Positions 1 through 39,849 of a DNA stretch of 39,849 nucleotides are shown piece after piece; within the stretch, counting starts at the first letter, position 1; each line of letters opens with the position of its first letter. Origin of the DNA: an uncultured Sphingomonas sp. GTDB lineage: Bacteria > Pseudomonadota > Alphaproteobacteria > Sphingomonadales > Sphingomonadaceae. Where the stretch lies: contig CAJYJW010000032.1 in assembly GCA_913775025.1 (NCBI GenBank), positions 1 through 39,849 of the forward strand, given 5' to 3'. The translations under genes and the position numbers were made by a program. The notes under the pieces are model-generated. The model was not told the DNA's origin and ran no database searches. It worked only from the letters and a program-made list of their open reading frames with translations.

Positions 1-1412
1 CGTCGGTTTCGGGTTATCGCAAGCAGACCTCGCGGCTGCCGAACACCTATCCCGGCGTGGCGCCGGTCGCACCGGACGGCACGGTCCTGTCGCTGTTCGA
101 CGCCAGCCGCGATGACGACCGCAAGACCTATCAGCAAGAGGTGCGCTTCGCCACATCGCTGCCCGGCCCGTTCCAGCTCGTCGCCGGCGGCTTCTACCAG
201 CGCGACCGGACGAGCTATTGCGTGACGGAGCTGCTCGGCTTCCTCGATCTGGTGAGCGGTCCGCTGCCGTTCGGTAACTGGAACGATCAGCCCTATGTGC
301 TTTGCAACGCGCAGCGGGCGAAATCGACCGCGGCGTTCGCCGAAGGCACGCTCAAGCTCAGCGATACGATCAGCCTGACGGGCGGCGCGCGCTATACGTG
401 GGAGCGCAAGCGCTGGTTCGGCCGGCAGCAGGTGTTCCCGGCGCAGCTGCGGGGCGGCTTCGATCCGACGATCCCGTTCGGCGAGGCTCTGGACGCCAAC
501 GTCTTCGATTATCCGGCGAATGTGATCCAGGTGCGCGCCCGCGCCAACGAACCGACCTATCGCGGTAGCCTGAGCTGGCAGGCGACGCCGGAGATCTTTT
601 TGTACGGAACCTACTCGCGCGGTTTCAAGGGCGGCGGCTTCAACGATCAGGTCGGCACGTTCGCCCCCTTCACCAACGCCGACGGCAGCCAGAACGACGC
701 GCTGTTCGCCGCCGCCGCCGCCGCGACCAAACCTGAGAAAGCCGACAGTTTCGAGGTCGGTATCAAGACCCAGCTGTTCGATCGCCGGCTCCGCTTCAAC
801 CTCACGGGCTTTCACGTCACCTATAGCGATCTACAGAAGCAGATCGTCGTGCCGCTCGTCGTCAACGGCCAGCCATTCCAGGTGACGACCTTCTTCAATG
901 CGGCCAAGGCGCGCGTGCAGGGGATCGAGGCGGAACTGACCGCGCTGCCTACCGAGGGGCTGACGCTGCGCGGCGTGCTCGGCTACCTTGATGGCAAGTA
1001 TAAGAATTATGTCACGCCGATCCCGGCGGGCTATAATCTGGCGGATGCCCCGCTCGATCGCACGCCTAAATGGCAATGGACGGCGGATGCGACCTATGAG
1101 GTGCCGATCGGCAACTACAAGATCGCATTCAACGGCAACGTCAATTACGTCGCGCGCAACCTGTTCACCCAGTCGATCGACAATATCGCGGATAACACTT
1201 ATCTGAATGCGCGCACATTGGTGAACGCCTCCATCACGCTCGCCCAGGTTGACGGCGCTTATTATGTCCGTGTCATCGGACAGAACCTGACGGACAGGCG
1301 CTATCGCACCGCCCAGCAAGTCGTGGCAGGCCTATGGGACGACGCGCAATACGGCCCGCCGCGCTATTATGGGCTGGAGCTTGGCCTCAAGCTCGGCAGC
1401 CGCACCAATTGA
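1..1412 (+). CDS. TonB-dependent receptor, C-terminal part (5' end outside window)
   Basis: This is the beta-barrel portion of an outer-membrane TonB-dependent receptor, which imports siderophores or other large or scarce solutes using TonB energy. The reading frame is open from base 3, upstream of the GTG at 57 listed in the ORF track, and begins with a barrel strand (SVSGYR), so the gene is cut by the window edge. Barrel features include TLRGVLGYLDGKY, the plug-distal YSRGFKGGGF strand, and the C-terminal strand ending LELGLKLGSRTN. The C-terminal half, with RLRFNLTGFHVTYSDLQKQ and ATYEVP segments, resembles sphingomonad catabolic receptors such as the one at 10696-13062. A strong terminator follows directly. 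The substrate cannot be deduced, since the N-terminal plug and TonB box are missing. Confidence 0.93.
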   Translation, partial: SVSGYRKQTSRLPNTYPGVAPVAPDGTVLSLFDASRDDDRKTYQQEVRFATSLPGPFQLVAGGFYQRDRTSYCVTELLGFLDLVSGPLPFGNWNDQPYVLCNAQRAKSTAAFAEGTLKLSDTISLTGGARYTWERKRWFGRQQVFPAQLRGGFDPTIPFGEALDANVFDYPANVIQVRARANEPTYRGSLSWQATPEIFLYGTYSRGFKGGGFNDQVGTFAPFTNADGSQNDALFAAAAAATKPEKADSFEVGIKTQLFDRRLRFNLTGFHVTYSDLQKQIVVPLVVNGQPFQVTTFFNAAKARVQGIEAELTALPTEGLTLRGVLGYLDGKYKNYVTPIPAGYNLADAPLDRTPKWQWTADATYEVPIGNYKIAFNGNVNYVARNLFTQSIDNIADNTYLNARTLVNASITLAQVDGAYYVRVIGQNLTDRRYRTAQQVVAGLWDDAQYGPPRYYGLELGLKLGSRTN

Positions 1413-1424
1413 AAGGCTCCCCCT

Positions 1425-1457
1425 GGGCGATCGGCGCGCGCCGATCGCCCTCTTTTT
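1425..1457 (+). terminator. Rho-independent terminator of the TonB receptor gene
   Basis: A perfect GC-rich inverted repeat (GGGCGATCGGCG / CGCCGATCGCCC around a central CG) starts 12 bases after the receptor stop codon and is followed by TCTTTTT. It ends the receptor transcript and isolates it from the region downstream. Confidence 0.9.
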
Positions 1458-1511
1458 GTCGGAGGATCTAAGCCACTAAGCTGACCGGTTTGAGGCCGCC
1501 CCGCCTGTAAG

Positions 1512-2082
1512 ATGTCGAAACAATTCCCGCTGGAAACCGCACGCCAGCCCCGCCCCGGGCAGGCTCTCGATGGCGCCGATGCCAGGTACTCCGTCGGGCG
1601 AGCTTTCGACAGAGCCGGCCTATTGTGCGTGACGGCGCGCGTGGTGAATTCTTGGATCAAGGCCACCGCACAATCATGCGTCCGTTCGCGCGGATCGCTT
1701 GTCGGGCGGGGGGGGGCGAGGATACGCATCTGCTCCATCAGGAGCGGCCGGTCCAGCCGCCAGCCCGCCAGCGTTTCGTGCCCGCGGCGGATGCCCTCAA
1801 GCCCGCCCGGCGCGAGCTTGCGCCGGCGACAGAGCGACATCGGGAGGAACTGGGCAAAAAAATCACGGAATAGCGGCACCGGATCGATCCGGTCGTATCC
1901 GCTGATCGACAGCGCATAGCCGGCATCGGCGCGCCGCGTCATCGAGATGCCGGCGGTATGCGGGGCAGAAAAGGTCGGCTTGATTGCCAGCGAAAGCATG
2001 CGACCTTCACGCCGCGCCGCGCGAGATGATAGGCCGTGAAGCTGCGAATAATGGTGATACCAATGACGAGACACCGGTCGCC
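1512..2082 (-). pseudogene. Decayed FAD-dependent oxidoreductase (DAO/DadA-like)
   Basis: No intact gene lies here, but the minus strand holds recognisable pieces of one amino-acid-oxidase-type flavoprotein in the right order. At about 2079-1999 is the N-terminal Rossmann segment (VIGITIIRSFTAYHLARRG, a damaged form of VIGGGIIG-STAYHLARRG). Directly after it, in another frame, comes a mid/late segment (about 1999-1646) with RRADAGYALSISGYDR, LPMSLCRRRKL, GLEGIRRGHETL and WRLDRP. A third frame (about 1590-1512) has SPDGVPGIGAIESLPGAG, the usual C-terminal PDxVPxIG region. About 150 residues between the first two pieces are missing, and at least two frameshifts are present. A run of nine G lies within it. 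It could be residue of an old catabolic gene. The parent family is inferred from motif order alone. Confidence 0.72.
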
Positions 2083-2170
2083 CCGCCGGCCGGGTACGTA
2101 TCGCATCGTCGGGCAGGGTTTCGCGAGGGCTGCGCGCATGACATGCGTAAGGCGATGCGAGGAGACAGGC

Positions 2171-2446
2171 GTGGACGATCTTGACGAGTTGCTGGGCGCG
2201 ATGGCCCGCCGTATCGATCATCCCCGGCTTAGCGGGATGGAGACGCGGCTGATCGCACAGATCGCCGGCAGTCGGCGCGATCGCGCTGATCTGCCGCTGG
2301 GTGCTGCGCTGGCGACGGTGACGGCGGCGCTGGGGATCGGGCTGATGAGCGGGCAGGCGGTCGCCGGACCATCGCCTGCGGCGGCGATCACGCTCGACGC
2401 GGGGATCGCGCTCGCGCCATCGACGCGATTGGCGGCGCTTCCGTGA
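2171..2446 (+). CDS. CnrY-like membrane anti-sigma factor (91 aa)
   Basis: This is a small protein with an acidic/basic amphipathic N-terminal half (DDLDELLGAMARRIDH) and a single predicted membrane segment (ALATVTAALGIGLMSG) followed by a short outer tail. The start is taken as GTG at 2171 because AGGAG lies about 6 bases upstream; the longer ORF from 2036 has no such site and a non-matching N-terminus. The size, the single membrane span and the position immediately before a CnrX-like sensor and an ECF sigma factor match the CnrY/NccY anti-sigma factors, whose cytoplasmic N-terminus holds the sigma factor. Its stop overlaps the next start (GTGA). Sequence identity to CnrY was not measured, so the role is an inference from architecture and context. 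Confidence 0.62.
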   Translation: MDDLDELLGAMARRIDHPRLSGMETRLIAQIAGSRRDRADLPLGAALATVTAALGIGLMSGQAVAGPSPAAAITLDAGIALAPSTRLAALP

Positions 2447-2880
2447 AGCGGGCGCGGGTGGGATTGCTGATGGTGGCGGCGCTCACAGCCGGGCTGGCGG
2501 GCGGAATGTTGGGGCAGCGGATCGCGCGGCCGGATCCGGGCGGCGGCGCGGCGCTGCACCGCCTGCTGCACGATGGCCTAGACCTGGACCGAGGGCAGGC
2601 CGCCGCGCTGGAGGGGCTGGAACAACGCTATGCCGCCCGTCGCCGCGTGCTTGAGGCCGGGATGCGGGCCGACAATGCCCGGCTGGCCGCCGCGATCGAG
2701 GCGGAACATGGCATCGGCCCGCGCGTGAATGCTGCGATCGAGGCGTCCCATCACAAGATGGGCAGCCTGCAGAAGGAGACGGTGGCGCATGTCTTCGCGA
2801 TGCGCCGGCTGCTGCATCCCGACCAGGTACGTCGTTTCGACAGCGCCGTGGCCAAGGCACTGATCGACGACGGTCGGTGA
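2443..2880 (+). CDS. CnrX-like periplasmic metal sensor (145 aa)
   Basis: The protein has an N-terminal membrane anchor (about residues 7-25) and an alpha-helical periplasmic domain of the heavy-metal-resistance/CpxP type. The five residues that bind metal in CnrX of Cupriavidus (H42, H46, E63, H119, M123) all have counterparts here at a constant offset of three: H39 and H43 in HRLLH, E60, and H116 and M120 in HVFAM. This supports a working metal site and not just a general CpxP fold. The GTG start overlaps the upstream stop by four bases, and its own stop overlaps the sigma-factor start the same way, so the three proteins are probably made in fixed ratio. Expected role: sense periplasmic metal and relieve anti-sigma inhibition. 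Which metal is sensed is unknown; the copper genes downstream suggest copper. Confidence 0.75.
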   Translation: MKRARVGLLMVAALTAGLAGGMLGQRIARPDPGGGAALHRLLHDGLDLDRGQAAALEGLEQRYAARRRVLEAGMRADNARLAAAIEAEHGIGPRVNAAIEASHHKMGSLQKETVAHVFAMRRLLHPDQVRRFDSAVAKALIDDGR

Positions 2881-3443
2881 CGCCGCATGGCGCGCTCGAC
2901 GACGCGGCGCTCGCGGCGGAGGCTGTCAGCGGACGCGACGCCGCGTTCGCCGAACTGGTGCGCCGCCATCGCCAGCGTCTCTACCGCCTGATCCTGGCGA
3001 ACGTTAACGATGCGGACGAGGCCCTGGACCTGGTGCAGGAGACGTTTCTCTCGGCCCACCGCGCGCTCGCCCGCTATGATCCGGCGCGGCCCATGGGCGG
3101 CTGGCTGGCGGCGATCGCACTCAATAAGTGTCGCGACTGGGCACGCAGGCGGTCCGTGCGGCGGCTTTTCCGCCTCGCTCGCCCGCTGGACGAGGCGGGC
3201 GAGGTCGCGGGGGATGTGCCGGGGCAGGACGTGGCGGCCGATGCGCGACGGCGGATGGATCGCGTGGCGCGCGCGATCGCCGAAATGCCGGCCGGCCTGC
3301 GCGAGGTCCTGACGCTGCGCACCATCGACGGGTTGCCGCAGGCGGAGGTGGCGTCGCTGCTGGGCATCAGCCCGAAGGCGGTGGAGACGCGACTGTATCG
3401 CGCGCGGGCGCGGTTGCAGGCGCTGCTGCACGAGGGGGAATGA
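2877..3443 (+). CDS. ECF sigma factor, CnrH-like (188 aa)
   Basis: This is an extracytoplasmic-function RNA polymerase sigma factor. Region 2 is visible at residues about 20-95 (AFAELVRRHRQRLYRL, DADEALDLVQETFLSAH, GWLAAIALNKCRDWARRR) and region 4 at about 130-185 (MPAGLREVLTLR, LPQAEVASLLGISPKAVETRLYRAR). GTG start with a GTGA overlap to the sensor gene. Order anti-sigma, sensor, sigma is the same as cnrYXH. The copper genes start 52 bases later, making them the obvious target, either by read-through or from a promoter in the short gap; no -35/-10 pair could be assigned with confidence. The region 2-4 fold is clear; the CnrH label comes from context. Confidence 0.88.
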   Translation: MTPHGALDDAALAAEAVSGRDAAFAELVRRHRQRLYRLILANVNDADEALDLVQETFLSAHRALARYDPARPMGGWLAAIALNKCRDWARRRSVRRLFRLARPLDEAGEVAGDVPGQDVAADARRRMDRVARAIAEMPAGLREVLTLRTIDGLPQAEVASLLGISPKAVETRLYRARARLQALLHEGE

Positions 3444-3495
3444 CCCGGGCCGCGTACTAGGGTCAGGGCATACGGCACTGAGGGTATATAGGGTG

Positions 3496-5202
3496 ATGGA
3501 TTTGGTTTCCCGGCGCGGTTTTCTGCGCGGCGCGACGCTCACGGGTGGTGGTGTCGCGCTGGCCGGGGCGTTTCCCGGCTGGGCGCGCTCCGCAAGCCAG
3601 GGCCTGCCGCGCGATCTCCAAACCGTGTCCGGGCCGGAGATCGAACTGCGCATCCACCATCTGATGCTCATGATCGACGGGAAGCCGAGCCACGGCATCG
3701 GCATCAACGGCGGCGTGCCGGCGCCACTGATCCGCCTGCGCGAGGGGCAGGACGTCGTGCTTCGCGTCGTCAACGAACTGGACGAGGAAACCTCGCTCCA
3801 TTGGCATGGCCTGCTGGTGCCGATGCAATATGACGGCGTGCCCGGCATCTCCTTCCCCGGCATTCCGGCGCGATCGACCTTCGAATATCGCTTTCCTGTG
3901 CGGCAGGCGGGCACATACTGGTATCACAGCCATTCCGGTTTGCAGGAGCAGATGGGCCTGTACGGCCCCATCGTGATCGACCCGGCGGGCGCGGACCCGG
4001 TCGCCTTCGATCGCGAGCATGTGGTCGTGCTGTCCGACCACAGCGACCTTCACGGTCACGCGATCTTCGCCAAGCTGAAGAAGCAGCCGGGCTATTTCAA
4101 CTATCAACGACAGACGCTCGCCGGACAGATCGCGGGCCGTGACCAGTCGACGGCTGAGCGGGCGGAATGGGGCAAGATGCGGATGGACCCGGCGGACGTG
4201 TCCGACGTGACCGGATCGACCTACACCTACCTCGCCAACGGCCATGGCCCGCGTGACGACTGGACCGCCCTGTTCACGCCCGGCGAGCGGGTGCGGCTGC
4301 GCTTCGTCAACGCATCCGCCATGACGACGTTCGATGTGCGCATTCCCGGCCTGCCGCTGTCGGTGGTGCAGGCGGATGGGCTGAACGTGCGGCCGGTGGA
4401 GGTGGACGAGTTTCAGTTCGGCCCGGCCGAGACGTACGACGTGGTGGTGACACCGCGGGAGGATCGCGCCTACGCCATCGTGGGCGAGGCGATCGATCGA
4501 TCCGGCATGGCCCGCGCCACACTGGCGCCGCGCATTGGCATGGTGGCGGCCACGCCGCCGCTCCGCTCGCGCCCGCTCGCCGACATGAAGGATATGGGCA
4601 TGGGCGACATGAAGCACGGCGGCGACATGGCCGGCATGGACATGTCGATGCGCAATTTCGACAACGCCCTGCAGGTGAAGCGCGATCCCGGCGTACAGAC
4701 GATCGCGCCGATGCCGATCGATCGCATGGCGGATCCGGGGCAGGGCCTGGCGAACGCCGGCCACCGCGTGCTCACCTATCACGACCTCGTCGCGCTTGAG
4801 AAGAATCCGGACACGCGCGCGCCCGAACGCTCGATAGACATTCACCTGACCGGCAACATGGAACGCTACATGTGGTCGTTCGATGGCGTGAAGATGAGCG
4901 ACGCGCGCGAGCCCATCGCCTTCACGCAAGGGGAGCGGGTGCGCGTGAACCTCATCAACGATACGATGATGGGCCACCCGATCCACCTGCACGGCCATTT
5001 CTTCGAACTGGCGACGGGCAAGGGCGATCATGCCCCGCGCAAGCATACCGTACTGGTGCAACCGGGCGGCATCGCCACGTTCGATCTGACCGCGGATGCC
5101 TTGGGCGACTGGGCGTTCCACTGCCATATGCTCTACCATATGCATGCCGGGATGATGCGCGTCGTATCGGTGCGGCCGGCGGACGCGGGGGCGGCGGCAT
5201 GA
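3496..5202 (+). CDS. copA: CopA-type periplasmic multicopper oxidase
   Basis: Copper-resistance multicopper oxidase that oxidises Cu(I) in the periplasm. A twin-arginine signal (SRRGFLRGA followed by a hydrophobic stretch ending about residue 33) exports it folded. Copper ligands are visible: HWHG near residue 97, YWYHSHS near 140, HPIHLHGH near 495, and the C-terminal HCHMLYHMHAGMM holding the type-1 and type-3 ligands. A Met/His-rich insert (MKDMGMGDMKHGGDMAGMDM) near residue 365-385 is typical of CopA and probably collects copper. At 568 residues it is of normal length. ATG at 3496 is preferred to the GTG one codon earlier. It overlaps copB (ATGA) and lies downstream of the CnrYXH-like trio, its probable regulator. 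Confidence 0.94.
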   Translation: MDLVSRRGFLRGATLTGGGVALAGAFPGWARSASQGLPRDLQTVSGPEIELRIHHLMLMIDGKPSHGIGINGGVPAPLIRLREGQDVVLRVVNELDEETSLHWHGLLVPMQYDGVPGISFPGIPARSTFEYRFPVRQAGTYWYHSHSGLQEQMGLYGPIVIDPAGADPVAFDREHVVVLSDHSDLHGHAIFAKLKKQPGYFNYQRQTLAGQIAGRDQSTAERAEWGKMRMDPADVSDVTGSTYTYLANGHGPRDDWTALFTPGERVRLRFVNASAMTTFDVRIPGLPLSVVQADGLNVRPVEVDEFQFGPAETYDVVVTPREDRAYAIVGEAIDRSGMARATLAPRIGMVAATPPLRSRPLADMKDMGMGDMKHGGDMAGMDMSMRNFDNALQVKRDPGVQTIAPMPIDRMADPGQGLANAGHRVLTYHDLVALEKNPDTRAPERSIDIHLTGNMERYMWSFDGVKMSDAREPIAFTQGERVRVNLINDTMMGHPIHLHGHFFELATGKGDHAPRKHTVLVQPGGIATFDLTADALGDWAFHCHMLYHMHAGMMRVVSVRPADAGAAA

Positions 5203-6161
5203 TCCGCGCGCTTCTTTCCCTCGCGCTCTCCGCCGTGGCGGCCCCCGTTATGGCGCAGGGCCACGCCGGCCACGCGATGCCCACCGATCCGCACGCCGGC
5301 CATGCGATGCCGCCCGCCGCGCCCACTGTTTCGGCCGATCCGCATGCCGGCCACGCGATGTCCGCGCCCGCCACCGCGCCGGATACGTCCGCCGTCGATC
5401 CGGTCGGTACCGATCAGCAGCCCGGTTCCGCCCCCGCGCCCACCCCGCCGACCGATCGCTACGGCGACCGCTACTGGCCGGCGGACGCCATGGCGGCCGC
5501 GCGTGACAAGGTGCGACGCGAGCATGGCGGGATGAACGTCGGCATGGTGATGATAAACATCGCCGAGTGGCAGCCTGCCCGCGGCAAGGATCGCTTCCGC
5601 TGGGACGGCGAGGGGTGGTTCGGCGGCGACGTCAATCGCCTGACCGTGAAGACCGAAGGCGAGGGCGTGTTCGGCGGCGGCGTGGAGGAGGCCGAGGCGC
5701 AGGCGCTTTATAGCCGCGCGCTCGACGCCTATTGGAACCTCCAGGCCGGCGTCCGGCAGGATCTCGGGCCGGGTCCGAAACGCACTTATGCGGTAATCGG
5801 TGCGGAGGGGCTGGCGCCCTATTGGTTCGAGGTGGAAGGCGCGCTTTTCCTGTCGAACAAGGGCGACGTGTCCGGGCGGATCGAGGCCTATTACGATCAG
5901 CGGATCACCCAGCGGCTGATCGTGCAGCCGCGCACGGAGATCGACGTCTCGGCGCAGGACGTGGCGGAGACGCGGACGGGACGTGGATTGAGCAAGGCCT
6001 CGCTCGACCTGCGGCTGCGCTACGAAATCCGCCGCGAGTTTGCGCCCTACGTGGGGATCAGCCATGAACGCCGGCTCGGCCGCACCGCGCGCTATGCGCA
6101 AGCCGGCGGGGAAGATCGCGCCGATACCCGCTTCGTCATGGGACTGCGCACCTGGTTTTGA
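5199..6161 (+). CDS. copB: CopB-type outer-membrane copper resistance protein
   Basis: A 320-residue protein with a signal peptide (to about residue 20, ending VMAQ) followed by three copies of an HAGHAM unit separated by Pro/Ala-rich linkers. This is a likely metal-binding leader. The C-terminal two thirds form a CopB-type barrel domain: RYWPADAMAAAR, EGWFGGDVNRL, SRALDAYWNLQAGVRQD, LIVQPRTEID, and a terminal strand ending FVMGLRTWF. CopB works with CopA to sequester or pass copper at the outer membrane. ATG at 5199 overlaps the copA stop; the longer ORF from 4872 is an artefact running inside copA. It is the last gene before the island junction, and only 67 bases separate its stop from the tRNA-derived repeat. 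Confidence 0.92.
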   Translation: MIRALLSLALSAVAAPVMAQGHAGHAMPTDPHAGHAMPPAAPTVSADPHAGHAMSAPATAPDTSAVDPVGTDQQPGSAPAPTPPTDRYGDRYWPADAMAAARDKVRREHGGMNVGMVMINIAEWQPARGKDRFRWDGEGWFGGDVNRLTVKTEGEGVFGGGVEEAEAQALYSRALDAYWNLQAGVRQDLGPGPKRTYAVIGAEGLAPYWFEVEGALFLSNKGDVSGRIEAYYDQRITQRLIVQPRTEIDVSAQDVAETRTGRGLSKASLDLRLRYEIRREFAPYVGISHERRLGRTARYAQAGGEDRADTRFVMGLRTWF

Positions 6162-6228
6162 ACCGATGGCCATCAGCAGACGCGGCACGACGTGCCGGAC
6201 CCGATGCGCAATGCATGAGAAAGCTTAG

Positions 6229-6265
6229 TTGGTGACCCCTACGGGACTCGAACCCGTGTTTTCGC
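6229..6265 (-). repeat. Left attachment site: duplicate of tRNA-Glu 3' end
   Basis: Thirty-seven bases are identical to 16838-16874, covering CCA, discriminator, 3' acceptor strand, T arm and variable region of tRNA-Glu. After two mismatches a further GAGAGG is shared, then similarity stops, so this is not a complete tRNA. Tyrosine integrases commonly recombine in exactly this part of a tRNA gene and leave such a copy at the far end of the insert. A 9-bp inverted repeat (GCGAACCAG / CTGGTTCGC at 6303 and 6345) lies between this site and the integrase remnant and could be part of an integrase binding region. Confidence 0.85.
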
Positions 6266-6411
6266 TGCGAGAGGACAGTAGAGTGGGTTGTCGCGGACCC
6301 CAGCGAACCAGGATATTCTTGTATTTCCGTCGTTTTCGAACTTGCTGGTTCGCCGGCGTTCGCCCGTGCTTATCGTCCAAGCGCTCCCGAAGTTTGGGCG
6401 GGGTGGAATAC

Positions 6412-6561
6412 ATGATCAGGGTAGCGGCGGAAGCGAAGCTGCAGACGCGTGCGGCTCGGGAGCGCCTCGCCCGTCGATCCGAGCCCAAGTGGCGAACAAT
6501 CAGCGAGGGCGCTCACATCGGCTATTATCGCGATGCCGGGCGTGGGCGCTGGGTGAGGCTG
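6412..6561 (+). pseudogene. Truncated tyrosine integrase, N-terminus only
   Basis: About 50 residues remain of a phage/island integrase. The phrases LQTRAARERLARRSEPKW and SEGAHIGYYRDAGRGRWV match the start of the integrase type that opens with L-TRTAR-RL--R-EPYW followed by G-H-GYRKG--GGTW. The catalytic domain with the Arg-His-Arg-Tyr residues is absent: the frame runs into an IS3 fragment on the opposite strand and stops at 6582. Its position about 150 bp inside the tRNA-derived repeat is the expected place for the integrase that inserted the island. The recognition rests on a short segment. Confidence 0.68.
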
Positions 6562-6710
6562 TGCCAAGGTGCGTGCCGGTAGATTATCTCCACCTTGTAG
6601 AGGCCGTTGACCGTCTCGGCCAAAGCGTTGTGGAATCGGCCACCGACACGGCCAACCGACGGCGCGATACCAGTATCGGCGAGCCGCTTGGTGGACTGAT
6701 ATCCTGCCAC
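6555..6710 (-). mobile_element. IS3-family transposase fragment
   Basis: The minus strand encodes about 50 residues of an IS3-family OrfB transposase around its last catalytic acidic residue: ADTGIAPSVGRVGG followed by HNALAETVNGLYKVEIIYR, matching the common AEAGIEPSVGSVGDSYDNALAETINGLYKAEVI. Both the N-terminal catalytic core and the C-terminal tail are gone, and no inverted ends were found. Its edge coincides with the point where the integrase is broken, so insertion of this element, then deletion, probably inactivated the integrase. Confidence 0.75.
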
Positions 6711-6892
6711 ATCTGCCGCTAAATCTCCCTTATCTCCTCAAGATTGCAGGTCAGGGAGGCCGGACTGACAAGAGTACGCGGCTTCGATCGACCTACCTTA
6801 TGTCACAGCTTCCGAGACGTGGAGACCGGACTGTAGCTGTCTGGAAAACGGACCGGGCATGCTCGCGATTGCCCGCGCAGGAGGGGAAAGAG

Positions 6893-8158
6893 ATGTCCAC
6901 CACGTTCAAGGACGACGTTGCCGTGCCGCCCGGTCTCTCCGCCGACCGGATCGTCGATATAGACATCTATTCGCCGCCCGGACGCGAGAAGGACTTCTAC
7001 GCCGCGTGGAAGACGTTGCAGGATAATTCCCCCCCGATCGTTTGGACGTCTCGTAACGAGGGTCACTGGATCGCGCTTTCGGGCGAGGTGCTCGCAGCGG
7101 TGCAAGGCGATCCAGAGCGTTTTTCGAACCGGATCATCGTCATACCGCGCTCGGTCGGCGAAAAGCATGCGCTGATCCCGACGACAATCGATCCACCCGA
7201 GCACCGCCCGTACCGTAGATTGCTTAACGATGGTCTCTCGCTTTCAAAGATCCGACATTTACACACGGCGATCGCCTCTGTCGCAGATGAGCTTATCGGC
7301 GGGTTCGTCGGGTTCGGTCGATGCGATTTCACCGCCGAGTTCGCACGCCTTTTTCCGATCCGCATCTTCATGTCGCTGGTCGCACTGCCGATGGCTGACG
7401 CGGATCGCCTGTGTTTCCTCGCCGAATGCATGACCAGACCGAACCCGCCACTGCCGTTCGAGGACGCCAAGCAAGCTTTCTACGCGTTCCTTGCGCCCGT
7501 CGTCGCCGAAAGGCGGGGCGGCTCCGGCGAGGACATCATCAGCGCGATCGTGAATGCGGATATCAACGGCCGCAAATTGAGTGATGAGGAGGCGCTGTCG
7601 CTGTGCACGCAGTTGCTGATCGCCGGCGTAGATACGGTGGTGAACGTGCTCGCATTCATCATGCTCGAACTCGCGCGCGATCCGGCGTTGCAGGAACGGC
7701 TCGCCGGCCTCACCCGCAGCGGGTTGCTTGCCGCGACGAACGAGCTGTTCCGGCGCTTCGGCTTCGTGACGATCGCGCGAACCGTACGCGAGGACATGGA
7801 GTTTCACGGCGTCCACTTGAAGGCCGGCGACCTCGTCTGCGTGCCGACGCAGGTCCACGGGCTCGACGAGCGGATCAATGCCTGCCCGCTCTCGATCGAC
7901 CTCGATCGACGCGGCGCGCGTCATTCCGCCTTCGGCAGCGGGCCGCACATGTGCCCGGGGCAGGAACTCGCACGCGCCGAGGTGGCGATCATGCTGGAAC
8001 GCTGGTTCGCCGCGATACCGCGCTTCCATGTCGGCGCGGACGCCGACCTGCGCAATCTGGCCGGCATTGTTCCACAAATCGCCCGTCTCACGCTTGAATG
8101 GGATGTTCTGCCTATGCCTTCGCATGATGGGCAGGGGGCGATCGAAGAGCTGGCTTGA
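6893..8158 (+). CDS. Cytochrome P450, CYP101 (P450cam)-like
   Basis: A soluble class I P450 monooxygenase of 421 residues that resembles P450cam along its whole length: IPTTIDPPEHRPYRRLL, FPIRIFMSL-ALP, the I helix LLIAGVDTVVNVL with the acid-alcohol pair D247/T248, EFHGVHLKAGD, and the haem loop FGSGPHMCPGQELAR with C354 as ligand. The start at 6893 follows GAGGGGAAAG; the ORF track start at 6800 is too early. Aligned by eye to P450cam, the camphor-contact residues differ: Y96 is H92, F87 is V83 and F98 is L94, so the substrate is probably not camphor. No ferredoxin or ferredoxin reductase gene lies in the island. A monocyclic terpenoid or ionone-like substrate is a guess from the family. 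Confidence 0.93.
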   Translation: MSTTFKDDVAVPPGLSADRIVDIDIYSPPGREKDFYAAWKTLQDNSPPIVWTSRNEGHWIALSGEVLAAVQGDPERFSNRIIVIPRSVGEKHALIPTTIDPPEHRPYRRLLNDGLSLSKIRHLHTAIASVADELIGGFVGFGRCDFTAEFARLFPIRIFMSLVALPMADADRLCFLAECMTRPNPPLPFEDAKQAFYAFLAPVVAERRGGSGEDIISAIVNADINGRKLSDEEALSLCTQLLIAGVDTVVNVLAFIMLELARDPALQERLAGLTRSGLLAATNELFRRFGFVTIARTVREDMEFHGVHLKAGDLVCVPTQVHGLDERINACPLSIDLDRRGARHSAFGSGPHMCPGQELARAEVAIMLERWFAAIPRFHVGADADLRNLAGIVPQIARLTLEWDVLPMPSHDGQGAIEELA

Positions 8159-8641
8159 GGGGCGGGTCGCGCGCATCACGAGCGATGCATTGGGGTTGGA
8201 TACCGAGGATCGCGAGAAACATCGAAGAGGTTGTCATGCAGGCCGGCATCGGCTCTGCTTCGCGCCGTTAGCTGGGCGGCAAATCGGCCATCGGATGGAC
8301 AAGAGCTTCAGTGGAGACGGCGATGCCCCCCAAAGCCCTCTACATGCCTGCGCCCCTCAACCCCGCTCTCAAGGCGAAGAACAAGCGGCTTTAGGTCTTG
8401 GCGGAACTGTGACTCAGCCCATCTTGCCGATGGTGGTTGTGATGCCAGTGATATGCCGCGCGGTATCGGCGGATTAAGTGGCGTCCGATCGGCCACCTTC
8501 GTTTACTCCTAATCCTGCTGCCGGTCATGTCGGCGCTGGTGTCGTGCTCGCAAAAGCGCATCGACAATCTCCCACCTGGCATCCGACATCCGGATTCGCT
8601 CACCCAACGCCTCCAGATGGCGGCAGTAAATTCATCGCAGA
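8159..8641. other. Gap of 483 bp without an intact gene
   Basis: Between the convergent P450 and tandem SnoaL genes no ORF has a recognisable family or a good ribosome site. The minus strand at 8414-8473 reads DTARHITGITTTIGKMG then stop, which resembles the C-terminal end of an SDR (typically ARxITGxxxxVDGGMG), preceded by stops in that frame. The rest shows no recognised family. The stretch probably holds degraded DNA from earlier rearrangement of the island. Confidence 0.45.
8414..8473 (-). pseudogene. Possible SDR C-terminal remnant
   Basis: Nineteen codons ending TARHITGITTTIGKMG-stop resemble the final strand and end of classical short-chain dehydrogenases. In-frame stops lie directly upstream, so nothing longer survives. 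The match is short and could be chance; it is listed because a complete SDR gene sits nearby in the island on the same strand. Confidence 0.3.
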
Positions 8642-9715
8642 TCAGCGCGAAGAGTTGTCGAAGAAAGTGCTCGAGAGATCCAACGGAGCCCAACTGCCAT
8701 TGTTGTTCAGGCCTTCGTAAGCCCCCCCAACTTCGCTCGAAAGATTGTGGGAGCTAGCCCAGTCGAAGACGAAGCGCCGGTGCGCGATCTTCCATTCGCC
8801 GTCGCGCTTGACGAAGCGGTCCAGATAGCGCCCGCCGGTGATCGTCTCCTGCGGATCATCGCCAAGCGTGGCACTATAAGCGATAACGTAGGTTTCGCCG
8901 ACCGCTTCATCGCCTCGGATCTCGAAATATTCATTGGCCAGGCTGTGAAAACAGGAGCGGAAATTCGCGCGCACTGCGGCGACGATGCGCTGCGAGAAAT
9001 CCGGCGCCTTGCCGTCGATCACGCCGGTAACGACGTCCGCGTCCTCATGGAACACGGAGGCCAGTAAAGCTGCGTCACCACGATCGACACCGCGCGCATA
9101 TGTGGCAACGAGATCGTGAAGGGCCTGCTTGGCTAAAGCGTCATCGAGCGCACGCATGATCACGTCTCCCTTGCTATCACTGAAGGCGGAACCGGAGATA
9201 AAGTCATGCGAGGGATCGTGATCGCGATGCGCGCCACGGAGCATGCCAAGAAGCGTTATCTCAGCGTCATCACGATTGATATTCCAGTCCAGAACGTAAG
9301 TGCGATGCGCTATGCGCCAGCCTGCCGTGCAACGGACGTGCCGGTCGAGATAACGGCCACCAATCCAGCGCTGGCGATCCGGTCCGGCCGGTTCGGGCGT
9401 ACGCATATAGGCTATGACGTAGCTTTCCGAACGCGCCTCATCTCCGTCGATGCTCACCAGCATGTTCGAGATGCGGTGGAACGTAACGTCACCGTTCGCC
9501 ATGGCATCGGCGAGGATCGTGGCGAAATCAGCCGCAGGGCCGTCGAACAAACCGTAAGCGACCGTGGCGCCGGGCGCGTAGGCCGACGCTAGAAGCGCGC
9601 GGTCGTTGCGGTCCACCCCGCGGCTGTGCCGGGCAAGATTGGTGCGTATCTCGCTGGTCGCCACGAGGGCGGCAATCGCCTTATCGCGGCGCTGCGCAGG
9701 CTCGACGACCGTCAT
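8642..9715 (-). CDS. Tandem SnoaL/NTF2-like protein (two fused domains)
   Basis: One 357-residue frame holds two homologous SnoaL-like (NTF2-fold, SnoaL_4 type) units. Domain 1 (about 15-165) has LARHSRGVDRNDRALLASAY, SESYVIAYMR and GRYLDRHVRCTAGWRIAHR; domain 2 (about 190-335) repeats this as YARGVDRGDAALLASVF, GETYVIAYSA and GRYLDRFVKRDGEWKIAHR. Such proteins usually act as single-domain cyclases, isomerases, dehydratases or oxygenase partners. At the domain junction the DNA has AAGGGAG eight bases before an ATG (MRALDDALAKQ), just what a separate second gene would have. The second domain may thus also be made alone, or two genes fused by loss of a stop codon. The ATG at 9715 is preferred over the TTG at 9733. 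The reaction is unknown; neighbours imply a ring-oxidation pathway. Confidence 0.85.
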   Translation of the reverse strand: MTVVEPAQRRDKAIAALVATSEIRTNLARHSRGVDRNDRALLASAYAPGATVAYGLFDGPAADFATILADAMANGDVTFHRISNMLVSIDGDEARSESYVIAYMRTPEPAGPDRQRWIGGRYLDRHVRCTAGWRIAHRTYVLDWNINRDDAEITLLGMLRGAHRDHDPSHDFISGSAFSDSKGDVIMRALDDALAKQALHDLVATYARGVDRGDAALLASVFHEDADVVTGVIDGKAPDFSQRIVAAVRANFRSCFHSLANEYFEIRGDEAVGETYVIAYSATLGDDPQETITGGRYLDRFVKRDGEWKIAHRRFVFDWASSHNLSSEVGGAYEGLNNNGSWAPLDLSSTFFDNSSR

Positions 9716-9932
9716 ATGTCGTTGCCGGTGCAATGCGTGTGCGAATATGGCGGATGGGCGCGATGTGCATCACCTGAAAGGGATTTTGCGCGCCAAGACT
9801 TTTGGAAGCCGTCGCGACAGTGATGGCGGCCCACCGGGCCGGTTCTGTCATTGCGGCCAACGATCTCCGCGCCGTTCCCGCCGCTCGCGCAAGCAGGACG
9901 AAAGGCATGCTTCCTCGACGACAGGGTCACGC

Positions 9933-10685
9933 TCATCGCATCGTCTCTCCGTTGTCGATCGTGATCGCCGTCCCGGTGATCTGCCGCGATTCATCAAAAC
10001 CGAGGAAGAGGACAAGGTTGGTCACGTCGCGCGGGCTGCCTTGCCCGTGGTTAGCGATCTGATCCGGCCCCGACTCGCTTTCCGGCAATTGCGCCAGTGC
10101 CGCACGGGTCATCGGCGTGTCATGGGCGCCAGGGATGATCGCGTTCACGCGAATGCGGCTACCCTGTTCCTGGCAGAACATCGCGGTCGATCGGGTGAGC
10201 GCGATGATCGCGCCCTTCGCCGCGGAATATCCCGGGATTAAGCCGACCCCTTTCGTTGCCGCCACCGATGAAACATCGATGATCGACCCACCATCTGTTC
10301 GGGCCATCAGTGGTATGCCGTGGCGACAGCCAAGGAAGGTGCCGATCGTCCTGACGTCAATCTGCAATTGCCAGTCTTCAAGGGCACAATCGACGATGGA
10401 ACCGAAGCGGACGAGGCCGGCATTGTTGACGAGAATGTCCAGCCGCTCGAAACGGCGTTCCACCTCAGTCATCGCCAGACCCCGCGCCGTGTCCGATCGC
10501 ACATCGGATTGAATCGCCGATGCATCCGGCAGGCGTGCCGCCGCCGCATGGACCGCCGCGCCGTCGATGTCAGCGAGGATCACCCTTGCGCCTTCTGCCG
10601 CCAGCAACGCGGCGTCTGCGAGCCCGTATCCCGACGCCACGCCCGTCACCAGCGCCACCTTCCCCGCGACGCGCCCATCCGCCAT
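9933..10685 (-). CDS. Short-chain dehydrogenase/reductase (SDR)
   Basis: A classical SDR of 250 residues: cofactor motif TGVASGYG near residue 14, the acidic D at the end of the second strand (ILADIDG) favouring NAD(H), NNAG, catalytic S in DVSSVAA, YSAAK, and the C-terminal ITGTAITIDNG. The second glycine-motif position is V-A-S-G-Y-G instead of the common GxxxGIG, an acceptable variant. The start at 10685 has GAGAAGG upstream; the longer frame from 10790 runs into the receptor gene. It lies 10 bp after the TonB receptor on the same strand and is surely co-transcribed. It probably oxidises an alcohol made by the island oxygenases; the substrate is unknown. Confidence 0.93.
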   Translation of the reverse strand: MADGRVAGKVALVTGVASGYGLADAALLAAEGARVILADIDGAAVHAAAARLPDASAIQSDVRSDTARGLAMTEVERRFERLDILVNNAGLVRFGSIVDCALEDWQLQIDVRTIGTFLGCRHGIPLMARTDGGSIIDVSSVAATKGVGLIPGYSAAKGAIIALTRSTAMFCQEQGSRIRVNAIIPGAHDTPMTRAALAQLPESESGPDQIANHGQGSPRDVTNLVLFLGFDESRQITGTAITIDNGETMR

Positions 10686-10695
10686 CTTGCCTTCT

Positions 10696-13062
10696 CTACA
10701 TATAGTTGGCGCGCAGCGTGATGCCGAAGCGCCGCGGCGGCTGATAGTTGGCGAACCCGGCGAAGCCGGGCGAGTCATAGACGCTGGCAAGATAGCGGTT
10801 GTCGAGCGCGTTCTTCACCCAAACGCTAACCGTCAGCCGGTTGCCCGGCAGCGTCCAGTCGAGATTGGCGTCGACGATGTGCGTAGGCTGGATCAGCGAC
10901 CGCGGGGTGTTCAGCACGTTGGTGAAGAATTTGGATGCGGTGTAGCTGTAGAGGGCATTGGCGGTCACTTTATTTTCGCCAAGCTCGATCGTGTAGGTCG
11001 CGCCGGCATTTGCCGACCACTCGGGCGAGTTCTGCAAACGCGCGCCCTTGAGGTTGACGGTCTGCAACGTTAGCGGATTGAGATACGGGAAGTCTTTGTA
11101 CTTCGCGTCAAGATAAGCGAGCGAGCCGGTCACCGTCAGGCCGTTTACCGGCGCTGCTGTCGCCTCAAGCTCGAAGCCCTTGATGATCGCCTTGCCGGCA
11201 TTCTGGATCGTATTGCCCTGTACCGGACCGGTCGGCGTGTTGACGAAGTAGATTTGGGCGACCTGCAGATCGCGATAGTTGGTGTGAAAACCCGCCAGGT
11301 TCACGCGCAGCCGGCGGTCGAGCAGATCGGCTTTGACACCCACCTCGATGGTGTCGACCTTCTCCGGATTATAAGGGCCGATGTCGCTCGGCAAACCGAT
11401 CCGGCCGACGAACCCGCCCGATTTGAACCCGCGTGCCCAGTTGCCGTAGGCAAGGATGCGATCCGTGATCTTCCAGTCGAGCCCCAGTTTCCACCCGACG
11501 TTGTTCCAGGACTTGGAGTCGACAGGATTGATCCGGCTGAGTTGTAACGCGTTGGTGCCCTCGAAATCGATCAGGCCCGCGGGGTTCAACAGATTGTCCA
11601 GCGACGCGTCCATCCTTGTCCGTTCATACGTATAACGGATACCGGCCTGGGCGCGGAGCGTATCGGTAATGTCGAAATAGTTCTGCAGAAAACCTGAAAC
11701 AGAATAATTTTCCTGGTCCTGCCGGTTTACCTGCATCAATCCGGGATTGGCGAAGGTCAGGCGGAAATCCTGCTGCAGGAAATAGTGATCCTTGATGTAG
11801 AACGCACCGGCAATGGCGTTCCACCAGTCCGTTATTCGAGCACTGGTCCGCAACTCCTGCGAGAATTGCCAGGCGCGGGTGCGGCGGCGCGTGTCGGCGA
11901 GCGAAAGGGGCGTGCCGTCCTGATCGGTGTATTCGAAGACGTTGACCTTCTTATATCCCGTAATCGACGTGATGTCGCCGATCGCGGTGTCGCGCAGGTT
12001 GAGCGTCAGCGTGCCCTTATAGGTGTTCAGGTTGGATACGTCCGGTACCGAATTGTTGGCCGAGAAATACTTGTCCGGCGCGTCGCAGCGCTGGCCGGGC
12101 TGGCAGGGTGATTGATACATGTTCTGTACGCCGGGGGGCACGTAGGTGATCTCGCCCGGGTAGGCGCCGTTGACCACGATCGGCGCGCCGTTGCGACCGC
12201 GATCATATTCGCCGCTGGCGATCGCATCGAAGGTTGACGACGGGCTCCACTTCAATGTGCCGCGCACGACCTGTACGTTACGCTTCCCCATCTTGCTGCC
12301 GTCCACGACGTTCGTGACCCAGCCATTATATTCGTCGTGCGAGGCGGCGATGCGCGCCGAAAGGGTGTCGCTCAGCGGCGTATTGACAACGCCATTGACG
12401 TTGAAGCCGCCATAATTGCTGAGCGTCGCCTCGCCCTTTGCGCCGAAGCGATCGGTCGGCAGAGCATTGACAACGTTGATGACGCCTCCGGTCGTGTTCG
12501 CTCCAAAGAGCGTGCCCTGCGGTCCGCGCAGCGTCTCGATGCGATCGATGTCGAGCAGATCGACAAGCGCGCCGGTCGAAAAGAATTGCGGCACGCCGTC
12601 GACGACGATCGACACGGTGTTGCCAGCGTAGGGATCAGGTTCGATCACGCCGATACCGCGGATCGTGAACACCGCCGAGTTCGGCGTGTTCGAAAAATTG
12701 TTGATCTGGACGTTAGGCGTCGTGCCTTGCAGCCCTTGGATCGTCACCGCGTGGAGGTTGGCCACTGCGGCGCCACTCACCGCAGTAACAGAAATCGGTA
12801 CGTTCTGGAGATTCTCGGCCCGCTTCTGCGCGGTGACGACGATGTCCTGAAGGCCGGTGGTTCCAGCGCTCGTATCGCTGATCGCCGCAGGGCTACCAAC
12901 CGCACGCAACTCGGTGACCGGGGTGCCTGCCGCCCGACCCACCTCGGGCGCGACAGGCGGCGCGGGCTGCGGTGTCGCGACAGCTGGCTGCGCCGCGACT
13001 GTTCCGGCCGTCAGTAGTGCGGCGACAGCGACCGACGAACGAAAAAGGCCCACACGGTCCAT
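10696..13062 (-). CDS. TonB-dependent receptor of the catabolic island
   Basis: A complete outer-membrane receptor of about 788 residues. Signal peptide MDRVGLFRSSVAVAALLTAG ends near VAAQPA. The plug follows, with DIVVTAQKRAENLQNVPISV, GVGVIEPD-type RGIGVIEPDPY, and RGPQGTLFGANTTGGVINVV. The barrel includes ILAYGNWARGFKSGGF and a C-terminal strand RRFGITLRANYM. ATG at about 13062 is chosen because GGGGGAGG lies upstream and the signal peptide starts there. It leads an operon with the SDR. A GGACGATCGTCC palindrome 132 bp upstream probably places it under the adjacent TetR regulator. Receptors of this group in sphingomonads often serve uptake of hydrophobic organic compounds, which would fit the oxygenases; that is inference. 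Confidence 0.95.
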   Translation of the reverse strand: MDRVGLFRSSVAVAALLTAGTVAAQPAVATPQPAPPVAPEVGRAAGTPVTELRAVGSPAAISDTSAGTTGLQDIVVTAQKRAENLQNVPISVTAVSGAAVANLHAVTIQGLQGTTPNVQINNFSNTPNSAVFTIRGIGVIEPDPYAGNTVSIVVDGVPQFFSTGALVDLLDIDRIETLRGPQGTLFGANTTGGVINVVNALPTDRFGAKGEATLSNYGGFNVNGVVNTPLSDTLSARIAASHDEYNGWVTNVVDGSKMGKRNVQVVRGTLKWSPSSTFDAIASGEYDRGRNGAPIVVNGAYPGEITYVPPGVQNMYQSPCQPGQRCDAPDKYFSANNSVPDVSNLNTYKGTLTLNLRDTAIGDITSITGYKKVNVFEYTDQDGTPLSLADTRRRTRAWQFSQELRTSARITDWWNAIAGAFYIKDHYFLQQDFRLTFANPGLMQVNRQDQENYSVSGFLQNYFDITDTLRAQAGIRYTYERTRMDASLDNLLNPAGLIDFEGTNALQLSRINPVDSKSWNNVGWKLGLDWKITDRILAYGNWARGFKSGGFVGRIGLPSDIGPYNPEKVDTIEVGVKADLLDRRLRVNLAGFHTNYRDLQVAQIYFVNTPTGPVQGNTIQNAGKAIIKGFELEATAAPVNGLTVTGSLAYLDAKYKDFPYLNPLTLQTVNLKGARLQNSPEWSANAGATYTIELGENKVTANALYSYTASKFFTNVLNTPRSLIQPTHIVDANLDWTLPGNRLTVSVWVKNALDNRYLASVYDSPGFAGFANYQPPRRFGITLRANYM

Positions 13063-13193
13063 CGAACAACCTCCCCCTGCGCGGTTTGGCTGCGATCCTT
13101 GCCGCATTGCCCCCGCTATCCCGCGCGGTTCCACCACCGGAATGCCGCGCGCCACGGGCTAGTGGCCGCAGCAAGGCCCGTCTGAAATAGATC

Positions 13194-13205
13194 GGACGAT
13201 CGTCC
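13194..13205. promoter_or_regulatory. Putative TetR operator in front of the TonB receptor operon
   Basis: The perfect 12-bp palindrome GGACGATCGTCC lies in the 157-bp gap between tetR and the receptor gene. Its core is identical to the site at 13964-13977. With flanks the two sites agree on TAGGACGATCGTCCTA, each keeping one outer half. Twelve identical bases in both promoter regions around a tetR gene is the usual sign of a TetR regulon. Confidence 0.68.
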
Positions 13206-13219
13206 TACTGAACTAACGG

Positions 13220-13906
13220 CTAGGTGGGGTCGGCCAGCGCCAGATTGCCCGCCGTGAAGAAGGTGGCGGCCGGATCAAGCAGTTGGTCGATGCGGTCGGC
13301 GTCGAAATGTCCGGCCGATATCGAGTCGAGGAAGCCAGCGTCCTGCACGATGAAAACGAGCGCAGATTCGGTTAGGTAGAGGCCGATCTCGAACTGCTGC
13401 TGGTTCAGCCCGGGAAGGCCAATACGCAGGCGGTCGGCGAAAAGGTCGGACACCGCCTTCAGGCTTGCGAGCGCGGGCGTTACTTCCGGCACGCGATAAT
13501 GGCTCATGAACATCGATGTCATTCGGATATAGCTGCGCAGGCCGCGATAATCATCGACGCAGGCGCGCAAGAAGGGCGTCAGGAACGCCTTGACGATCTC
13601 GCGCGGATCGTCCCCCGCCTCGGCCAGTCCTTCGGCTACGGCATCGCGCAGTACCGGGAGGCGGCGATCGACGACCGCTTGCACCAGCGCCTCCTTCGAA
13701 GGAAAATAATGGTTGATGAGGCCCAGCGCCGCACCTCCACGAGCTGAGATCTCGCGCATCGACGCGCCATAATAGCCACGTTCTGAAAAGACCGCCTCAG
13801 CCGCATCCATGATCGCCTCGCGCCGTGCCTCGCCCTTCGCCCCACGGCGGCGCGACGGGGCGGGTGGCTGCACCGGAATTTTTTCGGCGTCGCTCACGAT
13901 GTCCAT
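13220..13906 (-). CDS. TetR-family transcriptional regulator
   Basis: A TetR/AcrR-type repressor, about 228 residues. The N-terminal helix-turn-helix is clear (EAIMDAAEAVFSERGYYGASMREISARGGAALGLINHYFPSKEAL), followed by a ligand-binding helical domain (YRGLRSYIRMTSMFMSHYR, QQQFEIGLYLTESALVFI). The start is uncertain: ATG at 13906 gives the protein listed, while ATG at 13954 adds 16 residues and sits only 10 bases from the operator-like palindrome; neither has a strong ribosome site. It lies between the receptor-SDR operon and the divergent Rieske operon with a palindrome in each gap. It probably represses both and itself until the pathway substrate or an intermediate binds. Confidence 0.9.
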   Translation of the reverse strand: MDIVSDAEKIPVQPPAPSRRRGAKGEARREAIMDAAEAVFSERGYYGASMREISARGGAALGLINHYFPSKEALVQAVVDRRLPVLRDAVAEGLAEAGDDPREIVKAFLTPFLRACVDDYRGLRSYIRMTSMFMSHYRVPEVTPALASLKAVSDLFADRLRIGLPGLNQQQFEIGLYLTESALVFIVQDAGFLDSISAGHFDADRIDQLLDPAATFFTAGNLALADPT

Positions 13907-13963
13907 TCGGCGGACCCACGCATCGTCCGAACACGCCACCCGCGGCCTCGCCATAGTGCTAGT

Positions 13964-13977
13964 AGGACGATCGTCCT
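13964..13977. promoter_or_regulatory. Putative TetR operator between tetR and the Rieske operon
   Basis: AGGACGATCGTCCT is a perfect 14-bp palindrome located in the divergent gap, 58 bp before the tetR start at 13906 and 80 bp before the Rieske start. It matches the site at 13194-13205 over its 12-bp core. From here one bound repressor could control both directions. Confidence 0.72.
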
Positions 13978-14057
13978 GTTTGAGTGCATATTCAAGACAA
14001 ATCTCCATACGATCCGGCGCGGCATCCGGGCGGAGCAGCATAGTCAGGAGAGCGTTC

Positions 14058-15398
14058 GTGACCAACATCCTCCGCCATCCGCTGACGCTCGACGGGCGTG
14101 ACGCTACCCAGTTGCGCGGCGATCCGATCACGGGCGATCGCTATACCTCGCCTGCATTCGCGAAAGCGGAATGGGATCACATGTGGACCAAGATCTGGCA
14201 CGTCGCCGGACGGCTCGCCGACATTCCCGAGAGCGGCGACTATCTTGTCCACGATTTCATGCATGAGAGCGTGATCTGCGTGCGGCAAGACGATGGCTCG
14301 ATCCGTGCCTTCTATAATGTCTGTGGGCATCGCGGCCAGCGGCTTGCAGCGAACAGCGCCTTCGCGCCCGACGGCTTCCGCTGCCCGTATCATGGCTGGC
14401 TATGGGGCATCGACGGCATCCTGAAGGATCTTCAGGACCCGGAGGACTTTCCACAGGGAAATCCTTGCGGCAAGCTTAGCTTGGCCGAGCTGACGTGCGA
14501 TACCTGGGGCGGCTTTGTCTGGTACTCGCTGGCTGAAAAGCCCCAGCCGCTGCGTGAGTATCTCGCCCCGCTGCCCGATCTCTATTCCAACTACCCGATG
14601 GATACGGCGGTCCTCGTCTTTGGGCTCAAAATCAGGCTCAACACCAATTGGAAGTTCGCGACAGACAACTTCTCCGAAAGCTATCACACCCGGACCGCAC
14701 ATCCGCAGGTGCCCCCGTGGATCGATCAGGACGTCGATAGCGCGCGACACGAAATGTACCCGCAGGGGCATGGCCGAACGGTGCAGCCGATGCGCCCCTC
14801 GCTTACCGATCGCCTGCCGGACGGCGAGCCGCACCCGTTCGACTATATTCTGCGTCAGTGGAACATCGATCCGGAGAGCTATTCGGATTTCGAAACCAAG
14901 GCGATGCAGGGCTGGCTCGATCTCAAGGCCGCGAAGAAGCGGCTGTGGCGAGAGCGCGGTTTTGTTCACTACGAGCGCATGAACGATGAGGAGCTGACCG
15001 ACAGTCCGCACACCGTCATCTTCCCCAACGTGACCTTGTCCTACCTTCCGGATAATTTGATCTTCTTCCGTACCGAGCCGCATCCGGACGACCCGAACAA
15101 GTGCACGTTCGATTTGTGGCTGATGGCCTATCCGGTCGAGGGCATGGACGAGGTGGAATCGATCATGGCCGGCCCACGCCCGCTGCGGGAGGCGGAGATC
15201 GAGGTGCGCGACTTCGACGGTGGAGCCGGCGTGCCCGAGATCGACGGGCAGATCGTTTATCAGGACATGATGCTGGCCGAGAACCAGCAGCGCGGCATGC
15301 ACTCGCGCGGCTATCGTGACAGCTATCTGGCCGCGCAGGAGACCCGCGTGCGTTTCTTCCACGAGGTGTTGAACGATTATCTGGAGGGGCGGCGCTGA
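14058..15398 (+). CDS. Rieske non-haem iron oxygenase, alpha subunit
   Basis: A ring-hydroxylating (or demethylating) oxygenase large subunit of 446 residues. The Rieske cluster motif is C89-G-H91 ... C109-P-Y-H112. The mononuclear iron site starts with NWKFATDNFSESYHTRTAHP near residues 197-216. The GTG start at 14058 has AGGAG about 8 bases upstream and begins VTNILRHPLTLDG; the long in-frame extension back to 13809 lies over tetR and is discarded. It overlaps the SnoaL-like gene by one base (TGATG). No ferredoxin or reductase for it is nearby. Domain order and length fit the SRPBCC oxygenases acting on aromatic acids or similar compounds; the substrate cannot be read from the sequence. Confidence 0.94.
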   Translation: MTNILRHPLTLDGRDATQLRGDPITGDRYTSPAFAKAEWDHMWTKIWHVAGRLADIPESGDYLVHDFMHESVICVRQDDGSIRAFYNVCGHRGQRLAANSAFAPDGFRCPYHGWLWGIDGILKDLQDPEDFPQGNPCGKLSLAELTCDTWGGFVWYSLAEKPQPLREYLAPLPDLYSNYPMDTAVLVFGLKIRLNTNWKFATDNFSESYHTRTAHPQVPPWIDQDVDSARHEMYPQGHGRTVQPMRPSLTDRLPDGEPHPFDYILRQWNIDPESYSDFETKAMQGWLDLKAAKKRLWRERGFVHYERMNDEELTDSPHTVIFPNVTLSYLPDNLIFFRTEPHPDDPNKCTFDLWLMAYPVEGMDEVESIMAGPRPLREAEIEVRDFDGGAGVPEIDGQIVYQDMMLAENQQRGMHSRGYRDSYLAAQETRVRFFHEVLNDYLEGRR

Positions 15399-15820
15399 TG
15401 GCGTTCACCGGGCCGCTGGAGGATCGCGTTGCGATCCACGAACTCGTCGCGAGCTACGGCGATGCCGTCACCGGCCGCGACGGCGATGCATGGATCGACA
15501 ATTGGGCCGAGGAGGGCGCGGTGTGGAAACTGCCCGCCATCCCCGGTATGGAGCGGGTGGAAGGCCGCGAGGCGATCCTCGCCGCATGGCTCGCGGCAAT
15601 GCCGGGTTGGCCGACCCAGATCAATTTTCAGCGCTGCGGCGCGATCATGGTCGAGGGCGACCGTGCGCACGGCCATACCTACACCGATGAGCTCAATCTC
15701 GACGCGGCAGGCAACTGGGAACGCTGGCTGAACCGCTATGACGACGAGTGGGTAAAGCGCGACGGACGCTGGCGCTTCGCCAGCCGCAGCCTTACCGTGC
15801 TCGCGATACGGCCGGGGTGA
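15398..15820 (+). CDS. SnoaL/NTF2-like protein, possible oxygenase partner
   Basis: A 140-residue single-domain NTF2-fold protein: LEDRVAIHELVASYGDAVTGRD, WAEEGAVWKLP, GREAILAAW, and a C-terminal sheet RYDDEWVKRDGRWRFASRSLTV. Its start codon overlaps the Rieske stop (TGATG), so translation is coupled. Beta subunits of ring-hydroxylating dioxygenases share this fold, so it could be the small subunit of the oxygenase, though the sequence looks more like a free-standing SnoaL_4 enzyme. It differs clearly from the two domains of the tandem protein at 8642-9715, giving three NTF2-type domains in one island. Confidence 0.87.
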   Translation: MAFTGPLEDRVAIHELVASYGDAVTGRDGDAWIDNWAEEGAVWKLPAIPGMERVEGREAILAAWLAAMPGWPTQINFQRCGAIMVEGDRAHGHTYTDELNLDAAGNWERWLNRYDDEWVKRDGRWRFASRSLTVLAIRPG

Positions 15821-15836
15821 GGCACGACTAGGCTAA

Positions 15837-16128
15837 GAGTTTGTTTCAAAACTTACGCTGAGCGAGCGATGCGCCTGACGAGCGCCATCGCCGCGGCAGC
15901 GTAGAGGAAGGCAGTGGCGGAGCCTATCGTAGCTTCGAAGCCCTCGGCCATCCGCCGGTTTCGACCGAGCTAGGCGAAGGTCCGTTCGACGACCCAACGC
16001 CGCGGGTGGACGGTGAACCCGATCTGCCCAGCGATCTTGCGCACGATCTTCATATCGATCGAGGTGGCATCGCTGACCCGTGCGGCATTGTAGGCGCTGT
16101 CGGCGAACGCCTTGGCGACGAAGGGATG
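15837..16128 (-). mobile_element. IS5-family element, 3' remnant
   Basis: The minus strand carries the last part of an IS5-type transposase: KIVRKIAGQIGFTVHPRRWVVERTFA, then a TAG stop where Trp is expected, then LGRNRRMAEGFEATIGSATAFLYAAAAMALVRRIARSA and the natural TAA at 15853. The element end GAGTTTGTTTCAAAA begins at 15837, directly after CTAA, a target sequence typical of IS5 elements. The N-terminal two thirds and the other inverted end are missing. The element stops abruptly at about 16128 where a DUF262 gene fragment begins in the same frame. Confidence 0.82.
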
Positions 16129-16547
16129 CCGCTGCCGGGATTCCGGCAAGTCTTCGAACGTGAAGCCGGACAGGAGCGGCAACCCGTCGAGTTCCCCGAG
16201 CCTGAAGCCGCCGAGGACGAACTGCTCGATCGTGCGCAGCCGCTGAGAGCCGTCGACCATCTCCAGCTTCCCGCTCTCCGGTTTCTCCCAGAAGAAGAGG
16301 AGGGGATCGGCAGGCCCATGACGATCGATTCGATGAAGCGAGATTTGCGCTTGCCCTCTTAGGTGAACTCGCGCTGGTAGCCGGGCACCTCGAACTCGCC
16401 AGCGTGCATCTTGGAGGCAAGCAGCTCGACGGAATACTCGGTAAGATAGAAGTCGATGTGCCGCGACTGTTCGACAATCTGAGCCTCGGCCGCGGCCTTC
16501 ATGTCCTCGGTGATCGCCGACTGCTCCCGCGGTTGTCTCGCCACCAT
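16129..16547 (-). pseudogene. Broken DUF262 (GmrSD-type N-terminal domain) gene
   Basis: Pieces of a DUF262 protein are visible: SRHIDFYLTEYSVELLASKM, FEVPGYQREFT, then a TAA stop where Trp is usual, GKRKSRFIESIVMGLPIP, a one-base frameshift, PLLFFWEKPESGKLEMVDGSQRLRTIEQF and FEDLPESRQR. The DGxQR motif marks the ParB/Srx-like nucleotide-binding part used by GmrSD-type restriction systems and other DUF262 defence proteins. Downstream of this point the gene is replaced by the IS5 remnant, so its C-terminal domain is lost. It may be what is left of a defence gene carried by the island. Sequence further upstream to 16838 shows no clear gene. Confidence 0.78.
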
Positions 16548-16837
16548 AACCCCCTGTTCCGCCGCCAACTTCTCGGCCTCGGTCACATCGCCTATCCATA
16601 GGGCGCACGCCGTCCAGACGGTAGGGTCCAAGAAGCGCTTCGCCGCTAAAGGTGCATGGGTCATCGATGAGAGCAGATGGACGCGCGCTACGCAGCCGTC
16701 GGAGCCCCCCGGGGGAACGCCCACGTTCTAATGAATGGCTCAGTCTGTTCCCGGCTGGTTCAGCATGCTTATTCCCCATCCGTTACCCATGTAGCGTGGG
16801 CAACGGCGGATTTCTGCTGCTAAGTGCTTGATAATCC

Positions 16838-16874
16838 TTGGTGACCCCTACGGGACTCGAACCCGTGTTTTCGC
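16838..16874 (-). repeat. Right attachment site inside the intact tRNA-Glu
   Basis: This is the second copy of the 37-bp direct repeat shared with 6229-6265. It covers the 3' part of the complete tRNA-Glu gene. The 5' part of the tRNA, on the far side from the island, is unique, as expected when an element integrates into the 3' end and restores the gene. Confidence 0.85.
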
Positions 16875-16914
16875 CGTGAGAGGGCGACGTCCTAGACCGC
16901 TAGACGAAGGGGCC
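16839..16914 (-). tRNA. tRNA-Glu (anticodon CUC)
   Basis: On the minus strand a complete cloverleaf is readable: acceptor GGCCCCT pairing with AGGGGTC (one G-T), D arm CGTCTAGCGGTCTAGGACG, anticodon arm with loop CTCTCAC giving CTC, T arm ACGGGTTCGAGTCCCGT, discriminator A and encoded CCA. It decodes GAG. It is the insertion site of the island and remains intact. Confidence 0.96.
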
Positions 16915-17091
16915 GTCGGCGGAGCGGGCTCTTTGACGTGGGTGAGGCCGTTCGTCAAGCGGCTTACATTGCTTCTCGACGCTTGCGAACGCGATATGCC
17001 GTTACGTTAGACGTGAGGGAAGTCGACAAAAACGCCAGCACGTATTGCGGTTCGGGAAGCCGAGAATTTCGAACCCAGTGACGGCCGAAAA

Positions 17092-17166
17092 TGGTGGGCG
17101 TGGCAAGGATTGAACTTGCGACCCCTGCGATGTCAACACAGTGCTCTACCACTGAGCTACACGCCC
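17092..17166 (-). tRNA. tRNA-Val (anticodon GAC)
   Basis: Acceptor GGGCGTG / CACGCCC, D arm TAGCTCAGTGGTAGAGC, anticodon loop TTGACAT, T arm with GTTCAATCC, and encoded CCA. It decodes GUC/GUU. It begins 13 bases after the stop of the membrane patatin gene on the same strand, so both may share a transcript. Confidence 0.95.
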
Positions 17167-17179
17167 ACGGTGGCGGTCA

Positions 17180-19891
17180 CTAGCGGAGGGTTTCGGATCG
17201 CGCAACGGGTTTATCGCGTCCGCTGGCGATGCGCATCTTTCCGAGAAAGGCGGGGCCTGCCGCCCGTAGCAGACGATCGACCATGTCATGGCCGAGCTTG
17301 CGATAGCTTTCCCACTGCGCCTCATCGAAGAACTGATCGCTGGTCGCTTGCTGGGGAAAGGAGGGGTTCGCACGGGCGTAGGCGGCTACATCGAGGCTCA
17401 AGGCCGGGATCGGGCGCGGCTTCAGCCACAGGATGATGCAATCCTCTTGCTCTCCGGGAAAATGCGCGCGAAGCAGCAGGGCGAAGCGGCCGGGATCCGC
17501 CAGCCGGTCATGCCAGTCCGCGTCGGGGGCTGCGTTGAGGAAGTAGCGGGCGGCATCGCCCGCGATCTCGCGCATCTCTGCCTCGGGCAGCGGCTCGATC
17601 TCGCCACGCAGATCGAGCCGGGTCTTGCGGACAAGCTGCTCGAGATCCTCGAAGCGGTCGTCGGGATCGGCCCCGCCGTCGCTTACCAGGATGACGCCGA
17701 TACGCCGGTGCAGCAAGGCATAGGCGCCGCTGTTCTCGAAATGCCCGCCATCTGACAGATAGACCCGACGCCACGTGCGGGAATATCGCGCCGTCATCTC
17801 CTCGAATAGGAAGACGAAGGTGTCGAGCCGCCGTCCGATCCAGCGCGAAACAGTCGCCTTGTCTACGCTGGCGATGCGGCCGCCATGATCCCACCAATAG
17901 CCAAGCCGGAGGTTGGCGAAGGTGAGCGTCAACGCGCCGCCAAGCGACGTGAGCCGGCCCATGCCGGACGAGGCCGCCGCGCCCGATATCGCGATCCACT
18001 GCCCGATCGAAAGCGCTTCCGCCTGCGCCGCCCGCAGCGCCCGCCATCCGATCGGCGGCTCGCGATCGACGCTGATCCCATGTGGGCCGAGCAGCAGGGG
18101 CACGCCCTTGCGGTCTCGTTCGGCAATGCGCGATGCGGGCGCGATCGTCTCGTTCAGGGTGACGAGGGTGAGCGGGATGGGGGCGGTGGTGGGTATGGCG
18201 TAGAAAGCACGCGGTTCGATATGGTCGCAGGCGTCGCTTTCCGTCACGCGATGGCTCGCGCCGGTGCCGGGCGCTAGGCGGGCGAGGTTGGACGCGCCAA
18301 GATAGGCCCGCGTCAGCCGCGCGGCGTAGAGCTGATGCAGCGAGGATAGGTTGATAAAGCCCCGCGCCCGTCCCGTCATCGCGATGAGGATCGCGAGGAC
18401 GACGACCAGCGCCACGGTTGGCCTTGGGTCCAGCCCCGGCGCACCCCAGGCCGGTCCGACCCAGAGAACGGCCTGCACCGCGGCATCCACCAGCACCGCG
18501 ATGCCGCCATATAGCATCACGCCCGCGAAAAACATCGCGAGGCGGGCGTGACGCCGGATGATGGCCAACACCCTGCCGCCGGCACGCCCGCCGATCAGCG
18601 TATAAAGGCGATTGACGGCGAGTGCCGCGAGGGGGAGCCCCGCCACCGGGGCGATCCCCAAGACCCCCTCGGCGTTCCCGCCGGTGACATGATCGCGGAC
18701 GGCGAGCGCCAACCCGTCGCAGAGCCCGGCCGCGGCGAGCAGTAACGTCGCTATCCCGGCGGTCGTGAGCCGGGCCGTCAGCAGCCGGCGTATCTCCGCG
18801 GTGGGGTTGGGAAAGCGGCGTCGCGCACGCGTATAGGCCAGCAAGGCGATCGCGGCCGAGCCGGCGATATAAAGCGCCCCTGCCGCAAGGATCGGCCATG
18901 CGGGGATGCCGGCAGTGCGACGAATGGGAAGCGGCAGGCCATGGCTCGGCGCCCAGTCCGAAAGATCCCACAAAGCAAGACCCGTACCCGCCAGCAGCGC
19001 GACGACAGCGGTGGGCAGCGCCACCCATAGCAATCGCCGACGGGAGTCGAGGCGATCATCCACCAGCGCGGCGCCCAGCGGCTGCGGGTTGCTCCGCATA
19101 TTCTCGGTCATCCAATAGGCGAGGCCATAGCCGGCCGCGAAGATCGCGGCGCTGGCGGCCAGCAACAGCCAGGGGCTGAGGTATATCTGTCGCACCATGC
19201 CAGGCGCGCTCGCACCATGCGCTGGCGGCCAGGTCAGCATCGTCGCCCACGCCAACGCGTTGCTCAGGCCCAGCCCACGCGAGAGGCCGTGCAGTAACAG
19301 GGTCACGCCCGCGAACACCCCCGCCACGCCGATCGCGAACACATAGAGCATCGAAAGCCAGTTGCGGACCAGATAGGCGGCGGCGGTGGCGTAGTCGCTC
19401 GGTCCGTTCGGGGCGAGATAGCGGCTGTGCTCGCGCAGCCACCCGATGGGATTGCGGCACCGCCCGCCCGGTCCTGCGATCGTCGCATCCGCCGGTTCGC
19501 TTTCAAGGGCGGCCATGGCAAATGCATGTTGCGCGGCGATGCCGGGCGGAAGCTTGCCTTCGGGATCCTGCCAGCTCGGGCCACGCTGCGCGGGGGGCAG
19601 GAATAGGCCGCGGAGAAAGCCGCCCGTATAGCCGCCGCCCGATACGGTAGACATATAATCGAAGCGCATGAAAAGGTCGTGCGCGACGAGCGCCTGCACC
19701 AGCCCGAGCGAAAGCGTGGCGCTGCGGATGCCCCCGCCGGACAGGGCTATGCCGGCATGGCCGGTGCCGCTCCACCCTTCTGCCACGGCATCCGCCTGCC
19801 GCAGGGCGTCCAGCCGTCCGGCCAACGCCGTGTCGTCGATCGCGGGCTCGGCGCGGAAGCGTACGCCGGTCGCCGTCGTCTTGTCCGTCAT
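17180..19891 (-). CDS. Large membrane-bound patatin-like phospholipase
   Basis: A 903-residue predicted acyl hydrolase. The N-terminus has the patatin oxyanion motif SGGGIRSATLSLG (residues 51-63) and the nucleophile region MSTVSGGGYTGG with S84. Between about residues 170 and 510 lie roughly eight hydrophobic segments (for example LYVFAIGVAGVFAGVTLLL and WLLLAASAAIFAAGYGLAYW). After this the soluble domain resumes and ends with the catalytic Asp motif YLSDGGHFENSG (D714). The catalytic pair is thus split by a membrane bundle. Substrates are probably membrane or intracellular lipids; no partner gene is next to it. ATG at 19891; divergent to the peroxiredoxin operon across 150 bp. The family is clear; the physiological role is unknown. 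Confidence 0.88.
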   Translation of the reverse strand: MTDKTTATGVRFRAEPAIDDTALAGRLDALRQADAVAEGWSGTGHAGIALSGGGIRSATLSLGLVQALVAHDLFMRFDYMSTVSGGGYTGGFLRGLFLPPAQRGPSWQDPEGKLPPGIAAQHAFAMAALESEPADATIAGPGGRCRNPIGWLREHSRYLAPNGPSDYATAAAYLVRNWLSMLYVFAIGVAGVFAGVTLLLHGLSRGLGLSNALAWATMLTWPPAHGASAPGMVRQIYLSPWLLLAASAAIFAAGYGLAYWMTENMRSNPQPLGAALVDDRLDSRRRLLWVALPTAVVALLAGTGLALWDLSDWAPSHGLPLPIRRTAGIPAWPILAAGALYIAGSAAIALLAYTRARRRFPNPTAEIRRLLTARLTTAGIATLLLAAAGLCDGLALAVRDHVTGGNAEGVLGIAPVAGLPLAALAVNRLYTLIGGRAGGRVLAIIRRHARLAMFFAGVMLYGGIAVLVDAAVQAVLWVGPAWGAPGLDPRPTVALVVVLAILIAMTGRARGFINLSSLHQLYAARLTRAYLGASNLARLAPGTGASHRVTESDACDHIEPRAFYAIPTTAPIPLTLVTLNETIAPASRIAERDRKGVPLLLGPHGISVDREPPIGWRALRAAQAEALSIGQWIAISGAAASSGMGRLTSLGGALTLTFANLRLGYWWDHGGRIASVDKATVSRWIGRRLDTFVFLFEEMTARYSRTWRRVYLSDGGHFENSGAYALLHRRIGVILVSDGGADPDDRFEDLEQLVRKTRLDLRGEIEPLPEAEMREIAGDAARYFLNAAPDADWHDRLADPGRFALLLRAHFPGEQEDCIILWLKPRPIPALSLDVAAYARANPSFPQQATSDQFFDEAQWESYRKLGHDMVDRLLRAAGPAFLGKMRIASGRDKPVARSETLR

Positions 19892-20041
19892 GCCGCCCCC
19901 CGCGTCGCCCGGTTCGCTACCCTGATCGGCGGTTTCCTACGTTGCAATTCGGGAACGTCGCCAAATCGCTCGGCATTCCCTCGTTTCGCCATGAAGAATA
20001 TGCCGCTACGAGGAGCGGAATAGCCTATCGGGAGTGCCGTC

Positions 20042-20575
20042 ATGAAAACCCTGCTCGCCGCCGTCGCCGCCCTTGGCCTCGCCACGCCCGTGCTCGCCGC
20101 GCTGCCGGTGGGGGCGAACGCGCCCGATTTCGCCACGCAGGCGTCGCTTGCGGGCAAGCCGTTCGCCTTCCGCCTGTCGCAGGCGCTGCGCAAAGGGCCG
20201 GTGGTGCTCTATTTCTTCCCGGCCGCCTTCACATCCGGCTGCACGGTGGAGGCGCATGAGTTCGCCGAGGCGACCGATGCGTTCAACAAGCTGGGGGCGA
20301 CCGTGATCGGTATCTCGGCGGACGATATCGCCACGCTCAACAAATTCTCGGTCAGCGAATGCCGCAACAAGTTCGCGGTCGCCTCCGCCAGCCCGGCCGT
20401 CATCAAGGCGTATGACGTGAAGCTGCCGGTGATCGCAAAGTCGAACCGTACCTCCTTCGTGATCGCGCCCGACGGCAAGATCATCTACGCTTATTCGGCA
20501 CTCGGGCCGGCAGGCCATGTCTCCGGCACGATGGAGGCGGTGAAGGCGTGGGCCGCCGCCCATCCGAAGCGCTGA
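20042..20575 (+). CDS. Exported peroxiredoxin (BCP/AhpC-TSA type)
   Basis: A thiol peroxidase with a signal peptide (MKTLLAAVAALGLATPVLA) and a thioredoxin-like peroxiredoxin domain. The peroxidatic Cys is in FFPAAFTSGCTVEAHEF (near residue 65), and a second Cys in SVSECRNKF may resolve it. NRTSFVIAPDGKI is the conserved strand near the active site. It should reduce hydroperoxides in the periplasm. It heads a run of three genes on the same strand, 23 bp before the YdfG-like gene. ATG at 20042 follows GGGAG. Confidence 0.92.
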   Translation: MKTLLAAVAALGLATPVLAALPVGANAPDFATQASLAGKPFAFRLSQALRKGPVVLYFFPAAFTSGCTVEAHEFAEATDAFNKLGATVIGISADDIATLNKFSVSECRNKFAVASASPAVIKAYDVKLPVIAKSNRTSFVIAPDGKIIYAYSALGPAGHVSGTMEAVKAWAAAHPKR

Positions 20576-20598
20576 CCGCACCCTTTCGAGGACAGGAA

Positions 20599-21351
20599 AT
20601 GACTGATATCGCGCTGGTGACTGGTGCCAGCTCCGGCTTCGGCGCGGCGATCGCCCGGCGCTTTGTGGGCGAGGGGCGGCGCGTGATCGCCGCCGCCCGC
20701 CGGGTGGAGCGGCTTGACGCGCTGGCGGCCGAGCTTGGCGATGCGCTTTTGCCGCTGCCGCTGGACGTGACGGACGCGGAGGCGGTGGCCGCTCTGCCGG
20801 GAGCGCTGCCCGATGGCTGGCGCGATGTCGCGATCCTCGTCAACAATGCCGGGCTCGCGCTCGGCACCGCGCCCGCGCAGGAGGCACGGCTGGACGAGTG
20901 GGAGCGGATGATCGCCACCAACGTCACCGGCCTTACCCGGATGACGCACGCGTTGCTGCCCGGCATGGTCGCGCGGGGGGCGGGGCATGTCGTGATGCTG
21001 GGGTCGGTCGCGGCGAACTATCCGTACCCCGGTGGCAATGTGTACGGGGGCACCAAGGCGTTCGTGCAGCAGTTCGCGCTGGGGCTGAAATCCGATCTGG
21101 TCGGTACAGGCGTGCGGGTGACGGACATCCAGCCCGGCCTGTGCGGCGGCACCGAATTCTCACAGGTAAGGATGGGTGGCGATGCCGCGAAGGCGGCGGC
21201 GGTCTATGCCGGCACCACGCCCCTCTCTGCCGATGATGTGGCGGAGGCGGTGTCCTGGGTCGTCGGCCTGCCCGCCAACCTCAACATCAACCGGCTGGAG
21301 ATGATGCCCGGCGTGCAGGGCGCCGGCCCGTTTCGGATAGCGCGCGACTGA
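20599..21351 (+). CDS. ydfG: YdfG-like NADP-dependent SDR
   Basis: A 250-residue SDR that follows E. coli YdfG (3-hydroxy acid / malonic semialdehyde reductase, serine and threonine dehydrogenase) closely: LVTGASSGFGAAI, basic ARRVER after the second strand favouring NADP, ILVNNAGLALG, YPYPGGNVYGGTKAFVQQF with the catalytic Tyr/Lys, VTDIQPGLCGGTEFS, and NINRLEMMP. Start at 20599 has AGGA upstream; the ORF start at 20548 lies in the peroxiredoxin gene. The stop overlaps the MFS start (TGATG), coupling it with the transporter. Confidence 0.9.
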   Translation: MTDIALVTGASSGFGAAIARRFVGEGRRVIAAARRVERLDALAAELGDALLPLPLDVTDAEAVAALPGALPDGWRDVAILVNNAGLALGTAPAQEARLDEWERMIATNVTGLTRMTHALLPGMVARGAGHVVMLGSVAANYPYPGGNVYGGTKAFVQQFALGLKSDLVGTGVRVTDIQPGLCGGTEFSQVRMGGDAAKAAAVYAGTTPLSADDVAEAVSWVVGLPANLNINRLEMMPGVQGAGPFRIARD

Positions 21352-22634
21352 TGGGGGCGGCACGGGCGGGCGGGGCATCCACCCGGCGGATATTGGGCGC
21401 GAGCCTCGTCGGCACGGCGGTCGAGTTCTACGATTTCTATATCTATGCGACTGCCGCTTCGCTGGTGTTCGGGCCGTTGTTCTTTCCGGCGTCTTCGCCA
21501 TCGGCGCAATTGCTCGCTGCCTACGCCAGCTTCGGCCTCGCCTTCCTCGCCCGCCCTCTGGGGGCGAGCGTGTTCGGCCATTTTGGCGATCGGGTCGGGC
21601 GCAAGTCCACACTGGTCGCTTCGCTGCTCACGATGGGCGGCTGCACCACGGCGATCGCCTTCCTGCCAACCTACGGGCAGCTCGGCTGGTGGGCGCCGCT
21701 GCTCCTCTGCCTGTTGCGGTTCGGCCAGGGTTTCGGCCTCGGCGGAGAGTGGGGTGGGGCGGCGCTGCTTGCGGTGGAAAACGCGCCGCCGGGATGGCGG
21801 GCGCGCTTCGGCATGGTGCCGCAATTGGGGGCGCCGGTCGGTTTCATCGCGGCGAACGGCCTGTTCCTGATCCTCGGCGTGAGGCTGACGCCGGAGCAGT
21901 TCCGCGACTGGGGCTGGCGGTTGCCGTTCCTCGCCAGCGCGCTGCTCGTCGGCGTCGGCCTGTGGGTGCGCCTGAAGCTGACGGAGACACCGGTCTTTGC
22001 CGCAGCATTGGCCGAAGCGCCGCCGCCGAAGGTGCCGCTGGCCGAGGTGTTGCGCCATCATCTGCGTGAGGCGATCGCCGGGACCTTCGCCGTCGTCGCC
22101 TGCTTCGCCATCTTCTATATCGCGACGGCCTTCGCGCTGGGATATGGCACCACCACGCTCGCGATCCCGCGCGAGACGTTCCTCGGGCTGCAACTCGGCG
22201 CGATCCTGTTCATGGCCGCCGGCATCGTCGCGGCGGGCTGGCTGGCCGACCGGACGAACCCGCGCGGCGTGCTGATGGCGGGGTGCATCGGCACGATTCT
22301 GTCCGGCTTCCTGCTCGCGCCGCTGCTGGGGGGCGGATCGCCGGTCGCGATCTTCGCCTTTCTAAGCGTCGCATTGCTGGTGATGGGGTTCGTCTATGGC
22401 CCGCTCGGCGCGTGGCTGCCGGGGCTGTTTCCGGCGCACGTGCGCTACACGGGCGCATCGATGGCGTTCAACCTCGGCGGCATCATCGGCGGCGCGCTGG
22501 CCCCTATCGTATCGCAGGCGCTGGCCGATCGGGGCGGCCTGCCGCTGGTCGGCGTATATCTGGGCGTGGCGGGGGTAATCAGCCTCGCGGCTCTCGCGAG
22601 CCTTCAGAAACGCGCGCCCGATCCCGCCGGTTGA
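21351..22634 (+). CDS. MFS transporter, metabolite:H+ symporter type
   Basis: A 427-residue, 12-helix major facilitator of the MHS group (ShiA/ProP/KgtP-like). Signatures are GTAVEFYDFYIYATAASLVF in helix 1, FGHFGDRVGRKSTL in the 2-3 loop, and RFGQGFGLGGEWGGAALLAVEN in helix 5. The C-terminal half includes FVYGPLGAWLPGLFPAHVRYTGAS. These import organic acids or osmolytes with protons. Translation is coupled to the YdfG-like dehydrogenase, so the substrate may be a hydroxy acid, but this is only a contextual guess. Confidence 0.92.
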   Translation: MGAARAGGASTRRILGASLVGTAVEFYDFYIYATAASLVFGPLFFPASSPSAQLLAAYASFGLAFLARPLGASVFGHFGDRVGRKSTLVASLLTMGGCTTAIAFLPTYGQLGWWAPLLLCLLRFGQGFGLGGEWGGAALLAVENAPPGWRARFGMVPQLGAPVGFIAANGLFLILGVRLTPEQFRDWGWRLPFLASALLVGVGLWVRLKLTETPVFAAALAEAPPPKVPLAEVLRHHLREAIAGTFAVVACFAIFYIATAFALGYGTTTLAIPRETFLGLQLGAILFMAAGIVAAGWLADRTNPRGVLMAGCIGTILSGFLLAPLLGGGSPVAIFAFLSVALLVMGFVYGPLGAWLPGLFPAHVRYTGASMAFNLGGIIGGALAPIVSQALADRGGLPLVGVYLGVAGVISLAALASLQKRAPDPAG

Positions 22635-22700
22635 CATGTTGCCGGGGCGGTGCGGTTGCGCTAGGCGGGGCTGCTTTTTCGAGGGACTCCGAGCGACCGC

Positions 22701-23417
22701 ATGACCGCGTCCATCGCGCTGGTCGACGACGACCGCAACATCCTGACCTCCGTCTCGATCGCGCTGCAATCGGAAGGCTTCGTCGTGCGCGTCTATTCGG
22801 ACAGCGAGGCGGCGTTGAAGGCGCTGACCGACAATCCGCCCGATCTGGCGGTGCTGGACATCAAGATGCCCCGCATGGACGGGATGGAGCTGCTTCGCCG
22901 CCTGCGCGAACGAAGCGTTCTGCCGGCGATCTTTCTCACCTCCAAGGATGATGAGCTGGACGAGGCGCTAGGCCTCGCCATGGGGGCGGACGACTATATC
23001 ACCAAGCCGTTCAGCCAGCGCCTGCTGATCGCCCGCATCCGCGCGATCCTGCGCCGCGCCGAGGCGCGCGCCGTGCCGGTGGGGGAGGAAACGTCCACCC
23101 CCGCCGCCGATCCGGTGGTACGCGGCCGGCTGAAGCTGGATCCCGCCCGCCACCGGGTGGAGTGGAACGGGCAGGATGTGACGCTGACCGTCACCGAATT
23201 CCTGATCCTCGACGCGCTGGCGCAGCGCCCCGGCTTCGTGAAATCGCGCGATCAGCTGATGGATGCCGCCTATCAGGACGACGTCTATGTCGATGACCGC
23301 ACGATCGACAGCCATATCAAACGGTTACGACGCAAGTTTCGCAGCGTGGATGATGGCTTCAAGGCGATCGAGACGTTGTACGGCGTCGGCTATCGTTTCT
23401 CCGAGGATGCGACGTGA
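22701..23417 (+). CDS. chvI: Response regulator ChvI
   Basis: An OmpR/PhoB-type regulator, 238 residues. Receiver domain with acidic DDD at 9-11, phosphorylated D53 in [11 protein letters not shown], and K in YITKPFSQ. The C-terminal winged helix has [49 protein letters not shown] and [10 protein letters not shown]. The DNA-binding part and the gene order with ChvG and HPr kinase identify the conserved alphaproteobacterial ChvI, which responds to acid and envelope stress. The kinase gene follows after 12 bp. Confidence 0.93.
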
Positions 23418-23429
23418 GCGGGCAGGGCA

Positions 23430-24995
23430 ATGCCCCGCACCTTTGAGGAGCGTGATCTGGCGCTCGCCTGGTCGGGCCGCTGGTCCCTCACCACCCGTAT
23501 CCTCGCGGTCAACATCTTCGCGTTGGCGATGCTGGCGGGCGGTTTCTTCTATCTGGACAGCTACCGCACGCAGATAATCGATCGGCGGCTGGAGCAGGCG
23601 GTGATCGAGACGCGGCTGGTGGCGCAGGCCACCGCGTCTGCCGACCCCGAGGAGCGCCTGCCCCTTCTCGCACAGTTGGGCAACCTCACCCACACCAGAT
23701 TCCGCCTGTACACGCGCGCCGAGGCGCCGCCCGTCGACAGTTGGTCGATCTCCGCACCGACCTACGAATTGCGCGATCCATCGCAGGAGCCGTTTCAGCG
23801 CCGCGCGGCGCGCTTTCTCGATCGGGTGATCGATACGGTGGTCGATGCGGACCGGCCGGCGACGTTCAATGAACCCGCGCTGGACCGGCTCTCGGCGTGG
23901 CCGGAGGCTCTCCTCGCCCGCGCCCAAGGCCGCACCGTCAGCGAGTTGCGCCGCGCGCCGGAGCGTACGCCGTTCATCTCCGTCGCGACGCCGATGCCGG
24001 GGATGCCGGGCGCGGTGATGCTGGCGACGGACAATGCCCGCGACATCGTGCGCGTCGTGCGCGCCGAACGGCTGCGGCTGGGTATCGTGCTGGCGATGGT
24101 GGTGGCCGCCTCGATCCTGCTGTCCCTGTTTCTCGCGCGTACGATCGTGCGACCGCTTCGCCGGCTGGCGCGCGCCGCGCATCGCGTGCGGTTGGGCCGT
24201 GCGCGCGAGGTGACGGTGCCGCGCCTGCCCAGCCGGCGGGACGAGATCGGCCTGCTGGCGCGCGCGCTTTCAGACATGAGCATGGCGCTGCGCCAGAGGA
24301 TCGATGCCACCGAGGCATTCGCCGCCGATGTGACGCACGAGCTGAAGAATCCGCTCGCCTCCCTCCGCTCGGCCGTGGAAAGCATGGGGCGCATTTCGGA
24401 CGATGGCTTGCGTGAGCAGTTGCTGGAGGTGATCCGCGACGACGTACGCCGGCTCGACCGCCTCATCACCGATATCGCCGATGCCTCGCGGCTGGACGCC
24501 CAGCTTTCGCGCGCGCGTTTCGAGACGGTCGATCTCGGCCCGATGATCGAGGGGCTGGTGGCGGAGCGGGAGGCGCGGGGGGAGAACCATGGCGTCCGCC
24601 TCGCCTTCGCCCGGCCCCATGCGGGCACGGCGGTGGTGCTGGGCGACGGATCGCGGCTGACGCGGGTGGTCGCCAACCTGATCGATAACGCCATATCCTT
24701 CTCGCCGCCGGGCGGCCTCGTCCAGATCGCCGCCACGCGCGACGGCGATCGTATATTGGTGCGGGTGGACGATGAGGGGCCGGGCGTTCCCCCGCCGGCG
24801 CGCGAGGCGATCTTCAACCGTTTCCACAGCATTCGTCCGGAGGGGGAGGCCTTCGGCCGCCACAGCGGCCTGGGGCTGGCCATCGCAAAGGCGATCGTGG
24901 AGGCGCATAACGGCACGATCGACGTGGAGGATCGCGACGACGATTGCTCCGGCGCGCGCTTCCTCGTTCGCCTGCCGGTCGCGCCGGAGCGATGA
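23430..24995 (+). CDS. chvG: Sensor histidine kinase ChvG
   Basis: A 521-residue membrane histidine kinase: first membrane segment about residues 22-43, a periplasmic ChvG-type sensor domain to about 210, second membrane segment LGIVLAMVVAASILLSLFLA, HAMP, the phosphorylated H303 in DVTHELKNPLASL, then N box (NLIDNAISFS), G1 (VDDEGPGVP) and G2 (HSGLGLAIAKAI). It partners ChvI. Its stop overlaps the hprK start (ATGA). In related bacteria the periplasmic inhibitor ExoR controls ChvG; no exoR lies in the window. Confidence 0.94.
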   Translation: MPRTFEERDLALAWSGRWSLTTRILAVNIFALAMLAGGFFYLDSYRTQIIDRRLEQAVIETRLVAQATASADPEERLPLLAQLGNLTHTRFRLYTRAEAPPVDSWSISAPTYELRDPSQEPFQRRAARFLDRVIDTVVDADRPATFNEPALDRLSAWPEALLARAQGRTVSELRRAPERTPFISVATPMPGMPGAVMLATDNARDIVRVVRAERLRLGIVLAMVVAASILLSLFLARTIVRPLRRLARAAHRVRLGRAREVTVPRLPSRRDEIGLLARALSDMSMALRQRIDATEAFAADVTHELKNPLASLRSAVESMGRISDDGLREQLLEVIRDDVRRLDRLITDIADASRLDAQLSRARFETVDLGPMIEGLVAEREARGENHGVRLAFARPHAGTAVVLGDGSRLTRVVANLIDNAISFSPPGGLVQIAATRDGDRILVRVDDEGPGVPPPAREAIFNRFHSIRPEGEAFGRHSGLGLAIAKAIVEAHNGTIDVEDRDDDCSGARFLVRLPVAPER

Positions 24996-25423
24996 GCAGC
25001 ATCATGATCCATGCGACGACGGTGGCCTTCCGCCGGGCAGGGGCGTGGCGCGCCGTGCTGCTGACCGGCCGGTCGGGCAGCGGCAAGTCGGATCTGGCGC
25101 TGCGCCTGATCGATCGGGGCGCGATGCTGGTGGCCGACGATTATACCGATCTGCGCGCCTTCGATGGGCGTCTGCTCGCAATGCCCCCGGCACGGATCGC
25201 CGGCCGGATCGAGATACGTGGCCTCGGCATCGTAACCCTGCCGCATAAAGCCGAAGCGGAGGTCTCGCTGGTCGCCGTCCTCGACGTTCCGCCGGAGCGC
25301 ATGCCCGAACCGGACGCCGTGACGCTCGCGGGCGTGGCGCTGCCGCGCGTGGCCCTGGCTCCGTTCGAGGCGTCCGCGCCGATCAAGCTGGAGCGGGCGC
25401 TGGATCTGGGGGGCGTCGCATGA
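24992..25423 (+). CDS. hprK: HPr kinase/phosphorylase, short alphaproteobacterial form
   Basis: At 143 residues it consists only of the C-terminal catalytic domain, as usual for alphaproteobacteria. Walker A is GRSGSGKSDLALR at about residues 24-36, then LVADDYTDL and the family signature IEIRGLGIVTL. It phosphorylates or dephosphorylates a serine of HPr, whose gene is four genes downstream. Both ends overlap neighbours by four bases (chvG and rapZ), so it should be translated with them. The ORF start at 24944 lies inside chvG and is not used. Confidence 0.92.
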   Translation: MSSIMIHATTVAFRRAGAWRAVLLTGRSGSGKSDLALRLIDRGAMLVADDYTDLRAFDGRLLAMPPARIAGRIEIRGLGIVTLPHKAEAEVSLVAVLDVPPERMPEPDAVTLAGVALPRVALAPFEASAPIKLERALDLGGVA

Positions 25424-26355
25424 GCGGGCGGACGGCTCCGCGCATCCTGTTCGTCACCGGCCTGTCGGGCGCGGGCAAGTCCACCGCGCTGCATACGCTG
25501 GAGGATCTCGGCTGGGAGGTGGTCGACAATCTGCCGCTGCCGTTGATCGATCGCTTGCTGGCGGTGCCGCCGACCGATGACGACGGGGACCGCCCGCTCG
25601 CGGTCGGCATCGATGCGCGTACGCGCGGGTTCGACGCTTGGGCGTTGCTGCACCGCGCGGCTCGGCTGCGCGATGAGGGCCAGCGCGCGGTGGAAATCTT
25701 GCTGCTCGACTGTGCCGGAATGGAACTGTCGCGGCGTTTCTCCGAGACCCGGCGGCGTCACCCGCTGGCGCTGGATCGCCCGGTCGCCGATGGCATCGCG
25801 CAGGAGCGCGCCTTGCTGGAGCCGGTGCGGCGCGCCGCCGATCACATCATCGATACCACCACCACGACGACCAATGCCCTCCAGCAGGAAATACGGCGGC
25901 GTTTCGGCATGGCGACGGATGCGGCGCCGACGTTGACCGTCATGTCGTTCGGCTTCGCGCGCGGAGTGCCGCGCGAGACGGATCTGCTGTTCGACATGCG
26001 ATTTCTGCGCAACCCCCACTGGGACCCCGCCTTGCGCCCGCTGACCGGGCTGGATGCCGATGTCAGCGCCTATGTCGCGGCCGATCCGGCCTATGCCGAG
26101 GCGATGGAGCGGATCGAGGGGCTGATGCTGCTGTTGCTCCCGCGCTACGCCGGGGAGGGAAAGTCCTACGTCACGGTCGCGATCGGCTGCACCGGCGGGC
26201 GTCATCGCTCCGTTCACGTGGCGGAGCGTTTGGCCACCCGGTTGCGCGACGCGGGATTTTCGCCCACCGTAGTACATCGCGACATGCCGGCTGGCCCCGA
26301 TTCATCACGGGGCGCGCGGCGTGGGCTGGGGGCCGGAACAGATTCGGATGTATAG
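25420..26355 (+). CDS. rapZ: RapZ / YvcJ-family nucleotide-binding protein
   Basis: A 311-residue P-loop protein: FVTGLSGAGKSTALHTLEDLGWEVVDNLP at the N-terminus, GIDARTRGF, SRRFSETRRRHPL, FGFARGVPRETDLLFDMRFLRNPHW, and the C-terminal GCTGGRHRSV. In enterobacteria RapZ controls glucosamine-6-phosphate synthase via small RNAs; in other groups the function is less clear, and the HPr kinase neighbour suggests a role in phosphotransferase regulation. The C-terminal tail after residue 285 is low in similarity. ATGA overlap with hprK; the stop is adjacent to the next ATG. Confidence 0.93.
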   Translation: MSGRTAPRILFVTGLSGAGKSTALHTLEDLGWEVVDNLPLPLIDRLLAVPPTDDDGDRPLAVGIDARTRGFDAWALLHRAARLRDEGQRAVEILLLDCAGMELSRRFSETRRRHPLALDRPVADGIAQERALLEPVRRAADHIIDTTTTTTNALQQEIRRRFGMATDAAPTLTVMSFGFARGVPRETDLLFDMRFLRNPHWDPALRPLTGLDADVSAYVAADPAYAEAMERIEGLMLLLLPRYAGEGKSYVTVAIGCTGGRHRSVHVAERLATRLRDAGFSPTVVHRDMPAGPDSSRGARRGLGAGTDSDV

Positions 26356-26763
26356 ATGATCGGTTTGGTGCTGGTGACGCATGGTCGGCTGGCGGCGGAG
26401 TTCGTCGTCGCGATGGAGCATGTGGTCGGGCCGCAGGCGGCGATCGAGCCGATCTGCATCGGGCCGGAGGATGACATGGAGGTGCGCCGCGCCGATATCG
26501 CGCGCGCGGTCGCGGCGGTCGAGGACGGATCGGGCGTTATCGTGCTGACCGACCTGTTCGGCGGCACGCCTTCCAACCTCGCCATCTCCCTGATGGAGCC
26601 GGGCCGCGTCGAGGTGATCGCGGGGATCAACCTGCCGATGCTTATTCGCTTGGAGGGGGCGAGGAAGATGATGAACGTGAAGGCGGCGGTGGCGGCCGCG
26701 CGAGAGGCCGGGCGGAAATATATATCGGTTGCATCCGAGGTTCTGGGCGAGGCGGCGGCATGA
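26356..26763 (+). CDS. PTS EIIA component, mannose family
   Basis: A single-domain EIIA(Man) protein of 135 residues. VTHGRLA holds the phosphorylated H9, and LTDLFGGTPSNLA is the conserved loop. No EIIB/EIIC/EIID permease genes accompany it, so it is a regulatory EIIA rather than part of a sugar importer. ATG follows immediately on the rapZ stop and its own stop overlaps the HPr start (ATGA). Confidence 0.93.
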   Translation: MIGLVLVTHGRLAAEFVVAMEHVVGPQAAIEPICIGPEDDMEVRRADIARAVAAVEDGSGVIVLTDLFGGTPSNLAISLMEPGRVEVIAGINLPMLIRLEGARKMMNVKAAVAAAREAGRKYISVASEVLGEAAA

Positions 26764-27032
26764 GCGATATCGAACGGATGGTCCAGATCACCAACCGGCG
26801 CGGCCTGCACGCGCGGGCCAGTGCGAAGTTCGTCACCCTCGCCAGCGGGCAGGCGGCGGATATCGAGGTTGAGAAGGACGGATCGCGCGTCGCCGGCACC
26901 TCGATCATGGGGCTGATGATGCTGGGGGCCGCCATGGGGGACAGCATCCGCATTTCCGCCAAGGGCGCGGATGCCGAGCGCGCGGTCGTGGCGCTGGTCG
27001 AGCTGGTCGAGGCCAAGTTCGGCGAGGAGTGA
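26760..27032 (+). CDS. ptsH: HPr phosphocarrier protein
   Basis: A 90-residue HPr. H17 in RRGLHARASAKF is the site phosphorylated by enzyme I; S48 in GTSIMGLMML matches the serine modified by HPr kinase. It closes the regulatory phosphotransferase cluster. Enzyme I is not in the window. The equivalent cluster in other alphaproteobacteria links phosphorylation state to ChvG/ChvI and carbon/nitrogen status. Confidence 0.95.
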   Translation: MSDIERMVQITNRRGLHARASAKFVTLASGQAADIEVEKDGSRVAGTSIMGLMMLGAAMGDSIRISAKGADAERAVVALVELVEAKFGEE

Positions 27033-27051
27033 TCCCGCCGGCCTACCCGTC

Positions 27052-27855
27052 ATGCCGCGTCAGATCACCGCTTTCTCCAATCCGCTCGTCAAGAGCGTGC
27101 GGCTGCTGCGCGAGAAGCGGCATCGGCGCGAGCAGAAGCGATTCCTCGCGGAGGGGCTACGAATCCTGACCGAGGCGATGGACGCCGGCCGCATCCCCGA
27201 GACGATCTTCTTCGCCGCCGAGTCCGCCGCCCACCCCCTGGTGCGGCGATTGGTGGCGGCGGTGGAGGGGCGAGGGGGCGAAGCAGTCGAAACTACCCGC
27301 GACATTCTTCACAAGCTGTCCGGCAAGGACAATCCGCAAACGGTGCTGGGCGTCTATGCCGAATTCGCGCTTCCGCTGGCGGCGCTGGATCGCGCGTCCG
27401 CGCCGATTTGGCTGGTGGCGCAGTCGCTGCGCGATCCCGGTAATCTGGGCACCATATTGCGGACGGGCGACGCGGTTGGCGCCGGCGGGCTGATCCTGAT
27501 CGACGAGTGTGTCGATCCCTTTTCCGTCGAGGCGGTGCGCGCCTCGATGGGGGCGCTGTTCACCCAGACGATCGCGACCGCCGCCTGGCCTGATTTTATC
27601 GCATGGTTGCGGAGCGGGCCGGGGCAGCTTGTCGGGATGAGCCTCGACACCGATCATGATTATCAGGGGCCGCGCTATGCCGCTCCGACCTTTCTGCTCG
27701 TCGGCAACGAGGCGCAGGGCTTGCCGCCGGCCTATGCGGCGGAATGCGACCTGCTGGTGAAGATGCCGATGCTCGGCCGCGCCGACAGTCTGAACGCGGC
27801 GGTGGCGATGGCCGTGATGGCCTATGAGGTACTCAACCAGCGCCGCCATGCCTGA
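27052..27855 (+). CDS. TrmH/SpoU-family RNA 2'-O-methyltransferase
   Basis: A SPOUT methyltransferase of 267 residues. The N-terminal substrate-binding domain has ITAFSNPLVKSVRLLREKRHRREQKRFLAEGLR; the knotted domain has LRDPGNLGTILRTGDAVGA, LLVGNEAQGLP and MPMLGRADSLNAAVAMAVMAYE. It methylates ribose in rRNA or tRNA using S-adenosylmethionine. ATG at 27052 is 19 bp after HPr; the ORF start at 26971 lies within HPr and is not used. Confidence 0.92.
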   Translation: MPRQITAFSNPLVKSVRLLREKRHRREQKRFLAEGLRILTEAMDAGRIPETIFFAAESAAHPLVRRLVAAVEGRGGEAVETTRDILHKLSGKDNPQTVLGVYAEFALPLAALDRASAPIWLVAQSLRDPGNLGTILRTGDAVGAGGLILIDECVDPFSVEAVRASMGALFTQTIATAAWPDFIAWLRSGPGQLVGMSLDTDHDYQGPRYAAPTFLLVGNEAQGLPPAYAAECDLLVKMPMLGRADSLNAAVAMAVMAYEVLNQRRHA

Positions 27856-27910
27856 CCGCGACCATTGACCGCGTCGTGCGTTCGACCGGGGCAATCAACC
27901 GGAGACGACC

Positions 27911-28141
27911 ATGAGCGACGCCAATGCCGTAAACACTCGCCAGCGCGAGATCGCCGTCGAGCATGTACTGTTCAAGCTGATCGAATATGTCGAGGCGAAG
28001 CATCCGGGCCTGCTCGACTTTATTGAGGGCAGTCTCGACCATCTTGGCGACCCGGCGACCGATGGAAGCAAGGATGACGAGGCGGTCCGTTCGATCGCCG
28101 CGAAGATGCTGACGGGTGCACGTCGCGAGGGCGTCAAATAA
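27911..28141 (+). CDS. Small hypothetical protein (76 aa)
   Basis: Not recognised. It is a helical-looking soluble protein (REIAVEHVLFKLIEYVEAKHPGLLDFIEGSLDHLGD, then EAVRSIAAKMLTGARREG) with no signal or membrane segment. A purine-rich site (CCGGAGACGACC) precedes the ATG, and codon use matches the neighbours, so it is probably a real gene. It ends shortly before the convergent tRNA-Ala. Confidence 0.7.
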   Translation: MSDANAVNTRQREIAVEHVLFKLIEYVEAKHPGLLDFIEGSLDHLGDPATDGSKDDEAVRSIAAKMLTGARREGVK

Positions 28142-28166
28142 GCGAATAGAGGATGGCCGGCGGCGG

Positions 28167-28242
28167 TGGTGGAGCTGAGGGGAATCGAACCCCTGACCTC
28201 TGCAGTGCGATTGCAGCGCTCTCCCATCTGAGCTACAGCCCC
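28167..28242 (-). tRNA. tRNA-Ala (anticodon CGC)
   Basis: Minus-strand cloverleaf: acceptor GGGGCTG / CAGCTCC (one G-T), D arm TAGCTCAGATGGGAGAGC, anticodon stem CTGCA/TGCAG with loop ATCGCAC giving CGC, T arm AGGGGTTCGATTCCCCT, encoded CCA. It decodes GCG. No attachment repeat was seen beside it. Confidence 0.95.
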
Positions 28243-28462
28243 GCTCGCCGGGCGCTCCCTCTAGCCGCCCCCCGGGCGGTATGCAACGCCCTATTTCCAT
28301 GACGGCTGATTTTGACGTCCCAGCAACTGCGACGGGCCGTTCGTCGCGCGGGCGGCCAGGCATCGGAACGATATTCCCGGTCGACATTTTATTCGCCGAG
28401 GCCGCGCAGTGGCATCCAGCCTGAGAAGACGTGGTTTCGCCAGCAGGAAGCAGGAGGATCAT

Positions 28463-29422
28463 ATGGCATATGATCGTGACGACCGCCGTTATGGTCGTGA
28501 CCAGAGCTATGGCTACCGCCCCCAGGGGCCCGGTCGCGATCGCGAGCGCGGCTATGGCCGGGGTGAGGATCTGAGCTACAACCGCGATCGCGGCTACGGT
28601 GGTGGCGAGGCGTATCGCGCCCGTGGCGAGAACGACCGTTACGGTGCGCGCGATTACGGCCGCGCCGGACGTGGTGACGAGCGGGCCGATTACGGCCGTG
28701 CGCCACAGGGCTATGATTACGAAGAGCGCGGCTTTTTCGATCGCGCCAGCGACGAGGTTCGGTCGTGGTTCGGCGATGAGGAGGCCGAGCGCCGCCGCCG
28801 TTACGACGAACGTTTCTCGGGGCGCGACTACGATCGGGATTCCGCAAGCTACGCACGCGAAACGTCCGGCCGTTCGATAGCCTATTCGTCCGGTGCCGAT
28901 GCCGGAATGGGCCTTGGCCTGCCGTCCGCCGGCTACGGCTGGAGCGCGCGGGATCGCGACAATCGCGACGATGATCGCGGGCATGATCCCAGCTATCGCT
29001 CGTGGCGCGACCGCCAGATCGAGGCGATCGATCGCGACTATGACGATTACCGTCGTGAGCATCAGGCGAAGTTCGACAACGAGTTCTCCGGATGGCGCAA
29101 CCGCCGCCAGGGGCAGCGTGACTCGCTCCAGCAGGTAAAGGAGCATCAGGAGGTCGTCGGGTCGGACGGTCAGCACGTGGGCAAGGTCGATCACGTACGT
29201 GGCGACCGCATTCTGCTCACCAAGACGGACGAGAATGCCGGTGGCCATCACCACTCGATCCCGTCCAGCTGGATCTCGAAGGTCGGCGAAAAGGTCGAGA
29301 TCGACCGTACCGCCGCCGAGGCCCAAAAGGCTTGGAAGGACGAAGATCGCAACAGTGCGATCGGCGGCAACAGCACGACGGCCACTCAGGGGCTCAATCG
29401 GAGCTTTTCCGGCACCTACTAA
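28463..29422 (+). CDS. Disordered R/G/Y-rich protein with C-terminal DUF2171 domain
   Basis: A 319-residue protein of unusual composition. Residues 1-90 are a low-complexity Arg/Gly/Tyr/Asp region with many YGR, YNRD and RGYG units. A short block RSWFGDEEAERRRRYDERF follows, then another disordered stretch with GLGLPSAGYGWS, and a helical SWRDRQIEAIDRDYDDYRREH. Residues about 225-290 form a DUF2171 domain (QEVVGSDGQHVGKVDHVRGDRILLTK ... HHSIPSSWISKV), a small PRC-barrel-like unit. The start at 28463 has AGGAGG upstream; the ORF start at 28409 is earlier and unsupported. DUF2171 proteins are stress-associated in some bacteria, but no function is established here. A strong terminator follows. 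Confidence 0.85.
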   Translation: MAYDRDDRRYGRDQSYGYRPQGPGRDRERGYGRGEDLSYNRDRGYGGGEAYRARGENDRYGARDYGRAGRGDERADYGRAPQGYDYEERGFFDRASDEVRSWFGDEEAERRRRYDERFSGRDYDRDSASYARETSGRSIAYSSGADAGMGLGLPSAGYGWSARDRDNRDDDRGHDPSYRSWRDRQIEAIDRDYDDYRREHQAKFDNEFSGWRNRRQGQRDSLQQVKEHQEVVGSDGQHVGKVDHVRGDRILLTKTDENAGGHHHSIPSSWISKVGEKVEIDRTAAEAQKAWKDEDRNSAIGGNSTTATQGLNRSFSGTY

Positions 29423-29429
29423 GACTGCC

Positions 29430-29479
29430 GTAGCTTCATGAGAGGGAGCCTCGCGTAGCTTCATGAGAGGGAGCCTCGC
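29430..29479 (+). repeat. Exact 25-bp tandem duplication, two copies
   Basis: The unit beginning GTAGCTTCATGAGAGGGAGC occurs twice back to back (29430-29454 and 29455-29479) with no mismatch. Its 3' half is the left arm of the terminator, so the arm is present twice in front of a single right arm. The perfect identity implies a recent duplication or a conserved function. Confidence 0.93.
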
Positions 29480-29498
29480 TTGCGAGGCTCCCTCTTTT
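29466..29498 (+). terminator. Strong Rho-independent terminator after the DUF2171 gene
   Basis: AGAGGGAGCCTCGC pairs perfectly with GCGAGGCTCCCTCT across a TT centre, followed by TTTT. The upstream copy of the repeat could pair with the same right arm, forming an alternative, longer-loop hairpin. It separates this gene from the convergent peptidase gene, whose stop lies 8 bp beyond. Confidence 0.92.
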
Positions 29499-29505
29499 CG
29501 TGTCG

Positions 29506-30378
29506 TCAGATGCCCGATCCGGCGAACGTATCGCACTGGGCGGGATCGCCGGTTTCGAGACCGCGCCTCAGCCATTGCTGCCGCTGCGCGGACGTGCCGT
29601 GGGTGAAGCTTTCCGGCACGGGGCGCTGGCCGGCCGCCTCCTGCAACGTATCGTCACCAATCGCCTGCGCCGCGCGCAGCCCCTCCTCGGCGTCACCCGG
29701 TTCGAGCAGGTTGACGTCGTTCTTCGCCCACACGCCGGCATAGCAGTCCGCTTGTAGCTCCATCATTACCTGCAGCGCATTGCCCTCCGCCTGGCTGGCG
29801 TTGGCCTGCGCCCGGCGGACGCGATCCGCCGTGCCGGTGAGGTTCTGGACGTGATGCCCGACTTCATGCGCGATCACATAGGCCTGCGCGAAGTCTCCGG
29901 GCGCGCCGAACTTCTGGCGCAGTTCGTTGAAGAAATCGGTATCGAGGTAGATCTTGCTATCCGACGGGCAATAGAAAGGCCCCATTGCGGACTGCGCGAC
30001 ACCGCAGCCCGAACGGCCCGTGCTGCTGTAGAAGCTCAACACGGCCGGCGTATATTGCTTGCCCTGCCTGGCGAAGAGATCGGTCCACCGCCGTTCGGTC
30101 GACCCCAGCACCTTCAGAGAGAAGCGCTGCACGTCCGTCAGTTGCGAAGGATCGGTCGAGACAGGGCTACTCTGCTGCATCGGCACGCCGCCGCCGCCCA
30201 GCAGGCTGAGCGGGTTGATCCCCAGCACCAGCGCACCGATCACGATGATCGCCAGTATCCCGCAGCCAAGCTTGCCGTTGCCGAGCAATAGGCCCAGCGG
30301 AAAGCCGCCGCCCATGCCCCCGCCGCCACGGCCCTGCACCTCGAAGTTGGTGCTTTCCTGCTCGTCGTCGAGCCGCAT
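29506..30378 (-). CDS. Neutral zinc metallopeptidase, YpfJ family
   Basis: A 290-residue membrane-anchored predicted metallopeptidase. The N-terminus has a Gly-rich segment (GRGGGGMGGGFPLG) and one membrane span (LGCGILAIIVIGALVLGI). The zinc motif is AYVIAHEVGHHVQNLTG, with the downstream Glu in MMELQADCYAGVWA. FYCPSDSKIYLDTDFF precedes it, as in the family. The start has AGGGGATC upstream. Substrate and role are unknown for the family. Confidence 0.93.
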   Translation of the reverse strand: MRLDDEQESTNFEVQGRGGGGMGGGFPLGLLLGNGKLGCGILAIIVIGALVLGINPLSLLGGGGVPMQQSSPVSTDPSQLTDVQRFSLKVLGSTERRWTDLFARQGKQYTPAVLSFYSSTGRSGCGVAQSAMGPFYCPSDSKIYLDTDFFNELRQKFGAPGDFAQAYVIAHEVGHHVQNLTGTADRVRRAQANASQAEGNALQVMMELQADCYAGVWAKNDVNLLEPGDAEEGLRAAQAIGDDTLQEAAGQRPVPESFTHGTSAQRQQWLRRGLETGDPAQCDTFAGSGI

Positions 30379-30505
30379 GCATGATCCCCTAGAAACGCTG
30401 AACCGCGTCGGACCATGCGCTGACCATCGCGCGAGGGCAACCGCGCCTTGCAGGGCGCGCGGGCGCCGCTTAAGCCGGTGGTATAAAGTTACCTAGAGGT
30501 TCCTG

Positions 30506-33121
30506 ATGCGCCGTTCCGCCATTCTTGCTGCACCGCTCCTCCTCGCTCTCGGTGGCGCCGCTCCGGGCGCCGCCCCCGGCCGGCTGCCCGATGGCGTGAC
30601 GCCGATCAACTACGACATCACGGTCGATCCCGATGCGAAGGCGCTGACCTTCACCGGCAGCGAAGTCGTAACGATCGCGGTCGCGGCCCCCACCCGCACG
30701 ATCACGCTGAACGCCGCAGATCTGAAGATCGGCGCGGTGCGGCTGGACGGCGGCGTCATGCCCACCGTCTCGCTCGACAACGCACGGCAGACGATGACGC
30801 TGACTTTCGCCGCCCCTGTGACGCCCGGCACCCACAAGCTGTCGATCGCTTGGTCTGGCACGATCAACCGGTCCGCCGCCGGGCTGTTCGCGGTGGATTA
30901 CAAGAATGCCAAGGGCGGAGATGAGCGCATGCTCGTGACCCAGTTCGAGGCGGCGGACGGCCGCCGCTTCGCCCCGATGTGGGACGAGCCCGCGCGCAAG
31001 GCGACCTTCCGCCTGACCGCCGCCGCGCCGGACGGGCAGACCGCCTTCTCGAATATGCCGGTGGAGGGGCGCAGAAAGGGGCCAGGGGGCAAGACGCTCG
31101 TCACCTTCGCGACAACGCCAAAGATGTCCAGCTACCTCCTGTTTCTCGGGCTGGGCGATATCGAACGCAAGGCCAAAACGTTCGGCAATACCGAGATCGG
31201 CATCATCACCCGCAAGGGCGCGATCGATCAGGGCGATTACGCGCTGGAGAGCGCGGGCCGGCTGCTTGCTTATTATAACGATTATTTCGGCACGCCCTAT
31301 CCCCTGCCCAAGATGGATATGATCGCGGCGCCCGGCAGCAGTCAATTCTTCTCCGCAATGGAAAATTGGGGGGCGATCCTTTACTTCGATCGCGTCTTGC
31401 TCCTCGATCCCAAGCTGTCGTCCGAGAATGATCGCCAGCGCATCTTCACCGTCGTCGCGCATGAGATGGCGCATCAGTGGTTCGGCGATCTCGTCACGAT
31501 GGGCTGGTGGGACGACCTGTGGCTGAACGAAGGCTTCGCCAGCTGGATGGAAGGCAAGGCCAGCCACGATCTGAACCCTAGCTGGAACAAGGCCGCGCAG
31601 GATGTCGCGTTTGAGCGGGAGCGGGCGATGGCGGCGGACGCCCGCGTCAGCACGCATGCGATCGTGCAGAAGATCGATACGGTCGAGCAGATTTCCCAGG
31701 CGTTCGATGCGATCACATATGCCAAGGGGCAGGCGGTGATCGGCATGATCGAGGCGGCGCTCGGCCCCGATGCGTTCCGCGATGGCGTGCGCCGCTACAT
31801 GGCGAAATACAAATATGGCAACACGCAGACCGACCAGTTGTGGACCGAGCTGTCCGCTACCTCGGGCCGCCCGGTCAAACCGTTTGCCGACAGTTTCACC
31901 CTGCAAGGCGGCGTGCCGCTGATCCGGGGCGGCGATCCGGCTTGCCGGGCAGGCACCACGCGGCTGACGGTGGCGCAGGATCGCTTCGGTCTCGATCCCG
32001 CTTCCAAGGCGCCGCGCAAGTGGATCGTGCCGGTGCGGGTGAAGGGGGATAATGCGCTGGCCAAGCTGGATGTGACCGGCCCCGCCGCCCGTCCGATGAC
32101 GCTCGCCGGCTGCGGCCTCGCGGTCGTCAATCCGGGGATGCAGGGCTATTATCGCTTCCTGCCGACACAGACGCATTTCGATGCGCTGCGCAACGGCTTC
32201 GCGGGGCTGGTCCTGACCGATCAGGTCGGCTTCATGGGCGACACGCTGGCGCTGGCCAACGGCGGCTATGCGCCGCTCGACCGCTTTCTGGGCTTGATCG
32301 ATCGCCTGCCGGCCGGGGCCGATCCGCTGGTGTGGAACATGGCGGCGGTGCAGCTTGCCGGCATCGATCGCACGCTCGCCGGCGATCCGGGGCGGGCCGC
32401 GTTCCGCCGCCGGGCCGCCGCCGTACTCGCCCCGCAGTTCGAGCGCGTCGGTTTCATGCCGCGCGCCGGCGACACGCCCGCCGCAAGCCAGTTGCGTGAG
32501 GTGTTGATCGCCGTGCTTGGCCGCTTCGGCTATGCGCCGGTGGTCACGGCGTCGCGCAAGGCCGTCACCGGCGGCCTGGACGCGCTGCCCGCCGCCACGC
32601 GCGGCGCGGTGCTGAACGCCTATGCCTATAACGCCACGCCGGCGGACTGGGACCAGCTCCATTCGCTTGCCCGGACCGAGCGTAATCCGCTCGCCCAGCG
32701 GGATCTGTACGCGGCGCTGGCCTCTCCGGCGGATCCGGCGCTGGCGCGTCGCGCGCTCGACCTCGCCATGACGGATGAGCCGACCACCCCCGATCGCGCG
32801 CAGATGATCTCCGGCGTCTCGATCGAGCATCCCGCGCTGGCATTCGATTTCGCGACGGCGCGGATGGATGCGATCAATGATCTGGTCGAGGCAAGCTCGC
32901 GCCCGCGCTATATCGCGCGCCTCGCCGCCGCGTCGGGCGATCCGGCGGTGGCGGATCGGGTGGAGGCCTATGCCGCCGCTAAGCTCGCCGCCGGCTCCCG
33001 CCAGACCGCGACCGAGGCGGTGACCGGCATTCGCTATCGCGCCCGCCTGCGGGCTGAGCAGGCGGCGCCGATCGCGGCTTGGTCCGCATCGGCGCCCATG
33101 GCGCCGCGCAGCGGAGCCTGA
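30506..33121 (+). CDS. M1-family zinc aminopeptidase, exported
   Basis: An 871-residue aminopeptidase with signal peptide (MRRSAILAAPLLLALGGAAPG). The substrate motif GSQFFSAMENWGAI is a GAMEN variant with S in place of G. Zinc ligands are H319/H323 in VVAHEMAHQWFGD and the Glu in LWLNEGFASWMEG. The C-terminal ERAP1-like helical domain fills the last half. It removes N-terminal residues from peptides, probably in the periplasm. ATG at 30506, 127 bp from the divergent zinc peptidase gene. Confidence 0.94.
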   Translation: MRRSAILAAPLLLALGGAAPGAAPGRLPDGVTPINYDITVDPDAKALTFTGSEVVTIAVAAPTRTITLNAADLKIGAVRLDGGVMPTVSLDNARQTMTLTFAAPVTPGTHKLSIAWSGTINRSAAGLFAVDYKNAKGGDERMLVTQFEAADGRRFAPMWDEPARKATFRLTAAAPDGQTAFSNMPVEGRRKGPGGKTLVTFATTPKMSSYLLFLGLGDIERKAKTFGNTEIGIITRKGAIDQGDYALESAGRLLAYYNDYFGTPYPLPKMDMIAAPGSSQFFSAMENWGAILYFDRVLLLDPKLSSENDRQRIFTVVAHEMAHQWFGDLVTMGWWDDLWLNEGFASWMEGKASHDLNPSWNKAAQDVAFERERAMAADARVSTHAIVQKIDTVEQISQAFDAITYAKGQAVIGMIEAALGPDAFRDGVRRYMAKYKYGNTQTDQLWTELSATSGRPVKPFADSFTLQGGVPLIRGGDPACRAGTTRLTVAQDRFGLDPASKAPRKWIVPVRVKGDNALAKLDVTGPAARPMTLAGCGLAVVNPGMQGYYRFLPTQTHFDALRNGFAGLVLTDQVGFMGDTLALANGGYAPLDRFLGLIDRLPAGADPLVWNMAAVQLAGIDRTLAGDPGRAAFRRRAAAVLAPQFERVGFMPRAGDTPAASQLREVLIAVLGRFGYAPVVTASRKAVTGGLDALPAATRGAVLNAYAYNATPADWDQLHSLARTERNPLAQRDLYAALASPADPALARRALDLAMTDEPTTPDRAQMISGVSIEHPALAFDFATARMDAINDLVEASSRPRYIARLAAASGDPAVADRVEAYAAAKLAAGSRQTATEAVTGIRYRARLRAEQAAPIAAWSASAPMAPRSGA

Positions 33122-33128
33122 GGGGGAG

Positions 33129-34292
33129 TTGAAGCCCGCCACCATAACCGGCACATCAATGCCGATGCCTGAAACGAGCGCCCCGCCACCACTGCCGCTG
33201 CCCGATCAGGTGGCGTTGGTGTTGCAGGGCGGGGGCGCTTTGGGGGCCTATCAGGCCGGTGTGTACGAAGCGCTGGCCGCCGCGGCGATCGAGATAGACT
33301 GGGTGGCCGGCATCTCGATCGGGGCGGTCAACGCGGCGATCATCGCCGGAAACCCACCCGGCCGCCGGGTCGAGCGGCTGCGCGCCTTCTGGGACAAGGT
33401 TTCGGGCGGGCTGCCCAACGTGCCGCTATGGCTGGGCGACCAGATGCGCGAGGCGATGCACTTGTGGTCGGCCGGATGGGTCGCGGCGGCGGGGGTGCCC
33501 GGCTTCTTCACCCCCCGGATTCTGCCGCCGATGCTGGCGACGGCGGGTACGCCCGCCGCGCTCAGCTTCTATGACAACACGCCGCTCGTCTCGACGCTGG
33601 ACAGCCTGATCGACTGGGATCTGCTGAACGACGGGCCGGTGCGGCTGTCGGTCGGCGCGGTCGAACTGGAAAGCGGTAACTTTCACTATTTCGACAGCCG
33701 GAACGAGCGACTGGATGCCCGCCACATCATGGCATCCGGCGCCTTGCCGCCCGGCCTGCCGCCGGTGGAGATCGACGGCAAGCTTTGGTGGGATGGCGGC
33801 CTCGTCTCCAATACGCCCCTCGTCCATGTGCTCGATCGCCAGCCGTGCGATCTGCTGGTGTTCCAAGTCGATCTGTTCGCCGCCGCCAACGCGTTGCCGC
33901 GCACGATGATGGATGTGCTGGCGCGCGCGAAGGAAATCCAGTTTTCCAGCCGCACGCGGCAGGTGTCCGATCAATTGTTGCGGCTGCGGCAGGAGCGGGA
34001 GGCGATCCGCCTGTTACTCGACAAGCTGCCGCCCGGCCTTCGGGATGACCCTCAGGTCTCCCTGCTGGCCGAGGCATCGCGTGAGCATAACGTCAGCCTC
34101 GTCCAACTCGTCTATCGCGCCAACGCGTGGGAGGGCGGGGCGCGGGACTATGAGTTTTCCGCCCGCACCATGGCCGAGCATTGGGCGGCGGGGCAGGCGG
34201 CGGTCGCCGAGACGATCGATCGTTCCAACCTCCTCGCCCGCAACATTCTCGACGGCAAGACCGCCGCCTTCGACCTCGCCAGACCGGAGTAG
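33129..34292 (+). CDS. Patatin-like phospholipase with DUF3734 tail
   Basis: A 387-residue patatin: oxyanion loop LQGGGALGAYQAGV, nucleophile GISIG in DWVAGISIGAVNAAI, and catalytic Asp in WWDGGLVSNTP. The C-terminal DUF3734 region includes EIQFSSRTRQVSDQLLRLRQEREAI and HNVSLVQLVYRANAWEG. No signal peptide, so it is cytoplasmic. The start is uncertain: TTG at 33129 (ORF track) or ATG at 33159, which would give MPMPETSAPP. It lies 3 bp before 3-hydroxybutyrate dehydrogenase, which suggests a link to polyhydroxybutyrate or storage-lipid use. Confidence 0.9.
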   Translation: MKPATITGTSMPMPETSAPPPLPLPDQVALVLQGGGALGAYQAGVYEALAAAAIEIDWVAGISIGAVNAAIIAGNPPGRRVERLRAFWDKVSGGLPNVPLWLGDQMREAMHLWSAGWVAAAGVPGFFTPRILPPMLATAGTPAALSFYDNTPLVSTLDSLIDWDLLNDGPVRLSVGAVELESGNFHYFDSRNERLDARHIMASGALPPGLPPVEIDGKLWWDGGLVSNTPLVHVLDRQPCDLLVFQVDLFAAANALPRTMMDVLARAKEIQFSSRTRQVSDQLLRLRQEREAIRLLLDKLPPGLRDDPQVSLLAEASREHNVSLVQLVYRANAWEGGARDYEFSARTMAEHWAAGQAAVAETIDRSNLLARNILDGKTAAFDLARPE

Positions 34293-34295
34293 ACC

Positions 34296-35078
34296 ATGTT
34301 CCTCAAAGGTAAGACAGCGCTCATCACCGGCTCAACCTCGGGCATCGGCCTCGCCTACGCCAAGGCGCTGGCGGCGGAAGGAGCCGCCATCATGATCAAC
34401 GGTTTTGGCGACGCGGATGCGATCGAGGCGGAGCGCAAGGCGCTGGCGGAGGCCAGCGGCGCTCAGGCGGCCTATTCCCCCGCCGATATGTCCAGGCCGG
34501 ACGAGATCGCCGCGATGGTGAGGGACTGCGAGGATCGCCTGGGCGGGCCGGACATCCTTATCAGCAACGCCGGCGTCCAGCATGTCTCGCCGATCGAGGA
34601 TTTTCCGCCCGAGAAATGGGATCAGATCATCGCAATCAACCTGTCCGCCGCCTTTCATGCCATCCGCGCGGCGGTGCCGGGAATGAAGGCACGCAAGTGG
34701 GGGCGGATCATCAATACCGCCTCGGCGCATTCGCTCACCGCGTCGCCGTTCAAATCCGCCTATGTCGCCGCCAAGCACGGCATCGCCGGCCTGACCAAGA
34801 CGGTCGCGCTGGAGACCGCGACCTTCGGCATCACCGCGAATTGCATCAGCCCGGGCTATGTCTGGACGCCGCTCGTCGAAAAGCAGATCCCCGACACGAT
34901 GAAAGCGCGCGGGATGACGCGCGAGCAGGTGATCAACGACGTGCTGCTCGCCGGTCAGCCGACCAAGGCATTCGTCACCGCCGAGCAGGTGGCGGGCCTC
35001 GCCTTGTGGCTCTGCGGAGATGCGGCCGCCTCCGTGACCGGCGCCAACCTGTCGATGGACGGGGGCTGGACCGCCTGA
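34296..35078 (+). CDS. bdhA: 3-Hydroxybutyrate dehydrogenase
   Basis: A 260-residue SDR: ITGSTSGIGLAYAKALAAEGA, NAGVQHVSPIEDFPPEKWD, NTASAHSLTASPFKSAYVAAKHG with catalytic S, Y and K, and CISPGYVWTPLVEKQIPD. The AGVQHVSPIE, HSLTASPFKSAYVAAKHGI and PLVEKQI phrases are characteristic of D-3-hydroxybutyrate dehydrogenases, which convert D-3-hydroxybutyrate to acetoacetate with NAD in polyhydroxybutyrate breakdown. The start is 3 bp after the patatin stop, so they form an operon. Confidence 0.92.
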   Translation: MFLKGKTALITGSTSGIGLAYAKALAAEGAAIMINGFGDADAIEAERKALAEASGAQAAYSPADMSRPDEIAAMVRDCEDRLGGPDILISNAGVQHVSPIEDFPPEKWDQIIAINLSAAFHAIRAAVPGMKARKWGRIINTASAHSLTASPFKSAYVAAKHGIAGLTKTVALETATFGITANCISPGYVWTPLVEKQIPDTMKARGMTREQVINDVLLAGQPTKAFVTAEQVAGLALWLCGDAAASVTGANLSMDGGWTA

Positions 35079-35143
35079 GCGTTTCCGGCGTTGTTGCATC
35101 AGGGGTGTCGCCCGGATCGTGACCCGCCGGAAGGAAGGGTCGC

Positions 35144-35782
35144 ATGAGACGATGGATGTTGATGCTTTCGGTAGCGGCCATGGCCGCCACCTCGGCGTGC
35201 GCCTCCCACAAAAAAGATCTGCGGCCGGCGGCGGCGGACGCAACGCCGAGAGACTGGCGGACAGTGGCGACCTCGGCCGACCGTGACCGGGTGAGAAACT
35301 GGCGTACCGCCTGGACGCAGGCGCTAACCAAGCTGACCGCCGCCGCCGATCGAAACGCCGCGGCAGCGCAAGGCGTACTTCTTCAACCGGATGCTGCGCT
35401 CACCGGCCCCAGCCCGCCCCCCGGGGCGTATCGCTGCCGTGTCATCAAGCTGGGTGCCAAGGGAGCGGGCGGCATCGACTACATCGCTTATCCGGCATTC
35501 CAGTGCCGCATAACAAGGGAGGGTGGGTCGTTACGCCTCGCGAAGCTGAGCGGGTCGCAACGACCGGCAGGCCTCCTTTTTCCAGATGATGAAGGACGCA
35601 TGATCTTTCTCGGCGCGATGACGCTGGGCGACGAACGTCATCCCCTGACTTACGGGCGCGACGAGGAACGTGACATGGCTGGCATCCTGGAACGGATAGG
35701 GCCGCGCGTCTGGCGTTTGGTCCTGCCCTATCCGCATTGGGAATCGACGTTGGACGTGATGGAGCTGATGCCCGCCGAGTGA
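35144..35782 (+). CDS. DUF4893 lipoprotein
   Basis: A 212-residue probable lipoprotein: signal sequence with lipobox TSAC at about residue 20. The mature part matches the DUF4893 pattern: DWRTVATSADRDRVRNWRTAW, YRCRVIKLGAKG, FQCRITREGGSLRLAKLSGSQRPAG, MIFLGAMTLGDE, YGRDEERDMAGILERIG and PYPHWESTLDVMELMP. Two Cys could pair. The function is unknown. RBS GGAAGG lies upstream of the ATG. Confidence 0.88.
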   Translation: MRRWMLMLSVAAMAATSACASHKKDLRPAAADATPRDWRTVATSADRDRVRNWRTAWTQALTKLTAAADRNAAAAQGVLLQPDAALTGPSPPPGAYRCRVIKLGAKGAGGIDYIAYPAFQCRITREGGSLRLAKLSGSQRPAGLLFPDDEGRMIFLGAMTLGDERHPLTYGRDEERDMAGILERIGPRVWRLVLPYPHWESTLDVMELMPAE

Positions 35783-35810
35783 TGCCGTTCCGGGCATGCT
35801 GCTGTGATCG

Positions 35811-36233
35811 ATGGAGAATTTATTCGGCAATCGCGCAATATGGCTCTTGGCGAAGAAACAGTCGTTGATGTGCGACAAGATGATCCAGTCGACAGGCACT
35901 CGAATGACACAGGGCAAGTCAGCGGACGATTTCTCGTTCGATACGTCCAGGGCGCCGGATGTCGGGGCGCAGGCGCAGACGTCGCTTCTGTTGCTTGAAA
36001 GCCTGATCCATAGTCTCCTCGACAATGGTGCGCTGACCAAGGCCCAAGCGCTGGACGCGGTAGCGGCGGCCTACGATGTCAAGGCTGAAAGCGCGACGAC
36101 CTTGCCGGAGCCACAGGATCGGCTGCAACGCTCGCTCTCAATCCTGACGCGGATGCGTATCAGCCTTGGCGCGCATTCCGGCCGGTATCGTCCCCCGGCC
36201 GATCCCGATGACGAGGCACGCAGCGATGGGTAA
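35811..36233 (+). CDS. Hypothetical protein (up to 140 aa)
   Basis: Not recognised. The probable core is SLLLLESLIHSLLDNGALTKAQALDAVAAAYDVKAE, a helical stretch common in short sphingomonad proteins of unknown role, followed by LQRSLSILTRMRISLGAH. The start is doubtful: ATG at 35811, 35868, 35880 or 35904 are all possible and none has a good ribosome site. Convergent with the Crp-type gene. Confidence 0.6.
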   Translation: MENLFGNRAIWLLAKKQSLMCDKMIQSTGTRMTQGKSADDFSFDTSRAPDVGAQAQTSLLLLESLIHSLLDNGALTKAQALDAVAAAYDVKAESATTLPEPQDRLQRSLSILTRMRISLGAHSGRYRPPADPDDEARSDG

Positions 36234-36262
36234 GACTGATCCGTCCCGCTCGGCCCCACAGC

Positions 36263-36997
36263 TTACGCGATCGCGCTGACCTGATCGAGGTGAAGATAGC
36301 GGGGATTGAAATCACCCGCCGCCGCCAGACCTTCGCGATCTCGGATGAGGATCTGCCGCCCGCTCTGTTCGATCAGGCCATCGGCCACCAGAGCCTTGAG
36401 CATGCGGTTCACGTGGATCGCGGTCAGGCCGGTGATGTCGCCGATCTGTTCCTGCGTCAGCGGCAGGATGAGCGTGTCGCGCCGGGCCATGCCTATCGCT
36501 TCCTCGCGCCGGGCCAGTTCGCAGAGCAGATGGGCGATCCGCATCCGCCCTTCGCGACGGCCGACGTTGGCAAGCCATTCCCGCATGATGGAGGCCTCGA
36601 TCAACGCCTCGGTCCAGAGCGCCTCGCCGATCTCCGGATATTCGAGCGCGAGGGTTCGCAGATGCGCGCGATCGATCTTCACGACACGCAGCGGCGTCAG
36701 CGCCTCGACGCTGTGATCGGCCACCTTCAGAAAGAGATGCTGGAGGTCGAGGAAATCACCGGGTGTCTCCACCGCTACGATCTGTCGATTGCCGCCGCTG
36801 GTGATCTTGTAGCGTATTGCCAGCCCCTCGATCAGTAAGCTGCAGACGGGCGTCGGATCGTTGCCGTCGCGCACCAGGATGCTCCCGGCGGCCACTTCCG
36901 ATTGCGTCGAGGCGGTCGCGGCGAGCGCCTCGCAAGCGGCGCTGCTTAGCTCTCGACGCATGTTAAGCTTGCGCATCAGCAACGCAGTGACGTCCAT
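36263..36997 (-). CDS. Crp/Fnr-family transcriptional regulator
   Basis: A 244-residue regulator with cNMP-binding-like sensor domain (about 20-140: AAGSILVRDGNDPTPVCSLLIEGLAIRYK, GDFLDLQHLFL) and a C-terminal helix-turn-helix (LPLTQEQIGDITGLTAIHVNRMLKALVADGLI). It lacks the Cys cluster of Fnr, and the cAMP pocket is not clear. Sphingomonads have many such paralogues, so the ligand is unknown. Start with GGAGAGA upstream. Confidence 0.92.
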   Translation of the reverse strand: MDVTALLMRKLNMRRELSSAACEALAATASTQSEVAAGSILVRDGNDPTPVCSLLIEGLAIRYKITSGGNRQIVAVETPGDFLDLQHLFLKVADHSVEALTPLRVVKIDRAHLRTLALEYPEIGEALWTEALIEASIMREWLANVGRREGRMRIAHLLCELARREEAIGMARRDTLILPLTQEQIGDITGLTAIHVNRMLKALVADGLIEQSGRQILIRDREGLAAAGDFNPRYLHLDQVSAIA

Positions 36998-37141
36998 CAG
37001 ACCGATCTCTCCAAAAAGCTTCGCAACCGCAATGAGTTAGGGGCAGATGCAGCTGTCCCGCACGCGGCCTTAATCGACCGCGCGGAGCGAACAAAGAGCT
37101 AGTTTACGGCATCGTCACGAGGCTTCATGCAGGAAAGCGTC

Positions 37142-38500
37142 TTACTGCATCCCATATTGTCGGAGGAGGTCGTAAAGCGTCGGGCGGCTGATGCCAAGCA
37201 GTCTTGCCGCGCCGGAAATGTTGCCGTCGGTGCGGGAAAGGGCAGAGCGCAACATGCGACGGTCGGTCGCCTCCCGCGCCGCCTTCAGGCTTATCGGAAC
37301 GGTCTCCGCGTCGCCTGTCGTCAGGTCGAGATCGGCTGCCCTCAGCAGGCGGTCGTCCGCCATTATGACGGCGCGCTTCATCCGGTTTTCCAGCTCCCGT
37401 ACGTTGCCGGGCCACCCCCATGCATCGATCGCCGCCAGCGCATCGGGCGCGAAATTCTGCACCAACGGATTCATCGCGGGGGCGAACCGCTTGAGAAAGT
37501 GCCGGGCGAGCAGGGCGGCGTCGCCGGTCCGCTCGGCCAGCGTCGGAATGCGGACGACGATCTCGGCGAGGCGATAATATAGATCCTCGCGAAAGCTCCC
37601 CTCGGCGATCATGCGATTAAGGTCCTGATGGGTGGCGCAAACAATGCGCGTGTCGACCGGGATCGGGCGCCGGCCGCCGATCCGTACGATCACACGCTCT
37701 TGAAGGAAGCGCAGAAGCTTCACCTGCAGCGAGAGGGGAATATCGCCCACCTCGTCCAGAAACAGCGTGCCGCCCTGCGCCTGTTCGATCCGACCTTCGG
37801 TCGTTTTGATTGCCCCGGTGAAGGCCCCTTTCTCATAGCCGAACAGTTCGGCCTCGAGAAGATTCTCGGGGATGGCGGCGCAGTTGATCGCCACGAAGCG
37901 GCGTGACGCCCTCTCGCTGACGTCGTGCAGGCCGCGCGCCAGCAACTCCTTGCCGGTGCCGCTTGCGCCGAGCAACATCACGGAGACATCGGCATTGGCG
38001 ACCCGTTCGATCGTGCGGGCCACCTTCAGCATTTCCGGGGCGGCGGTGATCATGCCGCCGAGGACTGTCCGGTCTCGCCCGCCCTGATCCAGCAGCCGGC
38101 GGTTCTCGGCTTCGAGAGCATGGAGCCGAAAGGCGCGCGAGACGATCAGGCCAAGCTCGTCGATGTCGATCGGCTTCGCATAGAAATCATAGGCGCCGTT
38201 CGCGATCGCCCGCAGCGCGCTCTCACGCGCGCCATGGCCGCTGGCGACGATCACCTTCGTATCGGGCTTCAACGCCAATATTCCGGCGAGCGCGGCGAAT
38301 CCCTCGCTTACCCCATCCGGATCGGGCGGCAGGCCGAGATCGAGGGTGACGACGGCGGGCTCCAAGGCGCGAACCGCATCGATCGCCGCCGCCCGATTGG
38401 TGGCGGCGATAACCTCATACTCCTCATAGGCCCAGCGAAGCTGCCGCTGCAGCCCTTCGTCATCCTCCACGATCAACAGCTTCGGTTTCGTGTCGCTCAT
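37142..38500 (-). CDS. prsR: PrsR, sigma-54 response regulator of the PEP-CTERM/exosortase type
   Basis: A 452-residue NtrC-like activator. Receiver domain with EDD at 12-14, phosphorylated D54 in TLDLGLPPDPDG and K in FYAKPIDIDEL. The AAA+ domain has Walker A GASGTGKELLARG, the sigma-54 contact loop GYEKGAFTGA, Walker B GGTLFLDEVGD and the R finger region. The C-terminal Fis-type helix-turn-helix is GNISGAARLLGISRPTLYDLLRQYG. The receiver with LGLPPDPDGVSEGF and the adjacent kinase match the PrsR/PrsK pair found with exosortase and exopolysaccharide genes. It is 16 bp after prsK on the same strand. Confidence 0.92.
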   Translation of the reverse strand: MSDTKPKLLIVEDDEGLQRQLRWAYEEYEVIAATNRAAAIDAVRALEPAVVTLDLGLPPDPDGVSEGFAALAGILALKPDTKVIVASGHGARESALRAIANGAYDFYAKPIDIDELGLIVSRAFRLHALEAENRRLLDQGGRDRTVLGGMITAAPEMLKVARTIERVANADVSVMLLGASGTGKELLARGLHDVSERASRRFVAINCAAIPENLLEAELFGYEKGAFTGAIKTTEGRIEQAQGGTLFLDEVGDIPLSLQVKLLRFLQERVIVRIGGRRPIPVDTRIVCATHQDLNRMIAEGSFREDLYYRLAEIVVRIPTLAERTGDAALLARHFLKRFAPAMNPLVQNFAPDALAAIDAWGWPGNVRELENRMKRAVIMADDRLLRAADLDLTTGDAETVPISLKAAREATDRRMLRSALSRTDGNISGAARLLGISRPTLYDLLRQYGMQ

Positions 38501-38516
38501 CCTGTGCCCCGTTCCG

Positions 38517-39849
38517 TCAGCCGGCTGCCATCAGCGCGGCGCAGGCGGGGGCCGCCTGCGCCAGCGGCAGGGTGATGGTGAAGCGGCTGCCTTCCGCCTC
38601 GCGACTATCCACCTCCAGCCGCCCGCCCATGGCGGCGATCAGCGCACGCGCCTCATAGGCACCGATTCCGAAGCCGCCGTCCTTGGTGGAGACGAACGGC
38701 TTGAAGAGCCGCGTACGAATGAAGTCGCCGGACATGCCGGTGCCGCGATCCAGCACCTCGATCACCGCATCCGCGCCCTCTCGCGCACACGCGATGGAAA
38801 CGGCCTCATCCGGCGGGCTGGAATCGAGCGCATTCTGCAGGATGTGGCCGAGAGCCTGTTCGAGCCGGACAGGATCGGCAAGGATCATCAGGTCGCCGTT
38901 CCCAGCGATCCTTACCCGCCGCCGGCCGCCGCGGCTGGCGGCCACGGTTTCAAGCAACGGGCGAAGCGCGAAGGGGCGCGGGGCGTCTACCCGGCCGCGG
39001 TGACGCTGGCTGAGCCGTGCGAGCAGATCGTTCATTCGCCCGGTGGACGCCTTCAGCGTCTCTATCATGTCCGCGCGAAATGCCGGGTTGTCGGCATGCC
39101 GTTCCGCATTGCGCGTCAGCAGGGTCAGCTGGCTGACGAGATTCTTGATATCATGCATGATGAAGGCGAAGCGGCGATTGAACTCATCGAAGCGTCGCGC
39201 ATCGCTCAGCGCCTCCTGTGATCGCGCTTCGGCGAGATAGCTCGCCACCTGCCGGCCCGCCACACGGAGCAGGTCGAAATCCTCCCAGTCCAGCTGCCGA
39301 TCGGGTATCGGCCGCGCCAGCACGACGAGGCCGACGAGACGATCGACGTGCAGCAAGGGCACCGCCGCCCAGACGTCGGGGGTTTCGATCAGCCAGGCAG
39401 GCACCTCGCCTGTTTTGCCATCGGGCAGACCGCGAAGCTCATCGAATGCGAGGATGCGGCCATCGTCCTCGGCCTGACGTATCAGCCTCATGCCGCGGGT
39501 ACGGGCGGGGGGATGGATTGCGTCCCATTGCCAGCGCGAGGCGGGCGTGAGGCCGCCGTCCTCGTCCGGCAGCATGAGCAGGCCGCCGGGGGACTCGGTG
39601 ATCTCCGCGATCGCCTGCACGGCACGCATTTCCAGCGGGGCGGCGGCCTCGCCGTGGCGGCCAAGCGTATTGGTGAAGCGTAGCCACTCCGTCCGATAAT
39701 CGTAGCGATGCTGGAAGAAATGCTTGGCGAGCGTAACGCGCAACCATGACTGCATCCGCCGAGAGGGAAGAAACAGCAAAGCGCCCAGCGACATGGCGAA
39801 AACCACGGTGATCGTGCCCATCACCGCATAATCCCCGCCGATCGCATCG
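38517..39849 (-). CDS. prsK: PrsK-like sensor histidine kinase (N-terminus outside window)
   Basis: The frame is open to the window end, so the membrane part is incomplete. Visible: the end of a membrane segment, WLRVTLAKHFFQHRYDYRTEWLRF (typical of PrsK), a GAF domain (about 80-200 of the visible part), the phosphoacceptor HDIKNLVSQL, and the ATPase boxes QNALDSSPPDEAV, DRGTGMSGDFI and GFGIGAYEARAL. Partner of PrsR downstream. Together they probably control extracellular polysaccharide or PEP-CTERM protein genes expected beyond the window. Confidence 0.92.
   Translation of the reverse strand, partial: DAIGGDYAVMGTITVVFAMSLGALLFLPSRRMQSWLRVTLAKHFFQHRYDYRTEWLRFTNTLGRHGEAAAPLEMRAVQAIAEITESPGGLLMLPDEDGGLTPASRWQWDAIHPPARTRGMRLIRQAEDDGRILAFDELRGLPDGKTGEVPAWLIETPDVWAAVPLLHVDRLVGLVVLARPIPDRQLDWEDFDLLRVAGRQVASYLAEARSQEALSDARRFDEFNRRFAFIMHDIKNLVSQLTLLTRNAERHADNPAFRADMIETLKASTGRMNDLLARLSQRHRGRVDAPRPFALRPLLETVAASRGGRRRVRIAGNGDLMILADPVRLEQALGHILQNALDSSPPDEAVSIACAREGADAVIEVLDRGTGMSGDFIRTRLFKPFVSTKDGGFGIGAYEARALIAAMGGRLEVDSREAEGSRFTITLPLAQAAPACAALMAAG

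Follow-up and report, generated by a model that had tools for sequence, protein, structure and literature searches.

A fused tandem SnoaL gene of an uncultured Sphingomonas sp. with conserved signals for a predicted second translation start at the domain seam

The locus described here joins two homologous SnoaL domains in one reading frame, with a ribosome-binding motif and a start codon standing where the second domain begins. This raises the question of whether a stop codon was recently lost between two genes, or whether a single gene would give a one-domain product alongside the two-domain one. The gene lies within a stretch of 39,849 nucleotides from an uncultured Sphingomonas sp., referred to as a whole as the window. 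Its coordinates, as proposed in a sequence-only reading, are correct; read on the minus strand, the ORF extends from ATG 9715..9713 to the stop codon 8644..8642 without any internal stop. The ORF, the Pfam matches and the positions of the elements also bear out the rest of that description, namely two domains in one frame with AAGGGAG and ATG at the start of domain 2. Pfam analysis revealed two stretches of the ORF matching SnoaL_4 (PF13577), with E 1.8e-46 and 157.7 bits as compared to a gathering cut-off of 24. The parts of the gene are as follows.

8642..9715, minus strand: long product, fused tandem SnoaL_4/NTF2-like gene (357 aa; ORF and Pfam)
9272..9664, minus strand: domain 1 (D1), ~residues 18-148, SnoaL_4 fold, invariant D35 and H80
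9167..9259, minus strand: flexible seam/linker, ~residues 153-183, AlphaFold2 (AF2) pLDDT ~50-70 over most of it
9166..9172, minus strand: internal Shine-Dalgarno (SD) AAGGGAG
9155..9157, minus strand: internal start codon ATG (Met187 in the long product), with either ATG or GTG at this place in orthologues
8642..9157, minus strand: predicted short product, domain 2 (D2) alone (171 aa), invariant D211 and H257 (numbering of the long product)

Across the seam the nucleotides read ...GATAGC AAGGGAG ACGTGATC ATG CGT GCG.... AAGGGAG occupies 9172..9166 and, after a spacer of 8 nt, the in-frame ATG occupies 9157..9155; a complete SnoaL domain lies downstream of Met187. The candidates for the 5' start are ATG 9715 and an alternative TTG 9733, and a clear SD is present at neither.

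Structure prediction by AF2 (36 orthologues, single chain) displays two confident NTF2 folds (pLDDT 90.3, pTM 0.87), joined by the low-confidence stretch of ~residues 153-183, shortly ahead of Met187 at the internal start. Foldseek placed LinA, 3ef8 and Rv3472 among the top single-domain matches, with TMt up to 0.83; among solved structures, D2 is closest to Rv3472, LinA and a scytalone dehydratase homologue. The residues D35/H80 of D1 and D211/H257 of D2 are invariant in 36 sequences; those of D2 align with the LinA D25/H73 region, and the D1 assignment was made through internal homology. With the dyad invariant in D1 as well as D2, each of the two domains may be catalytic. LinA, whose dyad is Asp25/His73, forms a trimer, and a superposition of scytalone dehydratase on the LinA-type2 trimer has been made (PMC3507683).

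The age of the fusion was elucidated from its distribution. Searches at the genus, family and order levels and in selected genera revealed 59 fused loci with 40-52% identity, corresponding to 57 distinct ones after removal of a genome fetched twice and of pNL2, which had been counted both as plasmid and as genome. The fused architecture is common to several Sphingomonadaceae genera and is also present outside Sphingomonadaceae. Every D1-bearing orthologue found is fused, and the fused D1 sequences form a single clade with 100% SH-aLRT. Measured from the seam start, the distance back to the end of D1 has 13 different values among these orthologues and the distance forward to D2 has 10, always in whole codons. 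The orthologues in pNL2 (N. aromaticivorans) and pTomTYG65a are annotated as a single CDS, the long form alone being recorded. In N. aromaticivorans DSM 12444 the orthologue has the locus tag SARO_RS18530. A phylum-level search of 399 genomes at E 1e-50 detected no fusion outside the window's own genome, and a search for a phage origin gave no match. One fused orthologue, L097 (G754), carries an in-frame TAG late in domain 2, which marks either a degraded gene or a sequencing error.

A fusion shared by about 57 divergent orthologues, with its frame kept through seams of varying length and its D1 in one clade, excludes the recent stop-codon loss that had been suggested for the gene. Single-domain architecture in all orthologues was looked for as well, and about 57 distinct orthologues proved to be fused; sequencing error as the cause of the fusion is ruled out by the same orthologues, which are fused likewise.

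At the seam, a start codon is present in all the 57 distinct fused orthologues, being ATG in 56 and GTG in one (L058, with GGAGGA upstream). The 12 residues before it have a mean pairwise identity of 24%, as compared to 60% for D1 and 57% for D2. The SD statistics were calculated on 38 representatives, less than 80% identical. An SD match of at least 4 nt occurs at the seam start in 95% of these, as compared to 14% of 235 other in-frame ATGs and 17% of all positions. The mean anti-SD pairing energy is −6.3 kcal/mol at the seam vs −1.8 kcal/mol at 238 other in-frame ATGs (Mann-Whitney 2e-15), P values being nominal because the orthologues share ancestry, with high divergence among them and signals of different kinds. 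Synonymous-codon shuffles (n=100) gave a mean of −4.8 kcal/mol (standard deviation 0.3, minimum −5.5), and the real mean lies below all of them; the SD-like site is not due to chance. The seam sites of L080, L099 and L106 are weak.

Among the representatives, C is nearly missing at positions −12..−9 from the seam start. Glycine at the seam is encoded by GGA in 32 of 34 cases, as compared to 93 of 1233 (7.5%) elsewhere, GGA being a rare Gly codon here. The seam SD occurs in different codon phases, encoding KG, RN, QGA or RGT in various orthologues, which means that the nucleotides are conserved and not the residues. Folding of 40-nt segments of the message reaches its weakest point right at the seam ATG (−4.6 vs a CDS mean of −10.4 kcal/mol), and the energy is −14 at 60-75 nt upstream. 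Comparison of the orthologues shows a start codon, a properly spaced SD and a low mRNA structure at the seam, all of them under selection. In the window gene, anti-SD pairing amounts to −8.6 kcal/mol at the seam start vs −1.7 kcal/mol at the 5' start at 9715; on sequence grounds alone, it is therefore possible that the short form outnumbers the long product here.

Fused homologues from other alphaproteobacterial families served as an out-of-sample test. The distant homologues L117 and L118, from outside the order, have AAGGGAG followed by GTG at the seam, and L119, also from outside the order, has AAGGA followed by ATG; the distant fusion L047, at 34% identity, has AAAGGA and ATG. No start codon with an SD was found at the seam in the fused paralogue clade of L120, L123 and L124. 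This shows that the fold doesn't require a seam start, and further that some fusions of this kind do without a short form. The seams of these paralogues (G911/G1134/G1038, from another alphaproteobacterial family) are Pro/Ala-rich and GC-rich, making them a natural long-only counterpart.

Free-standing D2 genes are nested inside the fused D2 sequences at least three times in the tree. No D1 was detected beside the D2-only loci L046 and L063-L073 when all frames were checked, and these are thus true D2-only genes. In L046 and L063 the start is a TTG preceded by AGGAG. Counted from the RGVDR motif it stands at position −25, where the nearest fusions, L048 and L049, have their seam Met. A start at that residue shows that a protein of the predicted short product's extent is viable. 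In L071 and L074 a D2-like gene is followed by another SnoaL gene. Several of the nested genes (L046, L063, L064 and L066-L073) are located just downstream of another gene's stop, and that of L046 adjoins a TonB receptor.

The start codon, SD, low structure, GTG swaps and paralogues without the site, when compared across the family, strongly support the second possibility raised above, that one gene would give a two-domain and a one-domain product. It is therefore the likely explanation, held with good confidence, that two LinA/scytalone-dehydratase-like domains were fused in this gene long ago, that selection has kept them fused, and that the gene would be translated from two starts. Initiation at the 5' end would yield the two-domain protein D1-D2, ribosomes on the conserved internal SD at the seam would yield D2 alone, and both proteins would accumulate. 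The extra D2 might then join D1-D2 to complete a D1-D2-D2 heterotrimer, or alternatively form a D2 homotrimer of its own.

That the internal SD and ATG are instead a relic of the old start of domain 2, left by recent stop-codon loss or a sequencing error, is extremely improbable. They do sit exactly where a separate gene would begin, and L083 and L111 are same-frame tandem SnoaL pairs with one stop between, the junction of L083 reading GGAGCC TGA CCAACA ATG with the SD ahead of the stop; but in a linker of 24% identity a relic would not have lasted, quite apart from the many divergent fused orthologues and the single CDS of pNL2 and pTomTYG65a. The one-stop pairs illustrate how such fusions can begin, and an ancient stop loss in an operonic gene pair is a plausible origin of the present one. 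Intragenic SD sequences have also been proposed to pause ribosomes, and the location of the stretch at the domain seam would suit a slowing of the ribosome between domains for co-translational folding, without initiation. Pausing, however, makes a start codon unnecessary, yet a properly spaced ATG or GTG is found in every orthologue, at the minimum of mRNA structure; GTG, also a start codon, substitutes in L058, L117 and L118, and the fused paralogues L120, L123 and L124 lack such a site, leaving this explanation very unlikely. It is scarcely credible, too, that the protein itself demands Met-Thr and Gly at the seam, for its linker structure or as a cleavage site, with the SD as a by-product. 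'MT' is frequent at the seam and the synonymous shuffles retain a moderate SD (−4.8 kcal/mol), but the SD is stronger than in 100 of 100 shuffles, the residues before the Met are unconserved, the seam Gly is almost always the rare GGA, and Val (GTG) replaces Met in three sequences.

As regards the role of the short product, some of the closest solved relatives of D2 are homotrimers in which each protomer has an active site, which suggests that an extra D2 might complete a trimer. It is tentatively proposed that D1-D2 and the internally initiated D2 would form a 2+1 heterotrimer, an asymmetric D1:D2:D2 assembly from one gene, and of the conceivable reasons for having two starts, trimer completion appears the most appealing. 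A further possibility, again short of likely, is that both products are made and the short one acts as a separate homo-oligomeric enzyme or regulator, without co-assembly with D1-D2. The free-standing D2 genes of sister lineages must work without D1, as this would have it; the retention of both products on one message over such divergence, on the other hand, suggests a fixed ratio. If the 2+1 assembly is true, an asymmetric heterotrimer would exist in an enzyme family otherwise known as homotrimers.

To our knowledge, genes encoding two proteins in this way are known mainly from secretion and CRISPR machines, and the evolutionary evidence is strong that an ordinary-looking degradative enzyme gene would do the same. 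In SctQ/SpaO, the short form arises from an internal in-frame start and the long form has two homologous C-terminal domains. As predicted here, a long protein and a separate copy of its C-terminal part come from a single gene, and the SctQ/SpaO forms co-assemble; unlike here, the product is a secretion structural component of unrelated fold, whereas the present gene encodes a catabolic NTF2-like enzyme whose co-assembly is suggested by its relatives. This type III secretion protein occurs as a long form and a C-terminal short form, e.g. SpaO-L/SpaO-short (PMC13059759). Cas11b is encoded inside cas8b, the small subunit being made through internal initiation (PMC11899642). Cas8/Cas11 resembles the present case in an in-frame internal AUG with an SD-like site that leads to a C-terminal subunit, one that can be needed in excess; it differs in being a CRISPR effector, and its Cas11 part is no tandem copy of the N-terminal part. 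The present gene is homologous to neither system, and its short product is predicted from comparative sequence analysis.

LinA, scytalone dehydratase, Rv3472 and BaiE share the fold of each domain, and the Asp/His dyad residues of LinA are found in both; unlike the present gene product, they are separate single-domain proteins, and we know of no fusion or internal start in any of them. The polyether epoxide hydrolases Lsd19 and MonBI-MonBII likewise have paired NTF2-fold domains, in one chain for Lsd19, but belong to a different pathway. A packing like that of Lsd19 was considered and rejected; the whole-chain superposition is poor (TMq ~0.3, rmsd 17-19 Å over both domains), indicating that the domain arrangement differs. 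Literature searches revealed, among the papers covered, no report pairing SnoaL with internal translation, and nothing relevant on tandem SnoaL in Novosphingobium. The signature could be scanned genome-wide in tandem-domain genes, as it comprises a start codon with GTG swaps, an SD in any phase, the rare GGA and a structure minimum, along with a paralogue clade devoid of all the seam signals.

Window positions 6800-15398 hold the fused gene together with genes for a P450, an SDR, a TonB-dependent receptor, a TetR regulator and a Rieske oxygenase alpha subunit; the pNL2 and pTomTYG65a orthologues have comparable neighbours, and this region is probably a catabolic cluster. Within this Rieske/P450/SDR-type cluster the enzyme would probably act as a dehydratase, lyase or isomerase. 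LdpA and PcfL are NTF2 enzymes of such bacteria with dehydration/deformylation chemistry (PMC12997858). Elsewhere in the window, an ORF of 903 aa (17180-19891, minus strand) has a sub-threshold patatin match alone, and is either an unusual gene or partly spurious. A further SnoaL gene lies in a different frame near the tandem pairs of both L083 and L111, and the genome of L052 (G000:C127:13000-19000) holds a further tandem SnoaL pair, the two genes of which are separate and differ in frame. The source genome itself is rich in SnoaL, with 17 matching stretches.
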